Source of the DNA: Cupriavidus cauae
GTDB lineage: Bacteria; Pseudomonadota; Gammaproteobacteria; Burkholderiales; Burkholderiaceae
DNA: 64,000 bases
Direction of reading: 5' to 3'
Assembly (NCBI RefSeq): GCF_008632125.1
Contig: NZ_VWRN01000034.1
Coordinates: forward strand, 124,001-188,000
The first letter of the stretch is position 1; the number at the start of each line of letters is the position of its first letter. This document shows positions 1 to 64,000 of this stretch, in pieces. The notes beneath the pieces were generated by a model that was not told the origin of the DNA, ran no database searches, and saw only the letters and a list, made by a program, of their open reading frames with translations. A program made the translations under genes and the position numbers.

Positions 1-974
1 GAGAACTTCGGGTAGTACTCGGCCATTGCTTCGCCGATTCGGGCATTGGCCGCGGCGAGCCGGCGTTCGGCGGCGATCAGGTCGGGCCGGCGCTGAAGCA
101 GCTCCGCGGGCGTACCCATCTCGGTGATCCGCGGCGTCGCGGGAATCGGTGCCGCGGCTTCGAGTTCGGCGCGATGGGTGCCGGGCGGGACACCCAACAT
201 CACGTCCAGCGCGTTCATCGCCGCATCGAGGCCCGTCTGCAGGACGGGAACGGTGGCCTGGACGCGCGCCAGCGCCCCTTCGGTCTGTCGCACTTGATAC
301 TCGGCGGCCAGTCCCTTCGCGTACAGCAACCCGACTTTCGCCAGCAGGTCCTGCTGCGTGCCGACTTGCCGCCGGGCGATGTCCAGACGCGACTGCAAGC
401 CCCGGATGGCGATGTAGATGTCCGCCGTCTGCGCGGCCACCGCCAGCCGGGCCGCCACGGCACTGGCCTGCGTCGCTTGATAGTCGGCCAGCGCGGCTTC
501 GCGGCCGCGTCGCAGCCCACCGAACACGTGCACCTCCCAGCTCGCTCCCACGCCCACTTCGTAGGCACTTCCCCACCTGTCGTATCCGGGCGTGGCATTG
601 AGGACCTGTCCCAGCGGCGTTTCTATCGACTGATGCGCACGGGCGGCCGAGCCGCTCACCACGCCTGACGGCAGCAAGGCCGCGTTGGCAGCCTTGAGTC
701 CGGCGCGCGCCCGCGTGACGCGCGCCTGCGCCTGCGCGAGGTCCAGGTTCTGTTCCAGCGCCCACGACACGAAGCGCGGCAACAGTGGATCTCCAAACGA
801 CTGCCACCAGGTCGCGAGCTCGGCGGCAGGCATGCCCCGCTCCTGTTTGACGGCCGCCTGCCCGATGTAATGGCTGGCAATGGGCGGGTCGGGCCGGCGG
901 TAGTCGGGACCCACCGCGCAGCCAGCCATCACGCCGGCGCACAGCAGCAGAACGAGGGGACGGCGGGAAGGCAT
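1..974 (-). CDS. RND efflux outer-membrane lipoprotein, NodT family (partial, C-terminus beyond window)
   Basis: Reading leftward from the ATG at 974 gives an open frame to the window edge, about 324 residues. It begins with a short lipoprotein signal ending in MAGC at residues 16-19, then CAVGPDYRRP, the classic opening of NodT-type outer-membrane factors. Late in the frame come RRPDLIAAERRLAAANARIG and AEYYPKF, also family hallmarks. Such proteins trimerise into the TolC-like exit duct of tripartite pumps. It is transcribed away from the TetR gene and, with the adaptor and pump beyond that gene, completes one efflux system. About 130-150 residues are missing at the C-terminus, judged from usual family length. 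Confidence 0.93.
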   Translation of the reverse strand, partial: MPSRRPLVLLLCAGVMAGCAVGPDYRRPDPPIASHYIGQAAVKQERGMPAAELATWWQSFGDPLLPRFVSWALEQNLDLAQAQARVTRARAGLKAANAALLPSGVVSGSAARAHQSIETPLGQVLNATPGYDRWGSAYEVGVGASWEVHVFGGLRRGREAALADYQATQASAVAARLAVAAQTADIYIAIRGLQSRLDIARRQVGTQQDLLAKVGLLYAKGLAAEYQVRQTEGALARVQATVPVLQTGLDAAMNALDVMLGVPPGTHRAELEAAAPIPATPRITEMGTPAELLQRRPDLIAAERRLAAANARIGEAMAEYYPKF

Positions 975-984
975 GGGCGGAACC

Positions 985-1036
985 TTGGGTGGGTGGATGA
1001 GAGTGACTATAATACAAATCGGTCACTCGTTGTCAA
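985..1036. promoter_or_regulatory. Overlapping divergent promoters with a TetR-type operator
   Basis: The rightward promoter is TTGGGT (985-990), 17 nt, TATAAT (1008-1013), leading to the TetR gene. The leftward promoter is TTGACA (read from 1036 to 1031), 16 nt, TATTAT (1014-1009), leading to the outer-membrane gene. Both -10 elements lie inside an inverted repeat, GAGTGAC-N14-GTCACTC (1001-1028). Its GTGAC-N14-GTCAC core (1003-1026) recurs at 1695-1718. A dimeric repressor here would block both promoters. Binding by the adjacent TetR protein is inferred. Confidence 0.75.
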
Positions 1037-1064
1037 CCCTTACCGCACGGGGTAATCTGATGGA

Positions 1065-1682
1065 ATGACCAAGACACGTTCTCCCGCGCCCCAGCTTCGA
1101 GGGCCGTCGGACCATGATGTCCGACACCAGATCGTCGAAGCGGCGACCGAATACTTCGGCCTTTACGGCTATGAGAAGACGACCGTCTCCGACCTGGCGA
1201 AGGCCATCGGCTTTTCCAAGGCCTACATCTACAAGTTCTTCGACTCCAAGCAGGCGATCGGCGAGGTCATCTGCTCCAACCGCCTGAGCGCGATCATGGC
1301 GGCCGTCGACGAAGCCGTTGCCGACGTCTCCTCCGCGTCGGAGCGGCTGCGCCGCATGTTCGGCGCGCTGGTCGAGGCCGGCAGCCACCTCTTTTTCAAC
1401 GACCGCAAGCTCTACGACATCGCCGCGACCTCGGCCAGCGAGTCCTGGCCGTCGGTTCGCGCCTACGAGGACCACCTCAGGAACCTGGTGCTGCAGATCC
1501 TGCGCGATGGCCGCGAGTCCGGCGAGTTCGAGCGCAAGACTCCGCTGGACGAGGCGGCCAACGCGATCTTCCTGGTGATGCGGCCGTACATCAATCCGCT
1601 GCTGCTGCAGCACAACCTCGACAATGCCGCCGAAGCCACACGACACCTGTCCAGCCTGATATTGCGCAGCCTGGCACCGTAA
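1065..1682 (+). CDS. TetR/AcrR-family transcriptional repressor of the efflux genes
   Basis: A 205-residue protein with an N-terminal TetR helix-turn-helix (about residues 20-70, including the TTVSDLAKAIGFSKAYIYKFF stretch in part and the following DSKQAIGEVI). An all-helical ligand and dimerisation domain follows. Length is normal for the family. It sits between a divergent outer-membrane efflux gene and a co-oriented adaptor/pump pair, and two copies of one palindrome flank it, so it probably represses both arms and itself. The inducer cannot be deduced from sequence. Confidence 0.9.
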   Translation: MTKTRSPAPQLRGPSDHDVRHQIVEAATEYFGLYGYEKTTVSDLAKAIGFSKAYIYKFFDSKQAIGEVICSNRLSAIMAAVDEAVADVSSASERLRRMFGALVEAGSHLFFNDRKLYDIAATSASESWPSVRAYEDHLRNLVLQILRDGRESGEFERKTPLDEAANAIFLVMRPYINPLLLQHNLDNAAEATRHLSSLILRSLAP

Positions 1683-1694
1683 GTTTTCTCCCTG

Positions 1695-1729
1695 TGACCA
1701 TTGACTAAATTGGTCACACGAATAAAAAT
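1695..1729 (+). promoter_or_regulatory. Second TetR-type operator with candidate promoter for the adaptor-pump pair
   Basis: A perfect inverted repeat TGTGACCA-N10-TGGTCACA contains the core GTGAC-N14-GTCAC (1695-1718), the same arms and spacing as the operator at 1003-1026. A -35-like TTGACT (1702-1707) lies inside it, with a weak -10-like TAAAAA at 1724-1729 (16-nt spacer). The adaptor ATG follows at 1760. Confidence 0.65.
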
Positions 1730-1759
1730 GGGGATTCGACTCCGTCAGGAAGGATTCCC

Positions 1760-2863
1760 ATGCTCCGGCGCCTTGCCTCCTTTGCCATCTGCCTGTTGCC
1801 GCTCGCGCTCGCGGCATGCGGCGACACCTCTGCCTCCGATCCGCGCACGGAGGCCCCGCTGGTCAGGGTGGGAACGGTGCAATCCGCATCCGCCCCGTCG
1901 CGGTCGTTCACGGGGATCGTGGCCGCCCGGGTGCAGAGCGACCTTGGCTTTCGCGTCTCCGGCAAGGTGCTGGAGCGCCTCGTCGATACCGGGCAGACCG
2001 TCAGGCGCGGCCAGCCGCTGATGCGCATGGACCCGCTGGACCTGGGATTGCAGGCGCGGGCGCAGCGCGAGGCGGTCGCCGCGGCGCGGGCGCGCGCCAG
2101 GCAAACGGCGGACGACGAAGCGCGCTACCGCGATCTGGTCGCCGAAGGCGCTGTGTCGGCGTCCGCATACGATCAGATCAAGGCCGCGGCCGATTCGGCC
2201 CGCGCGCAACTCAATGCCGCCGAGGCGCAGGCGGACGTCGCGCAGAATGCGTCGAGCTACGCCGTGCTGCTTGCCGATGCGGATGGCGTCGTGGTGGAGA
2301 CGCTGGTCGAGCCAGGTCAGGTCGTCAGCGCCGGCCAGCCGGTGGTGCGCCTGGCGCGGGCAGGACAACGCGAAGCCGTCGTGCATCTGCCCGAGACGCT
2401 GCGGCCGGCCGTGGGGTCAGTCGCGCAGGCCAGGCTGTACGGAAACGGAGAGGCCGCCGTGCCGGCGAAGTTGCGGCAGATATCCAGTGCGGCCGATCGG
2501 CTCAGCCGTACCTTCGAGGCCCGCTACGTGCTCGAAGGCGCGCTGGCCCAGGCGCCGCTCGGTGCCACCGTCACCGTCGAGATTCCGGACGGCACGAATG
2601 CCACCCCGTCGTTGCTGGTACCGGTCGGCGCATTGTTCGATCCCGGCAAGGGGCCGGGCGTCTGGGTCATCGAAGGAAGCCCGGCGAAGGCGGTCTGGCG
2701 CTCCGTCAAGGTGCTCGCCTTGACCGACGACATGGCCCAGGTGTCGGGCAATCTCAAGCTCGGGGACCGGATCGTATCGCTGGGGGCCCATCTGCTGCGT
2801 GAGGGCGAGACCGTCAGGCCTGTCGGCGATGGCGAAGCGACGACCGCCGGAGAACGTCGATGA
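1760..2863 (+). CDS. RND efflux periplasmic adaptor (membrane-fusion lipoprotein)
   Basis: 367 residues. The signal peptide ends in a lipobox (LALAAC, Cys near residue 20), so the mature adaptor should be anchored to the inner membrane. The barrel-sandwich halves are visible as DLGFRVSGKVLERLVDTGQ and DADGVVVETLVEPGQVVSAG, separated by an Ala/Gln-rich helical hairpin (about residues 105-165). A C-terminal beta-barrel and membrane-proximal domain follow. It would bridge the pump encoded next to the outer-membrane duct. Its stop overlaps the pump start by 4 nt (ATGA), which indicates translational coupling. Confidence 0.92.
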   Translation: MLRRLASFAICLLPLALAACGDTSASDPRTEAPLVRVGTVQSASAPSRSFTGIVAARVQSDLGFRVSGKVLERLVDTGQTVRRGQPLMRMDPLDLGLQARAQREAVAAARARARQTADDEARYRDLVAEGAVSASAYDQIKAAADSARAQLNAAEAQADVAQNASSYAVLLADADGVVVETLVEPGQVVSAGQPVVRLARAGQREAVVHLPETLRPAVGSVAQARLYGNGEAAVPAKLRQISSAADRLSRTFEARYVLEGALAQAPLGATVTVEIPDGTNATPSLLVPVGALFDPGKGPGVWVIEGSPAKAVWRSVKVLALTDDMAQVSGNLKLGDRIVSLGAHLLREGETVRPVGDGEATTAGERR

Positions 2864-5800
2864 CCGAGGGGCGTTTCAATCTTTCGGCGCTGGCAGTGCG
2901 CGAGCGCTCCATCACGCTGTTCCTGATCGTCCTGATCTCCGCCGCGGGCATTCTCGCGTTCTTCCAGCTCGGCCGCGCGGAAGACCCGCCGTTCACGGTC
3001 AAGCAGATGACCATCGTCACCGCATGGCCGGGCGCGACAGCGCAGGAAATGCAGGACCAGGTCGTCGAGCCGCTGGAGAAGCGCATGCAGGAGCTGCGGT
3101 GGTATGACCGCACCGAGACCTACACGCGCCCCGGACTGGCCTTCACCATGGTGTCGCTGCTCGACAGGACGCCGCCTTCGGAGGTCCAGGAGGAGTTCTA
3201 TCAGGCCCGCAAGAAACTCGGCGACGAGGCGAAGAGGTTGCCCGCCGGTGTCATCGGACCCATGATCAACGACGAGTATGCGGACGTCACCTTTGCACTG
3301 CTGGCGCTCAAGGCCAAAGGCGAGCCGCAGCGGCTGCTGGCGCGCGAGGCGGAAGCGCTGCGTCAGCAACTGCTGCACGTGCCGGGGGTGAAGAAGGTCA
3401 ACATCATCGGCGAGCAGCCCGAACGCATCTTCGTCTCCTTCTCCCACGACCGCCTCGCCACGCTGGGCGTCACGCCGCAGGGCATCTTCGCGGCGCTCAG
3501 CGCGCAGAACGTGCTGACCCCTGCCGGTTCCATCGAAACCCGGGGGCCGCAGGTCTTCATCCGCGTCGATGGCGCGTTCGACAAGCTGGAGACAATCCGC
3601 CAGACCCCGATCACCGCGCAGGGCCGAACGCTGAAGCTGTCGGATGTGGCGACCGTCGAGCGCGGCTACGAAGACCCCGCCACCTTCCTGGTCCGCAACA
3701 ACGGCGAACCGGCATTGCTGCTGGGCATCGTCATGCGCGATGGCTGGAACGGGCTCGACCTGGGCAAGGCGCTCGAGGCGGAAACCACCAAAATCAACGC
3801 GGCGCTGCCGCTGGGAATGACCCTGACCAAGGTCACGGATCAGTCGGTCAATATCAGCTCGGCGGTCAACGAGTTCATGGCCAAGTTTTTCGCCGCCCTG
3901 CTCGTCGTGATGGTGGTCTGCTTCCTCAGCATGGGCTGGCGCGTCGGTCTCGTCGTCGCGGCCGCGGTGCCGCTGACGTTGGCGGCCGTGTTCGTCATCA
4001 TGGTCGCCACCGGCAAGAACTTCGACCGTATCACGCTCGGCTCGCTGATCCTGGCGCTTGGGCTGCTGGTCGACGACGCCATCATTGCCATCGAAATGAT
4101 GGTGGTGAAGATGGAGGAAGGCTATAGCCGTCTCGCCGCCTCGGCCTACGCCTGGAGCCACACGGCGGCGCCGATGCTGTCCGGCACGCTGGTCACCGCC
4201 ATCGGCTTCATGCCCAACGGCTTCGCGCGTTCCACGGCGGGCGAATACACCAGCAACATGTTCTGGATCGTCGGCATTGCGCTGATCGCATCGTGGGTCG
4301 TGGCGGTGGCATTCACGCCCTACCTGGGCGTCAGGATGCTGCCGGACATCCGGAAGATCGAAGGGGGGCACGATGCCATCTACAACACTCGCCACTACCA
4401 ACGCCTGCGCGCGGTGCTGCGGCACGTCATCGCCCGCAAATGGCTGGTGGCCGGCACCGTCGTCGCGGCATTCGTGGTGGCGATCCTCGGCATGGGGCTG
4501 GTCAAGAAGCAGTTCTTTCCGACCTCCGACCGGCCCGAGGTGCTTGTCGAAGTGCAGATGCCCTATGGCACCGCGATCGAGCAAACCGCCGCCGCGACGG
4601 CGAAGGTCGAAGCCTGGCTGGCGAAGCAGAGCGAGGCGAAGGTCGTGACGTCCTACATCGGCCAGGGCGCTCCCCGCTTCTACCTGGCCATGGCGCCGGA
4701 ACTGCCCGATCCGTCATTCGCCAAGATCGTGGTGCTGACCGGCAACCAGCAGGAACGGGAAGCCCTCAAAGCCAGGCTGCGCCGGGCGGTCGCCGATGGG
4801 CTGGCCGCCGAGGCACGCGCGCGCGTGACCCAGCTCGTATTCGGTCCCTATTCGCCGTTTCCGGTGGCGTTCCGTGTCATGGGCCCGGACCCGGACAAGC
4901 TGCGCGCCATCGCCGCGCGCGTCGAGTCGGTCATGCATGCCAATCCGATGATGCGTACGGTCAATACGGATTGGGGTCCGCGTGTTCCCACCTTGCGCTT
5001 CACGCTGGACCAGGATCGTCTGCAGGCCATCGGGCTGACGTCGAGCTCGGTGGCCCTGCAGCTGCAGTTCCTGCTGAGCGGGGTGCCGCTTACCGAGGTC
5101 CGCGAGGACATTCGATCGGTACAGGTGGTGGGCCGCGCGGCCGGCGATATCCGCCTCGATCCGTCGAAGATCGCCGGCTTCACGCTGGAAGGAGCGGCCG
5201 GCCAGCGCATTCCGCTGTCGCAGGCAGGAACCGTTTCCGTCCGCATGGAGGACCCCATCCTGCGGCGCCGCGATCGCACGCCGACCATCACCGTGCGAGG
5301 CGACATCGCCGAAGACTTGCAACCTCCGGACGTATCGAGCGCCGTCATGAACGAGCTGCAGCCGATCGTCGATGCGCTTCCCGCCGGCTATCGGATCGAA
5401 CAGGCGGGCTCGATCGAGGAATCCGGCAAGGCGACGGTGGCGATGCTGCCGCTGTTCCCGATCATGATCGCGCTGACGCTGCTCGTCATCATCCTGCAGG
5501 TGCGCTCGATTGCAGCGATGGTGATGGTGTTCGCGACCAGTCCGCTCGGCCTGATCGGCGTCGTGCCGACCCTGCTGATTTTCCGGGAGCCGTTCGGCAT
5601 CAATGCGCTGGTCGGCCTGATCGCGCTGTCCGGCATCCTGATGCGCAATACGCTGATCCTGATCGGCCAGATCCACCATAACGAGCAACAGGGACTCAGT
5701 CCGTACCACGCCGTCGTCGAGGCCACCGTGCAGCGTGCGCGGCCGGTGATATTGACGGCCCTGGCGGCGATCCTGGCGTTCATTCCGCTGACGCATTCGG

Positions 5801-6006
5801 TGTTCTGGGGAACGCTCGCCTACACGCTGATCGGCGGCACGTTCGCGGGGACGGTGCTGACCCTGGTGTTCCTGCCGGCCATGTACTCCATCTGGTTCAG
5901 GATCCGTCCCGCCACGGATCGCCCTCCCCTCGATCGCGACGCCGGCGACGCGAATCGGCCGACGCGGGAGCACTGGCAGGAGCGGGAGCCGGTCACGGGC
6001 GGCTAG
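2860..6006 (+). CDS. RND-family multidrug efflux pump, inner-membrane subunit
   Basis: 1048 residues, the normal size for a hydrophobe/amphiphile RND pump. The first transmembrane helix is near residues 15-35, followed by a large periplasmic loop, a membrane block with the proton-relay pair of aspartates in GLLVDDAIIAIEMM, then a second loop and a second membrane block ending near residue 1020. It takes compounds from the periplasm or outer leaflet and exports them with the adaptor and outer-membrane duct, driven by protons. Substrates are not predictable from sequence. Confidence 0.95.
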   Translation: MTEGRFNLSALAVRERSITLFLIVLISAAGILAFFQLGRAEDPPFTVKQMTIVTAWPGATAQEMQDQVVEPLEKRMQELRWYDRTETYTRPGLAFTMVSLLDRTPPSEVQEEFYQARKKLGDEAKRLPAGVIGPMINDEYADVTFALLALKAKGEPQRLLAREAEALRQQLLHVPGVKKVNIIGEQPERIFVSFSHDRLATLGVTPQGIFAALSAQNVLTPAGSIETRGPQVFIRVDGAFDKLETIRQTPITAQGRTLKLSDVATVERGYEDPATFLVRNNGEPALLLGIVMRDGWNGLDLGKALEAETTKINAALPLGMTLTKVTDQSVNISSAVNEFMAKFFAALLVVMVVCFLSMGWRVGLVVAAAVPLTLAAVFVIMVATGKNFDRITLGSLILALGLLVDDAIIAIEMMVVKMEEGYSRLAASAYAWSHTAAPMLSGTLVTAIGFMPNGFARSTAGEYTSNMFWIVGIALIASWVVAVAFTPYLGVRMLPDIRKIEGGHDAIYNTRHYQRLRAVLRHVIARKWLVAGTVVAAFVVAILGMGLVKKQFFPTSDRPEVLVEVQMPYGTAIEQTAAATAKVEAWLAKQSEAKVVTSYIGQGAPRFYLAMAPELPDPSFAKIVVLTGNQQEREALKARLRRAVADGLAAEARARVTQLVFGPYSPFPVAFRVMGPDPDKLRAIAARVESVMHANPMMRTVNTDWGPRVPTLRFTLDQDRLQAIGLTSSSVALQLQFLLSGVPLTEVREDIRSVQVVGRAAGDIRLDPSKIAGFTLEGAAGQRIPLSQAGTVSVRMEDPILRRRDRTPTITVRGDIAEDLQPPDVSSAVMNELQPIVDALPAGYRIEQAGSIEESGKATVAMLPLFPIMIALTLLVIILQVRSIAAMVMVFATSPLGLIGVVPTLLIFREPFGINALVGLIALSGILMRNTLILIGQIHHNEQQGLSPYHAVVEATVQRARPVILTALAAILAFIPLTHSVFWGTLAYTLIGGTFAGTVLTLVFLPAMYSIWFRIRPATDRPPLDRDAGDANRPTREHWQEREPVTGG

Positions 6007-6039
6007 CCGCGTCCGGCCGAAAGCCGGGTGTGGCAGACC

Positions 6040-6834
6040 TCAGGCCATCTCGCTCTCGAGCCGGCGCATCCGCGCCTGTATCGTCGCGGACAGCGCCATC
6101 AATGGCCCGGCCAGGTCGGCCTCGACGGTCTCCATATCCTGTTGCGTCGATACGCTGACGTTCAGGACATGGACGCCGTAGCCACTGATCTGCAGCGGCG
6201 TCGCCATGGCAACCACCTGCGGCTGCCATGACGCCACGCAGTAGCCCTTCTCGCGCACCGAAACGACGGCCGCCTCGATTTCGCGGCACAGGCGGCTCCA
6301 GCCGCGGCCCCGGTGTTTTTCTGCCATCGCCAGCAACATCGCCTGGAACGCGTCGGGGGCGAGCGTCGCGAGGTAGGCCCGTCCCAGCGAGGTCAATGCC
6401 ATCGGGATGCGCTGCCCGCTGACGACCGTTCGCAACGACTGCCGCCGGTTGTAGCGGAACGACTCGAGATAGACCATCTCGTCGCCGTCGGCGGCGGCCA
6501 GGCCGACATTGATCTTGTGCCGCACGGCGGCCTCCACCATCACCGGCGTCGCGACCTTGAGGATCTGCGAGCCGTCGCGCATGGCGTGGGCCATGCTGAG
6601 CACCGACACGCCGAGCCGATAGGCGCGCAAGCGCGGGACGTATTCGAGCATGCCGGTCTCGATCAGCGATTGCGTCAGGCGGCTGACGGTCGATCGGGAC
6701 AGGCCGGTTCGCTCGGCGATCTCGCCGTTGCCCAGCATCGAGGAGCCGGCGCGGAACGCGCGCAGCACGGCGATTCCGCGTTCGAGCGAGCGATTGGGTG
6801 TTGCCTTGCCTTGGCCTGGCTTGATCCGTTCCAT
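6040..6834 (-). CDS. IclR-family transcriptional regulator
   Basis: 264 residues from the ATG at 6834 (MERIKPGQGK). An in-frame upstream ATG at 6888 would add 18 residues that do not resemble the family. An N-terminal winged helix-turn-helix (GNGEIAERTGLSRSTVSRL) is followed by the IclR effector-binding domain, including SLGRAYLATL and a C-terminal VLNVSVS segment. It is the last gene of the leftward catabolic operon that begins with the Bug receptor. A palindrome upstream of that operon (11023-11041) is the likely target. The effector is probably the imported acid or its CoA ester, which is inference. Confidence 0.9.
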   Translation of the reverse strand: MERIKPGQGKATPNRSLERGIAVLRAFRAGSSMLGNGEIAERTGLSRSTVSRLTQSLIETGMLEYVPRLRAYRLGVSVLSMAHAMRDGSQILKVATPVMVEAAVRHKINVGLAAADGDEMVYLESFRYNRRQSLRTVVSGQRIPMALTSLGRAYLATLAPDAFQAMLLAMAEKHRGRGWSRLCREIEAAVVSVREKGYCVASWQPQVVAMATPLQISGYGVHVLNVSVSTQQDMETVEADLAGPLMALSATIQARMRRLESEMA

Positions 6835-6939
6835 GCCGACAGTGTATTCGGCAGGAGCGTGCTCCATGGCGGATCGGCTCGTTCGCATGCAGGAGGGGAC
6901 CGCGCCATCGATGGCTGCAAAGGGGCGGCCCCCCTTGCC

Positions 6940-9045
6940 TCATTCCCCCTTGCCCCCGCCGGCCAATATCGCCACCCCATCGACCGCCACGACGCCCTGA
7001 CCCTGGGGCAAGACGAACACCGGGTTGATCTCGGCCTCCACCAGCCTGTCGCCGAGCGTGACTACCATCCGCGAGAAGGCGACGATGGCGTCCGCCAGCG
7101 CGTCCACGTCGGCGACCGGACGACCGCGGTAGCCTTGCAGCAGCGGCGCGGTCTTCAGCCGCTGGATCATCTCGAACGCGGCCTGCCGCGTCAGCCCCTG
7201 GCCCGGTGGCAACAGGCGCAGCGTGGTATCGCTGAACAGCTCCGCGGCAACGCCGCCCATGCCCAGCAGGATGGCGGTACCCAGCTCGTCGCGGTGCATG
7301 CCGAGGATAACCTCGACGCCGCCCCTGACCATTTCCTGCACCAGGTAACGCTCGGGCGCGATGCCCGTCGCGGACTGGACCGCCGCCGCCATCGTTGCCA
7401 GCCGTCCCGCCACCTCGTCAGCCGGAACATTGACCGCCACGCCGCCGATATCGCTCTTGTGCGCGATCTCGGCCGACAGCACCTTCAGCACGACATTGCC
7501 GCCGAAGTCCCGCGCGGCGGCGCTCGCCTCCTCGCCGTTGCCGACGATGACCTCCTTCGCCACCGGGATGCCAAAGCGCGCGAAAAACGCCTTGGCCGCG
7601 GCCTCGTCCAGCGAACCCGTAGCGACCGTACCGAGGTCAGGCAACGGCAGCGCCGGCGTGCCCTCGTCGGCGTCCGTCGCGGTCCTGCCGGCCCGCCACA
7701 TGGCGTCGAGCGCCACGGTGCATGCCTCCGGCGCGGTGAAGGCCGGCACGCCGCGGCGGTTGAGCAGCGATCCCACTTCTGGCGCATGCGGGCTGACGAA
7801 GGCGATCACCGGCTTGTCGCTGTCCGGAAGACAGTCGCGGATGGCATTGGCCATCAGGTCCGGCATCGCCAGACCGGACGAGCCGACGATCACGGATACC
7901 GCGTCATAGCTCGGACTATCGAGCAGGATGCGGATCGCGGCGCGCAGCAGGTCCGGCTGCAAGCCCGCCAGCGTCACGTCGATCGGATTGCGGTCGAGCG
8001 CCGCATGGTCGCCCTTCTGCAGCGCGCGCAGCTTTGCCGCGGTGTCTTCGTCCGGTGCGGGCGTCTCGAAGCCGGCCAGCCCCAGGCTGTCCGAGACCAG
8101 GGTGCCGGCACCACCGGTCGAAGTCAGGATGGCGATGCGCTTGCCGCGCAGCTTGCGCCCGGCCGCCAGCGCCGCCGGCATGTCGAGCAGGTCCGAGAAG
8201 TTCTGCGCGCGGATCACGCCAACCTGCTCGAACAGCGCGTCGTACATGCGGTCCGCGCCGGCCAGCGCGCCGGTGTGCGACACGGCGGCCCGTGCCCCGC
8301 TCTCCGAGCGGCCGATCTTGAACGCGACGACCGGCTTGCCGGCGCGCCTCGCCTTCAGCGCGGCACGGCGGAAGGTTTCCGGATTGCGCACGCTCTCCAC
8401 GTACAGCGCGATCACGCGGGTGGCCTCGTCGTCGGCCAGGTAGTCGATGAAGTCGGCGAGGTCCAGGTCCACCTCGTTGCTGGTGGAGATCAGCTTGCTC
8501 AGCCCGATGCCGCGTGCCGCGGCGCGCGACAGCAAGGCACCGAGGATGCCGCCGCTTTGCGACACCACCCCGATGCTGCCCGCCGGAAACCGGTCCATCT
8601 CGAGCGCGCCGCTGGCTGACAGCGGAATATTGTCGGTCAGATTGACCAGCCCGATGGTGTTCGGCCCGAGCAGGCGCATGCTGCCGGCCGCCTCGATCAG
8701 CTCGGCCTGGCGTCGTGCGCCTTCCGCGCCGGTCTCGGTATAGCCGCTCGCCAGCACGATCGCAGCGCCGGCACCGCGGGCCGCCAACTCGCGCACCGCC
8801 ACGTGAGCACGCTCGGCGCCGAGCAGCACGATGCCGACGTCCGGCACCTCCGGCAGCGAGGCGATATCGGGATAGCAGCGCAGCCCGTCGATCGAATCGA
8901 CCTTGGGGTTGACCGGGTAGATCGCCCCGCTGAAGCCGTGCTTGCGCAGGTAGGACACGGGACGGCCGGCGGTCTTGGCGGGGTCCGCCGAAGCGCCGAT
9001 CACGGCGACGCTGCGCGGCTTGACCAGTCGTTGAATGGCGTTCAT
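6940..9045 (-). CDS. NDP-forming acyl-CoA synthetase (fused alpha/beta, acetate-CoA ligase family)
   Basis: 701 residues. The N-terminal CoA-binding Rossmann domain starts MNAIQRLVKPRSVAVIGASA and includes YPVNPK. The succinyl-CoA-ligase-like middle carries SHTGALAG, whose His matches the phosphohistidine position of the family. The C-terminal ATP-grasp domain includes VVLKVLSAEIAHKSDIGGV and EMVRGGVEVILG. The reaction is acid + ATP + CoA to acyl-CoA + ADP + phosphate. The stop of the hydratase gene lies 4 nt upstream, so they are co-transcribed. The acid is unknown, and other family members are protein acetyltransferases but carry a GNAT domain absent here. Confidence 0.9.
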   Translation of the reverse strand: MNAIQRLVKPRSVAVIGASADPAKTAGRPVSYLRKHGFSGAIYPVNPKVDSIDGLRCYPDIASLPEVPDVGIVLLGAERAHVAVRELAARGAGAAIVLASGYTETGAEGARRQAELIEAAGSMRLLGPNTIGLVNLTDNIPLSASGALEMDRFPAGSIGVVSQSGGILGALLSRAAARGIGLSKLISTSNEVDLDLADFIDYLADDEATRVIALYVESVRNPETFRRAALKARRAGKPVVAFKIGRSESGARAAVSHTGALAGADRMYDALFEQVGVIRAQNFSDLLDMPAALAAGRKLRGKRIAILTSTGGAGTLVSDSLGLAGFETPAPDEDTAAKLRALQKGDHAALDRNPIDVTLAGLQPDLLRAAIRILLDSPSYDAVSVIVGSSGLAMPDLMANAIRDCLPDSDKPVIAFVSPHAPEVGSLLNRRGVPAFTAPEACTVALDAMWRAGRTATDADEGTPALPLPDLGTVATGSLDEAAAKAFFARFGIPVAKEVIVGNGEEASAAARDFGGNVVLKVLSAEIAHKSDIGGVAVNVPADEVAGRLATMAAAVQSATGIAPERYLVQEMVRGGVEVILGMHRDELGTAILLGMGGVAAELFSDTTLRLLPPGQGLTRQAAFEMIQRLKTAPLLQGYRGRPVADVDALADAIVAFSRMVVTLGDRLVEAEINPVFVLPQGQGVVAVDGVAILAGGGKGE

Positions 9046-9049
9046 GGTG

Positions 9050-9841
9050 TCAGGCCTGGCTGGTCTTGTTGAGGAAGGCCAGCACGGACTCGCGATGCGC
9101 GGTGCTGGTGTAGCAGATGCCTTGCGCCTGGCTGCCTTGCGCGAACACCTGGTCTGCCGGCAGCTCGAACGATTGGTTCATGATGCTCTTGCCCAGCGCG
9201 ATGGCGGTGGCCGAGCCCTGGCTCAGTTCCGCGGCCCAGCGCAGTGCATCGTCGAGCAGCGCTTCGGGCGTGCTGAGGCGGTCGGCGATGCCGAGCGCCT
9301 TGGCTTCCTGCGCCGGCACCTTGCGGCCGGTGAACACGAGTTCCTTTGCCATCGACAGGCCGACGCGGCGCGGCAGGAAATACATGCCGCCGCCATCGGG
9401 GATCAGGCCGCGGTGGATGTACGACCAGGAGAACGATGCCGCTTCCGACGCGAGCACGAAGTCGCAGCACAGCGCGGTGTCGGCGCCGAGGCCGGCCGCG
9501 GCGCCGTTGACCGCCGCAATGGTGGGCTTGGGCATCGTATGCAGCAGCTTGACGGTATGGTGCACGCGCTGCTGGCGGCTCCACCCGTTGAACGCCACCT
9601 CGCCCTGCGGCGCTTCCATGCGGCGCTGCATGCCGGCCACGTCGCCGCCGGCGCAGAAGCCCTTGCCATTGCCGGTCAGCACCAGCGCGCGGATCGCCTT
9701 GTCCGACGCCACACGTTCGAGCGCATCGATCAGTTCGGTGCGCATGTCGTCGCTGATGGCGTTGCGCTTGTCGGGACGGTTGAAGGCGAGCAGCGCGATG
9801 CCCGCTTCGATCTTCAGTTCGATCAGGGAGTAGTGGTCCAT
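9050..9841 (-). CDS. Enoyl-CoA hydratase/isomerase, PaaG-like
   Basis: 263 residues from ATG 9841. It has the crotonase fold with oxyanion-hole segments GKGFCAGGDVAG and VNGAAAGLGAD. The first catalytic Glu of classical hydratases is not visible. The segment GLIPDGGGMYFLPRRVG instead carries an Asp as in PaaG-type isomerases, while the second acidic site (AKELVFTG) is kept. It probably hydrates or isomerises the CoA ester made by the downstream synthetase. The exact substrate is not deducible. Confidence 0.9.
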   Translation of the reverse strand: MDHYSLIELKIEAGIALLAFNRPDKRNAISDDMRTELIDALERVASDKAIRALVLTGNGKGFCAGGDVAGMQRRMEAPQGEVAFNGWSRQQRVHHTVKLLHTMPKPTIAAVNGAAAGLGADTALCCDFVLASEAASFSWSYIHRGLIPDGGGMYFLPRRVGLSMAKELVFTGRKVPAQEAKALGIADRLSTPEALLDDALRWAAELSQGSATAIALGKSIMNQSFELPADQVFAQGSQAQGICYTSTAHRESVLAFLNKTSQA

Positions 9842-9891
9842 GTCTTGATCCGGTGCGGTGTATGGAATGGGTTCTGTGGTCGGCGCCGCGC

Positions 9892-10914
9892 TCAGTCGAC
9901 GGTGATGTTGGCTTCCTTGATGACCTTGCTCCACCGCTCGCTCTCGCCCTTCACGTAGCGGCCGAACTCTTCCGGCGTGCCGCCACCGACGGCCAGGCCT
10001 TCCTGCTCGGCGCGCTTGCGGAACGCTTCGGTCTGCACGGCCTTCTTCGCCGCCGCGTTCAGTCGCGCGATCACGGCCGGCGGCGTACCGCCCGGCGCAA
10101 ACAGGCCATACCAGCTGTCGGCCACGTAATTGGGCACGCCGCCCTCGGCGATGGTCGGCACCTTGCTCAGCGCCGGCGCCTGGGAACGCTGCGCGGTCGT
10201 GACCGCCACCGCGCGCAACTTGCCGCTCTCCAGGTGCGGCGCGACGGCAGCCGCGGTGGCGAACATCGCGTCGACCTGCCCGCCCAGCAGGTCGGTAATG
10301 GCAGGGCCGGCGCCGCGATACGGCACATGGGTGATGTCGACCTTGGCCAGCTTCTTGAAGAGTTCGCCGGCCAGATGGGCCGAGGTGCCCGGGCCTTGCG
10401 ACGCGTAGTTGAGCTTGCCCGGCCGCGCCTTGGCCGCTGCGATCAGGTCCTGCACGGTCTTGATGGGGCTGTCCGGCTTGACGACCAGGACATTGGGCGA
10501 GCGCCCCACCAGCATGACCGGCGAGAACGCCTTGTCGGTATCGAACGGCAGCTTCTTGTGCAGGCTCGGATTGACGGCGTGGGCCATGGTGGCCATCACC
10601 AGCGTGTAGCCGTCGGGAGCGCTCTTGGCGACCAGGTCGGTCCCGATGATCGTGCCGCCGCCCGGCTTGTTGTCGACCAGCACGGGTTGGCCGAGATCCT
10701 CGCCCATGGTGACGCCCATCGCGCGCGCGATCAGGTCCGTTCCGCCGCCCGGGGCAAACGGCACGACCAGGCGGATCGGCTTGTCGGGGAAGGCGGCCAG
10801 CGCGGGCAGCGGCGCGGCAACGGCCATCAGCAACGGCATGGCGGCCCTGGCGAGCCGGCGGGCGAATGGAGTGAAAATCGGGCCGAAAATCGGGGTGCGG
10901 ATCGATGGCATCAA
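9892..10914 (-). CDS. Bug/TctC-family periplasmic solute receptor
   Basis: 340 residues with an N-terminal export signal ending near LPALAA. The diagnostic FPDKPIRLVVPFAPGGGTDLI follows in parts, with GTDLI marking the binding-site loop. Later come NVLVV, YASQGPGTSAHLAGE and THVPYRGAGPAITDLLGGQV, typical of the tripartite tricarboxylate receptor family, which binds carboxylates. No TctA/TctB membrane genes are nearby, which is common for the many orphan Bug proteins of Bordetella and Cupriavidus. First gene of the operon with the hydratase, the synthetase and the IclR regulator. Confidence 0.93.
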   Translation of the reverse strand: MMPSIRTPIFGPIFTPFARRLARAAMPLLMAVAAPLPALAAFPDKPIRLVVPFAPGGGTDLIARAMGVTMGEDLGQPVLVDNKPGGGTIIGTDLVAKSAPDGYTLVMATMAHAVNPSLHKKLPFDTDKAFSPVMLVGRSPNVLVVKPDSPIKTVQDLIAAAKARPGKLNYASQGPGTSAHLAGELFKKLAKVDITHVPYRGAGPAITDLLGGQVDAMFATAAAVAPHLESGKLRAVAVTTAQRSQAPALSKVPTIAEGGVPNYVADSWYGLFAPGGTPPAVIARLNAAAKKAVQTEAFRKRAEQEGLAVGGGTPEEFGRYVKGESERWSKVIKEANITVD

Positions 10915-11022
10915 GCGTCTCCTGAAAATCCTTGAAGCGCCGCCGCCTGTTCACCTGCCGGCGAGGCGCGCCTTGTTTGTGGGAGACAGCTTAGGCCTTG
11001 TCCGCTCGGCATACAGCCCCCT

Positions 11023-11041
11023 ATTTCCATTGCATGGAAAT
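11023..11041. promoter_or_regulatory. Candidate IclR operator upstream of the Bug operon
   Basis: A perfect palindrome ATTTCCAT-TGC-ATGGAAAT, 109 nt upstream of the receptor start codon. The TTTCCA/TGGAAA half-sites match those in the known E. coli IclR site (TGGAAAT-N-ATTTCCA), but in the reverse arrangement. The only regulator in the operon is IclR-type, so autoregulation through this site is the simplest reading. Confidence 0.5.
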
Positions 11042-11077
11042 GCCGGAAAATGCCGCCGATGCTGGATCACACGGACG

Positions 11078-11113
11078 AAAAAAAGCCCGGCAGCGCGAAG
11101 CACGCTGCCGGGC
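11078..11113 (-). terminator. Rho-independent terminator of the TonB receptor gene
   Basis: GCCCGGCAGC (11085-11094) pairs with GCTGCCGGGC (11104-11113), a 10-bp stem. Read leftward it is followed by seven T (A-run 11078-11084). It lies 48 nt past the receptor stop codon. Confidence 0.85.
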
Positions 11114-11160
11114 ACGATGCCCTGTGCGGCCGGTCCGGGGATGCCGCCCGCCGGCGGCCC

Positions 11161-13275
11161 TCAGAACTGATATTTGACGCCCGCGACGAACTGCCGGCCC
11201 AGGCCCGGGATCACCGCGAGATTGCCCCACGATGCGGGGTAGTACTCCTTGTCGAACACGTTGTGGACGTCGAAGAAGACGCGCGTCTTGCGGTCGATCT
11301 GCCAGTACGACACCAGCTTGACCGTGGCATAGGCGGGCAGCGAATACGTGTCGGTGGCATTCCCCGAGCGCGAGCCCACGTAGACGATGCCGGTGCCGAC
11401 GCCATAGCGGCCGCCGAATCGCGGCATCGCATCTTCGCGGATCGCCAGCAGACTGGCGCTGACCTTCGGGATATTGGTCACGCGGGTACCGGGCGCGATG
11501 GCATTGTCTTCGGTGACCTTGGCGTTCGTCAGCGTGAAGCTGGCGCTGACACGCCAATGCTGGTCGAGCTGGCCGAAGGCGTCCGCCTCGAAGCCGCGGC
11601 TGGTGACCTCGCCGGCCGCGACGCTGAAGTTCGGATTGGTCGGGCTGCGGGTCAGCACATTGCTCTTGCGGATGTCGAAGACCGCCAGCGTCGCGCCCAG
11701 CTTCGCATCGGCCGATTGCCATTTGACGCCCGCCTCCAGCGCGCGGCCGCTCTGCGGATCGAAGGGGTTGCCGGCCTCGTCCACGCCGCTGTTGGGCCGG
11801 AACGACTTGCCCCACGAGGCGTAGAGCGAGGTCTGTGCATTGGGCAGCCACGTCACGCCCAGGCGCGGCGACACGGCATGTTGGTCCTGGCTGGTGGACC
11901 GGCCGGTGATCAGGTTGTCCAGGCTCTGGTGATAGCTGTCGAAGCGCACGCCGGCCAGCACCTTCCATTGCTCGCTCAGCGAAATCTCGTCCTGGACGAA
12001 GGCGCCCACGTTGCGCTGGTCTTCGCGCGTCGACGTCGTCATCACCAGCGGCGGCTTGGGCTGGCCGTAGACCGGCTGGTAGATGTCGATCGCATAGGGG
12101 TTGGTGGCCAGCGTCGAGTAGGCGATGTCCATGCCCATGTGCAGGCGCGACGCGTCGACGCCGAACAGCATGCGATGTCCCAGACCGCCCGTGTCGAAGT
12201 TGCCTTCGACTTCGGCCTGCATCGAAGTGTCGCGCGACGGCAGCGTGCGCCAGCTGTGGCGGCGGGTCAGCGTGCGGCCGTCGGGCAGCACACTGCCGAG
12301 ATCGGCGGCATAGCCTTCGAAGCTCGACTCCTTGTAGCTCGCCCCGATGCGGGTACGCCAGCCCGGCGCCAGCTCGCGGTCCAGCGTCAGCTGATGCGTA
12401 TCGCTCGACAGATGCAGGTTCGGATCGTTGGGCTCGCCCAGATAGCGGTTGCGCGGCAGGTCGATCCTGCCGTTGACGTTGACCAGGCCGCGGTCCAGCG
12501 GCGTGCGCACGCGCATGAACTCGCCTTCGTACTGCAGCAGCGTCTTGTCGTCGAGCGCCCATGCCAGCGCCGGCGCGACGAGGTACTTGTTGTTGTCGAT
12601 CAGCGAACTGCGGCTCGCGCCGTCCTCGCCCATGACGTTCAGGCGGTAGGCCAGCTTGTCGGTGATCGGACCGGTGCTGTCGACCGCGGCACGCCGAAAG
12701 CCGAGCGTGCCGACGCTGAGCTCGGCGCTCGTCGCCGGGGTGAACCTCGGCTTCTTGGTCACGATATTGATCGTGCCGCCCGGCTCGCTGCTGCCGTAGA
12801 CGGCGGCGGCCGGGCCCTTGAGGAATTCGAAGCGCTCGACCGTGGCGGTGTCGCGCATCGGGTTATAGCCGCGAGAGCCGGGGAAGCCATTGACCAGGTA
12901 TCCCATGTCCGTGCTGCTGAAGCCGCGGATTGCATAGTTGTCCCAGGTGCCGCCGAAATCGTTCAGGCGCGAAACGCCGCTGACGTAGTCGACCGTGTCG
13001 GCGAGGCGCGTGGCGCCGAGGTCGTCGATCAGTTCGGTGGTGACCACGCGAACGGATTGCGGTATTTCGCGCAACGGCGTGTCGGTGCGCGTCGCGCCGC
13101 GGCTTTCGGTCGGCACGTAGCCGCCGCCGGCATTCGCGCTGACGCGGACTTCGGGTAGATCGGCGGGGGCATCGTTGTTGGGCGTGTCGGCGTGGGCCAT
13201 ACCGAGCCCGAACCCGGACAGGACAGCCAGCGTGACCGGCCAGGCGAAGCGGCGGGTCGACAGGGTGATGGACAT
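11161..13275 (-). CDS. TonB-dependent siderophore receptor
   Basis: 704 residues from the ATG at 13275 (MSITLSTRRF), which starts a clear signal peptide ending AHA-DTPNND. The open frame continues upstream to 13410 without signal-like sequence. A plug domain follows (about residues 55-165: REIPQSVRVVTTELIDDLG, YAIRGFSS, VERFEFLKGPAAAVYGSSEP, GGTINIVTKKP), then a 22-strand barrel ending in the terminal phenylalanine (VAGVKYQF). The ESRGATRTDTPLREIPQSV style matches FpvA/FhuE-like ferric siderophore receptors. No biosynthetic genes are near, so it may take up a foreign siderophore. No signal-transducing N-terminal STN domain is seen. Confidence 0.93.
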   Translation of the reverse strand: MSITLSTRRFAWPVTLAVLSGFGLGMAHADTPNNDAPADLPEVRVSANAGGGYVPTESRGATRTDTPLREIPQSVRVVTTELIDDLGATRLADTVDYVSGVSRLNDFGGTWDNYAIRGFSSTDMGYLVNGFPGSRGYNPMRDTATVERFEFLKGPAAAVYGSSEPGGTINIVTKKPRFTPATSAELSVGTLGFRRAAVDSTGPITDKLAYRLNVMGEDGASRSSLIDNNKYLVAPALAWALDDKTLLQYEGEFMRVRTPLDRGLVNVNGRIDLPRNRYLGEPNDPNLHLSSDTHQLTLDRELAPGWRTRIGASYKESSFEGYAADLGSVLPDGRTLTRRHSWRTLPSRDTSMQAEVEGNFDTGGLGHRMLFGVDASRLHMGMDIAYSTLATNPYAIDIYQPVYGQPKPPLVMTTSTREDQRNVGAFVQDEISLSEQWKVLAGVRFDSYHQSLDNLITGRSTSQDQHAVSPRLGVTWLPNAQTSLYASWGKSFRPNSGVDEAGNPFDPQSGRALEAGVKWQSADAKLGATLAVFDIRKSNVLTRSPTNPNFSVAAGEVTSRGFEADAFGQLDQHWRVSASFTLTNAKVTEDNAIAPGTRVTNIPKVSASLLAIREDAMPRFGGRYGVGTGIVYVGSRSGNATDTYSLPAYATVKLVSYWQIDRKTRVFFDVHNVFDKEYYPASWGNLAVIPGLGRQFVAGVKYQF

Positions 13276-13322
13276 CGAAGGAGCGAAAAGTCGGCGGAAA
13301 ACCGGCAATGATAACCGGAATC

Positions 13323-13335
13323 GCGAACGATTCGC
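13323..13335. promoter_or_regulatory. Weak Fur-box-like palindrome upstream of the siderophore receptor
   Basis: GCGAA-CGA-TTCGC, flanked by an AT-rich patch, lies 48 nt upstream of the receptor start. Siderophore receptors are generally Fur-controlled, and the arrangement loosely resembles a Fur site, but it matches the consensus poorly. Confidence 0.3.
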
Positions 13336-13522
13336 ATTTCGATTAGCCCTCGCCCAGGGTCGGGATGATGCCGGATCGCGGAACGGGTTCAGCGTAAGCG
13401 TCCTTGACATTTAAACCATCGTCCATCAAACCTTCCATCAGGGACCATAACGGAACGGCCTGACTCGGTCGGGCACCTTCCGGCAAATCGACAAACGGTC
13501 TCTACAGTGGCGGGGAGGACCA

Positions 13523-14152
13523 ATGCGTGCGCTGCTGATTGTGGAAAATCCCACGCGACAAACGGCGCTCGCCGATTGGCTGCGGCGTCACCGCGATGTC
13601 GAACTGGTTTCCTGCATCGGTTTTTCCGAACTCGAAACGCTGTGCAGCCAGTTGGCCGAGCATGGGGCGCAACTTCTGATCATGGCGAAAGCCTCTTCGT
13701 ACGAGCTTGCCATGGCGCAATTGGAAAAGGCGTGGCATTGCGCGAGCGAATTGCCGATCGTGCTGTTGCCGTGCCTGGAGCAAATCGATGGGAACGCCGC
13801 CGACCACAGGCAGGCTGCGTTCGAGCATGCCGTGCGCGTGATATCCGCGGGCATTCGTCCCATGCCACAGCCATCGGCGTTGGGCGACGCGTTCGCCGGC
13901 GCAGAGGAGGAAGCGCGCAAGCTCGACCTGACACTGCGTCAATACCAGATACTGGTGCTGCTTTCGATGGGGCACCAGCAAAAGGTCATCAGCCGCATGC
14001 TGGACATCTCGCTTGCGACAGTCAAAAGTCATTCGGGGCAGCTGTACCAGCGCCTGGGCGCGCGCAACAAGGCGGAAGCCATCTATGCCGCGCGCCAGCG
14101 CGGCGCGCAACTGGCGTGGCCCGATGTGCAAGCACCGGACAAGCCGGCCTGA
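13523..14152 (+). CDS. LuxR/NarL-type transcriptional regulator with degenerate receiver
   Basis: 209 residues with a good ribosome site (GGGAGG) 7 nt before the ATG. The C-terminal LuxR helix-turn-helix (about residues 135-195: LTLRQYQILVLLSMGHQQKV, then ISLATVKSHSGQLYQRLGA) is intact. The N-terminal half resembles a response-regulator receiver (ALLIVENPTRQ), but the usual paired acidic residues are Glu8-Asn9. The position expected for the phosphorylated Asp, after LLIM, is Ala55. It probably works without phosphorylation. It diverges from the siderophore receptor; no kinase is adjacent. Confidence 0.82.
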   Translation: MRALLIVENPTRQTALADWLRRHRDVELVSCIGFSELETLCSQLAEHGAQLLIMAKASSYELAMAQLEKAWHCASELPIVLLPCLEQIDGNAADHRQAAFEHAVRVISAGIRPMPQPSALGDAFAGAEEEARKLDLTLRQYQILVLLSMGHQQKVISRMLDISLATVKSHSGQLYQRLGARNKAEAIYAARQRGAQLAWPDVQAPDKPA

Positions 14153-14179
14153 CACGTTGCATGGCCGCGCGTCGATGCG

Positions 14180-14623
14180 TCAATCAAGACGGCGGCACAT
14201 GCAGTATGTCCTTGCGCTGAAACGCCGGTGGAAGTCCCTGGCGATCCGGATCTCTTCCGGCAATTGCTCCGGGGAACTGAGCGAAAAGCCGTATCGCGCA
14301 AAGAAGCTTGGATGCCTGTTGGTAAACAAGGCAGCGGATTTGCAGCCATTGGCGCGGGCGCGCATCAGCACGGCGCCGACGAGATGTGTCGCGATCCGTT
14401 GGTCGCGATATTCGGGAAGAACGGCGACTGCGCGGATGACGACCGTTTCGCCATGAATCTCGCCGCATACGCAGCCGATCGGCTGTTTGCCAAGCATGGC
14501 GAGGTGATACAGATGGGTCGATGCTTCGGCTACCTTGTACTTCAGACTGCAGATATCGAGCACCTCCAGGACTGCTGCCAAATCGACCGCCTTGGCGGCT
14601 CGAATTCTCACGCCCCTGATCAT
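14180..14623 (-). CDS. GNAT-family N-acetyltransferase
   Basis: 147 residues from ATG 14623 (MIRGVRIRAAKAVDL), preceded by GGAG/AAGGA. A longer frame to 14734 has no family-like sequence. The GNAT core is visible: VIRAVAVLPEYRDQRIATHLVGAVLM, containing the acetyl-CoA pyrophosphate loop in degenerate form (RDQRIATHL), then ALFTNRHPSFFARYGFSL. It resembles the ArgA/ArgH-type GNAT domain (CGEIHGETVVIRAVAV, ARYGF). The acceptor is unknown. It is convergent with the LuxR-type gene, 27 nt apart. Confidence 0.8.
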   Translation of the reverse strand: MIRGVRIRAAKAVDLAAVLEVLDICSLKYKVAEASTHLYHLAMLGKQPIGCVCGEIHGETVVIRAVAVLPEYRDQRIATHLVGAVLMRARANGCKSAALFTNRHPSFFARYGFSLSSPEQLPEEIRIARDFHRRFSARTYCMCRRLD

Positions 14624-14805
14624 TCCTTGCACTCCGCTACGGGGACGCGTCTCGATGCTGCATGCATGATGCCGAGACGATGCAGCCTTGCATCCCGTCG
14701 GGCAAGGATGGCGCAATTGGCGGCGCCTAACCACTATCCATAGGAATACTTGATTTTCTCGCCGAGCCGCTTAGAGTCGGAATGTGCGAGATGAAAATCG
14801 CAGGG

Positions 14806-14850
14806 CCATCAAGACCATCAAGACCATCAACGCCATCAACGCCATCAACA
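14806..14850. repeat. 9-bp tandem repeat, 5 copies
   Basis: CCATCAAGA x2, then CCATCAACG x2 and CCATCAACA, in the intergenic DNA between the GNAT start and the LysE stop. Confidence 0.9.
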
Positions 14851-14919
14851 GAGGAAGGACGCCGCGCGATATCCGGTTGTATCGACGCGGCAATTCCAAT
14901 TCCATGTGGACCGCCGCCG

Positions 14920-15570
14920 CTATTTCTTGCCGTTCCCCGCAAACGCCGCCGTAATGCCCAGCCCGATCAGCAGCGAGCCACCGACGTAGCGCTCGAACGT
15001 CAGATAGCCGCGGCTATGCCGCAGCCAGCGGCCCGCCGCGCTCGCGGCAAACGCATAGCACGCATCGCTGACCAGACCGAGCAGCGTGAACAGCAATCCC
15101 AGAAACACGATCTGCATCGCCACGTGGCCGCGGCCGACATCGACGAATTGCGGCAGGAAGGCCAGGAAAAACAGCGCGGTCTTCGGATTGAGCAGATTGA
15201 CGATGAAGCCGTCGCGGAACAGCCGCGCATAGCGGCGCTGCTGCGGTACGGCATCGACGGCGACGGGCGCCGGCCGGCCGAAGATCTTCTTCAGCCCGAG
15301 CCAGATCAGATAGGCGGCACCGGCATACTTCAGGATGCTGAACGCCACGGCCGACGAGGCCAGCAATGCGGACAGGCCCAGCGCGGCGGCCAGCACGTGC
15401 ACCAGCGTGGCCGTATGGATGCCCAGATCCGATACCAGCCCGGCCTTGCGGCCCTGCTCCACCGATTGCGCAATGATGTACAGCACCGCGGGGCCCGGAA
15501 TCACCAACAACACGAGCGCCGCGCTGACGAACAGAATCAGATTGCCTGTACTGGGGATAACGAATTCCAT
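14920..15570 (-). CDS. LysE-family amino-acid exporter
   Basis: 216 residues, about six hydrophobic segments. It has the family's N-terminal pattern LILFVSAALVLLVIPGPAVLYIIAQS (PGP motif around residue 26) and GLVSDLGIHTATLVHVLAAALG. Also seen are AYLIWLGLKKIF and GFIVNLLNPKTALFFLAFLP, typical of RhtB/LysE proteins. These are inner-membrane exporters of amino acids or homoserine lactones. The substrate is not deducible. Confidence 0.92.
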   Translation of the reverse strand: MEFVIPSTGNLILFVSAALVLLVIPGPAVLYIIAQSVEQGRKAGLVSDLGIHTATLVHVLAAALGLSALLASSAVAFSILKYAGAAYLIWLGLKKIFGRPAPVAVDAVPQQRRYARLFRDGFIVNLLNPKTALFFLAFLPQFVDVGRGHVAMQIVFLGLLFTLLGLVSDACYAFAASAAGRWLRHSRGYLTFERYVGGSLLIGLGITAAFAGNGKK

Positions 15571-15869
15571 GGCTCGGTCTCCTGGTGGCGAGCATCGCTG
15601 GGAAGAAGAACCGTTACTCTACAGCAGGACCGACATCGGGGCCGGTCATGCGCTGCAGCATGCTTTACCTTGCGCCCAGGCGTTCCAATGGCGCGGTACG
15701 CGGCGAATTGCCTATCGGCAAAGGCATTCTTTCCATCATCGATATTTAATCTTGTTTGCCGGTCGAGGATAATCCTCAAAGAATCGCCGCTGTCCTCCCG
15801 TCCCGGGATTTCCACCGACCCTGCGTCACCGTTCAGAAGTGGGAACCCAATTTTCTGCCGAGGTATGTC
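15571..15869. other. Divergent intergenic region with a 13-nt palindrome
   Basis: About 300 nt between the LysE gene (leftward) and the MFS gene (rightward). It contains a perfect palindrome GAGGAT-A-ATCCTC at 15765-15777, a possible operator. No other gene or RNA signal seen. Confidence 0.4.
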
Positions 15870-17093
15870 TTGTCAAACGTCGCCCCAGCCGCATTGAGCG
15901 ATTCCGTCGCCGAACTTTCCGAACGCGAGCAGCGCGGCAACATCATGCGGCTGACCGTCGCCCAGGCGCTGGCCGGGGCCAATTCGATCGTGGTCTATGC
16001 GACCGGCGCGATCGTCGGCGACATGCTCGCCCCGGACAAGACGCTGGCCACGCTGCCCATTTCGATCTTCGTCGTCGGCATGGCGGCGTGCATCCTGCCG
16101 ACGGGCGCCATCGCGCGCCGTTACGGCAGGCGCGCCTCCTTCCTGGCCGGCACCGGCTGCGGCGTGCTGGTCGGCCTGCTGGCCGCCGCCGCGGTCGTCT
16201 GGAGTTCGTTCTGGCTGTTCTGCCTGGCGACCTTCTTCGGCGGCGCCTATGCGGCCGTGGTGCTGTCGTTCCGCTTCGCCGCGGCCGACGGCGTCTCGCC
16301 GGCGCTGCGCCCGCGCGCGCTCTCGTTCGTGATGGGAGGCGGCGTCGTCGCCGGGGTCGTCGGCCCGCAACTGGTCACGCACACCATGCATCTGTGGCCG
16401 CCGCACATGTTCGCGGCGACCTTCGTCATGCAGGCCGTCGTCGCGCTGGTGTCGGCGCTGGTGCTGTGGGGCGTGCGGCTGCCGATGCCGACGGCGGCGG
16501 AAGTCGCCAGGGGGCGGCCGTTGTCGACGATCGCGCGCCAGCCGCTGTTCGTTACCGCGGTCATGTGCGGGGCCGTGACCTACATGCTGATGAATTTCCT
16601 GATGACGGCGGCGCCGCTGGCGATGCATCTGTGCGGCCATTCGCAGGAGAACGCCAACCTCGGCCTGCAGTGGCACGTCATCGCGATGTACGCGCCCAGC
16701 TTCTTCACGGGACGGCTGATTACCCGCTTCGGCGCGCAGCGCGTCGTCTCGGCCGGCCTGCTGCTGACCGGGATCTCCGCGGCGATCGGCCTGACCGGCA
16801 TCGACGTGGCCCACTTCTGGCTGACCTTGATCCTGCTGGGGCTCGGCTGGAACTTCGGCTTCGTCGGCGCCTCGGCGCTGGTGCTGGAGTGCCACCGGCC
16901 CGAGGAAAAGACCAAGGTCCAGTCGCTGAACGACTTCATCGTCTTCGGCACGATGGCGATCGGCTCGTTTGCCTCCGGCGGTCTATTGGCCGCGTACGAC
17001 TGGGATACCGTGTTGTGGGTATCGTTCGTGCCGCTGGCCCTCGCGGTCGCGGCGCTGATCGTGATGGCCGCCCAGGTCAGGCGCACCGCCTAG
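15870..17093 (+). CDS. MFS transporter
   Basis: 407 residues if translation begins at the TTG at 15870 (LSNVAPAALSDSV), which has GAGG upstream. The frame is open from an ATG at 15756, but the extra 38 residues are not membrane-like. About 12 hydrophobic helices. The A-loop ARRYGRRASFLAGTGCG between helices 2 and 3 is characteristic of the major facilitator superfamily, and FTGRLITRFGAQRV is the corresponding loop of the second half. The substrate is unknown. Adjacent divergent LysE suggests, weakly, a related export role. Confidence 0.88.
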   Translation: MSNVAPAALSDSVAELSEREQRGNIMRLTVAQALAGANSIVVYATGAIVGDMLAPDKTLATLPISIFVVGMAACILPTGAIARRYGRRASFLAGTGCGVLVGLLAAAAVVWSSFWLFCLATFFGGAYAAVVLSFRFAAADGVSPALRPRALSFVMGGGVVAGVVGPQLVTHTMHLWPPHMFAATFVMQAVVALVSALVLWGVRLPMPTAAEVARGRPLSTIARQPLFVTAVMCGAVTYMLMNFLMTAAPLAMHLCGHSQENANLGLQWHVIAMYAPSFFTGRLITRFGAQRVVSAGLLLTGISAAIGLTGIDVAHFWLTLILLGLGWNFGFVGASALVLECHRPEEKTKVQSLNDFIVFGTMAIGSFASGGLLAAYDWDTVLWVSFVPLALAVAALIVMAAQVRRTA

Positions 17094-17114
17094 CGTGGCG
17101 GCCTGGGCGATCAG

Positions 17115-17969
17115 TCATGCCTTGACGCTGTCGTGGAGCGTTCGCGCGATGGCCTGGCTGACCTCGCTCACCCATTCGCTGACGTCGGCCCGACATTCGT
17201 GCCAGGCTTCGTCGGCGACATGACCGCGATACGCGTCGCGCGCCGTCGCCAATAACGCGCGCCGCTCCGGCGGCAGACGCGGCAGCAGCCAATCGGCCGC
17301 CGCGTCCTTCGGCACGATGTCGCCCGTGGCAACCGTGACCCACATGCGGGCCAGCGTCAGCATGACGTTGCGTTCGTCGCCGCGGACGTTGGCCACCAGC
17401 CCCGGCAAGCTGTCCGCCATCGCGCGCCGGATATCGGCGTAAGGAATCGCGGGGAGAAATTCGGCAAGCCCCGGCCCCATCAATGCGCGGTGGCTCTGCA
17501 AGGCCGTGGCCAGCACCAGCGTCAGATCGGGATCGGCGGTCGGCGCCGGCACCACGCCCGCTGCGAAATCGTCGCGCAGCCATTCGCCGTAGACGAAGTC
17601 GCTCCGCGCCGGGTGGCGCCACGGGGCGATGTCGCCGAGCACGACGACCGTGACCTCGGCATTGCGGGCCGGCCCTCGCCCCGCGCGCGCGCCGGAGACT
17701 TCCATCAACGCGGCCACCAGATCCTCGCGGCTCTGCCGGGACATCGTTCGATGCGTCAGCACCAGCAGGTCGACATCGCTGTCCGGCCGCAGCCCGCCGG
17801 CAATGGCGGAGCCGAACAGGTACGCGCCGGCGATGTCGTCACCCAGCACGCCGACCACGACATCGAGAATGGGCTGGACTTCGGCCGGGACGGGCTCGTT
17901 CGCAGGCGGTGGCATGGTGCAGTGTTGTCGTTGGGGCGTCGGGTCGTTGTTCGCCTCGTTCAATGGCAC
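17115..17969 (-). CDS. AadA-like aminoglycoside 3''-O-nucleotidyltransferase
   Basis: 284 residues (264 from the internal Met at 17915, closer to AadA's usual ~262). The nucleotidyltransferase motif is GSAIAGGLRPDSDVDLLVL, with the paired Asp that bind metal. Next come AEVTVVVLGDIAPWRHPAR, FVYGEWLRDD, GDERNVMLTLARMW, and GDIVPKDAAADWLLPRLP, which track AadA block by block. This enzyme class adenylylates streptomycin and spectinomycin in the cytoplasm. No integron attC site, integrase or transposase is near, so it appears to be resident. Convergent with the MFS gene (21-nt gap). Confidence 0.87.
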   Translation of the reverse strand: MPLNEANNDPTPQRQHCTMPPPANEPVPAEVQPILDVVVGVLGDDIAGAYLFGSAIAGGLRPDSDVDLLVLTHRTMSRQSREDLVAALMEVSGARAGRGPARNAEVTVVVLGDIAPWRHPARSDFVYGEWLRDDFAAGVVPAPTADPDLTLVLATALQSHRALMGPGLAEFLPAIPYADIRRAMADSLPGLVANVRGDERNVMLTLARMWVTVATGDIVPKDAAADWLLPRLPPERRALLATARDAYRGHVADEAWHECRADVSEWVSEVSQAIARTLHDSVKA

Positions 17970-18065
17970 AGCAATCCTAGCGCGCTGTCGGCGGTAACGA
18001 GGCCGCCGACGCTATCGCGACGAGCCTTCAACCGCTGCAGACCGCGCGGTGAACAGGCCGGCTAA

Positions 18066-18120
18066 TCACCGCATAACGTGCGGCGAATCGGCCCGCCAAT
18101 CACCGCATCCCTTGCGGTGA
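18066..18120. repeat. Pair of related short hairpins (REP-like)
   Basis: TCACCGCA-N5-TGCGGCGA (18066-18086) and TCACCGCA-N5-TGCGGTGA (18100-18120) lie 34 nt apart. The second is a perfect 8-bp stem. They lie between the AadA-like start and the LysR stop. No T-run follows in either direction, so they are poor terminators. Confidence 0.6.
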
Positions 18121-18158
18121 CAGTCCGACCACCACCGCGGCCACCCTGGATGCCAGCG

Positions 18159-19085
18159 TCACGCCATCACTTCCGCATACTGCGCCGTCAACCCCGCGCA
18201 TCGCTCCTTCAACAACGCCTGCAATTGCCGCACGGCCGGCGAGAACTGCTTGCGGTGCGGACAGACCAGATGCAGCGGGGTGCTTTCGCCCGGCTCGTGC
18301 GGCAGCAGCACGGTCAGGCGGCCGGCCTGCACGTCGCCGCAGACGTCCAGCCACGACTTGTAGGCGATGCCCTCGCCCTGCACCGCCCAGCGGCGGACCA
18401 CGTCGGCGTCGTCGGTGTACAGGCTTCCCTTGACGGGGATCAGCCGCGGGCCGCCCACCGCCTCGAATGGCCATTTGTCGTAGACGCGGCCGCTCAGGTG
18501 GTACAGCAGGCATCGATGCGAGGCGAGTTCGTCCAGCGATTGCGGACGCCCGTGCCGGGCCAGATAGGCCGGAGAGGCGATCAGCACGCGCCGGTTCTCC
18601 GGCGCCAGCGGCAGGGCGACATAGCTGGCCTCCTCGATGCGCCCATAGCGGATGGCGACATCGATCGGATCGCGGAACACGTCGGTGACGTGGTCGGACA
18701 GATAGAGCCGCAGCGTCAGGTCGGGATGGGCGCGGCGGAATTCGGTGATCCAGGGCAGCAGCACATTGCGGCCGAGATCCGACGGCGCCGTGACGCGCAG
18801 CAGCCCGCTGAGCGCCGCGCCGTCGCCGCGCAGCCTGTCGCGGCCCTCGTTCAGCGTGGCCAGGACTTCCTGCGCGTAGGGCAGGTAGCGCTCGCCCTCG
18901 GCGGTCAGGCGCAGGCTGCGGGTCGAACGGGCGAACAGCCGGATATCGAGATCGCGCTCGAGCCGCTTGACCGCGGCGCTGACCTGCCCCGGCAGCAGAT
19001 CGGCCTCGCGCGCCGCGCTGGAAAAGCTGCCGAGGGCGGCGCTGCGCACGAACAGGGTCAGGTCTTCGAGGCGGATCATTTTCAC
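18159..19085 (-). CDS. LysR-family transcriptional regulator
   Basis: 308 residues. The N-terminal winged helix-turn-helix has LEDLTLFVRSAALGSFSSAAREADLLPGQVSAAVKRLE in order, then IRLFARSTRSLRLTAEGE. A periplasmic-binding-like effector domain follows (LRVTAPSDLGRNVLLPWI, VAIRYGRIEEASYVALPL). It is divergent from the alcohol dehydrogenase gene with 112 nt between starts, the usual arrangement for a LysR protein and its target. Confidence 0.93.
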   Translation of the reverse strand: MKMIRLEDLTLFVRSAALGSFSSAAREADLLPGQVSAAVKRLERDLDIRLFARSTRSLRLTAEGERYLPYAQEVLATLNEGRDRLRGDGAALSGLLRVTAPSDLGRNVLLPWITEFRRAHPDLTLRLYLSDHVTDVFRDPIDVAIRYGRIEEASYVALPLAPENRRVLIASPAYLARHGRPQSLDELASHRCLLYHLSGRVYDKWPFEAVGGPRLIPVKGSLYTDDADVVRRWAVQGEGIAYKSWLDVCGDVQAGRLTVLLPHEPGESTPLHLVCPHRKQFSPAVRQLQALLKERCAGLTAQYAEVMA

Positions 19086-19197
19086 TCGCGGAGAGAAAGT
19101 GCTGGCGGATTTTACCGCTTACCGGATAGACGGGATCGGAGCAAGATGACGCCACCATCCAGGCAATACCGCCCTATCCAATTACGGAGCCTCCCAT

Positions 19198-20205
19198 ATG
19201 AAAGCCATCGCCTACCTCCAGCACGGCCTGCCGATCGACGATCCTGCCGCGCTGATCGACGTCGATCTGCCGATGCCCGAGCCCGGTCCACGAGACCTGC
19301 TGGTGCAGGTGCGGGCCATCGCCGTCAATCCTGTCGATACCAAGGTCCGCGCCTCGTCCGCCGTCGCCGCGCTGCGCGTGCTGGGCTGGGACGCTGTCGG
19401 CAAGGTCGTCCGCGCGGGCAGCGCGGTCACGCTGTTCGCGCCAGGCGACGAGGTCTACTTTGCCGGCTCGATCACGCGCTCGGGCAGCAATGCCGAGTAC
19501 TGCCTCGTCGACGAACGCATCGCCGCGCGCAAGCCCGCTTCGCTGTCGGACGCCGAGGCCGCGGCGCTGCCGCTGACGACGATTACCGCTTGGGAACTGC
19601 TGTTCGACCGGCTGCGCGTTCCCGAGCACGGCGGCGCGGGCCAGCATCTGCTGATCGTCGGCGCGGGCGGCGGGGTCGGCTCGATCCTGACGCAGCTGGC
19701 CCGCCAGCTGACCGGCCTGACGGTGATCGGCACGGCCTCGCGCCCGGAGACGCGCGACTGGGTGAAGTCCCTGGGCGCCCATCATGTGATCGACCACACG
19801 AAGCCGCTGCGCGAGGAACTGGAGCGCATCGGCGTGCCGCAGGTCGAGCACGTTGCCAGCCTGACCCATACCGGTCAGCACTACCCGCAGCTGATCGACG
19901 TGCTCGCGCCGCAGGGCCAGCTTGCCGTGATCGACGATCCGGCCACGCTCGACGTCATGCCGATGAAGCGCAAGTCGCTGTCGCTGCATTGGGAATTCAT
20001 GTTCGCGCGGCCGATGTACGAGACGCCCGACATGATCCGCCAGCACGAACTGCTGACCCGCGTCGCGCAACTGATCGACGCCGGCACGATCCGCACCACG
20101 CTGGGCGAACACTTCGGCACGATCAACGCGGCCAATCTGCGCCGCGCCCATGCGCTGATCGAAAGCGGCCGCGCGCGGGGCAAGGTGGTGCTGGAAGGGT
20201 TTTGA
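19198..20205 (+). CDS. Zinc-type alcohol dehydrogenase / quinone oxidoreductase family protein
   Basis: 335 residues, medium-chain dehydrogenase fold: GroES-like N-terminal half (MKAIAYLQHG, VNPVDTKVR, LGWDAVGKVV) and Rossmann half with LLIVGAGGGVGSILTQLAR binding NAD(P). The GHE zinc motif and the four-Cys structural zinc site of true alcohol dehydrogenases are missing. This places it with the YhdH/quinone-reductase-like subgroup often annotated zinc-binding alcohol dehydrogenase. It probably reduces enones or quinones and is probably controlled by the divergent LysR protein. Confidence 0.9.
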   Translation: MKAIAYLQHGLPIDDPAALIDVDLPMPEPGPRDLLVQVRAIAVNPVDTKVRASSAVAALRVLGWDAVGKVVRAGSAVTLFAPGDEVYFAGSITRSGSNAEYCLVDERIAARKPASLSDAEAAALPLTTITAWELLFDRLRVPEHGGAGQHLLIVGAGGGVGSILTQLARQLTGLTVIGTASRPETRDWVKSLGAHHVIDHTKPLREELERIGVPQVEHVASLTHTGQHYPQLIDVLAPQGQLAVIDDPATLDVMPMKRKSLSLHWEFMFARPMYETPDMIRQHELLTRVAQLIDAGTIRTTLGEHFGTINAANLRRAHALIESGRARGKVVLEGF

Positions 20206-20321
20206 GCGCGTAGGCCGCGCTTTTGTGCCGCCCGATTCACTCGACGTCGGACATCGTCCGCTACCGGCCCGCGGCTGCGCTACGTATGCTGCTGGATTCT
20301 CCAGCACCAAGAGGAACTGCC

Positions 20322-21110
20322 ATGACTTCAGCCATACGCCGCCGCGCCGCCTTCCGCATCAAGGCACCCCTGCTCGCGACCCTGCTCGCACCCCTGACCG
20401 CCGCCCTGCTCGCCGGCTGCGCCGGCGCCGACATGCAGGGCCTGACGCAAGCCGGCGGCAGCCTGTTCACCGCGGCCACGCTCAACGACGCCAGTATCAA
20501 GACGCTGTCGGACCAGTCCTGCGCCGAGATGGACAAGAAGAACAAGATCGCCGCGCCGACCAGCACCTATGGGCAACGGCTGACCAAGATCATGGCGGGC
20601 CTGCAGAACACCGGCCTGCCGCTCGACGCCAAGGTCTACGAGACCAAGGAGATCAATGCCTGGGCGATGGCCAACGGCTGCGTGCGGATCTACAGCGGGC
20701 TGATGGACATGATGACCGACGACGAAGTGCGCGGCGTCGTGGGGCACGAGATCGGCCACGTGGCGCTCGGTCATACCAAGGCGGCGATGCAGGTCGCCTA
20801 CGCAACCGCGGCGGCGCGCGGTCTGCTCGGCTCGGCGGGCAGCGCCACGCTGACCGCGCTGTCGTCGTCGCAAGTGGGCGAGCTGGCCGAGACGCTGGTG
20901 AACTCGCAGTTCTCGCAGCGGCAGGAAACCGCGGCGGACGACTATTCCTTCGATCTGCTGACGAAGAACAAGTCCAATCGCGAGGCGCTGGTGACGGCCT
21001 TCCGCAAGATGGCGGCGCTCGACGGCGGGCAATCGAGCATGCTGAGCACGCACCCCGGTTCGCTGCAGCGCGCCCAGCATATCGAGGAGCGGCTGCGCAG
21101 CGGGAAGTAA
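20322..21110 (+). CDS. M48-family metalloprotease lipoprotein (LoiP/YggG-like)
   Basis: 262 residues from the ATG at 20322 (MTSAIRRRAAF). The frame is open 33 codons further upstream. A lipoprotein signal with LLAGC (Cys near residue 33) is followed by the zinc-binding HEIGHVALGH motif. The third zinc ligand is in RQETAADDYSFDLL. It probably degrades or quality-controls envelope proteins at the periplasmic face of a membrane. Monocistronic by context. Confidence 0.9.
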   Translation: MTSAIRRRAAFRIKAPLLATLLAPLTAALLAGCAGADMQGLTQAGGSLFTAATLNDASIKTLSDQSCAEMDKKNKIAAPTSTYGQRLTKIMAGLQNTGLPLDAKVYETKEINAWAMANGCVRIYSGLMDMMTDDEVRGVVGHEIGHVALGHTKAAMQVAYATAAARGLLGSAGSATLTALSSSQVGELAETLVNSQFSQRQETAADDYSFDLLTKNKSNREALVTAFRKMAALDGGQSSMLSTHPGSLQRAQHIEERLRSGK

Positions 21111-21126
21111 CGGCGGCCTGCGTCAA

Positions 21127-21256
21127 GTTGGCCTGATGCGTTGGCCGGATACGTTGGCCTGATACGTTGGCCTGATGCGTTGGCCTGATGCGTTGGCCTG
21201 ATGCGTTGGCCTGATGCGTTGGCCGGATAGGTTGGCCTGATACGTTGGCCTGATGC
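21127..21256. repeat. 13-bp tandem repeat, 10 copies
   Basis: Ten consecutive units of GTTGGCCTGATGC with point variants (GG for TG, TAC or TAG for TGC), exactly 130 bp. It starts 16 nt past the protease stop. There are no spacers, so it is a minisatellite and not a CRISPR array. Overlapping reading frames here merely translate the repeat. Confidence 0.95.
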
Positions 21257-21280
21257 GACGGCCCGCGATACGAAGAGCTT

Positions 21281-21312
21281 CGATGAGAGACGGGACACGC
21301 CGTCTCTCATCG
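21281..21312. terminator. Strong hairpin between the protease gene and hutG
   Basis: A perfect 13-bp stem (21281-21293 with 21300-21312) and a 6-nt loop, between two convergent genes. No T-run on either strand, so a bidirectional block or RNA-stabilising structure is likelier than a classic terminator. Confidence 0.5.
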
Positions 21313-21352
21313 GCACATGTCATGGCGACATCAGCGCGCCATCATCGCGCCA

Positions 21353-22168
21353 TCAACGCGCCTCGACGAAGGCCAGCACGGCCTCCAGCATCCGCCGCAG
21401 CGTCGGCTGCAGCTTGCCGGCCAGCGCCTCGTCGTAGTCGAACGGATATTGCTCGCGCATATAGGTGCATTGCGACAGCTCGAGCTGGATCGCATGCACG
21501 CCCTGCGCGGGCTGCCCGTATTGGCGCGTGATATAGCCGCCCTTGAAGCGGCCGTTCAGCACCGAGGTATAGCCCTGGGCTTCGGCGGCGATCTTCGCCA
21601 CCTGCTCGGCCAGCCCCGCATCGCAGCTCGCGCCGTTGGCGGTGCCGAGATTGAAGTCGGGCAGCTTGCCGTCGAAGAAGCGCGGCAGCACCGAGCGGAT
21701 CGAATGCGCGTCCCACAGCGCGATCGTGCCGTGCTCGGCGCGCAGCCGCGCCAGTTCGCCGGCCAGCGCATCGTGATAGGGACGCCAGACCGCGTCGCGG
21801 CGCGCGAAGATCTCGGTCTCGTCGGGACCCACGCCGTTGGCATACACCGGCGTCTTGTCGAAGGTATCGACCGGACAGAGCCCGGTGGTGTCCTGGCCCG
21901 GATACAGGTTGGCGTTGTCGGGCGGGCGGTTCAGGTCGACCACATAGCGCGAGTGCGTCGCCATCAGGACCGACGCGCCGAGCTCGCGGGCGAAGCCGTA
22001 GAGCCGGTCCATGTGCCAGTCGGTGTCCGGCACGGTACGCGCCTCGTCGGTCAGCCGGTCGGCGACCGACGGCGGTAGATACGTGCCCACATGGGGCATC
22101 GAGATCAGCAGTGGGCGTGTGCCACGCTGCAGCGTGAAGGCCGGGGTATCGGTGGAGAAGGAAGTCAT
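21353..22168 (-). CDS. hutG: N-formylglutamate deformylase
   Basis: 271 residues from ATG 22168 (MTSFSTDTPAFTLQRG), about the usual length. Family signatures are LLISMPHVGTYLP, DTDWHMDRLY, ATHSRYVVDLNRPP and LWDAHSIRS, which hold the metal-ligand His/Asp/Glu residues of the N-formylglutamate amidohydrolase fold. It hydrolyses N-formyl-L-glutamate to glutamate and formate, the last step of the five-step histidine pathway, and matches the HutF just upstream. Last gene of the hut operon, separated from hutF by 164 nt holding a 7-bp repeat. Confidence 0.94.
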   Translation of the reverse strand: MTSFSTDTPAFTLQRGTRPLLISMPHVGTYLPPSVADRLTDEARTVPDTDWHMDRLYGFARELGASVLMATHSRYVVDLNRPPDNANLYPGQDTTGLCPVDTFDKTPVYANGVGPDETEIFARRDAVWRPYHDALAGELARLRAEHGTIALWDAHSIRSVLPRFFDGKLPDFNLGTANGASCDAGLAEQVAKIAAEAQGYTSVLNGRFKGGYITRQYGQPAQGVHAIQLELSQCTYMREQYPFDYDEALAGKLQPTLRRMLEAVLAFVEAR

Positions 22169-22210
22169 ATTGCTGCTACGAGTGGCATCGCGACCGGCCA
22201 GTTTCGCTTT

Positions 22211-22252
22211 GCTTGTCGCTTGTCGCTTGTCGCGTGTCGCGTGTCGCGTGTT
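22211..22252. repeat. 7-bp tandem repeat, 6 copies
   Basis: GCTTGTC x3 then GCGTGTC x2 and GCGTGTT, in the leader between hutF and hutG. Confidence 0.9.
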
Positions 22253-22332
22253 GCGCGGGGCCGGTGGCGATATCAGGTTTCGTGGGGAATGCGGTCCGCG
22301 GCGCGTAGGCGTCGGCGTGGGCGAGCCCGTCG

Positions 22333-23724
22333 TCATGGCGCCAGCAGGCTGGCGCGCGCGCTGGCGAAGGCCGCGCCCGCCTCGGCCTGCAAGGCATGGA
22401 CGCCCCGGTGCACGCGGCAGCGTCCCGCGCTGCGGACTTCCGCTAGTGTCTCATGTCCGTGATTGGCGAACACGTGCACGGCCAGCGCCTGCTCGCCGCG
22501 CAGGCCCGCCAGCGTCGGATGGCTGCCGTCCAGCACGACGAAATCCGCCTGCTGTCCGATGGCCAGGCCGCCGACCGCGCGTCCCGCAGCACGCGCCCCG
22601 CCGGCGACCGCATCGAGATAGAGCCGATCGGCCACCTGCGGATGCCGGCTCGACGCGAGCACGTTGCGCTTCTGCAGCGCGAGCCGCTGCCCGTATTCGA
22701 ACAGCCGCAGTTCCTCGCTGACGCTGACGCTGGCATGGCTGTCCGAGCCGATGCCCCACGCCCCGCCCTGTTCCAGATACGGCGCGGCATCGAACACGCC
22801 GTCGCCCAGGTTCGCTTCGGTGGTTGGACAGATGCCGGCCACCGCGCCGCTGTGCGCAAGCCGCCGGCGCTCGTCCCAGTCCAGATGCGTGGCATGCACC
22901 AGGCACCAGCGCTGGTCGACCGGCGCATGGTCCAGCAGCCAGTCGACGGGACGGGTGCCGCACCACGCCAGGCATTCGTCGACCTCGCGCTGCTGTTCGG
23001 CGATATGGATATGCACCGGCGCGGCCGGGTCCATCGCATGCAGGCCCGCCACCGCCGCACGCAGGCTGTCGGGCGGCACCGCGCGCAGCGAGTGCGGCGC
23101 GAGGCCGAGCCGTGCCGTGCCCGTGCACGCCGGCGCGAGCCGCTGCAGCAGCGCCAGCATCGCGTCGGTCTCGTGCAGGAAGCGGCGTTGCTCGGCCAGC
23201 GGCGGCTTGGGGCCGAAGCCCGCGCTCTGGTACAGCACCGGCAGCAGCGTGATGCCGATGCCGGCGCGCTGCGCAGCGCGCAGCAGCCGCAGCGACATCT
23301 CGGCCGGATCGGCATAGGGCGTGCCGTCGGCCTGGTGATGGACATAGTGGAATTCGCAGACGCTGGTATAGCCCGCGCGCAGCATCTCGACATAGAGCTG
23401 CGTCGCGATCGCCTCCAGCGTCTCTGGCGCGAGCCGCAGCGCAAAGCGGTACATCAGCTCGCGCCAGCTCCAGAACGAATCGTCGGCCGCCGAGCGGAAT
23501 TCGGTCAGGCCGGCGAAGCCCCGCTGGAAGGCGTGCGAATGCAGATTGGTCATGCCCGGCAGCACCGGGCCGACGGCGCGCGGCGTGCCGGCCGACGGCG
23601 TGGCGTTAGGCGTCACCGCGGTCAGCCTGCCATCGGCGTCCCAGCTCAGCAGCACATTGCCGGCCCAACCGTCAGGCAGCAGCGCCTCGGCGGCGAACAG
23701 CGTGGAATCGAGGTCAGGCTTCAT
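22333..23724 (-). CDS. hutF: Formimidoylglutamate deiminase
   Basis: 463 residues from ATG 23724 ([15 protein letters not shown]). Amidohydrolase fold: metal-binding [42 protein letters not shown] and GSDSHASVS. These match HutF of Pseudomonas-type pathways. It deaminates N-formimino-L-glutamate to N-formyl-L-glutamate and ammonia. Its presence with HutG shows the longer route, not the one-step formiminoglutamase. Its start overlaps the hutI end by 11 nt. Confidence 0.95.
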
Positions 23725-25015
23725 CGCGAAACTCCTGCGGGGCCGAAGAGGCGGGTCCGAAGAACACGCGCCCCTGGCGTACCACCGCGGCGAGCGGGTT
23801 GCGGCCGAACCAGTAGGCCAGCTCGGCCGGCGAATCGATGCGCCACAGCGCAAGATCCGCGCCGCGGCCCGCCGCCAGCAGCCCATGCCGATCGCTGGCG
23901 CCCAGCGCGCGCGCCGCGTGCGTGGTGACGCCGGCGAGCGCCTCGGGCACCGTCATGCGGAACAGCGTGCAAGCCATGTTGAGCATCAGCAGCAGCGAGG
24001 TCACCGGCGACGTGCCGGGATTGTGGTCGGTCGACAGCGCGATCGGCACGCCGTACCGGCGCAGCAGCGCGATCGGCGGCAGATGCGTGTCGCGCAGGAA
24101 ATAGTAGGCACCGGGCAGCAACACCGCGACGGTCCCCGCCTCGGCCATCGCCGCGACGCCGGTCTCGTCCAGATGCTCCAGATGATCGGCCGACAGGGCG
24201 CGATAGCGGGCCGCCAGCGCGGCGCCGCCGAGATTGCTCAGCTGTTCGGCATGCAGCTTGACCGGCAGGCCATGCCGGTGCGCGGCGTCGAACACGCGCT
24301 CGGTCTGCGCCGGCGAGAAGCCGATGCCCTCGCAGAAGGCGTCGACCGCATCGACCAGGCCTTCCTGCGCCAGGGCCGGCAGCATCGTGTCGCAGACCAG
24401 CGCGATGTAGTCGTCGGCGCGGTCCGCGTATTCGGGCGGCAACGCATGCGCGCCGAGGAAGGTGGTATGCACCGCAACGCCGTAGGCCTTGCCGAGCCGC
24501 CGCGCGACGCGCAACTGCTTGCGCTCCGTATCGAGATCGAGGCCGTAGCCCGACTTGATCTCGATCGCGGTGACGCCTTCGGCCAGCAACGGCTTCAGCC
24601 GCGTCGCGGCCTGCGCGAACAGCGTGTCTTCGTCGGCCGCGCGCGTGGCCCGGACCGTCGACACGATGCCGCCGCCGGCGCGAGCGATTTCCTCGTAGCT
24701 GGCGCCGGCGAGCCGCATCGCGAACTCGTCGGCGCGCTGGCCACCGTAGACCAGATGCGTGTGGCAGTCGATCAGGCCCGGCGTGATCCACGCCCCGCCA
24801 GCATCGTGATGCGGCAGGCCGCGGTAGGCCTCGGGCAACACGGCCTGCTGGCCAAGCCATGCAATACGCCCCTGCTCGACGACCAGCGCGGCATCGCGAA
24901 TGGCGTTGGCCGGATCGGCATCCGGCAGCAGATGGCAGCGATGCCAGACGCCGTCGGCCGACGGCGCGCCGGCCACGCTGGCATCGACAGCGAAGTCTTC
25001 AGCGGACTGCGTCAT
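23714..25015 (-). CDS. hutI: Imidazolonepropionase
   Basis: 433 residues, amidohydrolase superfamily. The metal site begins [38 protein letters not shown] and [11 protein letters not shown] give the further ligands. It opens the ring of 4-imidazolone-5-propanoate to formiminoglutamate. Start codon ATG at 25015; its N-terminus overlaps the hutD end by 17 nt. Confidence 0.96.
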
Positions 25016-25675
25016 GACGTGGTTTCCCTATCGGAGGATGACTGCGGGAGGATGGCTGCGTCGATTGCAGCCTGACGACGAGGCAGCGGGCGCCCTCGCC
25101 CTCGTCCTGGGGCAGCCAGCGGAAGGCGCCGCCCGGCGGCAGCAGCATGCCGCTGCCGGCCGTCAGCACGCCGGCCTCGGCGTCCTGCGCATCATCGCAG
25201 TGCCAGCTGCCGGCCAGCACGTAGAGCACGACCGTCGTATCCGACTCGACCCCGGCGCTATCGATGGCCGCGCCGGTGGACGCCACGCTCGCTCGGCAGC
25301 GGCCGCGGCGCGTCATCACATTGAAGTCGCGCGTCGGCCCGCCCAGCAGCGTGGCGTCGACCGTCGCTTCGCCGGCAAAGGCGAACGGCTCGCCGACCGC
25401 CACCAAGCGATGATCGAAGCTGCCATCGCGCGCGTGCAGCCGCACGCCGTCGCCATCGAGCAGCACGATCTGGCGGTCGATGCCGGGGAACGCCGAGAAC
25501 GGGCCGTCGGCCGCGATGTCGGCGATGCTCAGGCGCCAGTCGAATGCATCCAGCCCGGCGGCGGGCGGCCACGCGGCGATCTCGCGCGTGGTGCCGCCGC
25601 CGTTCTTCCACGGCATCGGCGTCAGCTCGTCCAGCGCAAAGCGCCGTGCTTGCGGGGATAGCGATGGCGCCGCGC

Positions 25676-25679
<4 letters not shown>
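24999..25679 (-). CDS. hutD: HutD/Ves family protein
   Basis: 226 residues from ATG 25679 ([10 protein letters not shown]), which overlaps the hutU stop by 4 nt. The family opening [17 protein letters not shown] and [12 protein letters not shown]-like text are clear (here [20 protein letters not shown]), followed by [11 protein letters not shown] and [13 protein letters not shown]. It is a bicupin. HutD is known to limit hut activity in Pseudomonas, possibly by binding formylglutamate; its exact role is unsettled. Confidence 0.92.
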
Positions 25680-27376
<1,697 letters not shown>

Positions 27377-27395
27377 GGTGGTCTCCTGCGAGCGG

Positions 27396-27443
27396 TATTC
27401 GGTTGCGTGTTCGGTTGCGTGTTCGGCTACGTATTCGGTTGCG
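27396..27443. repeat. 12-bp tandem repeat, 4 copies
   Basis: Variants of TATTCGGTTGCG, partly continued by TATGCGG, in the hutH-hutU gap just upstream of the hutU start. Confidence 0.88.
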
Positions 27444-27488
27444 TATGCGGTTTGCGGTGCTTCGATAGGCGAGCGTCAATGGCCGCGC

Positions 27489-29081
27489 TTATTGCGCTTC
27501 GCCCTGCGCCGGCAGCACGGCACGCACGGCCTGGGGCCAGCCCGCGCCGGCGTCGCCCTGCAGCACCCACTGCTTCATCGCCTCGATATCGGGCGCCAGA
27601 TAGCGGTCGACCTCGACGAAGTCGACGCGGGCGCGGATGCGCGCCAGTTCGGTCTCGACCAGCGGCGAGGACTTCAGCGGCCGATGGAATTCGATGCCCT
27701 GCGCGGCGGCCATCGCCTCGATGCCGACCACGACCGCGGTGTTCTCGGCCATGTCGCCGAGCCGGCGCGCGCCGTAGGTGGCCATCGACACGTGGTCCTC
27801 CTGGTTGGCCGAGGTCGGCAGGCTGTCGACGCTCGACGGATGCGCCAGCGACTTGTTCTCCGACGCCAGCGCGGCGGCGGTGACCTGCGCGATCATGAAG
27901 CCCGAATGCAGGCCGCCGTCGCGCACCAGGAAGGGCGGCAGGCCCGACAGGCCGGTGTCGAGCAGCAGCGCCAGGCGCCGCTCGGAAATCGCGCCGATCT
28001 CGGCCAGCGCCAGCGCGATGATGTCGGCGGCGAAGGCCACCGGCTCGGCGTGGAAGTTGCCGCCGGACACCACGTCGCCCTGTTCGGAGAACACCAGCGG
28101 GTTGTCCGACGCGGCATTGGCCTCGATCTGCAGCACGCGCGCGGCGTGGCGCAGATTGTCCAGGCACGCGCCCATCACCTGCGGCTGGCAACGGATCGAA
28201 TACGGGTCCTGCACGCGGCCGCACTCGCGATGCGAGTCGACGATCTCGCTGCCGGCCAGCAGCTCGCGCACCGCGCCGGCGACGGCGATCTGGCCGGCCT
28301 GGCCGCGGGCGGCGTGGATGCGGGCGTCGAACGGCTTGACCGAGCCCTTGATGGCCTCGAGCGACAGCGCGCCCGCCACCAGCCCGGCGGCGAACACGTC
28401 CTCGGCGGCGAACAGGCCGGCCAGCGCCAGCGCGGTCGACACCTGCGTGCCGTTCAGCAGCGCCAGGCCTTCCTTCGGTCCGAGCTCGAACGGCTTCAGA
28501 CCGGCGTGCGCCAGCGCCTCGACGGCCGGCAGACGGCGGCCGTCGACGATCGCCTCGCCGACGCCGATCAGCGTGCACGACAGATGCGCCAGCGGCGCGA
28601 GGTCGCCCGACGCGCCGACCGAGCCCTTGGCCGGAATGCACGGCGTGACGCCGTGGTTGGCCAGCGCCAGCAGCGCCTCGATCAGCTCGGGCCGCACGCC
28701 CGAATGGCCGCGCGCGAGGCTGACGGCCTTGGTCGCCAGGATCAGGCGCACCGTATCGGCGGGCAGGTCGCGGCCGGTGCCGACGCTGTGCGACAGCACC
28801 AGGTTGCGCTGCAGCTCGGCCAGCTTGTCGTGCGGGATGCGCGTGTTGGCCAGCTTGCCGAAGCCGGTGTTGATGCCGTAGACCACCGCGTCGGTGTCGA
28901 CGATCTGCTGCACGGTGGCCTGCGCGGCGCGCACATCGGCCCAGGCCGAATCCGCCATCGCCAGCTGGACCTCGCCGCGGTAGATGCGGCGCAGTTCGGC
29001 GAGCGAGACCTCGCCGGGATGCAGGGTCAGCGTGGGACGGGATTGGGAAGCGGCGTGTTGCACGGAGGATTGGGTTGTCAT
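27489..29081 (-). CDS. hutH: Histidine ammonia-lyase
   Basis: 530 residues. The Ala157-Ser158-Gly159 triad in [14 protein letters not shown] cyclises to the MIO cofactor. The active-site Tyr region [16 protein letters not shown] and the C-terminal [10 protein letters not shown]-type text ([18 protein letters not shown]) are present. It deaminates L-histidine to urocanate, the committed hut step. A HutC-like box ends 9 nt upstream of the start codon, overlapping the ribosome-binding region. Confidence 0.97.
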
Positions 29082-29090
29082 TGTATGGTC

Positions 29091-29102
29091 CTGTCTATAC
29101 AG
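29091..29102. promoter_or_regulatory. HutC-like operator in front of hutH
   Basis: CTGTCTATACAG, a near-perfect palindrome, between hutC and hutH. Its exact reverse complement occurs at 33089-33100, and a close variant at 32865-32876. Its TGT-N4-ACA arms match the palindromic TGTATA/TATACA-type sites known for Pseudomonas HutC. Urocanate is the established HutC inducer. Confidence 0.75.
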
Positions 29103-29218
29103 CTTGGTACAACTTAAATCAGCTTAGGTCGAATCGTGGTCGAAGTCAGGTGCGGAAGCGCTCGGTTCGTTCGGTGGCGACGGCAGCGCGGCTGCGGGCC
29201 GTGCCGCGGACCGCCACG

Positions 29219-30016
29219 CTAGCCGAACGCCGGATTGCCATCGGCACGGAAGCGGCTGCCGAGGCGATAGCGGTTGCCGGGATGCAGGCAGCGCACGAAG
29301 GTCACCGGCGTGCCGGCGGTCCAGGTGCGCCGCGTCAGCAGCAGGCAGGGCTGGGTCACCGGCATCTCCAGCTGGCTGGCCTGCTCGGGCGTGGCCGCGA
29401 CCGCGTCGACCACGTGCTCGACCTGGTCGTAGGGCACGTGCCGCAGCAGATATTCGCCCGGCTTGACGCCGCTGAAGTCCTGGTTGATGAAGTCGGGCGC
29501 CACGCGCGGATTCACGTAGCGGTCCTCCAGCTGCACCGGCACGCCGTCCTCGCGATGCACGCATACCGAATGGAAGACCGACTCGCCGGTGCGCAGGTCG
29601 AGCGCCGCCGCCACCTCGATCGAGGCCGAGGCGCGCTCGACCAGGATCACGTCGCAGGCGTAGTCGTGCCCGCGCATGCGGATCTCGTCCTGCAGATTGA
29701 CCACCGACAGCAGCGTCGACTGCGGCTTGTGCTCGGCAACGAAGGTGCCGACGCCCGCCACCCGCACCACCCTGCCCTGCTCGGCCAGCTCGCGCAGCGC
29801 GCGGTTGACCGTCATGCGCGACACGGCGAAGCGGTTGACCAGCTCCTGCTCGGACGGCACGCGATCGCCCGGCTGCCAGGCGCCGCTCTGGATCTGGCGC
29901 GCGATGTACTCCTTGACCTGCTGGTACAGCGCGGTCGGCGTGGCATCGGGCGACGGGCGGTGGCCGTTGGCGTCGGGACGGGTGGCGGGGCGGCGGGTGC
30001 CGGCTTCTACGGTCAT
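29219..30016 (-). CDS. hutC: Histidine-utilisation repressor HutC (GntR family)
   Basis: 265 residues from ATG 30016 (MTVEAGTRRP). The frame extends upstream to 30124 through a 12-bp repeat and is not family-like there. The GntR winged helix-turn-helix (ALYQQVKEYIARQIQSGAW, VPSEQELVNRFAVSRMTVNR) is followed by a UTRA ligand-binding domain (VFHSVCVHREDGVPVQLEDR, YVNPRVAPDF). Position between the transporter and hutH, plus the UTRA domain, supports HutC, which binds urocanate and releases DNA. It is probably autoregulated through the same transcript. Confidence 0.93.
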   Translation of the reverse strand: MTVEAGTRRPATRPDANGHRPSPDATPTALYQQVKEYIARQIQSGAWQPGDRVPSEQELVNRFAVSRMTVNRALRELAEQGRVVRVAGVGTFVAEHKPQSTLLSVVNLQDEIRMRGHDYACDVILVERASASIEVAAALDLRTGESVFHSVCVHREDGVPVQLEDRYVNPRVAPDFINQDFSGVKPGEYLLRHVPYDQVEHVVDAVAATPEQASQLEMPVTQPCLLLTRRTWTAGTPVTFVRCLHPGNRYRLGSRFRADGNPAFG

Positions 30017-30032
30017 GGTCGGTGGTTGCGTG

Positions 30033-30068
30033 GGTCGATGCGTCGGTCGATGCGTCGGCCGATGCGCA
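30033..30068. repeat. 12-bp tandem repeat, 3 copies
   Basis: GGTCGATGCGTC x2 and a variant GGCCGATGCGCA, in the gap between the ABC ATPase stop and the hutC start. Confidence 0.85.
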
Positions 30069-30092
30069 AGTCGGTGGACTTCATTGGCCGCC

Positions 30093-30872
30093 TCAATGCT
30101 CGGCCGAGGCCATCGCCTCGGCACGGATCTCTTCGGTCAGCCGCGCCTTCAACGCCGAGAATTCCGGCGAGGTCTTGATCGTGTAGTGGCGCGGATGGGC
30201 GAAGTCGACCGCGATCTCGGTCTTGATCCGTCCGGGCCGCGCAGAGAATACCGCAACCCGGTTGGCCATGAAGATCGCCTCGTCGATATCGTGCGTGACG
30301 AACAGCACCGTCTTGCGCGCGCTCTCCCAGATGCCGAGCAGCAGTTCCTGCATCAGCACGCGGGTCTGGTTGTCCAGCGCGCCGAACGGCTCGTCGAGCA
30401 GCAGGATCTTCGGATCGTTGGCCAGCGCCCGCGCGATCGCGGTGCGCTGCTGCATGCCGCCCGACAGCTGCTTCGGATAGTGATGCTCGAAGCCGCGCAG
30501 GCCCACGCGGGCGATGAAGAAATCGCTGCGCTCGCGCTGCTCCGCCACGCTCATGCCGCGCTCGCGCAGGCCGAAGCGGACGTTCTGCTCGATCGTCAGC
30601 CACGGGAACAGCGTATAGGACTGGAACACCATGCCGCGGTCCGCGCCCGGTCCGGTGACCGGCTCGCCGTCGAGCAGCACGCGACCGGAGGTCGGCGCGT
30701 CGAGGCCGGCGACGATGCGCAGCAACGTCGATTTGCCGCAGCCGGACGGCCCGAGGATGGTGACGAAGTCGTTCTCGCGGACCTCGAAGTCCACCGGCAG
30801 CAAGGCCTGGGTCTGGCCACCGCGCGGATTGACGAAGGTGCGCGACACCTGCTGGATCGACAGCGCGCTCAT
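30093..30872 (-). CDS. ABC transporter ATP-binding protein (TauB/SsuB-like) in the hut locus
   Basis: 259 residues from ATG 30872 ([10 protein letters not shown]), which overlaps the permease stop by 4 nt. Walker A is GPSGCGKST, the signature LSGGMQQR, Walker [13 protein letters not shown] and the switch His in FVTHDIDEA. The family is that of nitrate/sulfonate/taurine importers. It energises uptake with the permease and binding protein encoded upstream. Substrate by context: histidine, urocanate or a related imidazole. Confidence 0.93.
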
Positions 30873-31753
30873 TGGATGGTGCTCCACGGAAACAGCCGCT
30901 GGTTGGCGAGCTTGAACAGCAGGTCCGAGACCAGGCCGATGCAGCCGATCACGATGATGCCGAAGATGATCTGCCCGGTATTGAGCAGCGCCTGGCTGTC
31001 GGTGATCATGTGGCCGATGCCGGACGACGAGCCGATCAGCTCGGCGACGATCACATAGGTCCAGGCCCAGCCCAGCACGAGCCGCAGGATTTCGGCGATG
31101 CCGGGCGCGGCGCCGGGGATCAGCACGCGCTTGACGATGCCGGCGCTGTTGGCGCCCAGCGTGTAGGCGGCCTCGACCAGGTCACGGCGCGCGCCCCCTA
31201 CCGTCACGGCGACCATCAGCACGATCTGGAAGAACGAGCCGATGAAGATCACCAGCAGCTTCTGCGTCTCGCCGATGCCGGCCCACAGGATCAGCAGCGG
31301 AATGAAGGCCGACGCCGGCAGGTAGCGGCAGAACGAGACGAAGGGCTCGAAGAAGGCTTCGGCGGCCTTGTAGGCGCCCATCAGGATGCCCAGCGGCACC
31401 GCCAGCACCGCGGCCAGCACGAAGCCGCCCAGCACGCGCCAGACCGTCATGCCGATGTCGCCGAGAAAGCCGTACTCGGTAAACAGCAGCCACGCCTCGC
31501 GCCCCATCGTCATCGGGTCGGCGAGGAAGGTCGGCGGCACCAGGCCGCCCAGCGTCACCGCGCCCCAGACGGCGAAGAACAGCACGAAAAAGCCCAGGCC
31601 CAGCACCCAGCGGGTGCGCGGCGCGACGGGGGTCAGCGGCGTCAGCCACGGATGGGTCCGGCGCGCACGCGGCGCGGCCGGCATCGTCCGGGCGGGCGCC
31701 GGGCTGTCGGGCGCGACGGCCCGCAGCGAATCGGCGTGCAACGGTTGTGTCAT
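30869..31753 (-). CDS. ABC transporter permease (TauC/SsuC-like) in the hut locus
   Basis: 294 residues, about six membrane helices after a charged N-terminal tail. The permease EAA loop is seen as EAAYTLGANSAGIVKRVLIPGAAPGI, listed here in parts (EAAYTLGA, VLIPGAAPGI). The binding-protein-dependent transport signature and LGWAWTYVIVAELIG are typical of TauC/SsuC. It lies 15 nt after the binding-protein gene and is coupled to the ATPase gene. Confidence 0.93.
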   Translation of the reverse strand: MTQPLHADSLRAVAPDSPAPARTMPAAPRARRTHPWLTPLTPVAPRTRWVLGLGFFVLFFAVWGAVTLGGLVPPTFLADPMTMGREAWLLFTEYGFLGDIGMTVWRVLGGFVLAAVLAVPLGILMGAYKAAEAFFEPFVSFCRYLPASAFIPLLILWAGIGETQKLLVIFIGSFFQIVLMVAVTVGGARRDLVEAAYTLGANSAGIVKRVLIPGAAPGIAEILRLVLGWAWTYVIVAELIGSSSGIGHMITDSQALLNTGQIIFGIIVIGCIGLVSDLLFKLANQRLFPWSTIQ

Positions 31754-31768
31754 CGCTACTCCTGCCGC

Positions 31769-32749
31769 TTAGCGGATGAACCGCGGGTCGTACAGCGTCG
31801 TCACGTCCGGCACCTGGCGGATCACGCCGACATCGAGCAGCACCGCGGCGGCCTCCTTGCTGAACTGCGCCAGCTCGCCGGCGAAGAACTTGCGGTTGGC
31901 CTCGCGATCCTGCCAGCGCAGATACGAGGACGACTTGGCGAACTGCTCGGCGGTCTGCTTGACGGCCGCGCCCATGATCTCGTTGGACTTGGCCGGCTCC
32001 TTGCGGATCATCTCGAGCGCCTCGAAGTAGCCGTCGACCAGCGCCTGCGCGGCCTTCGGGTTCTCCTTCAACCATTTCGGCGCGCAGCCGAGCGTGTCCA
32101 TCACCATCGGGTAGTCCAGCGTGGTGGCGAGGATCTTGCCCTTGTCGGGGTTCTGCCGCACGGTCGACAAGTACGGCTCGTAGGTCATCGCGGCGTCGTT
32201 CTGGCCCGAGACGAAGGCCTGCGCGGCCGCCTGCGGCGACAGCGTGGTGGTCTTGACGTCCTTGATGGTCATGCCGTTCTTCTTCAGCATCCACGCCAGT
32301 CCGAAATACGGCGCGGTGCCCGGCGCGTCGACGCCGATGGTCTTGCCCTTCAGGTCGGCGAAGGTCTTGACGTCGTTGCGCACCGCCAGCCCGTCGGCGC
32401 CGTAGGACTTGTCGAGCTGCACGATCTGCGTGATCGGCACGCCGTTGGCATTCCACGCCACGTGGGTTTCCACCGTGGTCGCGGCGCACTGGATCGCGCC
32501 CGAGGCCAGCGCCAGATGGCGGTCCTTCTGCGGAATCATCTTGATGTCGACGTCGACGCCGTGTTTTTCGAAGATGCCGGCCTTGGCGGCCAGCGTCAGC
32601 GGCGCAAAGCCGGTCCAGCCGCTCATGCCCAGCGCCACCTTGGTGGTTTGGGCCTGCGCCGCGCCGGCACCGGCGGCGAGCGCCACCGTGGCCAGCCAAC
32701 CGAGCGCACGGCCGGCGCCCCCTTTACTCCCCAACTTCCGCTTCTGCAT
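31769..32749 (-). CDS. ABC transporter substrate-binding protein (TauA/SsuA/NMT1-like) in the hut locus
   Basis: 326 residues from ATG 32749 (MQKRKLGSKG). The signal peptide ends near AGAAQAQ. The mature protein has the NMT1/SsuA pattern: GMSGWTGFAPLTLAAKAGIF, then KTIGVDAPGTAPYFGLAWML. It binds an unknown solute in the periplasm. First gene of a leftward run into hutC-hutH and on to hutG. HutC-like boxes 115 and 339 nt upstream point to a substrate linked to histidine breakdown; Pseudomonas hut loci use other transporter families. Confidence 0.92.
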   Translation of the reverse strand: MQKRKLGSKGGAGRALGWLATVALAAGAGAAQAQTTKVALGMSGWTGFAPLTLAAKAGIFEKHGVDVDIKMIPQKDRHLALASGAIQCAATTVETHVAWNANGVPITQIVQLDKSYGADGLAVRNDVKTFADLKGKTIGVDAPGTAPYFGLAWMLKKNGMTIKDVKTTTLSPQAAAQAFVSGQNDAAMTYEPYLSTVRQNPDKGKILATTLDYPMVMDTLGCAPKWLKENPKAAQALVDGYFEALEMIRKEPAKSNEIMGAAVKQTAEQFAKSSSYLRWQDREANRKFFAGELAQFSKEAAAVLLDVGVIRQVPDVTTLYDPRFIR

Positions 32750-32864
32750 CTGCACTGTTTGGCTCCTTTGGTGTCGCGAACGGTGCCGCCGGCTGGCGGC
32801 CCGCCCGGGTCGTGCCGGCGTCCTCGGTCGGGGCGCCGGTCGGTTTCCGGGCAATGTAGCAATC

Positions 32865-32876
32865 CTGTATATACAA
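32865..32876. promoter_or_regulatory. HutC-like operator upstream of the ABC transporter genes
   Basis: CTGTATATACAA, containing a perfect 10-bp palindrome TGTATATACA (32866-32875), in the leader of the transporter operon. It differs from the hutH box at two positions. Confidence 0.72.
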
Positions 32877-33088
32877 GTCAAGGCGACGAAACGTCACTAC
32901 GGCACGCCGCCGAAGGGACGTCTCCAATGGCAGCCCCGGATCCCGGGCGTTGCTCGCAAACCCTGATAGGGAAAGCGATAACGGGCGATGCAAGGGATTG
33001 GCGGGGCCCGCGGCGGTCAGCCGGATCGGTATCCCGCACCAGGCTGGTGACGGCGCCGCACGGCGTGCGGGCATCGTGCCCCAATATG

Positions 33089-33100
33089 CTGTATAGACAG
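33089..33100. promoter_or_regulatory. Second, distal HutC-like operator
   Basis: CTGTATAGACAG, the exact reverse complement of the hutH operator, 224 bp upstream of the proximal box. No start codon is close on the other side (the next gene runs toward it), so it most likely serves the transporter promoter at a distance. Confidence 0.65.
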
Positions 33101-33140
33101 GGTGGCGGGCGTAAGCACGCAATCGCCATGCCATCGGGGG

Positions 33141-33260
33141 GCGGCGCTTGCCGCGGGGGTACGACGATTGCCGCGGAGGTGCCGCGCTTGCCGCGGAGGT
33201 GCGGCGCCTGCCGCGGCGGTGCGGCACTTGCTGGGGTGTGTGCGCCGCTGGCCGCGGGGG
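33141..33260. repeat. 20-bp imperfect tandem repeat, 6 copies
   Basis: Six 20-bp units built on GCGGCGCTTGCCGCGGAGGT, with increasing divergence, fill the space up to the stop codon of the SDR gene. It is very GC-rich and able to fold. Confidence 0.88.
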
Positions 33261-34226
33261 TCAGGTCTCGAAGAAGTGGTGAACCGTCGGATAACGCAGC
33301 CGCAGCCGCAGCTCGCGCTTGAGCCTCGCGTTCTCGAGCCGGCGCGATTCGCTCATGAAGCTCAGCAGCGCCGGCTCGACGGCCTGGCGGATCTGCTCGC
33401 GCGACAGCCGGGGCGGCCGCGGCAGCCCGCGCCGGTCGGCCACCAGGTCGAAATAGTCGGCCATGCGCAGTTCGCTGTCGTCGCTGGCATGGACGACGCG
33501 CTGCGGCCGGCCGCGCAGCAGCGCGGCGATCATGGCGCGGGCCAGGTCGTCGGCGTGGATGTGGTTGGTGTAGACATCATCGTCGCGCACCAGCGCCGGC
33601 GTGCCCTTGAGCAGGCGCGCCACCGGCAGCCGGTCGGCGGCGTAGATGCCGGGAATCCGCACGATGCTGGCACGCCAGCCGCTGGCGCGGCCGAAGCTCC
33701 GCACCGCCCGCTCGGCGGCCACGCGGCGGCGTGCCCGCGCGGTCTGCGGCCGTACCGGCTGCGCCTCGCCGATGCGCGCGCCGCCGCGGTCGCCATAGAC
33801 GCCGCTGGTGCTGGCGTAGACCAGCGCCGGCGCGCCGCCGCGAGTGGCCACGCCGGTCCCCCGTCCGGGCCGCTCGGGTAGAATGCGGGGTTCCCGCGCG
33901 GGGCGGCGCCATGCGCTGCGCCGCAGCGCCCGCAACAGGGCAACGGTACGTGGATCGTCATCGCCGCGCGCCGGCGGCGGCGCCAGGTGCAACACGCGAT
34001 CGGCCAGGCCGCCCAGGCGCTTCAGCGTCGCCGGCTCGTCCAGATTGGCCACCAACGGCACCGCGCCCGCCGCCCGCAAGGCCGCCACGCGGCCGGGCTG
34101 CGACGTCACGGCGAACACGCGCCAGCGCGGGGCAAGCATTTGCAGGCAACGCATGCCTACGTCCCCACAGCCCACGATCAGCAAGCGCGGGCGGGCCAGA
34201 CGGGGTGGCGACAGATCTTTGCTCAT
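33261..34226 (-). CDS. NAD(P)-dependent SDR/epimerase-like protein
   Basis: 321 residues from ATG 34226 (MSKDLSPPRL). The Rossmann glycine motif is LLIVGCGDVGMRCL. Extended-SDR landmarks are LVYASTSGVYGD (Ser/Tyr region), VRIPGIYAADRLPV and YTNHIHADDLARAMI. The catalytic Tyr-x3-Lys is not clearly visible (RRRVAAERAV where YGRSKxxAE is expected), so it may be an atypical or non-catalytic member. It is divergent from the flavoreductase with only 9 nt between start codons. Confidence 0.87.
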   Translation of the reverse strand: MSKDLSPPRLARPRLLIVGCGDVGMRCLQMLAPRWRVFAVTSQPGRVAALRAAGAVPLVANLDEPATLKRLGGLADRVLHLAPPPARGDDDPRTVALLRALRRSAWRRPAREPRILPERPGRGTGVATRGGAPALVYASTSGVYGDRGGARIGEAQPVRPQTARARRRVAAERAVRSFGRASGWRASIVRIPGIYAADRLPVARLLKGTPALVRDDDVYTNHIHADDLARAMIAALLRGRPQRVVHASDDSELRMADYFDLVADRRGLPRPPRLSREQIRQAVEPALLSFMSESRRLENARLKRELRLRLRYPTVHHFFET

Positions 34227-34235
34227 CGAGAGATT

Positions 34236-35291
34236 ATGGCTTATCAAGTAACCGTGCTGCCGAGCGGCCGCCAATTCGAGGCGGAAGCGAACGAAACCAT
34301 CCTGTCGGCGGCGCTGCGTCAAGGCATCGGCCTGCCCTACGGGTGCAAGAACGGCGCCTGCGGTTCGTGCAAGGGCCGCGTCACCGCCGGCGACATCGTC
34401 CAGGGCGACCATGCCGCCTCCGCGCTGACCGCGCAGGAAAAGACCGAGGGCCGCGCGCTGTTCTGCTGCGCCAATGCGGCCTCGGACGTGACCATCGAAT
34501 GCCGCGAGGTCCATGGCGCCGGCGATATCCCGATCAAGAAGGTGCCGTGCCGCGTGCAATCGCTGGAACGCGTGGCCGAGGACGTCATCGTGGCGAAGCT
34601 GCAGTTGCCGGCCACCGAGCGCCTGCAATACCTGGCCGGCCAGTACGTCGAATTCCTGCTGCGGGACGGCAAGCGCCGCAGCTATTCGATCGCCACGCCG
34701 CCGCACGAGGAAGGCCCGATCGAACTGCATTTCCGCCATATGCCGGGCGGCGCCTTCACCGACTATGTGTTCGGCGCGCGCGAGGGCCAGCCGGCAATGA
34801 AGGAGCGCGACATCCTGCGCTTCGAGGGTCCGCTGGGCAGCTTCTTCCTGCGCGAGGACTCGGACAAGCCGATCATCCTGCTGGCCTCGGGCACCGGCTT
34901 CGCGCCGATCAAGGCCATCGTCGAGCACGCCGCCTACACCGGCATCACGCGGCCGATGACGCTGTACTGGGGCGGCCGCCGTCCGCGCGATCTCTACATG
35001 CACGCGCTGTGCGAGCAGTGGGCGCGCGAGCTGCCGAACTTCCGGTACGTGCCGGTGGTCTCGGACGCGCTGGCCGAGGACGAGTGGGACGGCCGCACCG
35101 GCTTCGTCCACCAGGCCGTGATGGCGGACTACCCGGATCTGTCGGGCCACGAGGTCTATGCCTGCGGCGCCCCGGTGATGGTCGAATCGGCGCGGCGCGA
35201 CTTCACCGCCCAGTGCGCGCTGCACGAGGATGCGTTCTTCGCCGACTCGTTCACCTCCGAGGCCGACCTGCACCCGGCCGGCGTGGCCTGA
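34236..35291 (+). CDS. 2Fe-2S flavin/NAD(P)H reductase (CDP-6-deoxy-delta-3,4-glucoseen reductase-like)
   Basis: 351 residues. The N-terminal plant-type ferredoxin domain has C37-x4-C42-x2-C45 (PYGCKNGACGSCKG) and a fourth Cys in LFCCANA. The FAD domain carries RRSYSIATPPHE, and the NAD domain LLASGTGFAPIKAI and YACGAPVMV. It passes electrons from NAD(P)H through FAD to the iron-sulfur centre and on to an oxygenase or dehydratase partner, which is not encoded nearby. No deoxysugar genes are present, so the database-style name is likely not literal. Confidence 0.92.
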   Translation: MAYQVTVLPSGRQFEAEANETILSAALRQGIGLPYGCKNGACGSCKGRVTAGDIVQGDHAASALTAQEKTEGRALFCCANAASDVTIECREVHGAGDIPIKKVPCRVQSLERVAEDVIVAKLQLPATERLQYLAGQYVEFLLRDGKRRSYSIATPPHEEGPIELHFRHMPGGAFTDYVFGAREGQPAMKERDILRFEGPLGSFFLREDSDKPIILLASGTGFAPIKAIVEHAAYTGITRPMTLYWGGRRPRDLYMHALCEQWARELPNFRYVPVVSDALAEDEWDGRTGFVHQAVMADYPDLSGHEVYACGAPVMVESARRDFTAQCALHEDAFFADSFTSEADLHPAGVA

Positions 35292-35438
35292 ACCAGGGCT
35301 CGCGGCGCGGCCGGGCTGGCCCAGCTGGCCCGGATCGCGCCCTGCCCGGCCCGCGCCGCTTGCCGTGCCACACCCGCACACGACCGCACCATCGTTTCAC
35401 GAGAACAACAATGACGACCCGGACCGCCACCGTCGTCT

Positions 35439-35467
35439 TTGACACTGGGGCGACTGCGTCTTATAGT
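35439..35467 (+). promoter_or_regulatory. Near-consensus sigma-70 promoter upstream of argD
   Basis: TTGACA (35439-35444), a 17-nt spacer, TATAGT (35462-35467). Predicted start about 35474-35476. One of the best promoter matches in the window. Confidence 0.8.
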
Positions 35468-35474
35468 TGGCCGC

Positions 35475-35540
35475 ATGAACCACGCCAACATCCGACGCAG
35501 CTTCCGTACGTCGCATCCCGCCAGGGTGCCACGCGGCTGA
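35475..35540 (+). other. Short ORF or sRNA 5' part in the argD leader (possible arginine leader peptide)
   Basis: ATG at 35475 opens a 21-codon frame ending at TGA 35538-35540. The peptide MNHANIRRSFRTSHPARVPRG has five arginines (7, 8, 11, 17, 20), including an adjacent pair, and uses CGA and AGG codons that are likely rare here. It ends inside GGCTGACC (35535-35542), which can pair with GGTC/AGCC just before the terminator. No ribosome site precedes it and the predicted transcription start falls on or next to the ATG, so it would be leaderless; a non-coding RNA is the alternative. Confidence 0.4.
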
Positions 35541-35568
35541 CCGTCGACAGCGTCTGTTCAGGTCATCA

Positions 35569-35596
35569 AGCCACGGGCAACCCCCGTGGCTTTTTT
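35569..35596 (+). terminator. Rho-independent terminator/attenuator 50 nt before argD
   Basis: AGCCACGGG (35569-35577) pairs with CCCGTGGCT (35583-35591), 5-nt loop, then a T-run (35591-35596) and more T. It lies between the promoter at 35439 and the argD start. The left arm's AGCC is also part of an alternative pairing with 35535-35542. Confidence 0.88.
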
Positions 35597-35645
35597 GTTT
35601 TGCCGCCCTTCCCTTTTCCTTGTTTGCCGATCTCTGGAGTCCGCC

Positions 35646-36833
35646 ATGGCATTTGCTGAGTATCCCGTCCAATCGCTGATGTACATCACCAACCGGCCCG
35701 AGCTCGTCTTCACCGAGGGCAAGGGCTCGTGGCTGACGGACCATCAGGGCAAGCGCTATCTGGACTTCGTGCAGGGCTGGGCCGTCAACTGCCTGGGCCA
35801 CTCGAACGAGGGCATGATCGCGGCGCTGAACGAGCAGGCCCGCAAGCTGATCAATCCGAGCCCGGCCTTCTACAACGAGCCGATGCTGCGGCTGGCCAAG
35901 ACGCTGACCGACAACAGCTGCTTCGACAAGGTGTTCTTCGCCAACAGCGGCGCGGAGGCCAACGAGGGCGCGATCAAGCTGGCGCGCAAATGGGGGCGCA
36001 AGCACAAGAACGGCGCCTACGAGATCATCACGATGGACCACAGCTTCCATGGCCGCACGCTGGCGACCATGAGCGCGTCGGGCAAGGCCGGCTGGGACAC
36101 GATCTTCGCGCCGCAGGTGCCGGGCTTTCCGAAGGCCCAGCTCAATGACCTGGCTTCGGTCGAGGCGCTGATCAACGACAAGACGGTCGGCATCATGCTC
36201 GAGCCGGTGCAGGGCGAGAGCGGCGTGGTGCCCGCCACGCGCGAATTCATGCAAGGGCTGCGCGCGCTGGCGGACAAGCACAAGCTGCTGTTCATCGTCG
36301 ACGAGGTGCAGGCCGGCTGCGCCCGCTGCGGCACGCTGTTCGCCTACGAGCTGTCGAACGTCGAGCCGGACATCATGACGCTGGGCAAGGGCATCGGCGG
36401 CGGCGTGCCGCTGTCGGCCCTGCTGTGCAAGGCCGAGGTGGCGAGCTTCGAAGCCGGCGACCAGGGCGGCACCTACAACGGCAACCCGCTGATGTGCGCG
36501 GTGGGCAGCGCGGTGTTCGAGCAGCTGCTGGCGCCGGGCTTCCTGCAGCAGGTGCAGGAGAAGGGCGCGTATCTGCGCGAACAGCTGCTGGCGCTGTCGA
36601 ACGAGTTCGGCCTGGCCGGCGAACGGGGCGAGGGCCTGCTGCGCGCGCTGATGCTCGGCAAGGACATCGGCCCGCAGCTGGTCGAGCAGGCGCGCGAGAT
36701 GCAGCCGGAGGGCCTGCTGCTCAATTCGCCGCGGCCGAACTTGCTGCGCTTCATGCCGGCGCTGAACGTGACCCGCGGGGAAATCGACCAGATGATCGGC
36801 ATGCTGCGGACGCTGCTGAAGTCGCTGGCCTGA
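35646..36833 (+). CDS. argD: Acetylornithine aminotransferase
   Basis: 395 residues, class III PLP aminotransferase of the ArgD type. [18 protein letters not shown] binds the cofactor phosphate, HSFHGRTL is typical, [18 protein letters not shown] contains the cofactor Asp, and the PLP lysine lies in [14 protein letters not shown]. It converts N-acetylglutamate semialdehyde and glutamate to N-acetylornithine in arginine synthesis. Succinyldiaminopimelate or succinylornithine activity is possible in relatives. GGAG lies 6-7 nt before the ATG. The leader carries a promoter and terminator that suggest attenuation. Confidence 0.9.
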
Positions 36834-36870
36834 TCTTCTGGCGCCGGCCGTCTGCCGTCGTCCACGGCGC

Positions 36871-36910
36871 GATGGTCCGTGATGGTCGGCGATGGTCGGC
36901 GATGGTCGCC
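36871..36910. repeat. 10-bp tandem repeat, 4 copies
   Basis: GATGGTCGGC with single-base variants, between argD and its terminator. Confidence 0.88.
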
Positions 36911-36925
36911 CGTGGTTCGGAAACG

Positions 36926-36959
36926 GGCCGCCCTGCTGCGATGGCACGGCGGCCTTTTT
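36926..36959 (+). terminator. Terminator of argD
   Basis: GGCCGCC (36926-36932) pairs with GGCGGCC (36948-36954), followed by five T. The long loop has extra internal pairing. Confidence 0.7.
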
Positions 36960-37070
36960 CTTTGGCTCCTCTCCGTAGCCCCCCTTCGTTCACCGCCACC
37001 CGCCGCGCGTGGGGACGACGGTAATATTCGCTTGCCTATACTGATGCCATCCAGGACCGGGAGAACAACA

Positions 37071-37547
37071 ATGGGCGGTCGCCTCCATCCCCACAGGCGC
37101 GGGCTGGCTACCACGCTTGCCGTGGCCACCCTGGCGCTCGGCACCCTGGCCGCCACACCGGCCGCGGCCGACGAGGCCGCCGACCACGCCGCCATCCTCA
37201 AGGCCGAGCAGGACTGGCTGACCGCCACCGAGTCCGGCGATCGCGCGGCGCTGGAACGCCTGCTCCATCCGACCTTCGTCAACATCTCGCCGCTGGGAGG
37301 GATGCGCAACCGCGCCGAATCGCTGTCCGCCGGCCCCCCGCCGCCGGGCTCCAGCCAGACGCTGACCGAACTGAAGGTACGCACGTTTCGCGACAGCGCG
37401 GTGGTCACCGGCGTCAACCGTTATCGGCCCAACGCGAAAGCCAAGCCGACGGACGTCGTCTTCACCGACGTGTTCGTACGCACGCCGCATGGGTGGCAGG
37501 TGGTGTCGTCGCACAATTCGATCCGGCCGGCGCCGGCGGAACGATAA
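37071..37547 (+). CDS. Exported DUF4440/SnoaL-like (NTF2-fold) protein
   Basis: 158 residues from ATG 37071 (MGGRLHPHRR). A cleavable signal peptide ends near TPAAADEA. The rest fits the small NTF2-like fold of DUF4440: AILKAEQDWLTATESGDRAA, LLHPTFVNISPLGG, and a C-terminal HGWQVVSSHNS. No catalytic role can be assigned. Secreted to the periplasm by prediction. Convergent with the liv operon, with interleaved terminators. Confidence 0.82.
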   Translation: MGGRLHPHRRGLATTLAVATLALGTLAATPAAADEAADHAAILKAEQDWLTATESGDRAALERLLHPTFVNISPLGGMRNRAESLSAGPPPPGSSQTLTELKVRTFRDSAVVTGVNRYRPNAKAKPTDVVFTDVFVRTPHGWQVVSSHNSIRPAPAER

Positions 37548-37580
37548 AAAAAGCCCCGTCCATGCAGGCATGGCGGGGCT
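37546..37580 (-). terminator. Terminator of the livHMGF operon
   Basis: AGCCCCG-t-CCATG (37552-37564) pairs with CATGG-CGGGGCT (37569-37580) with one bulge. Read leftward it is followed by a seven-T run (A-run 37546-37552). It overlaps the end of the DUF4440 gene. Confidence 0.82.
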
Positions 37581-37590
37581 GGCGACTGCA

Positions 37591-37614
37591 CGGCGGCCCT
37601 TCGGCCGCCGTTTT
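37591..37614 (+). terminator. Terminator of the DUF4440 gene
   Basis: CGGCGGCC (37591-37598) pairs with GGCCGCCG (37603-37610), loop CTTC, then TTTT. Confidence 0.7.
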
Positions 37615-37629
37615 CCTATCGCGACAGGC

Positions 37630-38346
37630 TCATTCCCCCAGATACGCGGCGCGTACCTTCGGGTCGTCGAGCATGTCGGCGGCATTGCCGCTCATCGTGA
37701 TCAGGCCGGACTCCATCACATAGCCGCGGTTGGCGGCCTGCAGCGCGAGGCGGGCGTTCTGCTCGACCAGCAGCACGGTGACGCCCTGGCCGGAGATATC
37801 GCGCACGACCTCGAAGATCTTCTCGACCATGATCGGCGACAGGCCCATCGACGGTTCGTCCAGCAGCAGCAGGCGCGGCTGGCTCATCAGCGCGCGCGCC
37901 ATGGCCAGCATCTGCTGCTCGCCGCCGGACATGGTGCCGGCCAGCTGGTTGGCGCGTTCCTTCAGCCGCGGGAAGATGCCGAACATGCGGTCGATGTCGT
38001 CCTTGATGCCGGCCTCGTCCTTGCGCGTGAAGGCGCCCATCAGCAGGTTCTCGGTGATGGTCATGCGCGCGAACACGCCGCGGCCTTCCGGCACCATCGC
38101 CAGGCCCTGCTTCAGCAGCTCGTAGCTCGGCACGCCCTTGATCGAGCGGCCCAGATATTCGACCTCCCCGCCGGCCCAGGGCTGCAGGCCGGTGATCGCC
38201 TTCATCGTGGTGGTCTTGCCGGCGCCATTGGCGCCGATCAGCGTCACCAGCTCGCCGTCGCGGATTTCCAGGTCGATGCCCTTGACGGCCTGGATGCCGC
38301 CGTACGCGACCTTCAGGCCGGCGATCTTCAGTAGTGTGTCTTTCAT
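37630..38346 (-). CDS. livF: Branched-chain amino-acid ABC transporter ATPase LivF
   Basis: 238 residues. Walker A GANGAGKTT, signature MSGGEQQMLAMARALM, Walker B LLLLDEPSMGLSP. The short length and KVAYGGIQAVKGID opening are LivF-like. It pairs with LivG to power the LivHM channel. Distal gene of the liv set, 13 nt after livG. Confidence 0.95.
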   Translation of the reverse strand: MKDTLLKIAGLKVAYGGIQAVKGIDLEIRDGELVTLIGANGAGKTTTMKAITGLQPWAGGEVEYLGRSIKGVPSYELLKQGLAMVPEGRGVFARMTITENLLMGAFTRKDEAGIKDDIDRMFGIFPRLKERANQLAGTMSGGEQQMLAMARALMSQPRLLLLDEPSMGLSPIMVEKIFEVVRDISGQGVTVLLVEQNARLALQAANRGYVMESGLITMSGNAADMLDDPKVRAAYLGE

Positions 38347-38359
38347 GTGCGGCTCCCCG

Positions 38360-39136
38360 TCAGTGGGCCGAAGTGCCGAGGTAGGCCTCGATCACCGCCG
38401 GGTTGTTCTGGACATCGTACGGCAGGCCCTGCGCGATGACCTTGCCGTAGTCGAGCACGGTCATGCGGTCGCACAGGCCCATCACCAGCTTCACGTCGTG
38501 CTCGATCAGCAGGATGGTCCGGCCATCGCTGCGGATCTTGTCGAGCAGGCCGCGCAGCTCGACCTTCTCGGTCGCGTTCATGCCGGCAGCGGGCTCGTCC
38601 AGCGCCAGCAGCTTGGGCTCGGTCGCCAGCGCGCGGGCGATCTCGAGACGGCGCTGGTGGCCGTACGACAGATTGCGCGAGGTGAAGTTGGCGTACTTGC
38701 CGATGCCGACGTACTCGAGCAGGTCATGCGCCATGTCCTCGACGCCCTCTTCTTCCTTGCGCACCGCCGGCGGACGGAAGATCGCGCCGATCACGCCGGC
38801 CTTGGTCCGCACGTGGCGGCCGACCATCACGTTCTCGAGCGCCGTCATGTCGCCGAACAGGCGGATGTTCTGGAAGGTGCGGGCGATGCCGGCCTTGGCC
38901 ACTTCATGCACCGCGGTCGGCTGATAGGGCTTGCCGTCCAGCACGAACTCGCCGGAATCGGGGGTGTAGAGCCCGGTGATCACGTTGAAGAAGGTGGTCT
39001 TGCCGGCGCCGTTCGGGCCGATCAGGCCGTAGATCTCGCCGGACCGGATCTCCAGGCCCACATCCGACAGCGCCTGCAGGCCGCCGAAGCGCTTGTTCAC
39101 TCCCTTGACGGACAGGAGGATGTTTTCGTTGCTCAT
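38360..39136 (-). CDS. livG: Branched-chain amino-acid ABC transporter ATPase LivG
   Basis: 258 residues from ATG 39136 (MSNENILLSV), chosen because GGGAGG stands 7 nt before it. A GTG six codons upstream is less likely. Walker A GPNGAGKTT, signature LSYGHQRRLEIARAL, Walker B LLALDEPAAGMN, switch His in IEHDVKLVM. The C-terminal MTVLDYGKVIAQG is typical of LivG. Confidence 0.95.
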   Translation of the reverse strand: MSNENILLSVKGVNKRFGGLQALSDVGLEIRSGEIYGLIGPNGAGKTTFFNVITGLYTPDSGEFVLDGKPYQPTAVHEVAKAGIARTFQNIRLFGDMTALENVMVGRHVRTKAGVIGAIFRPPAVRKEEEGVEDMAHDLLEYVGIGKYANFTSRNLSYGHQRRLEIARALATEPKLLALDEPAAGMNATEKVELRGLLDKIRSDGRTILLIEHDVKLVMGLCDRMTVLDYGKVIAQGLPYDVQNNPAVIEAYLGTSAH

Positions 39137-39150
39137 CAGGTCCTCCCGCT

Positions 39151-40308
39151 TCACAGACGTCCAACGCTACCGGGGCGGCGAATCACCGGCCGGTCTTCCT
39201 TGCGCGGCGACGGCCACAGGCCCGCCGGGCGATACAGCATCACGCCGACCAGCGCCAGGCCGAACAGCAGCTGACGCAGCACCTCGGCGTCGACGATCAC
39301 ATGGCCGAACAGCATGTTCTGCACCGGCTCGGCCACCACGCGCAGCAGCTCCTGGAAGCCGATCAGCAGGATGCCGCCCAGGATCACGCCCGGGATATGG
39401 CCCATGCCGCCGAGCACCACGATCGCCAGCACATAGATCGATTCCCACAGCGTGAACGATTCCGGCGAGACGAAGCCCTGGAAGGCGCCGAACACCGCGC
39501 CCGAGACACCGCCGAACGACGCGCCCATGGCGAAGGCCAGCAGCTTGATGTTGCGGGTGTTGATGCCCATCGCCTTGGCCGCGATCTCGTCCTCGCGGAT
39601 CGCCACCCAGGCGCGGCCGATGCGCGAGTTCTGCAGTCGCAGCGAGACGAACACGATCGCCACGACCAGCAGGATCAGCAGGTAGTAGTACATGAACACC
39701 GGCGTGAATTTCAGGCCGAAGAACTCGTGCGTCTTGGAGAAGTTGAAGCCGAAGATGGTGATCGGATCGACCGCGGTGATGCCCTTGGGACCGTTGGTGA
39801 TGTTGACCGGCCGGTCCAGGTTGTTCATGAAGATGCGGATGATCTCGCCGAAGCCGAGCGTGACGATCGCCAGATAGTCGCCGCGCAGCTTCAGCGTCGG
39901 CGCACCGAGCAGCACGCCGAAGATGCCCGCCACCAATGCCGCCAATGGCAGCACCCACCAGACGCTGACATGGAAGCCGTTGGGGAACAGCTGCGCGATG
40001 GTCTCGAACTGGTTGGCCAGATGCGGCGACCCGAGCAGCGCCATCAGATAGGCGCCCACCGCATAGAAGGCGATGTAGCCCAGGTCCAGCAGGCCGGCGA
40101 AGCCGACCACGATGTTCAGGCCCAGCGCCAGCATGATGTACAGCAGCGCGAAGTCGAGCACGCGCACCCAGTAGTTGCCGCCCAGGAACTGCACGGCGAA
40201 CGGCGCGCACAGGCCGATCACCAGGAAGGCCGCCAGCGCGAACATGGTCTTGGCCGGCGTCTTGGTCAGCGGCGCGGCCTGCGCCGTCGTAGAAATCGGA
40301 GTGTTCAT
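39151..40308 (-). CDS. livM: Branched-chain amino-acid ABC transporter permease LivM
   Basis: 385 residues from ATG 40308 (MNTPISTTAQ), with AAGGGG upstream. About nine or ten membrane helices. Family text includes LALGLNIVVGFAGLLDLGYI, APTLKLRGDYLAIVTLGFGE and GRAWVAIREDEIAAKAMGIN, the coupling loop contacting the ATPases. It forms the channel with LivH. Confidence 0.95.
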   Translation of the reverse strand: MNTPISTTAQAAPLTKTPAKTMFALAAFLVIGLCAPFAVQFLGGNYWVRVLDFALLYIMLALGLNIVVGFAGLLDLGYIAFYAVGAYLMALLGSPHLANQFETIAQLFPNGFHVSVWWVLPLAALVAGIFGVLLGAPTLKLRGDYLAIVTLGFGEIIRIFMNNLDRPVNITNGPKGITAVDPITIFGFNFSKTHEFFGLKFTPVFMYYYLLILLVVAIVFVSLRLQNSRIGRAWVAIREDEIAAKAMGINTRNIKLLAFAMGASFGGVSGAVFGAFQGFVSPESFTLWESIYVLAIVVLGGMGHIPGVILGGILLIGFQELLRVVAEPVQNMLFGHVIVDAEVLRQLLFGLALVGVMLYRPAGLWPSPRKEDRPVIRRPGSVGRL

Positions 40309-40321
40309 CGTTGCGATCCCC

Positions 40322-41257
40322 TTACGCCCGGTCGGCCACACGTTCGCCCATGATGCCGGACGGACGGAACACCAGCACGGTGATCAGCACGATGAAGGCA
40401 AACACGTCCTGGTAGTTCGAGCCGAACACGCCGTTGGTCAGGTCGCCGATATAGCCGGCGCCCAGCGCCTCGATCAGGCCCAGCAGCATGCCGCCGACCA
40501 TCGCGCCGGCGAGGTTGCCGATGCCGCCGAGCACGGCCGCGGTAAACGCCTTCAGGCCGGGGATGAAGCCCATGTAGAAGTGCGCGTTGCCATAGTTGGT
40601 CGCCATCATCACGCCGGCCAGCGCAGCCAGGGTCGCGCCGATCATGAAGGTGGCCGAGATCACGAAGTTCGGGTTCACGCCCATCAGGCCCGCCACGCGC
40701 TGATTCTCGGCGGTGGCGCGCATCGCGCGGCCGAGCTTGGTGCGGTTGACCAGCGTCAGCAGCCCGGCCATCACCATCACGGCCATGCCGATGATGACCA
40801 TCTCCTTGCCGGTGATGGTGGCCCCGGTGTTGCCGATATCGATCGGGCTCGAGGGCAGCAGCTGCGGGAAGGTCAGCGGATTGCGCGACCAGATCATCAT
40901 CGCGATGGTCTGCAGCATGATGGAGACGCCGATCGCGGTGATCAGCGGAGCCAGCCGGGGCGCGTTGCGCAGCGGCCGGTAGGCAATCCGTTCGATCGAA
41001 TAGGACAGCATCGCGCAGACCGGCATCGCGATCAGCGTGGCGATCACCAGCGTCAGCCATTCCGGCAGGCCGGGGGCGAATTGCTGGAGTGCGAGAATTG
41101 CCGACAGTGCGGTCAGCGCGCCGATCATCAGCACATCGCCGTGGGCGAAGTTGATGATCCCGAGAATGCCGTAGACCATGGTGTAGCCGAGTGCAATCAG
41201 CGCATAGATGCTGCCGAGCACCAGACCATTCACGATCTGCTGGATAAGGATATCCAT
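40322..41257 (-). CDS. livH: Branched-chain amino-acid ABC transporter permease LivH
   Basis: 311 residues, about eight hydrophobic segments. MDILIQQIVNGLVLGSIYAL and YTMVYGILGIINFAHGDV are LivH signatures, with a coupling loop around TKLGRAMRATAENQRVAGLM. First of the four genes livH-livM-livG-livF, which follow the binding-protein gene after a terminator. Confidence 0.95.
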   Translation of the reverse strand: MDILIQQIVNGLVLGSIYALIALGYTMVYGILGIINFAHGDVLMIGALTALSAILALQQFAPGLPEWLTLVIATLIAMPVCAMLSYSIERIAYRPLRNAPRLAPLITAIGVSIMLQTIAMMIWSRNPLTFPQLLPSSPIDIGNTGATITGKEMVIIGMAVMVMAGLLTLVNRTKLGRAMRATAENQRVAGLMGVNPNFVISATFMIGATLAALAGVMMATNYGNAHFYMGFIPGLKAFTAAVLGGIGNLAGAMVGGMLLGLIEALGAGYIGDLTNGVFGSNYQDVFAFIVLITVLVFRPSGIMGERVADRA

Positions 41258-41420
41258 GAATACTCCTGGCTTGCCGCCCGCACTTCCGGCATGGATGGAT
41301 GCCGACCGGGCAGCGGGGTGTGAGTGGTTTGGTAAGTGGTTATGTGCTGGTAAGCGGGTAAAGCAACGGCCTGCCGCGTTCCACCCATGGTAAGGGCGCT
41401 GTCACAAAAGGCGAGGCTAA

Positions 41421-41458
41421 AAAGAACGGCACCGCAAAGTACTCACGGTGCCGTTCGG
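41421..41458 (-). terminator. Terminator between the binding-protein gene and livH
   Basis: GAACGGCACCG (41426-41436) pairs with CGGTGCCGTTC (41448-41458), an 11-bp stem. Read leftward it ends in TTTTT (41425-41421). It probably limits read-through, so the binding protein is made in excess over the channel. Confidence 0.85.
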
Positions 41459-41477
41459 AGGACCGGGTAGGTCCGAA

Positions 41478-42674
41478 TTACATCTTCACGACGTCAAGCA
41501 CGGACTTCTTCTTGTCCTTGTAGTCGTACAGCGTGATGGTGCCTTCCTTCATGTCGCCCTTCTCGTCGAAGGCGATGTTGCCGATCACGCCCTGGTAGTT
41601 GGTCTTGGGCATCTCCGCCAGGATCGCCGCGGGCTCGGTCGAGCCGGCGCGCTTCATCGCATCGACGATCACCATCACGGCGTCGTAGGTGAACGGCGCG
41701 TAGATCTGCACCGGTGCGTTGAAACGTTCCTGGTAGCGCTTCTGGAACTCGGCGCCCTTCTCCATCTTGGACAACGCCAGGCCGGCCTCCGAGCAGATGA
41801 TGTTGCTGACCGCATCGCCCGCCAGTTCCGCCACCTTGTCGGTACAGACGCCGTCGCCGCCGACGATCTTGGCCGGGATGCCGAGTTCCTTGGCCTGCTT
41901 GGCGAACGGGCCGCCGGTGGCGTCCATGCCGCCGTACATGATGACGTCCGGCTTCTTGCCCTTGATCTTGGTCAGGATGGCCTTGAAGTCGGTGGCCTTG
42001 TCGTTGGTGGCCTCGCGCGCCACGATGTTGACGCCGGCGGCCTTGGCGGTCTTCTCGAACTCGTCGGCCAGGCCCTTGCCGTAGGCGGTGGCGTCGTCGA
42101 CGATCGCCACGCTCTTGGCGTTCAGGCTCTTGGCGGCGTAGTTGGCCAGGGCCGGGCCCTGCTGGGCATCGGTGGCCACCACGCGGAAGGTCGTCTTGAA
42201 GCCCTGCTTGGTGTAGTCGGGGTTGGTCGAGGACGGCGAGATCTGCACGATGCCCGCATCGCTATAGATCTTGGAGGCAGGAATCGACACGCCCGAGTTC
42301 AGGTGGCCGACCACGGCGACGACCTTCTCGTCGACCAGCTTCTGGGCCACCGAGGTGCCGGTCTTCGGATCGGCCGCGTCGTCTTCGCCGACCAGTTCCA
42401 GGCGGACCTTCTTGCCGCCCAGTTCCAGACCGGCCTTGTTGACCTCTTCGACGGCCAGGCGCGCGCCGTTCTCGTTGTCCTTGCCAAGGTGGGCGATCCC
42501 ACCGGTCAGCGGCGCCGCATGGCCGATCTTTACCACCACCTCGCCGCCAGCCGGTGCCGCCGCGGCAGGTGCCGAGGCCGTCGCACCGGGCGCCGCCTCT
42601 TCCTTCTTGCCGCAGGCAGTAACCAGTGCCACTGCCGCTGCGATCGGCAGAATCTTGGCCAACGTGATTTGCAT
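41478..42674 (-). CDS. livK: Branched-chain amino-acid ABC transporter substrate-binding protein
   Basis: 398 residues from ATG 42674 (MQITLAKILP). The signal peptide contains a possible lipobox (VTAC, Cys near 21) followed by an Ala/Pro linker, so it may be a lipoprotein, unlike soluble E. coli LivK. Mature family text is VVVKIGHAAPLTGGIAHLGK, VGHLNSGVSIPASKIY and ISPSSTNPDYTKQGF. It binds Leu/Ile/Val-type amino acids and hands them to LivHMGF. Confidence 0.92.
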   Translation of the reverse strand: MQITLAKILPIAAAVALVTACGKKEEAAPGATASAPAAAAPAGGEVVVKIGHAAPLTGGIAHLGKDNENGARLAVEEVNKAGLELGGKKVRLELVGEDDAADPKTGTSVAQKLVDEKVVAVVGHLNSGVSIPASKIYSDAGIVQISPSSTNPDYTKQGFKTTFRVVATDAQQGPALANYAAKSLNAKSVAIVDDATAYGKGLADEFEKTAKAAGVNIVAREATNDKATDFKAILTKIKGKKPDVIMYGGMDATGGPFAKQAKELGIPAKIVGGDGVCTDKVAELAGDAVSNIICSEAGLALSKMEKGAEFQKRYQERFNAPVQIYAPFTYDAVMVIVDAMKRAGSTEPAAILAEMPKTNYQGVIGNIAFDEKGDMKEGTITLYDYKDKKKSVLDVVKM

Positions 42675-42749
42675 GAGTGATCTCCTAGGATTCACAAGAT
42701 CAGGGTTACGCAACGCCTCCCGTCCGTTTCCCTGCACCGCCTTGGTTTA

Positions 42750-42798
42750 GTTTCAATTTGAAACGCGCGCATTGTATCCCCTTTTTTTGCGGATGCAA
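42750..42798 (-). promoter_or_regulatory. livK promoter with an operator at the transcription start
   Basis: Leftward -35 TTGCAT (42798-42793), 16 nt, -10 TACAAT (42776-42771). The predicted start near 42764 coincides with a perfect palindrome GTTTCAA-T-TTGAAAC (42750-42764), a likely repressor site. The regulator is not identified. Confidence 0.55.
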
Positions 42799-43223
42799 TA
42801 CGCGACGCAACAACCTGAGCCTTTTACCCTTCTATTGAGCTAGGTAATTTCCCCAATGCCGTCATTGGGGCAATTCCCATTCACAACAGGGGCTCTTTGA
42901 GATACCTAACAAGATCCGTGCCCGCCACGTCACCAGGCGGCCTTCCGGACGTTCCAGCGTGGCTGACAAGGCACCTATCTTTATAGATATTAATTAGGCA
43001 TTTCATAAAAGAAATATGCACCAATTTAGAATGTCGGCAATCCGCGTTCGCACCAATCGAGGGAAAACCCGTATTTAGGGGAATTACCCTAAAGTCCTTC
43101 GCAAAAGACGCGCCTTGTGCCGAGCCAATATATCGTTGTGACGATTAAGTTTCTTTCGGCGGAAGCACGACACTCGGCATGGCGCGGTGCAATGGCGCGA
43201 AAACACGCCGGCCAAAACGACAA

Positions 43224-43244
43224 CGCCCCGCTCGAGGCGGGGCG
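43224..43244 (-). terminator. Terminator of ispH
   Basis: CGCCCCGC (43224-43231) pairs with GCGGGGCG (43237-43244), loop TCGAG. Read leftward the stem is followed by a broken T-run (TTGTCGTTTT). Confidence 0.7.
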
Positions 43245-43273
43245 CTGCTAAAAACCGGGAAGGTCCGCGGGAC

Positions 43274-44233
43274 TCAGGCGGCGGTCGCCTGCAGGCCCTT
43301 GGGCAGGGGGAACGACATGTTTTCCTCGATGCCCTCCAGCGGACGCACCTGCCGCGCGCCGAGCGCGCGCAGCCGGTCGACGATCGACTGGGCCAGCGCC
43401 TCCGGCGCCGAAGCGCCGGCGGTCAGCCCGATGCGGCGCTTGCCGGCGATCCATTCGGGACGGACCTGTTCCGGCGCATCGACCATATAGGCAGGCACGC
43501 CGAGCCGCTCGGCCAGTTCGCGCAGGCGGTTCGAGTTGGAGCTGTTGGGACTGCCGACCACGATCACCACGTCGACCTGCGGCGCCATGAACTTGACGGC
43601 GTCCTGGCGGTTCTGCGTTGCATAGCAGATGTCCTGCTTCTTCGGCTCGCGGATTTCCGGGAAGCGTGCCTTCAGCGCGGCGACGATCTCCTCGGTCTCG
43701 TCGACCGACAGCGTGGTCTGCGTGACATAGGCCAGCCGCGTGGGATCGGCGACCTGCAGGGTCTGCACGTCGGCCGGCGACTCGACCAGCAGCATGCCGC
43801 CGTCTGCCTGGCCCATCGTGCCCTCGACCTCGGGGTGGCCGCGATGGCCGATCATCACGATCTCGCAGCCTTCGGCGCGCATCTTGCCGACCTCGACATG
43901 CACCTTGGTCACCAGCGGACAGGTCGCGTCGAAGACGTTCAGGCCGCGCGCCTGCGCCTCGGCGCGGACGCTGCGCGACACGCCGTGGGCGCTGAAGATC
44001 ACGGTCGCGCCGGCCGGCACCTCGTCGAGGTCCTGCACGAAGACGGCGCCCTTGCGGCGCAGATCGGCCACGACATAGGCGTTGTGCACGATTTCATGGC
44101 GCACGTAGATCGGCGCGCCAAAGCGCTGGAGCGCGCGCTCCACGATCTCGATCGCGCGATCGACCCCGGCGCAGAAGCCGCGCGGCTGGGCCAGCAGGAT
44201 CTCGGCGTCGGGGGCGGGAGTCATTTCGGACAT
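43274..44233 (-). CDS. ispH: 4-hydroxy-3-methylbut-2-enyl diphosphate reductase
   Basis: 319 residues. The three iron-sulfur cysteines are in [13 protein letters not shown] (Cys21), [11 protein letters not shown] and [15 protein letters not shown] and FSAHGVS carry the substrate-binding His residues. It reduces HMBPP to isopentenyl and dimethylallyl diphosphate, the last step of the MEP pathway. It follows the FKBP gene by 48 nt, a pairing conserved in proteobacteria. Confidence 0.97.
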
Positions 44234-44281
44234 GCGGGGAGGTAGCTGCGCTCCGGCTGCCGAGGCGGCCGGAGCAGGTCG

Positions 44282-44767
44282 TCAGAGGATGCCGATCAGC
44301 TGGACGTCGAACAGGATGGTCTGTCCGGCCAGCGGATGATTGAAGTCGAACAGCGCCGAGGTCTCGCCGATTTCCTTGAGGACGCCGGCATATTTGCCGC
44401 CGCCGGGCGCGTTGAACTCGACCAGGTCACCCGGGCTGTAGTCCTCTTCGAACGAGCTGTTCTCGCGCAGCGTGGCCAGCGACACGCGCTGCAGCAGCTC
44501 GGGATTGCGCGGCCCGAAGGCGTGCTCCGGCGCCAGACGGTAGCTGGTGCGCTCGCCCTCGGCCATGCCGAGCAGCGCCTGTTCCAGCGTGGGCGCGAAC
44601 TGGCCCTGCCCCAGCAGCAGCGTGGCGGGCTTGTCGTCGAAGGTGCTGACGACCTCGGTACCGTTCTCCAGCGAGATGCGGTAATGCAAGGTCAGGAAGG
44701 AATCGGCCTGCACGGTCTTGCGCGCGGTGGCGCCGCCGGAGTCCGACGCAAAAGTTTGCGAATTCAT
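44282..44767 (-). CDS. fkpB: FKBP-type peptidyl-prolyl isomerase (SlpA/FkpB-like)
   Basis: 161 residues. The FKBP core has [39 protein letters not shown] and [20 protein letters not shown]. The inserted flap domain between them is typical of SlyD/SlpA chaperone-isomerases, but the SlyD His-rich tail is absent. It is a cytoplasmic folding helper. Upstream neighbour of ispH; divergent from radC. Confidence 0.92.
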
Positions 44768-44876
44768 GAATGCTCAACCAGTCGAGAACCCGTATTGTAA
44801 GCGACTGGACCCGGCGCCGCCGATCACGGCCACGGGCCCGCCCCGCCCGCCGACGCGCTTCCCGAACGAGACCGCC

Positions 44877-45551
44877 ATGCCCATCCCCGATTGGCCCGCC
44901 AGCGAACGTCCTCGCGAAAAGCTGCTGCAAGCCGGTGCCGCCTCGTTGTCCGACGCCGAACTGCTCGCGGTATTCCTGCGCGTCGGCGTGCCGGGCAAGA
45001 GCGCAGTCGATGTGGCGCGCGAGCTGATCGCGGCATTCGGCTCGCTGACCGGGCTGCTCGCCGCCAGCCAGACCGAACTGAGTCGGGTGCGCGGCGTCGG
45101 CACCGCCAAGTACGTGCAGCTGCAGGCGGTGGTCGAGTTGACGCGGCGGGCGTTGGCCGAGCAGCTGGCGATGGCGCCGGGCCTGGAGTCGCCGCAGGCC
45201 GTACGGGACTACCTGCGGTTGTCGCTGGCGCAGCGGCCTTACGAGGTGTTCCTGTGCCTGTTCCTGGATGCGCGCAACCGGCTGCTGGCCGCCGAGGAGC
45301 TGTTCCGCGGCACGCTGACGCAAACCAGCGTCTACCCGCGCGAGGTGGCCAGGCAGGCGTTGGCGCATAATGCGGCCGCGGTGATCGTCGCCCACAACCA
45401 CCCGTCGGGCAATCCGGCGCCGAGTCCCGCGGACCTGGCGATGACCAAGGCGCTGGCGCATTCGCTGGCGCTGATCGACGTCCATGTGCTCGACCACTTC
45501 ATCGTCGCCGGCAATACGACCTACTCGCTGGCCGAGCACCGGCAACTGTGA
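44877..45551 (+). CDS. radC: RadC-family JAMM/MPN+ protein
   Basis: 224 residues from ATG 44877 ([17 protein letters not shown]), the canonical family start. An upstream in-frame ATG at 44766 would overlap the fkpB start and adds unrelated sequence. The helix-hairpin-helix [17 protein letters not shown] is followed by the metalloprotease-like motif [20 protein letters not shown]. The historic DNA-repair role is doubtful; the biochemical function of RadC is not settled. Confidence 0.95.
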
Positions 45552-45598
45552 CGCCAAAGGCACGGGCGCGTCGCCGTGGCGACAACACACAGAAGGCA

Positions 45599-45628
45599 TT
45601 GATCGGCGGAGGGATTTCGGTCTATAAT
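45599..45628 (+). promoter_or_regulatory. rpmB-rpmG promoter
   Basis: TTGATC (45599-45604), 18 nt, TATAAT (45623-45628). The rpmB ATG lies about 95 nt past the predicted start, leaving room for a regulated leader. Confidence 0.6.
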
Positions 45629-45729
45629 GCCCGTTTTGCTGAAGTCTTAACCGCTGCAGTCCGGGCCCGCGCGCCTTTTGTTGATCTGTTGCGAACATTG
45701 TCCACGAATAGAAGATTTAGGAGTGCTTC

Positions 45730-45963
45730 ATGGCACGCGTCTGTCAAGTGACCGGGAAAGCGCCGATGGTCGGCAACAACGTTTCCCACGCAAACAACAA
45801 GACCAAGCGCCGTTTTCTGCCCAACCTGCAGAACCGTCGTTTCTTTGTTGAATCGGAAAACCGCTGGGTGAGCCTGCGCGTCTCGAACGCCGGTCTGCGC
45901 CTGATCGACAAGAAAGGCATCGACTCCGTGCTCGCCGACCTGCGCGCACGCGGCGAAGTCTAA
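45730..45963 (+). CDS. rpmB: 50S ribosomal protein L28
   Basis: 77 residues, full length. It starts [20 protein letters not shown] and continues [17 protein letters not shown], with [16 protein letters not shown] near the end. It keeps one Cys only, so it is not the zinc-binding form. A good ribosome site (TTAGGAG) is present, and rpmG follows 13 nt later. Confidence 0.98.
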
Positions 45964-45976
45964 TTAGGAGTTCATC

Positions 45977-46147
45977 ATGGCCAGCAAAGGCGGACGCGAC
46001 AAGATCAAACTGGAATCCACCGCGGGTACCGGTCACTTCTACACCACCGACAAGAACAAGCGCACCATGCCGGAAAAGATGTCGATCAAGAAATTTGATC
46101 CGGTCGCGCGCAAGCACGTCGAGTACAAGGAAACCAAGATCAAGTAA
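45977..46147 (+). CDS. rpmG: 50S ribosomal protein L33
   Basis: 56 residues, [20 protein letters not shown] through VEYKETKIK, with TTAGGAG upstream. No cysteines, so it is the zinc-independent type. Co-transcribed with rpmB, as in most proteobacteria. Confidence 0.98.
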
Positions 46148-46169
46148 TTGATCCTGCGTTCCAGCGAAG

Positions 46170-46193
46170 AACCCCGCCATGGCGGGGTTTTTT
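46170..46193 (+). terminator. Terminator of rpmB-rpmG
   Basis: AACCCCGC (46170-46177) pairs with GCGGGGTT (46182-46189), loop CATG, then six T (46188-46193). Confidence 0.9.
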
Positions 46194-46230
46194 GTTGCCT
46201 GCTCGTCGCCGCTGCCCCGCTCCCCGACTC

Positions 46231-46302
46231 CCCGACTTCCCGACTTCCCGACTTCCCGACTTCCCGACTTCCCGACTTCCCGACTTCCCGACTTCCCGAC
46301 TT
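46231..46302. repeat. 8-bp tandem repeat, 9 perfect copies, upstream of nadB
   Basis: Nine perfect copies of CCCGACTT, flanked by imperfect units (46222-46230 and 46303-46311). It is strand-asymmetric (pyrimidine-rich on +), lies about 160 nt before nadB, and is a prime candidate for slipped-strand length change. Confidence 0.95.
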
Positions 46303-46463
46303 CCCCGACTTCCCCGCTCCCCCACTGCCGGCTCTGCCCAACATGCCGTGGGAGCCGCAGCACGCCGCGCCACCAGCAGGGGCAAGGCGCGGCGGCTTGA
46401 TCGGCGGTGTACACTTTCGAGCTTTCCCGCACCACCGGCGCCCTCGCCGCGCCACCACGCATC

Positions 46464-48062
46464 ATGAACTTCGACGTCGCCATCGTCGGCAGCGGCCTGG
46501 CCGGCCTCACGGTCGCGCTGCAACTGGCCGACAGCCACCGGGTTGTCATCGTGAGCAAGCGCGCCATGACGCAAGGCGCCAGCGACTGGGCCCAGGGCGG
46601 CATCGCGGCGGTGCTGGACTCCGGCGACAGCCACGACGAACACACGCAGGACACGCTGATCGCCGGTGCCGGCCTGTGCGATGAAGGCGCGACCCGCTTC
46701 ATCGTCGAGCACGGGCGCGAAGCGATCCAGTGGCTGATCGACCGGGGCGTGCCGTTCACGCGCGACGAACAGGCCGAGCTCGGCTATCACCTGACCCGCG
46801 AGGGCGGCCACAGCCATCGCCGCATCATCCACGCGGCCGACGCCACCGGCCATGCCGTGGTCACGACGCTGACCGAGCAGGTGCGCCGCCATCCCAATAT
46901 CACGATCCTCGAAGACCATTTCGCGATCGACCTGATCACCTCGCGCAAGATGGGACTGGGCGGCAACCGTTGCCTCGGGCTGTACGTGCTCGACGACGCC
47001 AACGGCCAGGTGCATACGCTGACCGCCAGCCATACCGTGCTGGCCACCGGCGGCGCGGGCAAGGTCTATCTCTATACGACCAATCCGGACACGGCTACTG
47101 GCGACGGCATCGCGATGGCCTGGCGCGCGGGCTGCCGGGTCGCGAACATGGAATTCATCCAGTTCCATCCGACCTGCCTGTACCACCCGTATGCCAAGTC
47201 ATTCCTGATTTCCGAGGCGGTGCGCGGGGAAGGCGGCCGGCTGGTGCTGCCCGACGGCACCCGCTTCATGCCGGAGCACGATGCGCGCGCCGAACTGGCG
47301 CCGCGCGACGTGGTGGCCCGCGCGATCGACTTCGAGATGAAAAAGCGCGGCCTGGACTGTGTGTACCTCGACATCACGCACCAGCCCGCGCCCTTCCTGC
47401 GCGAACACTTCCCCACCATCCACGCGCGCTGCCTGGAACTGGGCATCGACATCACGCGCCAGCCGATCCCGGTGGTGCCGGCCGCGCACTACACCTGCGG
47501 CGGCGTGGTCACCGACACGTCGGGACGCACCGATCTGGACAATCTGTACGCGGTCGGCGAGACGGCCTACACCGGCCTGCACGGCGCGAACCGGCTGGCA
47601 TCGAACTCGCTGCTCGAATGCATGGTGATCGGCCGGGCGGCCGCCAACGACATCGCGTCGCGGGCCAAGGCCGGCAAACCCGATCTGGCGTTGCCGCCGT
47701 GGGACGAGAGCCGCGTGTCCGATGCCGACGAGGAGGTCGTGGTCTCGCACAACTGGGACGAGCTGCGCCGGATGATGTGGAACTACGTCGGCATCGTGCG
47801 CACCAGCAAGCGGCTGGAACGCGCGCAGCATCGGATCGCGCTGCTGCGCGAGGAGATCACCGAGTACTACGCGAATTTCCGCGTCACGCGCGATCTGCTG
47901 GAACTGCGCAATCTGGTCGAAGTGGCGGCGATGATCGTCGACAGCGCCTATGCGCGCCATGAAAGCCGCGGCCTGCATTTCAGCCGCGACTATCCCGGGA
48001 CATTGCCGAAGGCGCTGCCGACCGTGCTGCAGCCGCCGAACGGTCGCCGCCGCGGCAACTGA
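46464..48062 (+). CDS. nadB: L-aspartate oxidase
   Basis: 532 residues from ATG 46464 ([15 protein letters not shown]), which places the FAD glycine motif at the N-terminus as in the family. Further landmarks are [38 protein letters not shown], and [10 protein letters not shown] with the catalytic region. It oxidises aspartate to iminoaspartate, which NadA uses for quinolinate. It converges on nadC-nadA instead of forming one operon with them. Confidence 0.96.
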
Positions 48063-48080
48063 ACACCGACCGAAACGATA

Positions 48081-48142
48081 CCGAAGCGCACCCGAAGCGC
48101 ACCCGAAACGCACCCGAAGCGCGACGGAAGCGCACCCGAAGC
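48081..48142. repeat. 11-bp tandem repeat, about 5-6 copies, after nadB
   Basis: CCGAAGCGCAC x2, CCGAAACGCAC, then less regular units, in the gap between convergent nadB and nadC. Confidence 0.82.
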
Positions 48143-48205
48143 CGAGCCGGGTCTGATCGGGCCCGGACAGACAGCAGGCTCGAGCCCGATGCGGCCCGAG
48201 CCGGC

Positions 48206-49099
48206 TCAGCCGATGATGCGCAACGAGTAGTCGGTTGCGCGCACGTCCTTGGTCAGCGCGCCCACCGAAATCCGGTCGACGCCGGTCTCGGCGAAACGCC
48301 GGATCGTATTCGCGTTGACGCCGCCGGACACTTCCAGCACCGCGCGGCCGCGATTGACCCGCACCGCTTCGCGCATCATCGGCTCGGTGAAGTTGTCGAG
48401 CAGGATCGAGACGGCACCGGCGGCCAGCGCCTCCTCCAGTTCGACCAGCGACTCGACCTCGACCTGCACCGGCACGCCGGCGTTCAGCGCGGCCGCGGCC
48501 TGCAGCGCCGCGGTGACGCCGCCCGCCGCGGCGATATGGTTTTCCTTGATCAGGATGCCGTCATAGAGCGCAAGCCGCTGGTTGTCGCCGCCGCCGACCT
48601 TGACCGCGTACTTCTGCGCGAGGCGCAGTCCCGGCAGCGTCTTGCGCGTGTCGAGCACGCGGGCGCGCGTACCGACGACCAGGTCGGCATAGCGCCGCGT
48701 CGCGGTGGCCACGCCCGACAGCAGTTGCAGGAAATTCAGCGATGGCCGCTCGGCGGTCAGCAGCGAACGGGCCGGGCCGTCGATCTCGCAGACCACGGAA
48801 TCGGCCGCCATGAGGGCGCCTTCCCGTTGCAGCCAGCGGATTTGCAAACGCGGATCCACCGCATGCATGCAGGCATCGAACCATGGCTGCCCGCACAGCA
48901 CCGCCTCCTCGCGCACGATCACACGGGCGTGCGCCTGCTTGTCGGCCGGCACCAGCTGGCCGGTCCAGTCGCCCGAGCCGACGTCCTCGGCGATCGCCGC
49001 GCGGACGTTCTCGCGCAGCGCCTCGGCCAGCGCGGGTCCGTACTGGTCGAAGACCGGATTCACTGTATCGCCTGTATCGTTCATCGCGGACTCGCTCAT
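48206..49099 (-). CDS. nadC: Nicotinate-nucleotide pyrophosphorylase (quinolinate phosphoribosyltransferase)
   Basis: 297 residues from ATG 49099, overlapping the nadA stop by 4 nt. Family text: [54 protein letters not shown], and [18 protein letters not shown] near the end. It makes nicotinate mononucleotide from quinolinate and PRPP, the third step of de novo NAD synthesis. Confidence 0.96.
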
Positions 49100-50244
49100 G
49101 CCGGACCGATCCCCTGGAACAGCGCCTGCTCCTTGGCCAGGTCGGCGGCGGGCCGTACGTTGGCCTTCTGCCGCGCGGCAAAGTCGAGCATGCGGTCGAT
49201 GCAGGTATAGGCGCGACGCCCGATGTCGGGATCGACATGGATCTCGTTGCGGCCGGTCTCCAGCACCTCGGCCAGATTGGTCAGCGCATTCATCGCCATC
49301 CACGGGCAATGCGCGCAGCTCTTGCAGGTCGCGCTGTTGCCGGCGGTCGGCGCCTCGATGAAATGCTTGCCCGGCGCGGCCATCCGCATCTTGTGCAGGA
49401 TGCCGTTGTCGGTGGCGACGATGAATTCGTTGGCGTCGAGTTGCTGCGCGGCGGCGATCAGCTGCGAGGTCGAGCCGACCACGTCCGCCTGGGCCACCAC
49501 GTTGGCCGGCGATTCCGGATGCACCAGGATCCTGGCCTTCGGATGTTCCTTGCGCAGCAGATCGAGCTCGATGCCCTTGAACTCGTCGTGCACCAGGCAC
49601 GAGCCCTGCCACAGCAGCATGTCGGCGCCGGTCTGGCGCTGGATATAGCCGCCCAGGTGCTTGTCCGGCGCCCACAGGATCTTCTCGCCGCGCGCGTGCA
49701 GATGTTCGACGATCTTCAGGCCGATGCTGGAGGTCACCATCCAGTCGGCGCGCGCCTTGACCGCGGCGCTGGTGTTCGCATAGACCACCACGGTACGGTC
49801 CGGATGCGCGTCGCAGAACGCGGCGAACTCGTCGGCCGGGCAGCCCAGGTCCAGCGAACAGGTCGCGTCCAGGTCGGGCATCAGGATGGTCTTTTCGGGA
49901 CTGAGGATCTTGGCGGTCTCGCCCATGAAGCGCACGCCGGCCACCACCAGCGTCTGCGCCGGATGGTCGCGCCCGAAGCGGGCCATCTCCAGCGAATCGG
50001 ACACGCAACCGCCGGTTTCCTCGGCAAGGTCCTGCAGGTCGGCGTCGACATAGTAGTGCGCGACCAGCACCGCATTGCGCGCCTTCAGCAGCGCGCGGAT
50101 GCGATCCTTCAATGCCGAGCGCTCGTCCGGCGTCAGCGCGGGCGGCACCTTGGCCCAGGCGTGGGCGACGCAGCTCGCGCCACCGTCCGCCTGCATCTGC
50201 GTCGGTTTCTCGAACTCGACGGTCTTGATCGTTTGGGGGGTCAT
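49096..50244 (-). CDS. nadA: Quinolinate synthase
   Basis: 382 residues from ATG 50244 ([10 protein letters not shown]). The 4Fe-4S ligands include Cys in [20 protein letters not shown] context downstream ([12 protein letters not shown]), [12 protein letters not shown] and [15 protein letters not shown]. It condenses iminoaspartate with dihydroxyacetone phosphate to quinolinate in the cytoplasm. Long form of about 380 residues, as in other Burkholderiales. Oxygen-sensitive cluster by family. Confidence 0.96.
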
Positions 50245-50343
50245 CTCCTGTACTCCTCGGGGCACCCGTGCTCGCCGCCGCATCGCCTCGCGTGGTCATT
50301 GCGGCCGGACCGGCCTCTAGATGGGGCGGCGTCGCCAAAAGAA

Positions 50344-50374
50344 AAGCCCCGCCAGCGACAGCATGGCGGGGCTT
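50344..50374 (-). terminator. Terminator of the desaturase gene
   Basis: AAGCCCCGCCA (50344-50354) pairs with TGGCGGGGCTT (50364-50374), an 11-bp stem. Read leftward the T-rich tail is TTTTCTTTT. It lies between the desaturase stop and nadA, both leftward. Confidence 0.88.
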
Positions 50375-50420
50375 CGGGCGCGCCTGGCATTGTAGCAGGC
50401 GCTGTCCTTCTTATCAGGCG

Positions 50421-51611
50421 TTACGCGTAGCGGCGCAGGCGCAGCGAGAACTCCTGCAGCGCCTGGATGCCGCTCGCTTCGGCGCGGTGGCACCAGGCCT
50501 GCAGCTGTTGCAGCAGCTGTTCGCGCGTCAGGTTCGAACGGCCCCAGATCGCGGCCAGTTCGCGGCGCATCTCGACGAAGGTCTGCAGTGCCTTGTTGTG
50601 CTCGACGATGCTGGCCAGTTGCTGGCGCTGAGGCTCGGCCAGCTTGGTCTCGTCGCGGTGGAACCACTTGCGCGCCAGCTTGAAGCGGCGATAGTCGGCA
50701 ACGCGCTTGGCCTTCAGCTGGGCCAGTTCCTCGCGGTACGCATTCTTGACGGCCTTGGCATAGCGGGCCATCACGTCATAGCGGTTGGCGATGATGGCTT
50801 CCAGCGTGTTGTGATCGACCGGACGGGCCTCGACCAGACGCGCCTTGGGCGGGGTCTTCTTGACCTTGGCCAGGCCGACCGCCTGCATCGCGCGGATGTA
50901 GCACCAGCCGATGTCGAACTCGTACCACTTGATCGAGAACTTGGCCGAGGTCGGATAGGTATGGTGGTTGTTGTGCAGTTCCTCGCCGCCGATGATGATG
51001 CCCCACGGCGACACATTGGTCGACGCGTCCTCGCAATCGTAGTTGCGATAGCCCCACCAGTGGCCCAGGCCGTTGATGATGCCGGCGGCATGAATCGGGA
51101 TCCACAGCATCTGCACGCCCCAGACCGACAGGCCGACCACGCCGAACAGCGCCAGGTCGATGATCAGCATCAGGCCGACGCCCTGCCAGGTGAAGCGCGA
51201 ATACAGGTTGCGCTCGATCCAGTCGTTGGGCGTGCCGTGGCCGAACTTGGCCAGCGTTTCCTTGTTCTTGGCTTCGGCCCGGTACAGCTCGGCGCCTTCG
51301 AGCAGCACCTTGCGGATGCCGCGCGTCTGCGGGCTATGCGGATCGTCTTCGGTTTCGCACTTGGCGTGGTGCTTGCGGTGGATCGCGGTCCACTCCTTGG
51401 TGACCATGCCCGTGGTCAGCCACAGCCAGAAGCGGAAGAAGTGCGCGGCGATCGGGTGCAGATCGAGCGAGCGGTGCGCCATGCACCGGTGCAGGAAAAT
51501 CGTGACACCGGCGATGGTGATGTGGGTCATGACCAGGGTGAAGATCACGATCTTCCACCAGGACCAGTCGAGAAGGCCGTTGGCGGCCCACTGAAGAATT
51601 GTGTCGAACAA
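50421..51611 (-). CDS. Acyl-CoA/acyl-lipid delta-9 fatty-acid desaturase
   Basis: 396 residues if it starts at the TTG at 51611 (FDTILQWAANGLLDW), which has GGAG 6 nt upstream. The frame is open to 51785 without family-like sequence. Three histidine boxes are seen: HRCMAH, HRKHH and HNNHH, which bind the di-iron centre, with several membrane helices. It introduces the delta-9 double bond aerobically. The C-terminal ~120 residues form a charged helical tail (LARKWFHRDETKLAEPQRQQ) seen in beta-proteobacterial members. Confidence 0.92.
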   Translation of the reverse strand: MFDTILQWAANGLLDWSWWKIVIFTLVMTHITIAGVTIFLHRCMAHRSLDLHPIAAHFFRFWLWLTTGMVTKEWTAIHRKHHAKCETEDDPHSPQTRGIRKVLLEGAELYRAEAKNKETLAKFGHGTPNDWIERNLYSRFTWQGVGLMLIIDLALFGVVGLSVWGVQMLWIPIHAAGIINGLGHWWGYRNYDCEDASTNVSPWGIIIGGEELHNNHHTYPTSAKFSIKWYEFDIGWCYIRAMQAVGLAKVKKTPPKARLVEARPVDHNTLEAIIANRYDVMARYAKAVKNAYREELAQLKAKRVADYRRFKLARKWFHRDETKLAEPQRQQLASIVEHNKALQTFVEMRRELAAIWGRSNLTREQLLQQLQAWCHRAEASGIQALQEFSLRLRRYA

Positions 51612-51964
51612 ACTGTTCTCCGTGCTTGATAGAGGCTGGCTGCGACGTGTCGGGGTGTCGCAGCAACGCGCAGAAAAATGACTGCAAATCCAGTGATTGC
51701 GTCTAATGGCGTCAGCCAAGGCGTCTTGCGCCTTCGCGGGACCCCGGCACGCGCCGCTGCAATCTGGCGGCTGGCCCTCGGGCACGGATCGGTAGTCCGG
51801 CCGGGGGAATCCCCGGGACGACCCGCGATTTTACCGGAACGCCAGCGTCCCGGCATCCGCTTTTACCCGTGCGTGTGCTTTTCGTTTGCCGTGTTGGACG
51901 CCGAAAACGATACTTCGTTCCTTCAATGGCGATGGCGTCACATACGCGACCTGTCGCGCCCTTC
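51612..51964. other. Intergenic gap between mscS-like gene and desaturase
   Basis: About 350 nt between two leftward genes. It should hold the desaturase promoter, but I see no convincing -35/-10 pair, no terminator for the channel gene and no small gene. Confidence 0.4.
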
Positions 51965-53338
51965 TTATGCCGATTCCGCCGCATTGGCCGCGACCCGCGA
52001 CACCGGCGTCGCGGTCAGCGTCCCGTCCGTGGGCAGCACACGCAACTCGCGCTGCGGATAGGGAATCGAAATGCCGCTGGCCCGGAATGCCTTCCAGATG
52101 GCGCGGTTCATTTCCGATTGCACGCCGAGCTTGCCGTTCTGCGGATCGGCGATGAAGCCCGCCACCTCGTACTCGACCCCGCTGTCGGCAAACGCCACCA
52201 GGAAGGCCGACGGCGCCGGGTCCGCCAGCAGGCGCGGAATGCCGCGCACGGCCTCGGTCAACAGTGCCAGCACCATCTCGGGATCGGCGTCGTAGTCGGC
52301 CTGCACCCGGGTCGCCACCCGTACATTGGTATTCGAGAACGAATGGTTCTGCACCGACTGCGCGACCAGCTGCTCGTTCGGCACCAGCGTCTCGCCGTCG
52401 CCGTTGCGCACCACGGTGTAACGGGTGCGGATCTGCGCCACGATGCCGGTGTACTTGTCGACCGTGATCTGGTCGCCGAGCTTGACCGAGCGGTCCAGCA
52501 GGATGATGAAGCCCGACACGTAGTTGCTGGCGATCTTCTGCAGGCCCAGGCCCAGGCCGACGCCGAGCGCTCCGCCGAACACCGACAGCACGGTCAGGTC
52601 GATGCCGACCAGCGACAGGCTGAACAGCAGCGAAACCAGCAGCAGCAGCGCCTTGGACAGCCGCGTCAGCGCCACGCGCAGGCTGGTGTCGATGGTCGCC
52701 GAGCGCATCAGCCGCTCTTCCAGCCACGAACCGAACCACAGCGCGGCCAGCACCGTCAGCAGGATCCACACGCAGGCCATCAGCAGATCGGCCACGCTGA
52801 TGCGCTGCTGCCCGAGAGCGAACTGGATCGAATCGAGCCACTGCACCGCCTCGGACAGCATGCCGAGCACGTACAGCGCCATGCCGACCCAGACCAGCGT
52901 GGTCAGCACCTTCTCCACCAGGGTCAGCATGCCGTGCAGCTGGCCGTTGCCGGACAGCACGCGGCGCAGCACGTAGAAGGCGAAATAGAGGAAGGTGATG
53001 CCGAACAGCGGCACCAGCGCCAGCCGCAGCATGCTGACCGGAATCAGCGGCGCCAGCGCGAAGCGCGCCGCCAGCACCAGCAGCCAGCCGAACAGCGGAA
53101 ACATCGCGCGCTCCAGGCTCGCGGCGGCAAAGCGCAGCGCGAAGCTCGAACCCGCGTAGCGGGCCTCGAGCCGCCCGGCGACATGGCGCGCCAGCGGCCA
53201 GGCCAGCAGCACGCAGCCGGCCAGCACGGCCAGTTGCCACAGGAAGCCGGGGTCGCCGGCATCCTGCATCAGGTCGCCCAGCATCTTGCCGAACACGGCA
53301 TGGGATTGCGACAGATCGGTCAGGGAGTTGGAGGCCAT
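51965..53338 (-). CDS. Mechanosensitive ion channel, MscS family
   Basis: 457 residues. Five or so N-terminal membrane helices precede the MscS pore region (LSVFGGALGVGLGLGLQKIASNYVSGFIIL in order, Gly/Ala-rich pore helix near residues 265-295). The beta domain follows, with SVKLGDQITVDKYTGIVAQIRTRYTVVRNGDGE in parts (GDQITVD, VPNEQLV). It opens under membrane tension to release solutes. Larger than E. coli MscS (286), like YbdG/YnaI-type members. Confidence 0.93.
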   Translation of the reverse strand: MASNSLTDLSQSHAVFGKMLGDLMQDAGDPGFLWQLAVLAGCVLLAWPLARHVAGRLEARYAGSSFALRFAAASLERAMFPLFGWLLVLAARFALAPLIPVSMLRLALVPLFGITFLYFAFYVLRRVLSGNGQLHGMLTLVEKVLTTLVWVGMALYVLGMLSEAVQWLDSIQFALGQQRISVADLLMACVWILLTVLAALWFGSWLEERLMRSATIDTSLRVALTRLSKALLLLVSLLFSLSLVGIDLTVLSVFGGALGVGLGLGLQKIASNYVSGFIILLDRSVKLGDQITVDKYTGIVAQIRTRYTVVRNGDGETLVPNEQLVAQSVQNHSFSNTNVRVATRVQADYDADPEMVLALLTEAVRGIPRLLADPAPSAFLVAFADSGVEYEVAGFIADPQNGKLGVQSEMNRAIWKAFRASGISIPYPQRELRVLPTDGTLTATPVSRVAANAAESA

Positions 53339-53384
53339 CGATCGACGAGTTCAACCAGTAAAGAAAGCAACGACAGTGAAGAAC

Positions 53385-53415
53385 AAAAAAATACCGGGCG
53401 GTGAGTGCCCGGTAT
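53385..53415 (-). terminator. Terminator of purN-rsmB
   Basis: ATACCGGGC (53391-53399) pairs with GCCCGGTAT (53407-53415). Read leftward it is followed by a run of seven T. Confidence 0.9.
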
Positions 53416-53447
53416 CCGCGAAACGACAGGGGCCGGGGCCCCCATGC

Positions 53448-54851
53448 TCATTGGCGCGAGCGCTCCAGCACCGCCGCGAAGAATCCGTCGGTCTGGTGCA
53501 GATGGGGATAGAGCGCCAGCGTCTGCGCGTCCTCGGGCAGGTCGGCGATCGCGATCTTCTGCTCGGCCAGCACCTGTGCCACCGGCACGAGCTGGAAGTC
53601 GGCATGGCGGCTCAGGAAGTCACGCACGATCGCCTCGTTCTCGGCCTCGAGCACGCTGCAGGTGGCATAGACCACGCGGCCGCCCGGCTTGACCAGGCGC
53701 GCCGCCGATTCGAGGATGGCCGCCTGCTTGGCGGTCAGCTCCAGCACCGTCTGCGGGCTCTGGCGCCATTTGAGGTCCGGATTGCGCCGCAGCGTGCCCA
53801 GGCCGCTGCAAGGCGCGTCGACCAGCACGCGGTCGATCTTGCCGGCCAGCCGCTTGACCTTGGCGTCCTGCTCCGAGTCGATCAGCACCGGATGGACGTT
53901 CGACAGTCCGCTGCGCGCCAGGCGCGGCTTCAGGTTGGCCAGGCGCTTGTCCGACACGTCGAAGGCGTAGAGCCGCCCGGTCGAGCGCATCAGCGCGCCG
54001 AGCGCCAGCGTCTTGCCGCCGGCGCCGGCGCAGAAGTCGACCACCATCTCGCCGCGCCGCGGGGCGACCAGATGGCACAGCAGCTGGCTGCCCTCGTCCT
54101 GCACCTCGACCAGTCCGTTGATGAACAGCGGCAGCTGGTTCAGCGCCGGCTTGCCGGCCAGGCGGATGCCGGTCGGGGCGATCGGCGTCGGCTCGGCCGC
54201 AAGGCCGGCCTCCTCCAGCTCCGCCAGCGCGGCCTCGCGCGAGGTCTTGATCAGATTGGCGCGCAGATCCAGCGGCGCGGGCCGCAGCCAGGCATCGCCG
54301 AGCGCGGCGGTAAAGGCCTCGCCGTGCCGGGCGACCAGCTGTTCGTACAGCCATTCGGGCAGATTGGCGCGCACGCGCGGCGCCAGGCTGGCGCGTTCGA
54401 TGGTCATCAGCCGGTCCAGCCACTGCGCCTCTTCCGGATACAGGAACGGCGTCAGCGCGTCGCGGCCCAGCGTCGCCGCCAGGCCCAGCAGGGCCAGCCG
54501 GCGCGGCGCGGCGCCCGAGCCGGACTCGGCGAACTGGGCGAATTCCACGCGCCGGCGCAGCACGGCAAACACGGCCTCGGCGATGATGCCCCGCTCGCGG
54601 TGGCCGAGCTTGGGATTCTCGCGGAAGTAGTAGCTGACCACGGCGTCAGCGGGCCGCGCGAACAGCATCACCTTGCCGAGCAACCGGTCGATATGCTGGA
54701 TATGCGTGGCGTGCAGGGCGCCGTGCGGACGCGCCTGGCCGTCGTTGGCGCTCTCGCGCGGCGAGGTGGCCTTGCGCAGCGGGCTTGTCTTGCGTTTGGT
54801 GCGGGAGGGCGGACGCGCGCCGCCGCGCGGTGCCTGGGCGGGACGGGTCAT
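53448..54851 (-). CDS. rsmB: RsmB/NOP-family rRNA m5C methyltransferase
   Basis: 467 residues. A basic, low-complexity N-terminus (1-45) precedes a helical region (NusB-like in RsmB, here only partly recognisable). The SAM domain follows: VVDFCAGAGGKTLALGAL, DVSDKRL, VDAPCSGLGTLRRNPDLKW with one catalytic Cys, and VYATCSVLEAENE with the other. It methylates a cytosine of 16S rRNA, C967 if a true RsmB. Start overlaps the purN stop by 4 nt. Confidence 0.88.
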   Translation of the reverse strand: MTRPAQAPRGGARPPSRTKRKTSPLRKATSPRESANDGQARPHGALHATHIQHIDRLLGKVMLFARPADAVVSYYFRENPKLGHRERGIIAEAVFAVLRRRVEFAQFAESGSGAAPRRLALLGLAATLGRDALTPFLYPEEAQWLDRLMTIERASLAPRVRANLPEWLYEQLVARHGEAFTAALGDAWLRPAPLDLRANLIKTSREAALAELEEAGLAAEPTPIAPTGIRLAGKPALNQLPLFINGLVEVQDEGSQLLCHLVAPRRGEMVVDFCAGAGGKTLALGALMRSTGRLYAFDVSDKRLANLKPRLARSGLSNVHPVLIDSEQDAKVKRLAGKIDRVLVDAPCSGLGTLRRNPDLKWRQSPQTVLELTAKQAAILESAARLVKPGGRVVYATCSVLEAENEAIVRDFLSRHADFQLVPVAQVLAEQKIAIADLPEDAQTLALYPHLHQTDGFFAAVLERSRQ

Positions 54852-55588
54852 TGACGGGCTCCGGTGGTATCGATGGGGGTGGCGGAGTCCGAGGGGGAGT
54901 CCGAAGTGGGGTTCGAAGCGGAATTCGGGGCGGTGGCGGCATCGTCGGACGATGCCGCCACCGCGATCAGCAATTGCGGTTCGGGCGGCTCGACATGGAC
55001 CACGCTGTCCTTGACGCGCAGCCGCCCTTCGACGAACCAGCGCACCGCGCGGGGATAGATTTGATGCTCGCAGGGCAGCAGCCGCTGCGCCAGCGTGTCG
55101 GGGGTGTCACCAGGACCGACCTCGATCGCCGCCTGCAGCACGATGGGACCGTGGTCCAGCGCGGCGGTGACGAAATGCACGCTGGCGCCGTGCACCTTGA
55201 CGCCGGCCTCCAGCGCCTGCTGATGGGTATGCAGGCCGGGGAAACTGGGCAGCAGCGACGGATGGATATTCATCATGCGGCCGGCATAGTGCTCGACGAA
55301 CTCCGGCGTCAGGATCCGCATGAAGCCGGCCAGCACCACCAGGTCCGGCACGTGGGCGTCGATCGCGTTCGCCAGCGCCTTGTCGAAGCTGGCCCGGTCG
55401 GGATAGTGGCGATGATCGACCACGCCGACCGGAATGCCTTGCGCCGCGGCGAACTTGAGGCCGGGCGCGTCGGGGCGGTTGGACAGCACGGCGGCGATCC
55501 GTGCCGGCCAGGCCTGCTCGGCGCAGGCCCGGACGATCGCTTCCATGTTCGAACCGCGCCCCGAGATGAGGATGACGATATTTTTCAT
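54848..55588 (-). CDS. purN: Phosphoribosylglycinamide formyltransferase 1
   Basis: 246 residues, against the usual ~212. The folate/GAR domain is complete: IVILISGRGSNMEAIV (phosphate loop), LVVLAGFMRILTPEFV, NIHPSLLPSFPGLHTHQQAL with catalytic Asn-His, and the Asp in ALDHGPIV. The last ~35 residues are a Ser/Ala/Pro/Asp-rich low-complexity tail that follows LRVKDSVVHVEPPEPQLL. It formylates GAR from 10-formyl-THF in purine synthesis. Confidence 0.95.
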   Translation of the reverse strand: MKNIVILISGRGSNMEAIVRACAEQAWPARIAAVLSNRPDAPGLKFAAAQGIPVGVVDHRHYPDRASFDKALANAIDAHVPDLVVLAGFMRILTPEFVEHYAGRMMNIHPSLLPSFPGLHTHQQALEAGVKVHGASVHFVTAALDHGPIVLQAAIEVGPGDTPDTLAQRLLPCEHQIYPRAVRWFVEGRLRVKDSVVHVEPPEPQLLIAVAASSDDAATAPNSASNPTSDSPSDSATPIDTTGARQ

Positions 55589-55677
55589 CGCGCAATTCTA
55601 CCAAGCGGCGCCCCGCGACAGCGCCGTGGAAGCCTTCCGCCGCAAACTGACCGGCCCGCGCTTCCCCCGATTGCGGA

Positions 55678-55706
55678 TTGTGACGTCCCGCTCGCTCTGC
55701 TAGAGT
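55678..55706 (+). promoter_or_regulatory. Candidate promoter of the response-regulator gene
   Basis: TTGTGA (55678-55683), 17 nt, TAGAGT (55701-55706), 77 nt before the start codon. Confidence 0.5.
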
Positions 55707-55783
55707 CGCCCTATCGCCCATCCGCCCGCTCGACGGGACGGGACCATACAACAAGGGCGAAGCTGTTTTAGACGGGAAATCGC

Positions 55784-56443
55784 ATGTCGAATGTTGCACC
55801 GACCTTGCTGGTGGTCGACGACCACCCCATGGCGCTGTCCGGCACCACCCTGTTCCTGGCGCAGGTGATGCCCGATGTTGCGGTCCATGCCGCCGGGAGC
55901 GCCTCCGAGGCGCTGGACACCCTCCAACGCGGGCTCCGGCCCGATATCGTGCTGCTCGACATCTGGCTGAACGACGGCACCGGCTTCGATGCCATGCAGA
56001 CGCTCAAGGCCATCGTGCCGGCCGCACGCTTCATCTTCATGTCGGCCGAGGCCACGCCCGAGATCGTCGAGCGGGCCCGCGCGCTGTCCGCCTTCGGCTT
56101 CGTCGGCAAGCATCTGGACGCGCCGGCCTTCGCCGCGGTGGTGCGCCGCGTGCTGGCCGGCGACACCGCCTTTCCGTCCGACGAGGCGCTGAACGGCCAG
56201 CCGCGCGCCTTCGGCCCGACGCACAGCATCCCGGTCACGCCGGCCGAACTCGGCCTGACGCCGCGCCAGGGGTCGGTGCTGGCGCTGGTGCTAGAAGGGC
56301 TGCCCAACAAGGTCATCGCGCGCGAGCTGGGCCTGACGGAGAACACCGTCAAGGAACACGTGTCGGCGATCCTGCAGCGGCTGGGCGTGCGCACGCGGAT
56401 GCAGGTGATGTCCCGCATGGAGCGGTTCCGGCTGCGACAGTAG
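55784..56443 (+). CDS. NarL/FixJ-type response regulator
   Basis: 219 residues. Receiver domain with Asp12-Asp13 (LLVVDDHP) and phospho-acceptor Asp59 (IVLLDIWLNDG), switch Ser (FMSAEA) and Lys (FVGKHL). The LuxR helix-turn-helix is at the C-terminus (GLTPRQGSVLALVLEGLPNK, LTENTVKEHVSAILQRLG). Convergent with the hybrid kinase, the likely partner. Targets unknown. Confidence 0.93.
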   Translation: MSNVAPTLLVVDDHPMALSGTTLFLAQVMPDVAVHAAGSASEALDTLQRGLRPDIVLLDIWLNDGTGFDAMQTLKAIVPAARFIFMSAEATPEIVERARALSAFGFVGKHLDAPAFAAVVRRVLAGDTAFPSDEALNGQPRAFGPTHSIPVTPAELGLTPRQGSVLALVLEGLPNKVIARELGLTENTVKEHVSAILQRLGVRTRMQVMSRMERFRLRQ

Positions 56444-56530
56444 ACGCGGCTCGCCGGGCAGCACGCGGCCAGCCGGCTCAGGCGAGTCAAAGCCTGTTGA
56501 AGCCCGTCAAAGTCCAGTTGCCAGCTCAAT

Positions 56531-56600
56531 CTGGTTCAGGGCGGCTCGGGGCGCTTCAGGGCGGTTCAGGGCGGCTCGGGGCGGCCTGGGGCGGCTCAGG
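56531..56600. repeat. 10-bp tandem repeat, 7 copies
   Basis: Variants of GCGGCTCGGG and GCGGTTCAGG in the gap between the convergent response-regulator and kinase genes. Confidence 0.9.
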
Positions 56601-56624
56601 CAACCCAGGCGGCCGCCAACGCCT

Positions 56625-58472
56625 TCATGCCGTCCGCAGCCAGCGCCGCAGCAGCATCCGCAACGCCCCCGGGTCGACCGGCTTGGGCAGCACGAAATAG
56701 CCGGCCTCCTCGGCCTCGGCCAGCGCGGCCGACTTCAGGTCGCCGGTCAGCAGCGCGCTGCGCGCCTGCGGCTGGGTCTGCTGCCACCGCTCGAGCAGCG
56801 CCAGCCCGTTCTCCGTTCCCGGCAGCCGCAGGTCGCAGAAGATGATGTCGGGCCGCAGGCCGCCGGCGAACATCCGCTCGGCCTCGGCGCCATCGGCGGC
56901 GCACGACACCCGCACGCCCCAGGCCTCCATCAGCGCGATCCAGGCGTTGCGGACGTGGCTGTCGTCGTCGACCACCAGCACCTCGCCGTGCAGCCGGTCC
57001 GGCATCGCGTGCTGGGCCACCGCGTCGCGGCGCATCGCGCGGATCGTGGCCACCGACTCGGCCGGCGCCGGATTGAGCGTGAACCAGAACATCGAGCCCT
57101 TGCCCGGCACCGAGCGTACGCCGTAGGTCCCGCGCATCAGCCGCACGCATTCCTTGAAGATCGCCAGCCCCAGACCGAGCCCGTGCGAGCGGTCGCGCTG
57201 CGGGTTGTGGACCTGGAAATACGGCCCGAAGATGTCCGGCAAGTGCTCGGCCGGAATGCCGGCGCCGGTGTCCCAGACCTCGATGCGCACCTGGCTGCCG
57301 CGCATGCGGGCGCCGACCAGCACCCGGCCCTGGCGCGTGTAGCGCAGCGCGTTTTGCACCAGATTGAACAGCGCCCGGCGCAGCAGCACCGGCTCGGCCA
57401 TCGCGTGCAGCTCGCCGGCCACGCGCGGCGACAGCCGCAGCCCGGCCGCCCGCGCGTCGCCGGCGAACTGGTCGCAGACCTCGCGCACCAGCTGGCCGAC
57501 ATCGCAGGGCTCGAGCGTCGGCAAGACCTTGCGGCCTTCCAGCTTGGACAGGTCCAGCAGCGAGCGGAACAGCAGATCGATGGTCTGCGTGCCGGCCGCG
57601 ACCTGCTCGACCAGCGGCCGCAGCGCCGGCGAATCGTTGCGCGCGCGCAGCGCCTCGACCAGCATCACCAGCGCATGCACCGGCTGGCGCAGGTCGTGGC
57701 TCGCCGCCGCCAGGAAGCGGGATTTCTCCTCGCTGGCATGCAGGGCGCGCTCCTTCTCCTGCTGGAACTGCCGCGCCAGCCGGCGGCTTTCGCCCTCCAG
57801 CCGGATCGCCCGCACCAGCGAGCCGTGCAGGTTCAGCGCATGGCGCGCCAGCATCAGCGCATAGATCACCAGCAGCAGCCGGATATAGCCGCCGTGGCCG
57901 GGAAACGCGTAGCCCGCCAGCAACAGATTGGGCACCAGGATCGGAATGCCGACATAGAGCAGGTTGACCGGGGCCGGCGCCTGCGAGCTCGCGCCGCCGG
58001 CCAGCGCGCCGAGCGTCAGCACCAGCAGCACGCCGGAAAACACCGGGGACGACGACACCAGGTGCAGCAGCGCCGCGCTGCCCCAGCTCAGGCCCACCAG
58101 CACCGCCACGCCGCGCATCGGGTCGCGCCACTTGCGGGTATGGGCCGAGCGGCTCAGCGTCGGGATATCGCGCAGGTAGCCCAGATAGAACCAGGCGCAA
58201 CCGGCCGCCTGCAGCAGCATCGCCGCGCACCAGGCCAGCAGCGCGCCGCGGCTGGCCTCGTGCCAGAAGGCGGCGGCCGTCAGTCCGGGCAGCAGCAGGG
58301 CCGTCACGATGCCGCTGGGCATCACACGATGCACCGCGGCCAGCAATTTGGCCTCGGTATCGGCGTCCAGCGGCGGCGCGGGCGGCGGAAGGATGCGCTT
58401 GAGCAGCGCGATCAGGTTGGCGGACGGCACCGGGAAGCGGCGTGCGTGACGGCGAGAATGTGGACGCGGCAT
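56625..58472 (-). CDS. Hybrid sensor histidine kinase with C-terminal receiver
   Basis: 615 residues from ATG 58472 (MPRPHSRRHA). About six N-terminal membrane helices (residues 50-210) with no large periplasmic sensor. The phospho-acceptor His259 is in AAASHDLRQPVHAL. The kinase domain has NLVQNALRYT (N box), DTGAGIP and HGLGLGLAIF (G boxes). A receiver follows, with VLVVDDD and Asp547 (CDLRLPG). The membrane-embedded sensor suggests it reads lipid or membrane state. It likely signals to the convergent NarL-type regulator. Confidence 0.92.
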   Translation of the reverse strand: MPRPHSRRHARRFPVPSANLIALLKRILPPPAPPLDADTEAKLLAAVHRVMPSGIVTALLLPGLTAAAFWHEASRGALLAWCAAMLLQAAGCAWFYLGYLRDIPTLSRSAHTRKWRDPMRGVAVLVGLSWGSAALLHLVSSSPVFSGVLLVLTLGALAGGASSQAPAPVNLLYVGIPILVPNLLLAGYAFPGHGGYIRLLLVIYALMLARHALNLHGSLVRAIRLEGESRRLARQFQQEKERALHASEEKSRFLAAASHDLRQPVHALVMLVEALRARNDSPALRPLVEQVAAGTQTIDLLFRSLLDLSKLEGRKVLPTLEPCDVGQLVREVCDQFAGDARAAGLRLSPRVAGELHAMAEPVLLRRALFNLVQNALRYTRQGRVLVGARMRGSQVRIEVWDTGAGIPAEHLPDIFGPYFQVHNPQRDRSHGLGLGLAIFKECVRLMRGTYGVRSVPGKGSMFWFTLNPAPAESVATIRAMRRDAVAQHAMPDRLHGEVLVVDDDSHVRNAWIALMEAWGVRVSCAADGAEAERMFAGGLRPDIIFCDLRLPGTENGLALLERWQQTQPQARSALLTGDLKSAALAEAEEAGYFVLPKPVDPGALRMLLRRWLRTA

Positions 58473-58645
58473 ATCATGCCGACTTTCGCCGCGGTCCGCC
58501 ACCGGGCCTGGGGCCTCGACACAGCCGAGGGTGCCCCCGCCACGGCCGCCCGGCAGGCACCGGGCAGTGTTGTGCCGCAAGGCGGGGGGAAAGCGCCCAT
58601 TCCCTTTATAATCCTGCCTTTATCCAACCGATTGTCGCCGTCCTC

Positions 58646-59662
58646 GTGAAAGTCTTCCGCGGCCTGCCCAATGCCGAGAGCCGGGCACCCTGCGCACTGA
58701 CCATCGGCAATTTCGATGGCGTGCACCGGGGCCACCAGTCCCTGCTCGCGCGCGCGCGCGCGGCCGCCGACGCGCGCGGACTGCCGCTGTGCGTGATGAC
58801 CTTCGAGCCGCACCCGCGCGAATTCTTCACGCCGGACCGCGCCCCGACCCGCATCGCGCTGCTGCGCGACAAGCTCGAAAGCCTGCGCCGCAACGGCGTC
58901 GACCGCGTGGTGGTCGAGCACTTCAACGCCCATTTCGCCGCCCAGTCCCCCGAAGCCTTCGTCGAGAACGTGCTGTGGCACGGGCTGCATGCGCGCTGGG
59001 TGCTGGTCGGCGACGACTTCCGCTTCGGCGCGAAGCGCGCCGGCGACTTCGCCTATCTGCAGCAGGCCGGCAAGCGCTACGGCTTCGACGTCGAGCAGAT
59101 GGGTTCGGTCTCCGAGGGCGGCGTGCGGATTTCCAGTTCGGCGGTGCGCCAGGCGCTGGCCGAGGGCGACCTGGACCACGCGCGCCGGCTGCTGGGCCAT
59201 GGCTATGCGATCAGCGGCCACGTCGTGCATGGCCGCAAGCTGGGCCGCGACCTCGGCTTTCCGACGCTGAACCTGCGCATTCCGCACAAGCGCCCGGCCG
59301 TCAACGGGATCTTCGTGGTACAGGTGCACGGCATCGCCGACACCCCGCTGCCCGGCGTGGCCAGCATCGGCGTGCGGCCCACGGTCGAGGACGCCGGGCG
59401 GGTGCTGCTGGAAGTCCATCTGTTCGATTTCGACCGCAGCGTCTACGGCAAGCTGGTGCGGGTCGAGTTCATCAAGAAGCTGCGCGACGAAGCGCGTTTC
59501 GACTCGCTGGAAGCGCTGACCGCGGCGATCGCCAAGGATTGCGCCGACGCGCGCGCCTTCTTCGGCATGACCGAGCCCGATGCGCAGGCCGCGGCGGACG
59601 CCGCCGGCGCTGCCGGCACGCCGGCGGAGCGCACCACCTCGGCCACGGACCGAATTAGCTAG
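58646..59662 (+). CDS. ribF: Bifunctional riboflavin kinase / FAD synthetase
   Basis: 338 residues from GTG 58646 (VKVFRGLPNAESRAP). FAD-synthetase domain: LTIGNFDGVHRGHQSLL and VRISSSAVRQAL. Riboflavin kinase domain: GRDLGFPTLNLRI and VNGIFVV. A Pribnow-like TATAAT at 58607-58612 precedes it without a clear -35. The C-terminal ~30 residues are Ala-rich and extra. It makes FMN and FAD. Head of the conserved ribF-ileS-lspA block. Confidence 0.95.
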   Translation: MKVFRGLPNAESRAPCALTIGNFDGVHRGHQSLLARARAAADARGLPLCVMTFEPHPREFFTPDRAPTRIALLRDKLESLRRNGVDRVVVEHFNAHFAAQSPEAFVENVLWHGLHARWVLVGDDFRFGAKRAGDFAYLQQAGKRYGFDVEQMGSVSEGGVRISSSAVRQALAEGDLDHARRLLGHGYAISGHVVHGRKLGRDLGFPTLNLRIPHKRPAVNGIFVVQVHGIADTPLPGVASIGVRPTVEDAGRVLLEVHLFDFDRSVYGKLVRVEFIKKLRDEARFDSLEALTAAIAKDCADARAFFGMTEPDAQAAADAAGAAGTPAERTTSATDRIS

Positions 59663-59779
59663 CGGCCGGCTTTCGCCGCGCATGCGCGCGCAGCCGGGTC
59701 ACCGCCGACCCAGCCCCAATTTTCGCGCCGGCCCGCACCGCCCGGGCCGGGCGCTCACCGAATCGCCCTGAGAATCGTC

Positions 59780-62698
59780 ATGTCCGACACCAAGCAAGCC
59801 AAGGCCGGCGCCAAGCCGGAGAACAAGAGCGCCGAGAAGAGCAAATACCCGGTGAACCTGCTCGACACCCCGTTCCCGATGCGGGGGGACCTGCCCAAGC
59901 GCGAACCGCTGTGGGTCAAGCAGTGGCAGGAAAAGAAGATCTACCAGGCGATCCGCGCGGCGCGCCGCGGCGCGAAGAAGTTCGTGCTGCACGACGGCCC
60001 CCCGTATGCCAACGGCGACATCCACATCGGCCACGCCGTCAACAAGGTCCTGAAGGACATGATCATCAAGGCGCGCGGGCTGAGCGGGCTCGACGCCGTC
60101 TACGTGCCGGGCTGGGACTGCCACGGCATGCCGATCGAGATCCAGATCGAGAAGCAGTACGGCAAGGGCCTGCCGGTGCAGGAGGTCCAGGCCAAGGCGC
60201 GCGCCTACGCGACCGAGCAGATCGCGCGCCAGCGCAAGGACTTCGAACGGCTGGGCGTGCTGGGCGACTGGGACGATCCCTATCTGACGATGAACTTCAG
60301 CAACGAGGCCGACGAGATCCGGGCGCTCGGCAAGATCCTCGAGAAGGGCTACGTCTTCCGCGGCCTGAAGCCGGTCAACTGGTGCTTCGACTGCGGCTCG
60401 GCGCTGGCCGAGGCCGAGGTCGAGTACAAGGACAAGACCGACCTGTCGATCGATGTCGGCTTCCCGTTCGCCGAGACCGACAAGCTGGCGCGCGCCTTCC
60501 ACGTGCCGCTGGAAACGCTGGGCGCGAAGCCCGGCTGGATCGTGATCTGGACCACCACGCCCTGGACGATCCCGTCGAACCAGGCGCTGAACCTGCATCC
60601 CGAAGTCGAATACGCGCTGGTCGACACACCGCGCGGCTTCCTGATCCTGGCCGCCGAGCGCGTCGAGGAACAGCTCAAGGTCTACGAGCTGGAAGGCAAG
60701 GTCGTGGCGACCTGCTCGGGCGCGGCGCTGACCGAGATCCGCTTCCACCATCCGCTGGCGAAGATGGACGCCGGCTACGACCGCCTGTCGCCGATCTACC
60801 TCGGCGACTACGTGACCACCGATACCGGCACCGGCATCGTGCACTCGGCGCCCGCCTACGGCATCGAGGACTTCCAGTCCTGCAAGGCGCACGGCATGCG
60901 CGACGAGGACATCCTGAGCCCGGTGATGGGCGACGGCGTCTATGCCAGCTGGCTGCCGCTGTTCGGCGGCCTGTCGATCTGGGACGCCAATCCGCGCATC
61001 GTCGAGACGCTGAAGGCCTCGGGCAACCTGTTCAACTCGCACCGCTACGAGCACAGCTACATGCACTGCTGGCGGCACAAGACGCCGATCATCTACCGCG
61101 CGACCTCGCAGTGGTTCGCCGGCATGGATGTGGTGCCCGCCGACAACGGCCCGACGCTGCGCGCGACCGCGCTGGCCGGCATCGAGGCGACCGCCTTCTA
61201 CCCGTCCTGGGGCAAGCAGCGCCTGCACAACATGATCGCCAACCGGCCGGACTGGACGCTGTCGCGCCAGCGCCAGTGGGGCGTGCCGATGGCGTTCTTC
61301 GTCCACAAGGAAACCGGCGCGCTGCATCCGCGCACGCCGCAGCTGCTCGAAGCCGTGGCCAAGCGCGTCGAGCAGCATGGCATCGAGGCCTGGCAGACGC
61401 TGGACGCGACCGCCTTCCTGACCGAACTGGGCGAGGCCGACGCCGCGATGTACGAGAAGAACCGCGACACGCTGGACGTGTGGTTCGACTCGGGCACCAC
61501 GCACTGGACCGTGATCCGCGGCTCGCATCGGGAAGACCTGTACGATGCGGCCGCCGATACGCCGGACGGCCGCCTGGCCGACCTCTACCTGGAAGGCTCG
61601 GACCAGCACCGCGGCTGGTTCCACTCGTCGCTGCTGACCGCCTCGATGCTGTACGGCAAGCCGCCCTACAAGGCGCTGCTGACGCACGGCTTCACCGTCG
61701 ACGGCGAGGGCCGAAAGATGTCGAAGTCGGTCGGCAACACCGTGTCGCCGCAGGACATCGCCAACAAGATGGGCGCGGAGATCATCCGCCTGTGGGTGGC
61801 CTCGACCGACTACTCGGGCGAGCTGTCGATCTCCGACGAGATCCTGAAGCGCGTGGTCGAGGGCTACCGCCGCATCCGCAATACGCTGCGCTTCCTGCTG
61901 GCCAACCTGACCGACTACGACCACGCGCGCGACGCGCTGCCGCCGTCGGAATGGCTGGAAATCGACCGCTACGCCGTCGCGCTGACCGCGCAGCTGCAGA
62001 AGGAAGTGCTGTCGCACTACGACGTCTACGAGTTCCACCCGGTGGTGGCCAAGCTGCAGACGTTCTGCTCGGAGGACCTGGGCGGCTTCTACCTGGACGT
62101 GCTGAAGGACCGGCTCTATACCACCGCGCCGGACTCGAAGGCGCGCCGCGCCGCGCAGAACGCGCTGTTCCACATCACGCAGGCGATGCTGCACTGGATG
62201 GCGCCGTTCCTGTCGTTCACCGCCGAGGAAGCGTGGCAGGTGTTCGCGCACGGCACCGCGCATGCCGATACGATCTTCACCAGCACCTACTACACGGTGC
62301 CGGAGGTCGACCAGGCCGACGATCTGCTGCAGAAGTGGCACGCGGTGCGCGCGGTACGCGCGGAGGTGACGAAGCAGCTGGAGGCGGTGCGGGCCGAAGG
62401 CGGCATCGGCTCGTCGCTGCAGGCGGAGGTTTCCATCCAGGCCGGCGGTCCGGCGCTGGAGGCGCTGGCCAGCCTCGGCGACGATCTGCGCTTCGTGCTG
62501 CTGACCTCGGCCGCCACGGTGTCGCCGGCGCCCGAGGCGGGCGACCTGCTGGTGACCGTGCATCCGTCCAGCCATGCCAAGTGCGAGCGCTGCTGGCACT
62601 ATCGCGAGGACGTCGGCCATGACGCCGCGCATCCGACCCTGTGCGGCCGCTGCACCAGCAATCTGTTCGGCGCCGGTGAACCGAGGAGCCACGCCTGA
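59780..62698 (+). CDS. ileS: Isoleucyl-tRNA synthetase
   Basis: 972 residues. Class I signatures: HIGH at 82-85 ([11 protein letters not shown]) and KMSKS at 646-650 ([10 protein letters not shown]). The editing CP1 domain holds [11 protein letters not shown] and the C-terminal zinc knuckle [12 protein letters not shown] with CGRC. The ordinary bacterial form, predicted to be mupirocin-sensitive by type. It charges tRNA-Ile. Its stop shares one base with the lspA start (TGATG). Confidence 0.98.
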
Positions 62699-63222
62699 TG
62701 GCCGCGACCACCCGTACCGCCCGCGGCCGGGCCGCGAGCAACAAGAGCCGCAGCGGCACGCCGCTGCTGTGGCTGGCCTTCGCCGCGCTGGTCGTGGTGC
62801 TGGACCAGTTCTTCAAGATCGTGATCGTGCGCAGCTTCGACTATGGAGAATCGCGCCCGGTCACCGGCTTCTTCAACCTGGTGCTGGTCTACAACAAGGG
62901 CGCCGCGTTCAGCTTCCTGGCCGACGCCGGCGGCTGGCAGCGCTGGTTCTTCACCGGGCTGGGGCTGGCGGTCGGCGCGTTCATCGTCTGGCTGCTGTTC
63001 CGCCATGCCGGCCAGAGGCTGTTCAGCCTGGCGGTGTCGCTGGTGCTCGGCGGCGCGATCGGCAACGTGATCGACCGCATCGTCTATGGGCATGTGGTCG
63101 ACTTTCTCGACTTCCATCTGCGCGGCTACCACTGGCCGGCGTTCAACGTCGCCGACTGCGCGATCACGGTCGGCGCGGTGCTGCTGATCGTCGACGAATT
63201 CCGGCGGGTGCGCCGGCACTGA
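62698..63222 (+). CDS. lspA: Lipoprotein signal peptidase
   Basis: 174 residues, four membrane helices. Catalytic aspartates are in [19 protein letters not shown] and [11 protein letters not shown]. The [17 protein letters not shown] motif is also typical. It cleaves prolipoproteins after lipidation in the inner membrane, and would process the efflux and protease lipoproteins in this window. Translationally coupled to ileS. Confidence 0.97.
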
Positions 63223-63312
63223 GCCCGCGCCGAAGCGCGCCGTGCGATGAGCCGGCGCGTCGTTCGGCGCGCCGGTATCATCGACTCCCCCCCTCGCATC
63301 GAAGGCCACTCC

Positions 63313-64000
63313 ATGGATCTGCGCGGCAAACATCTCGTACTCGGGCTGACCGGCGGCATCGCCTGCTACAAGTCGGCCGAGCTGGTCCGGCTGCTGACCA
63401 AGGCCGGCGCCACCGTCCAGGTCGTGATGACCGAGGCGGCGACGCAGTTCATCACGCCGGTCACGATGCAGGCGCTGTCCGGGCGCCCCGTGTTCACCTC
63501 GCAATGGGACGGCCGGATCGCCAACAACATGGCGCATATCGACCTGTCGCGCGAGGCCGATGCGATCGTGATCGCGCCGGCCTCGACCGATTTCCTCGCG
63601 CGGCTGGCCAACGGCCTGTGCGACGACCTGCTGTCGACGCTGTGCATCGCGCGCGATTGCCCGCTGCTGGTGGCGCCGGCGATGAACCGGCAGATGTGGA
63701 TGGCGCCCGCGACCCAGCGCAACATCGCGCAGCTGCGCGCCGACGGCGTCGCGGTGCTCGGTCCGGGCAGCGGCGACCAGGCCTGCGGCGAGGTCGGCGA
63801 CGGCCGCATGCTGGAGCCCGAGGAACTGCTCGACGATATCGTGGCCCACTTCCAGCCGAAGGTGCTGGCGGGCCGCCGCATGCTGATCACCGCCGGCCCG
63901 ACCTTCGAGGCGATCGATCCGGTGCGCGGCATCACCAACCGCTCGTCGGGCAAGATGGGCTTCGCGCTCGCGCGCGCGGCGCGCGAGGCCGGCGCCGACG
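63313..64000 (+). CDS. coaBC: Phosphopantothenoylcysteine decarboxylase/synthetase (partial, C-terminus beyond window)
   Basis: The first 229 residues. The CoaC flavoprotein half is complete: [17 protein letters not shown], the catalytic His in [20 protein letters not shown], and the substrate-clamp Cys in [13 protein letters not shown]. The CoaB half begins at [20 protein letters not shown] and NRSSGKMG before the window ends. It makes 4'-phosphopantetheine for CoA synthesis. Confidence 0.96.

Follow-up and report, generated by a model that had tools for sequence, protein, structure and literature searches.

In Cupriavidus cauae, argD is very probably (a probability of roughly 0.85) controlled by transcription attenuation, in which a translating ribosome registers the arginine supply through the charging of tRNA-Arg. 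By far the best reading of the region adds that the leader frame is leaderless and that the arrangement has been kept across several families of Burkholderiales. The stretch of DNA analysed, 64,000 nucleotides long, is referred to here as the window.

An earlier note on this DNA had described a promoter, a 21-codon frame with five Arg codons that include an adjacent pair, and a strong terminator about 50 nt ahead of argD. This order of promoter, Arg frame, terminator and argD is confirmed (Table 1). The promoter is present as described and is the sole sigma-70-like site on either strand of positions 34800-36200, where shuffled sequences average 0.1 such sites. Translation yields the 21 codons with five Arg, two of them adjacent, and the terminator stem-loop ends 53 nt before the argD start codon. 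The segments thought to pair with each other also lie where the note had placed them, with GGCTGACC at 35535-35542, GGTC at 35561-35564 and AGCC at 35569-35572. On folding, the RNA from 35474 to 35599 is more stable than 200 of 200 shuffled sequences (z = -3.11). The gene downstream is securely named, its product scoring 776.6 bits against NF002985 (cut-off 568), and it is 98% identical to argD of Cupriavidus gilardii strains USM5 and CCUG 38401. Promoter scans found no promoter-like site between the terminator and argD; judged by these signals, argD is therefore reached only through the terminator.

Table 1. Elements of the argD leader region and their positions in the window
Feature	Position	Strand	Basis
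Sigma-70-like promoter, TTGACA-17-TATAGT	35439..35467	+	11/12 matches to consensus
Match to RF02884 (BcKCsr7), whole model	35461..35596	+	37.2 bits, gathering score 59, E 2.4e-6
Leader frame, 21 codons, MNHANIRRSFRTSHPARVPRG and stop, putatively leaderless	35475..35540	+	translation; frame kept in relatives
Candidate control codons CGA CGC (Arg-Arg)	35493..35498	+	Arg runs in relatives
Segment 1, 5' arm of the Arg-codon hairpin (partner 35536-35546)	35493..35501	+	9/9 pairs in window
Segment 2, predicted antiterminator 5' arm GCC.CG.GGCUGACC, overlaps stop codon	35528..35542	+	13/13 pairs in window
Segment 3, predicted antiterminator 3' arm GGUC....AGCC.CG.GGC, overlaps terminator 5' arm	35561..35578	+	folds, pair counts
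Intrinsic terminator, stem 35568-35592 and T-rich tail	35568..35599	+	terminator scan
argD, acetylornithine transaminase	35646..36833	+	NF002985

How might such a leader work? Judging by the position of the promoter, the 5' end of the transcript is expected at 35474-35475, so that transcription would begin at the ATG or one base before it. Because the ATG at 35475 lies 7 nt past TATAGT, the leader frame is probably leaderless, and with such a start the ribosome would load on the 5' end of the transcript without a Shine-Dalgarno site. When arginine is plentiful, the ribosome would pass the CGA and CGC codons and reach the stop codon, where it would cover segment 2, the 5' arm of the antiterminator; the terminator would then form and an RNA of about 125 nt would be released. 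When arginine is scarce, the ribosome would stall on the Arg run, open the hairpin between segments 1 and 2 (the 1:2 hairpin) and free segment 2, which would pair with segment 3, block the terminator and allow argD to be transcribed. Leaderless translation, stalling, switching and the arginine response are inferred.

The alternative pairing on which the switch would depend was examined by folding. A stalled ribosome was assumed to cover some 15 nt, counted from where the first Arg codon begins. For 28 leaders the nascent RNA was then folded as far as the terminator 5' arm reaches, and the folds place an antiterminator over this arm. The pairing of GGCTGACC proposed earlier turns out to be the core of a longer antiterminator, for which 13 of 13 pairs are possible in the window. 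In Cupriavidus, GCC.CG.GGCU(GACC) pairs with (GGUC)....AGCC.CG.GGC; the core of GGC/GCC and CG/CG occurs in all seven folds and the GACC/GGUC extension in three. In Oxalobacteraceae, nine of 16 folds pair GCCGUG.GC with GC.CAC.GGC, two have a variant of this and five a different pairing; for both groups, the classes were scored by reading the printed folds.

Two alignments were used to follow these pairings among relatives. The first contains all 32 distinct leaders of the Cupriavidus group together with L127, with three identical copies omitted, and the second 13 leaders from Oxalobacteraceae, out of 17 distinct ones (L136, L146, L151 and L155 were omitted for their differing lengths). The antiterminator is paired in 98.4% of cells in the 33 Cupriavidus-group sequences, as against at most 48.4% when slid, and in 93.3% as against at most 30.8% in the 13 from Oxalobacteraceae. 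Neither alignment contains a change on both sides of an antiterminator pair; the element is almost invariant within groups, and covariation is thus no test of it. The 1:2 hairpin, by contrast, covaries in Oxalobacteraceae, where the hairpin was taken from the fold of the first row of the alignment: six of its 16 pairs, with 11 cells, have both sides changed. In shuffles that ignore kinship, its covariation score or number of such cells was reached in 0 of 500 and the number of such pairs in 7 of 500. The equivalent hairpin of Cupriavidus has 89.6% of its cells paired, compared with 59.3% at one slide; it shows no covariation and has one pair broken in 12 of the 33 sequences.

The pairing between terminator arm and leader was also assessed lineage by lineage. 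A duplex test is weak for single lineages, four of 17 reaching p<0.05 on their own, and significant only in combination (p 3e-4). When arms were swapped between lineages as a control, the outcome was mixed: the leader's own arm was the best partner in five of nine leaders, and the arm's own leader was best for three of nine arms. The best partner of the terminator arm ends between 16 nt before and 18 nt after the stop codon in 16 of the 17 lineages, within the stretch that a ribosome terminating there would mask. The exception is one further family, f5, whose predicted antiterminator arm sits 36 nt ahead of the stop codon, a position that fits poorly with such masking. A GRG motif recurs in the leader frames of this family (L183, L234-L238 and L240-L245), all 12 of which encode it as GGYCGNGGC; this DNA is partly complementary to the terminator arm GGGCC(A/G)CG, yet it lies 45-60 nt before the stop codon, a different geometry.

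Within Cupriavidus the layout is kept. All 30 loci of the genus, including that of the window, have the same promoter spacing, a 7-nt gap to the ATG and a frame of 21-22 codons. In all 30 the gap from stop codon to terminator is 28 nt, whereas the distance from terminator to argD varies from 71 to 128 nt. Length changes within the leader frame of the genus loci are whole codons. A pattern of promoter, leaderless ATG and CGACGY matched 35 of 36 Cupriavidus genomes, and the one that lacks it is 54% complete; seven genomes contain a second match elsewhere, and the reversed control pattern matched in 3 of 36.

The genome of the window holds two other promoter-like sites, in L163 and L165, that have TTGACTATCTA and TAGATAA in common and are closely followed by an ATG. 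Their frames read MDAAPQRRRSEAAPVQ... and MEPAVR, and the sites are possibly a repeated type of regulated promoter. Behind L163, which is the other leaderless RRR frame of this genome, the same scan found no terminator.

How far does the leader extend beyond the genus? Of 216 relatives in an argD scan of named genomes, the best 80 were retained, and a rule was applied to them that called for a TA-hexamer, 5-9 nt, an ATG, 11-44 codons containing RR, and a terminator arm. In 66 of these 80 loci a leader precedes argD, 65 found by the rule and one (L159) by a wider scan. They belong to Cupriavidus, Ralstonia, Burkholderia, Chitinasiproducens and Oxalobacteraceae, with frames such as MNQALHLRRRRTLLPPGSHAAVC in Ralstonia, MNRFQSTLRRRRPLPVPDAAGSSRTRA in Burkholderia singularis, MHCTAATAGSRRRRLC in Chitinasiproducens, MNAKAKLLRRRIPLPQPGMPCA in Paucimonas and MQPFLTLSRRRSPNPNPGTPCM in Noviherbaspirillum. 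By these scans no leader was found in the other 14 of the best 80, which are four Polynucleobacter, three Burkholderiaceae bins, three unclassified beta-proteobacteria, an Oxalobacteraceae bin, Ottowia, Dechloromonas and a bin labelled Thermoflexus.

In a sample of 120 genomes of the order, eight of 16 close argD loci (at least 62% identity) have a leader, some with quite different terminators. These eight are among L168-L183; seven were found by script and L181 by eye, and L176, which begins inside the gene, is not judgeable. In family f5, 12 of 13 close argD loci have a leader carrying RR; the leaderless frame of L239, identified by eye, lacks RR. Loci encoding the other type of ArgD served as a control, and by the same scan 12 of 13 have no leader; the remaining one, L191, has chance-like GTG/TTG frames. 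Two wider searches covered the order and plasmid records. A pattern scan of 399 genomes of the order, run with a gap limit of 68 where 70 was needed, matched in 1 of 399, which is uninformative on frequency, and no similar DNA was found in plasmid records at the sensitivity used.

Across families, then, an ATG near the -10 hexamer, a short frame, an Arg run, a stop codon and a terminator are kept, while the surrounding sequence turns over. The earlier note had proposed comparing Arg codons with RNA bases for conservation among relatives, and its attenuation reading gains support from this divergence of the RNA around a constant plan. The same note had seen its main doubt in the leaderless ATG. 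That position is itself conserved, the ATG lying 6-8 nt past the -10 hexamer in all 65 rule-found leaders from the best 80 of 216 relatives (the rule allowed 5-9). Leaderless mRNAs make up 4.67% of primary starts in C. metallidurans (PMC7563307) and have been reported in B. cenocepacia (PMC4603805), so this mode of initiation is available in these bacteria.

Other features were encountered at the argD loci of relatives. In L141, L150 and L154, which are argD promoters of Oxalobacteraceae, the -35 region TTTTGACGCACTGCGCAAAA forms a near-palindrome over the promoter, a possible operator site at which another regulator might act. In a diverged relative, a manganese (yybP-ykoY) riboswitch (L179:2795-2971, 106.2 bits) lies downstream of argD and before a 336-codon frame. 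In Ralstonia, a weak match to the leucine operon leader (33.8 bits, cut-off 50) lies on the minus strand downstream of argD (L111:4263-4343).

Among the 65 rule-found leaders from the best 80 of 216 relatives, 14 have a longest Arg run of two codons, 37 of three and 14 of four; all 195 codons of these runs are CGA, CGC or CGT, and the first is CGA in 64 of the 65. For comparison, seven neighbouring reading frames of the window contain 129 Arg codons, of which 5 are CGA, a rare codon here, and 27 CGG. Given RR, the run is RRR in 14 of 17 representatives versus about 17% in shuffles, and CGACGY occurs in 16 of 17 versus about 19%; the representatives were chosen after the leaders had been seen, and hence only these conditional figures are informative. 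In family f5 the Arg pair opens with CGA in nine of 12 leaders, and the pair of L245 is CGT CGT. Is CGA required for sensing? In the his leader of Salmonella, CGU, CGC and CGA share tRNAs, CGA is poorly read, and Arg-Arg pairs that contain it relieve attenuation strongly (PMC4046918). However, orf34 of Salmonella senses arginine as well with frequent Arg codons as with rare ones (PMC6386406), which makes a need for CGA less likely. The A of CGA pairs in the 1:2 hairpin of Cupriavidus, so that codon and structure are inseparable there; it is unpaired in the fold from Oxalobacteraceae. Since CGA is nearly fixed, codon-specific sensing is directly testable.

The Burkholderia counterpart of this leader has already been catalogued, as the small RNA BcKCsr7 (RF02884, "Burkholderia sRNA 7"). 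At the gathering score, Rfam gave nothing in the window; the match of Table 1 falls below the gathering score of 59 and is seen only in a search by E-value. The argD leader of B. singularis scored 134.2 bits, and eight other leaders put through the search along with it gave no match at E 0.01. At least 151 of 249 genomes of the family match RF02884, at least 105 of them above the cut-off; strict filters were used, by which weak matches are lost. The 30 loci that were fetched, selected for matching RF02884, all lie just upstream of argD and encode an Arg frame, most often MNRFLSALRRRRSPLRPDAAGSSRTRA, and 15 further members from seven genera are likewise argD leaders with an Arg frame. One review describes Bc_KC_sr7, here equated with RF02884 by name, as expressed and conserved (also named nc5U30 and RIT34, at 2,967,641-2,967,787 of B. 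cenocepacia J2315; PMC10987360), and its expression is given as confirmed in a second review (PMC6321483).

The earlier note had allowed that the same signals fit an sRNA of about 120 nt. The two readings are not exclusive of each other: Rfam files the homologue from Burkholderia among sRNAs, and such an entry fits the terminated product of an attenuator. The best reading is that the catalogued "sRNA" is the terminated RNA of the attenuator. Two other RNAs considered as relatives were dropped: NcS27 (RF02278) is described as a double-hairpin RNA elsewhere on the chromosome, and S17 of Bordetella as sitting between other genes.

A cis-acting attenuator whose released RNA or peptide also works in trans is a possible extension, though we consider it rather unlikely. 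Precedent exists in Sinorhizobium meliloti (rnTrpL and peTrpL), where an RNA of the same plan, rnTrpL, begins with the ATG of trpL and acts in trans (PMC7298713), and the Burkholderia RNA is listed among the expressed short RNAs of B. cenocepacia (PMC10987360). However, peptide and RNA both differ strongly between genera, so a widely shared trans target is improbable.

Could the RNA be a purely trans-acting sRNA of the BcKCsr7 type that has a promoter and a terminator to itself, and for which the vicinity of argD and the frame are incidental? Its filing in Rfam and its reported expression (PMC10987360, PMC6321483) would agree with this, but the invariable place of the fetched RF02884 loci ahead of argD and their Arg frames speak against it, as does the persistence of start, frame, Arg run and stop where the RNA sequence between families does not persist. 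Moreover, the short 5'UTRs of Sass et al. are defined as being due to processing or attenuation (PMC5688073), and from its name we read nc5U30 as one of these. Such an independent sRNA is therefore very improbable.

We give similarly slight odds to a leader whose peptide arrests the ribosome in response to a small molecule (ornithine, arginine or an antibiotic) and not to tRNA charging. Individual groups do keep C-terminal motifs, such as VPRG in most Cupriavidus and PCA in many Oxalobacteraceae, and speF of Salmonella also responds to ornithine (PMC6386406). Yet it is the Arg run that the families have in common, and in several genera the frame stops three or four codons past it. A comparison of synonymous with other changes did not point to a conserved peptide, even in Cupriavidus, where pN/pS is 1.11 in the frame of the leader peptide versus 0.70 and 1.41 in the other two. 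Least probable of all is a constitutive terminator of the upstream oxidoreductase gene, with argD served by another promoter: no other plus-strand terminator-like site was found from that gene to argD, but the sole promoter-like site precedes the terminator, none follows it, and the same order recurs in Burkholderia, Ralstonia and Oxalobacteraceae.

The preferred reading, an arginine attenuator ahead of argD, bears on how arginine synthesis is regulated in these bacteria. None of 60 genomes from the family and none of 100 from the order gave a match to the arginine repressor of Pfam (PF01316), the genome of the window being in both sets, while 9 of 14 control genomes did. According to a regulon survey, ArgR is kept in many gammaproteobacteria groups and absent from other classes (PMC5343134). 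A broader proposal, to which we give even chances, is that Burkholderiales, whose searched genomes yielded no ArgR, have argD under the control of an old leaderless attenuator with CGA as the slow sensor codon, kept across families while the RNA sequence turned over, and that the Burkholderia sRNA is its terminated product. If true, the attenuator reading would explain feedback on arginine synthesis in bacteria without ArgR, assign a function to RF02884 and provide a large natural set of attenuators with leader frames at the 5' end of the transcript.

The device resembles the attenuators of the trpL, hisL and leuL class in its short frame, where codons for the end product stand in tandem, its predicted antiterminator over an intrinsic terminator and the biosynthetic gene downstream; it differs in the amino acid, here arginine, and in having its start codon where the transcript is expected to begin. 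The leader models of Rfam gave no match in the window, and the open-access literature searched yielded no arginine biosynthetic gene under ribosome-mediated attenuation. Leader frames that sense arginine are already known; what is new here is the combination of tandem Arg codons and an intrinsic terminator ahead of an arginine biosynthetic gene. RF02884 is homologous, being the Burkholderia argD leader with the same frame plan, but it is filed as an sRNA, and its Rfam line and the passages on it in the two reviews mention no frame, arginine or argD.

In Salmonella, tandem Arg codons of orf34 mediate the control of speF by arginine: pausing at two consecutive Arg codons senses low arginine and alters the RNA structure (PMC6386406). 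In contrast to argD, speF belongs to putrescine and not arginine synthesis, its control involves Rho and RNase G with no intrinsic terminator, and the frame starts at +32 behind a Shine-Dalgarno site, in a member of the gammaproteobacteria (PMC6386406). The leader peptide of rbfL in Staphylococcus aureus likewise detects arginine restriction through its Arg codons, but there an eight-residue frame with AGA/AGG codons blocks a ribosome-binding site, and the gene downstream is a biofilm regulator (PMC13009471). A precedent for the 5' end is trpL of S. meliloti, whose frame begins at the 5' end of the transcript and whose terminated RNA, rnTrpL, is a discrete small RNA (PMC7298713). That system differs in its amino acid (tryptophan), its target, trpE(G), and its host, a member of the Alphaproteobacteria, and of the two it is rnTrpL for which functions in trans have been shown (PMC7298713).
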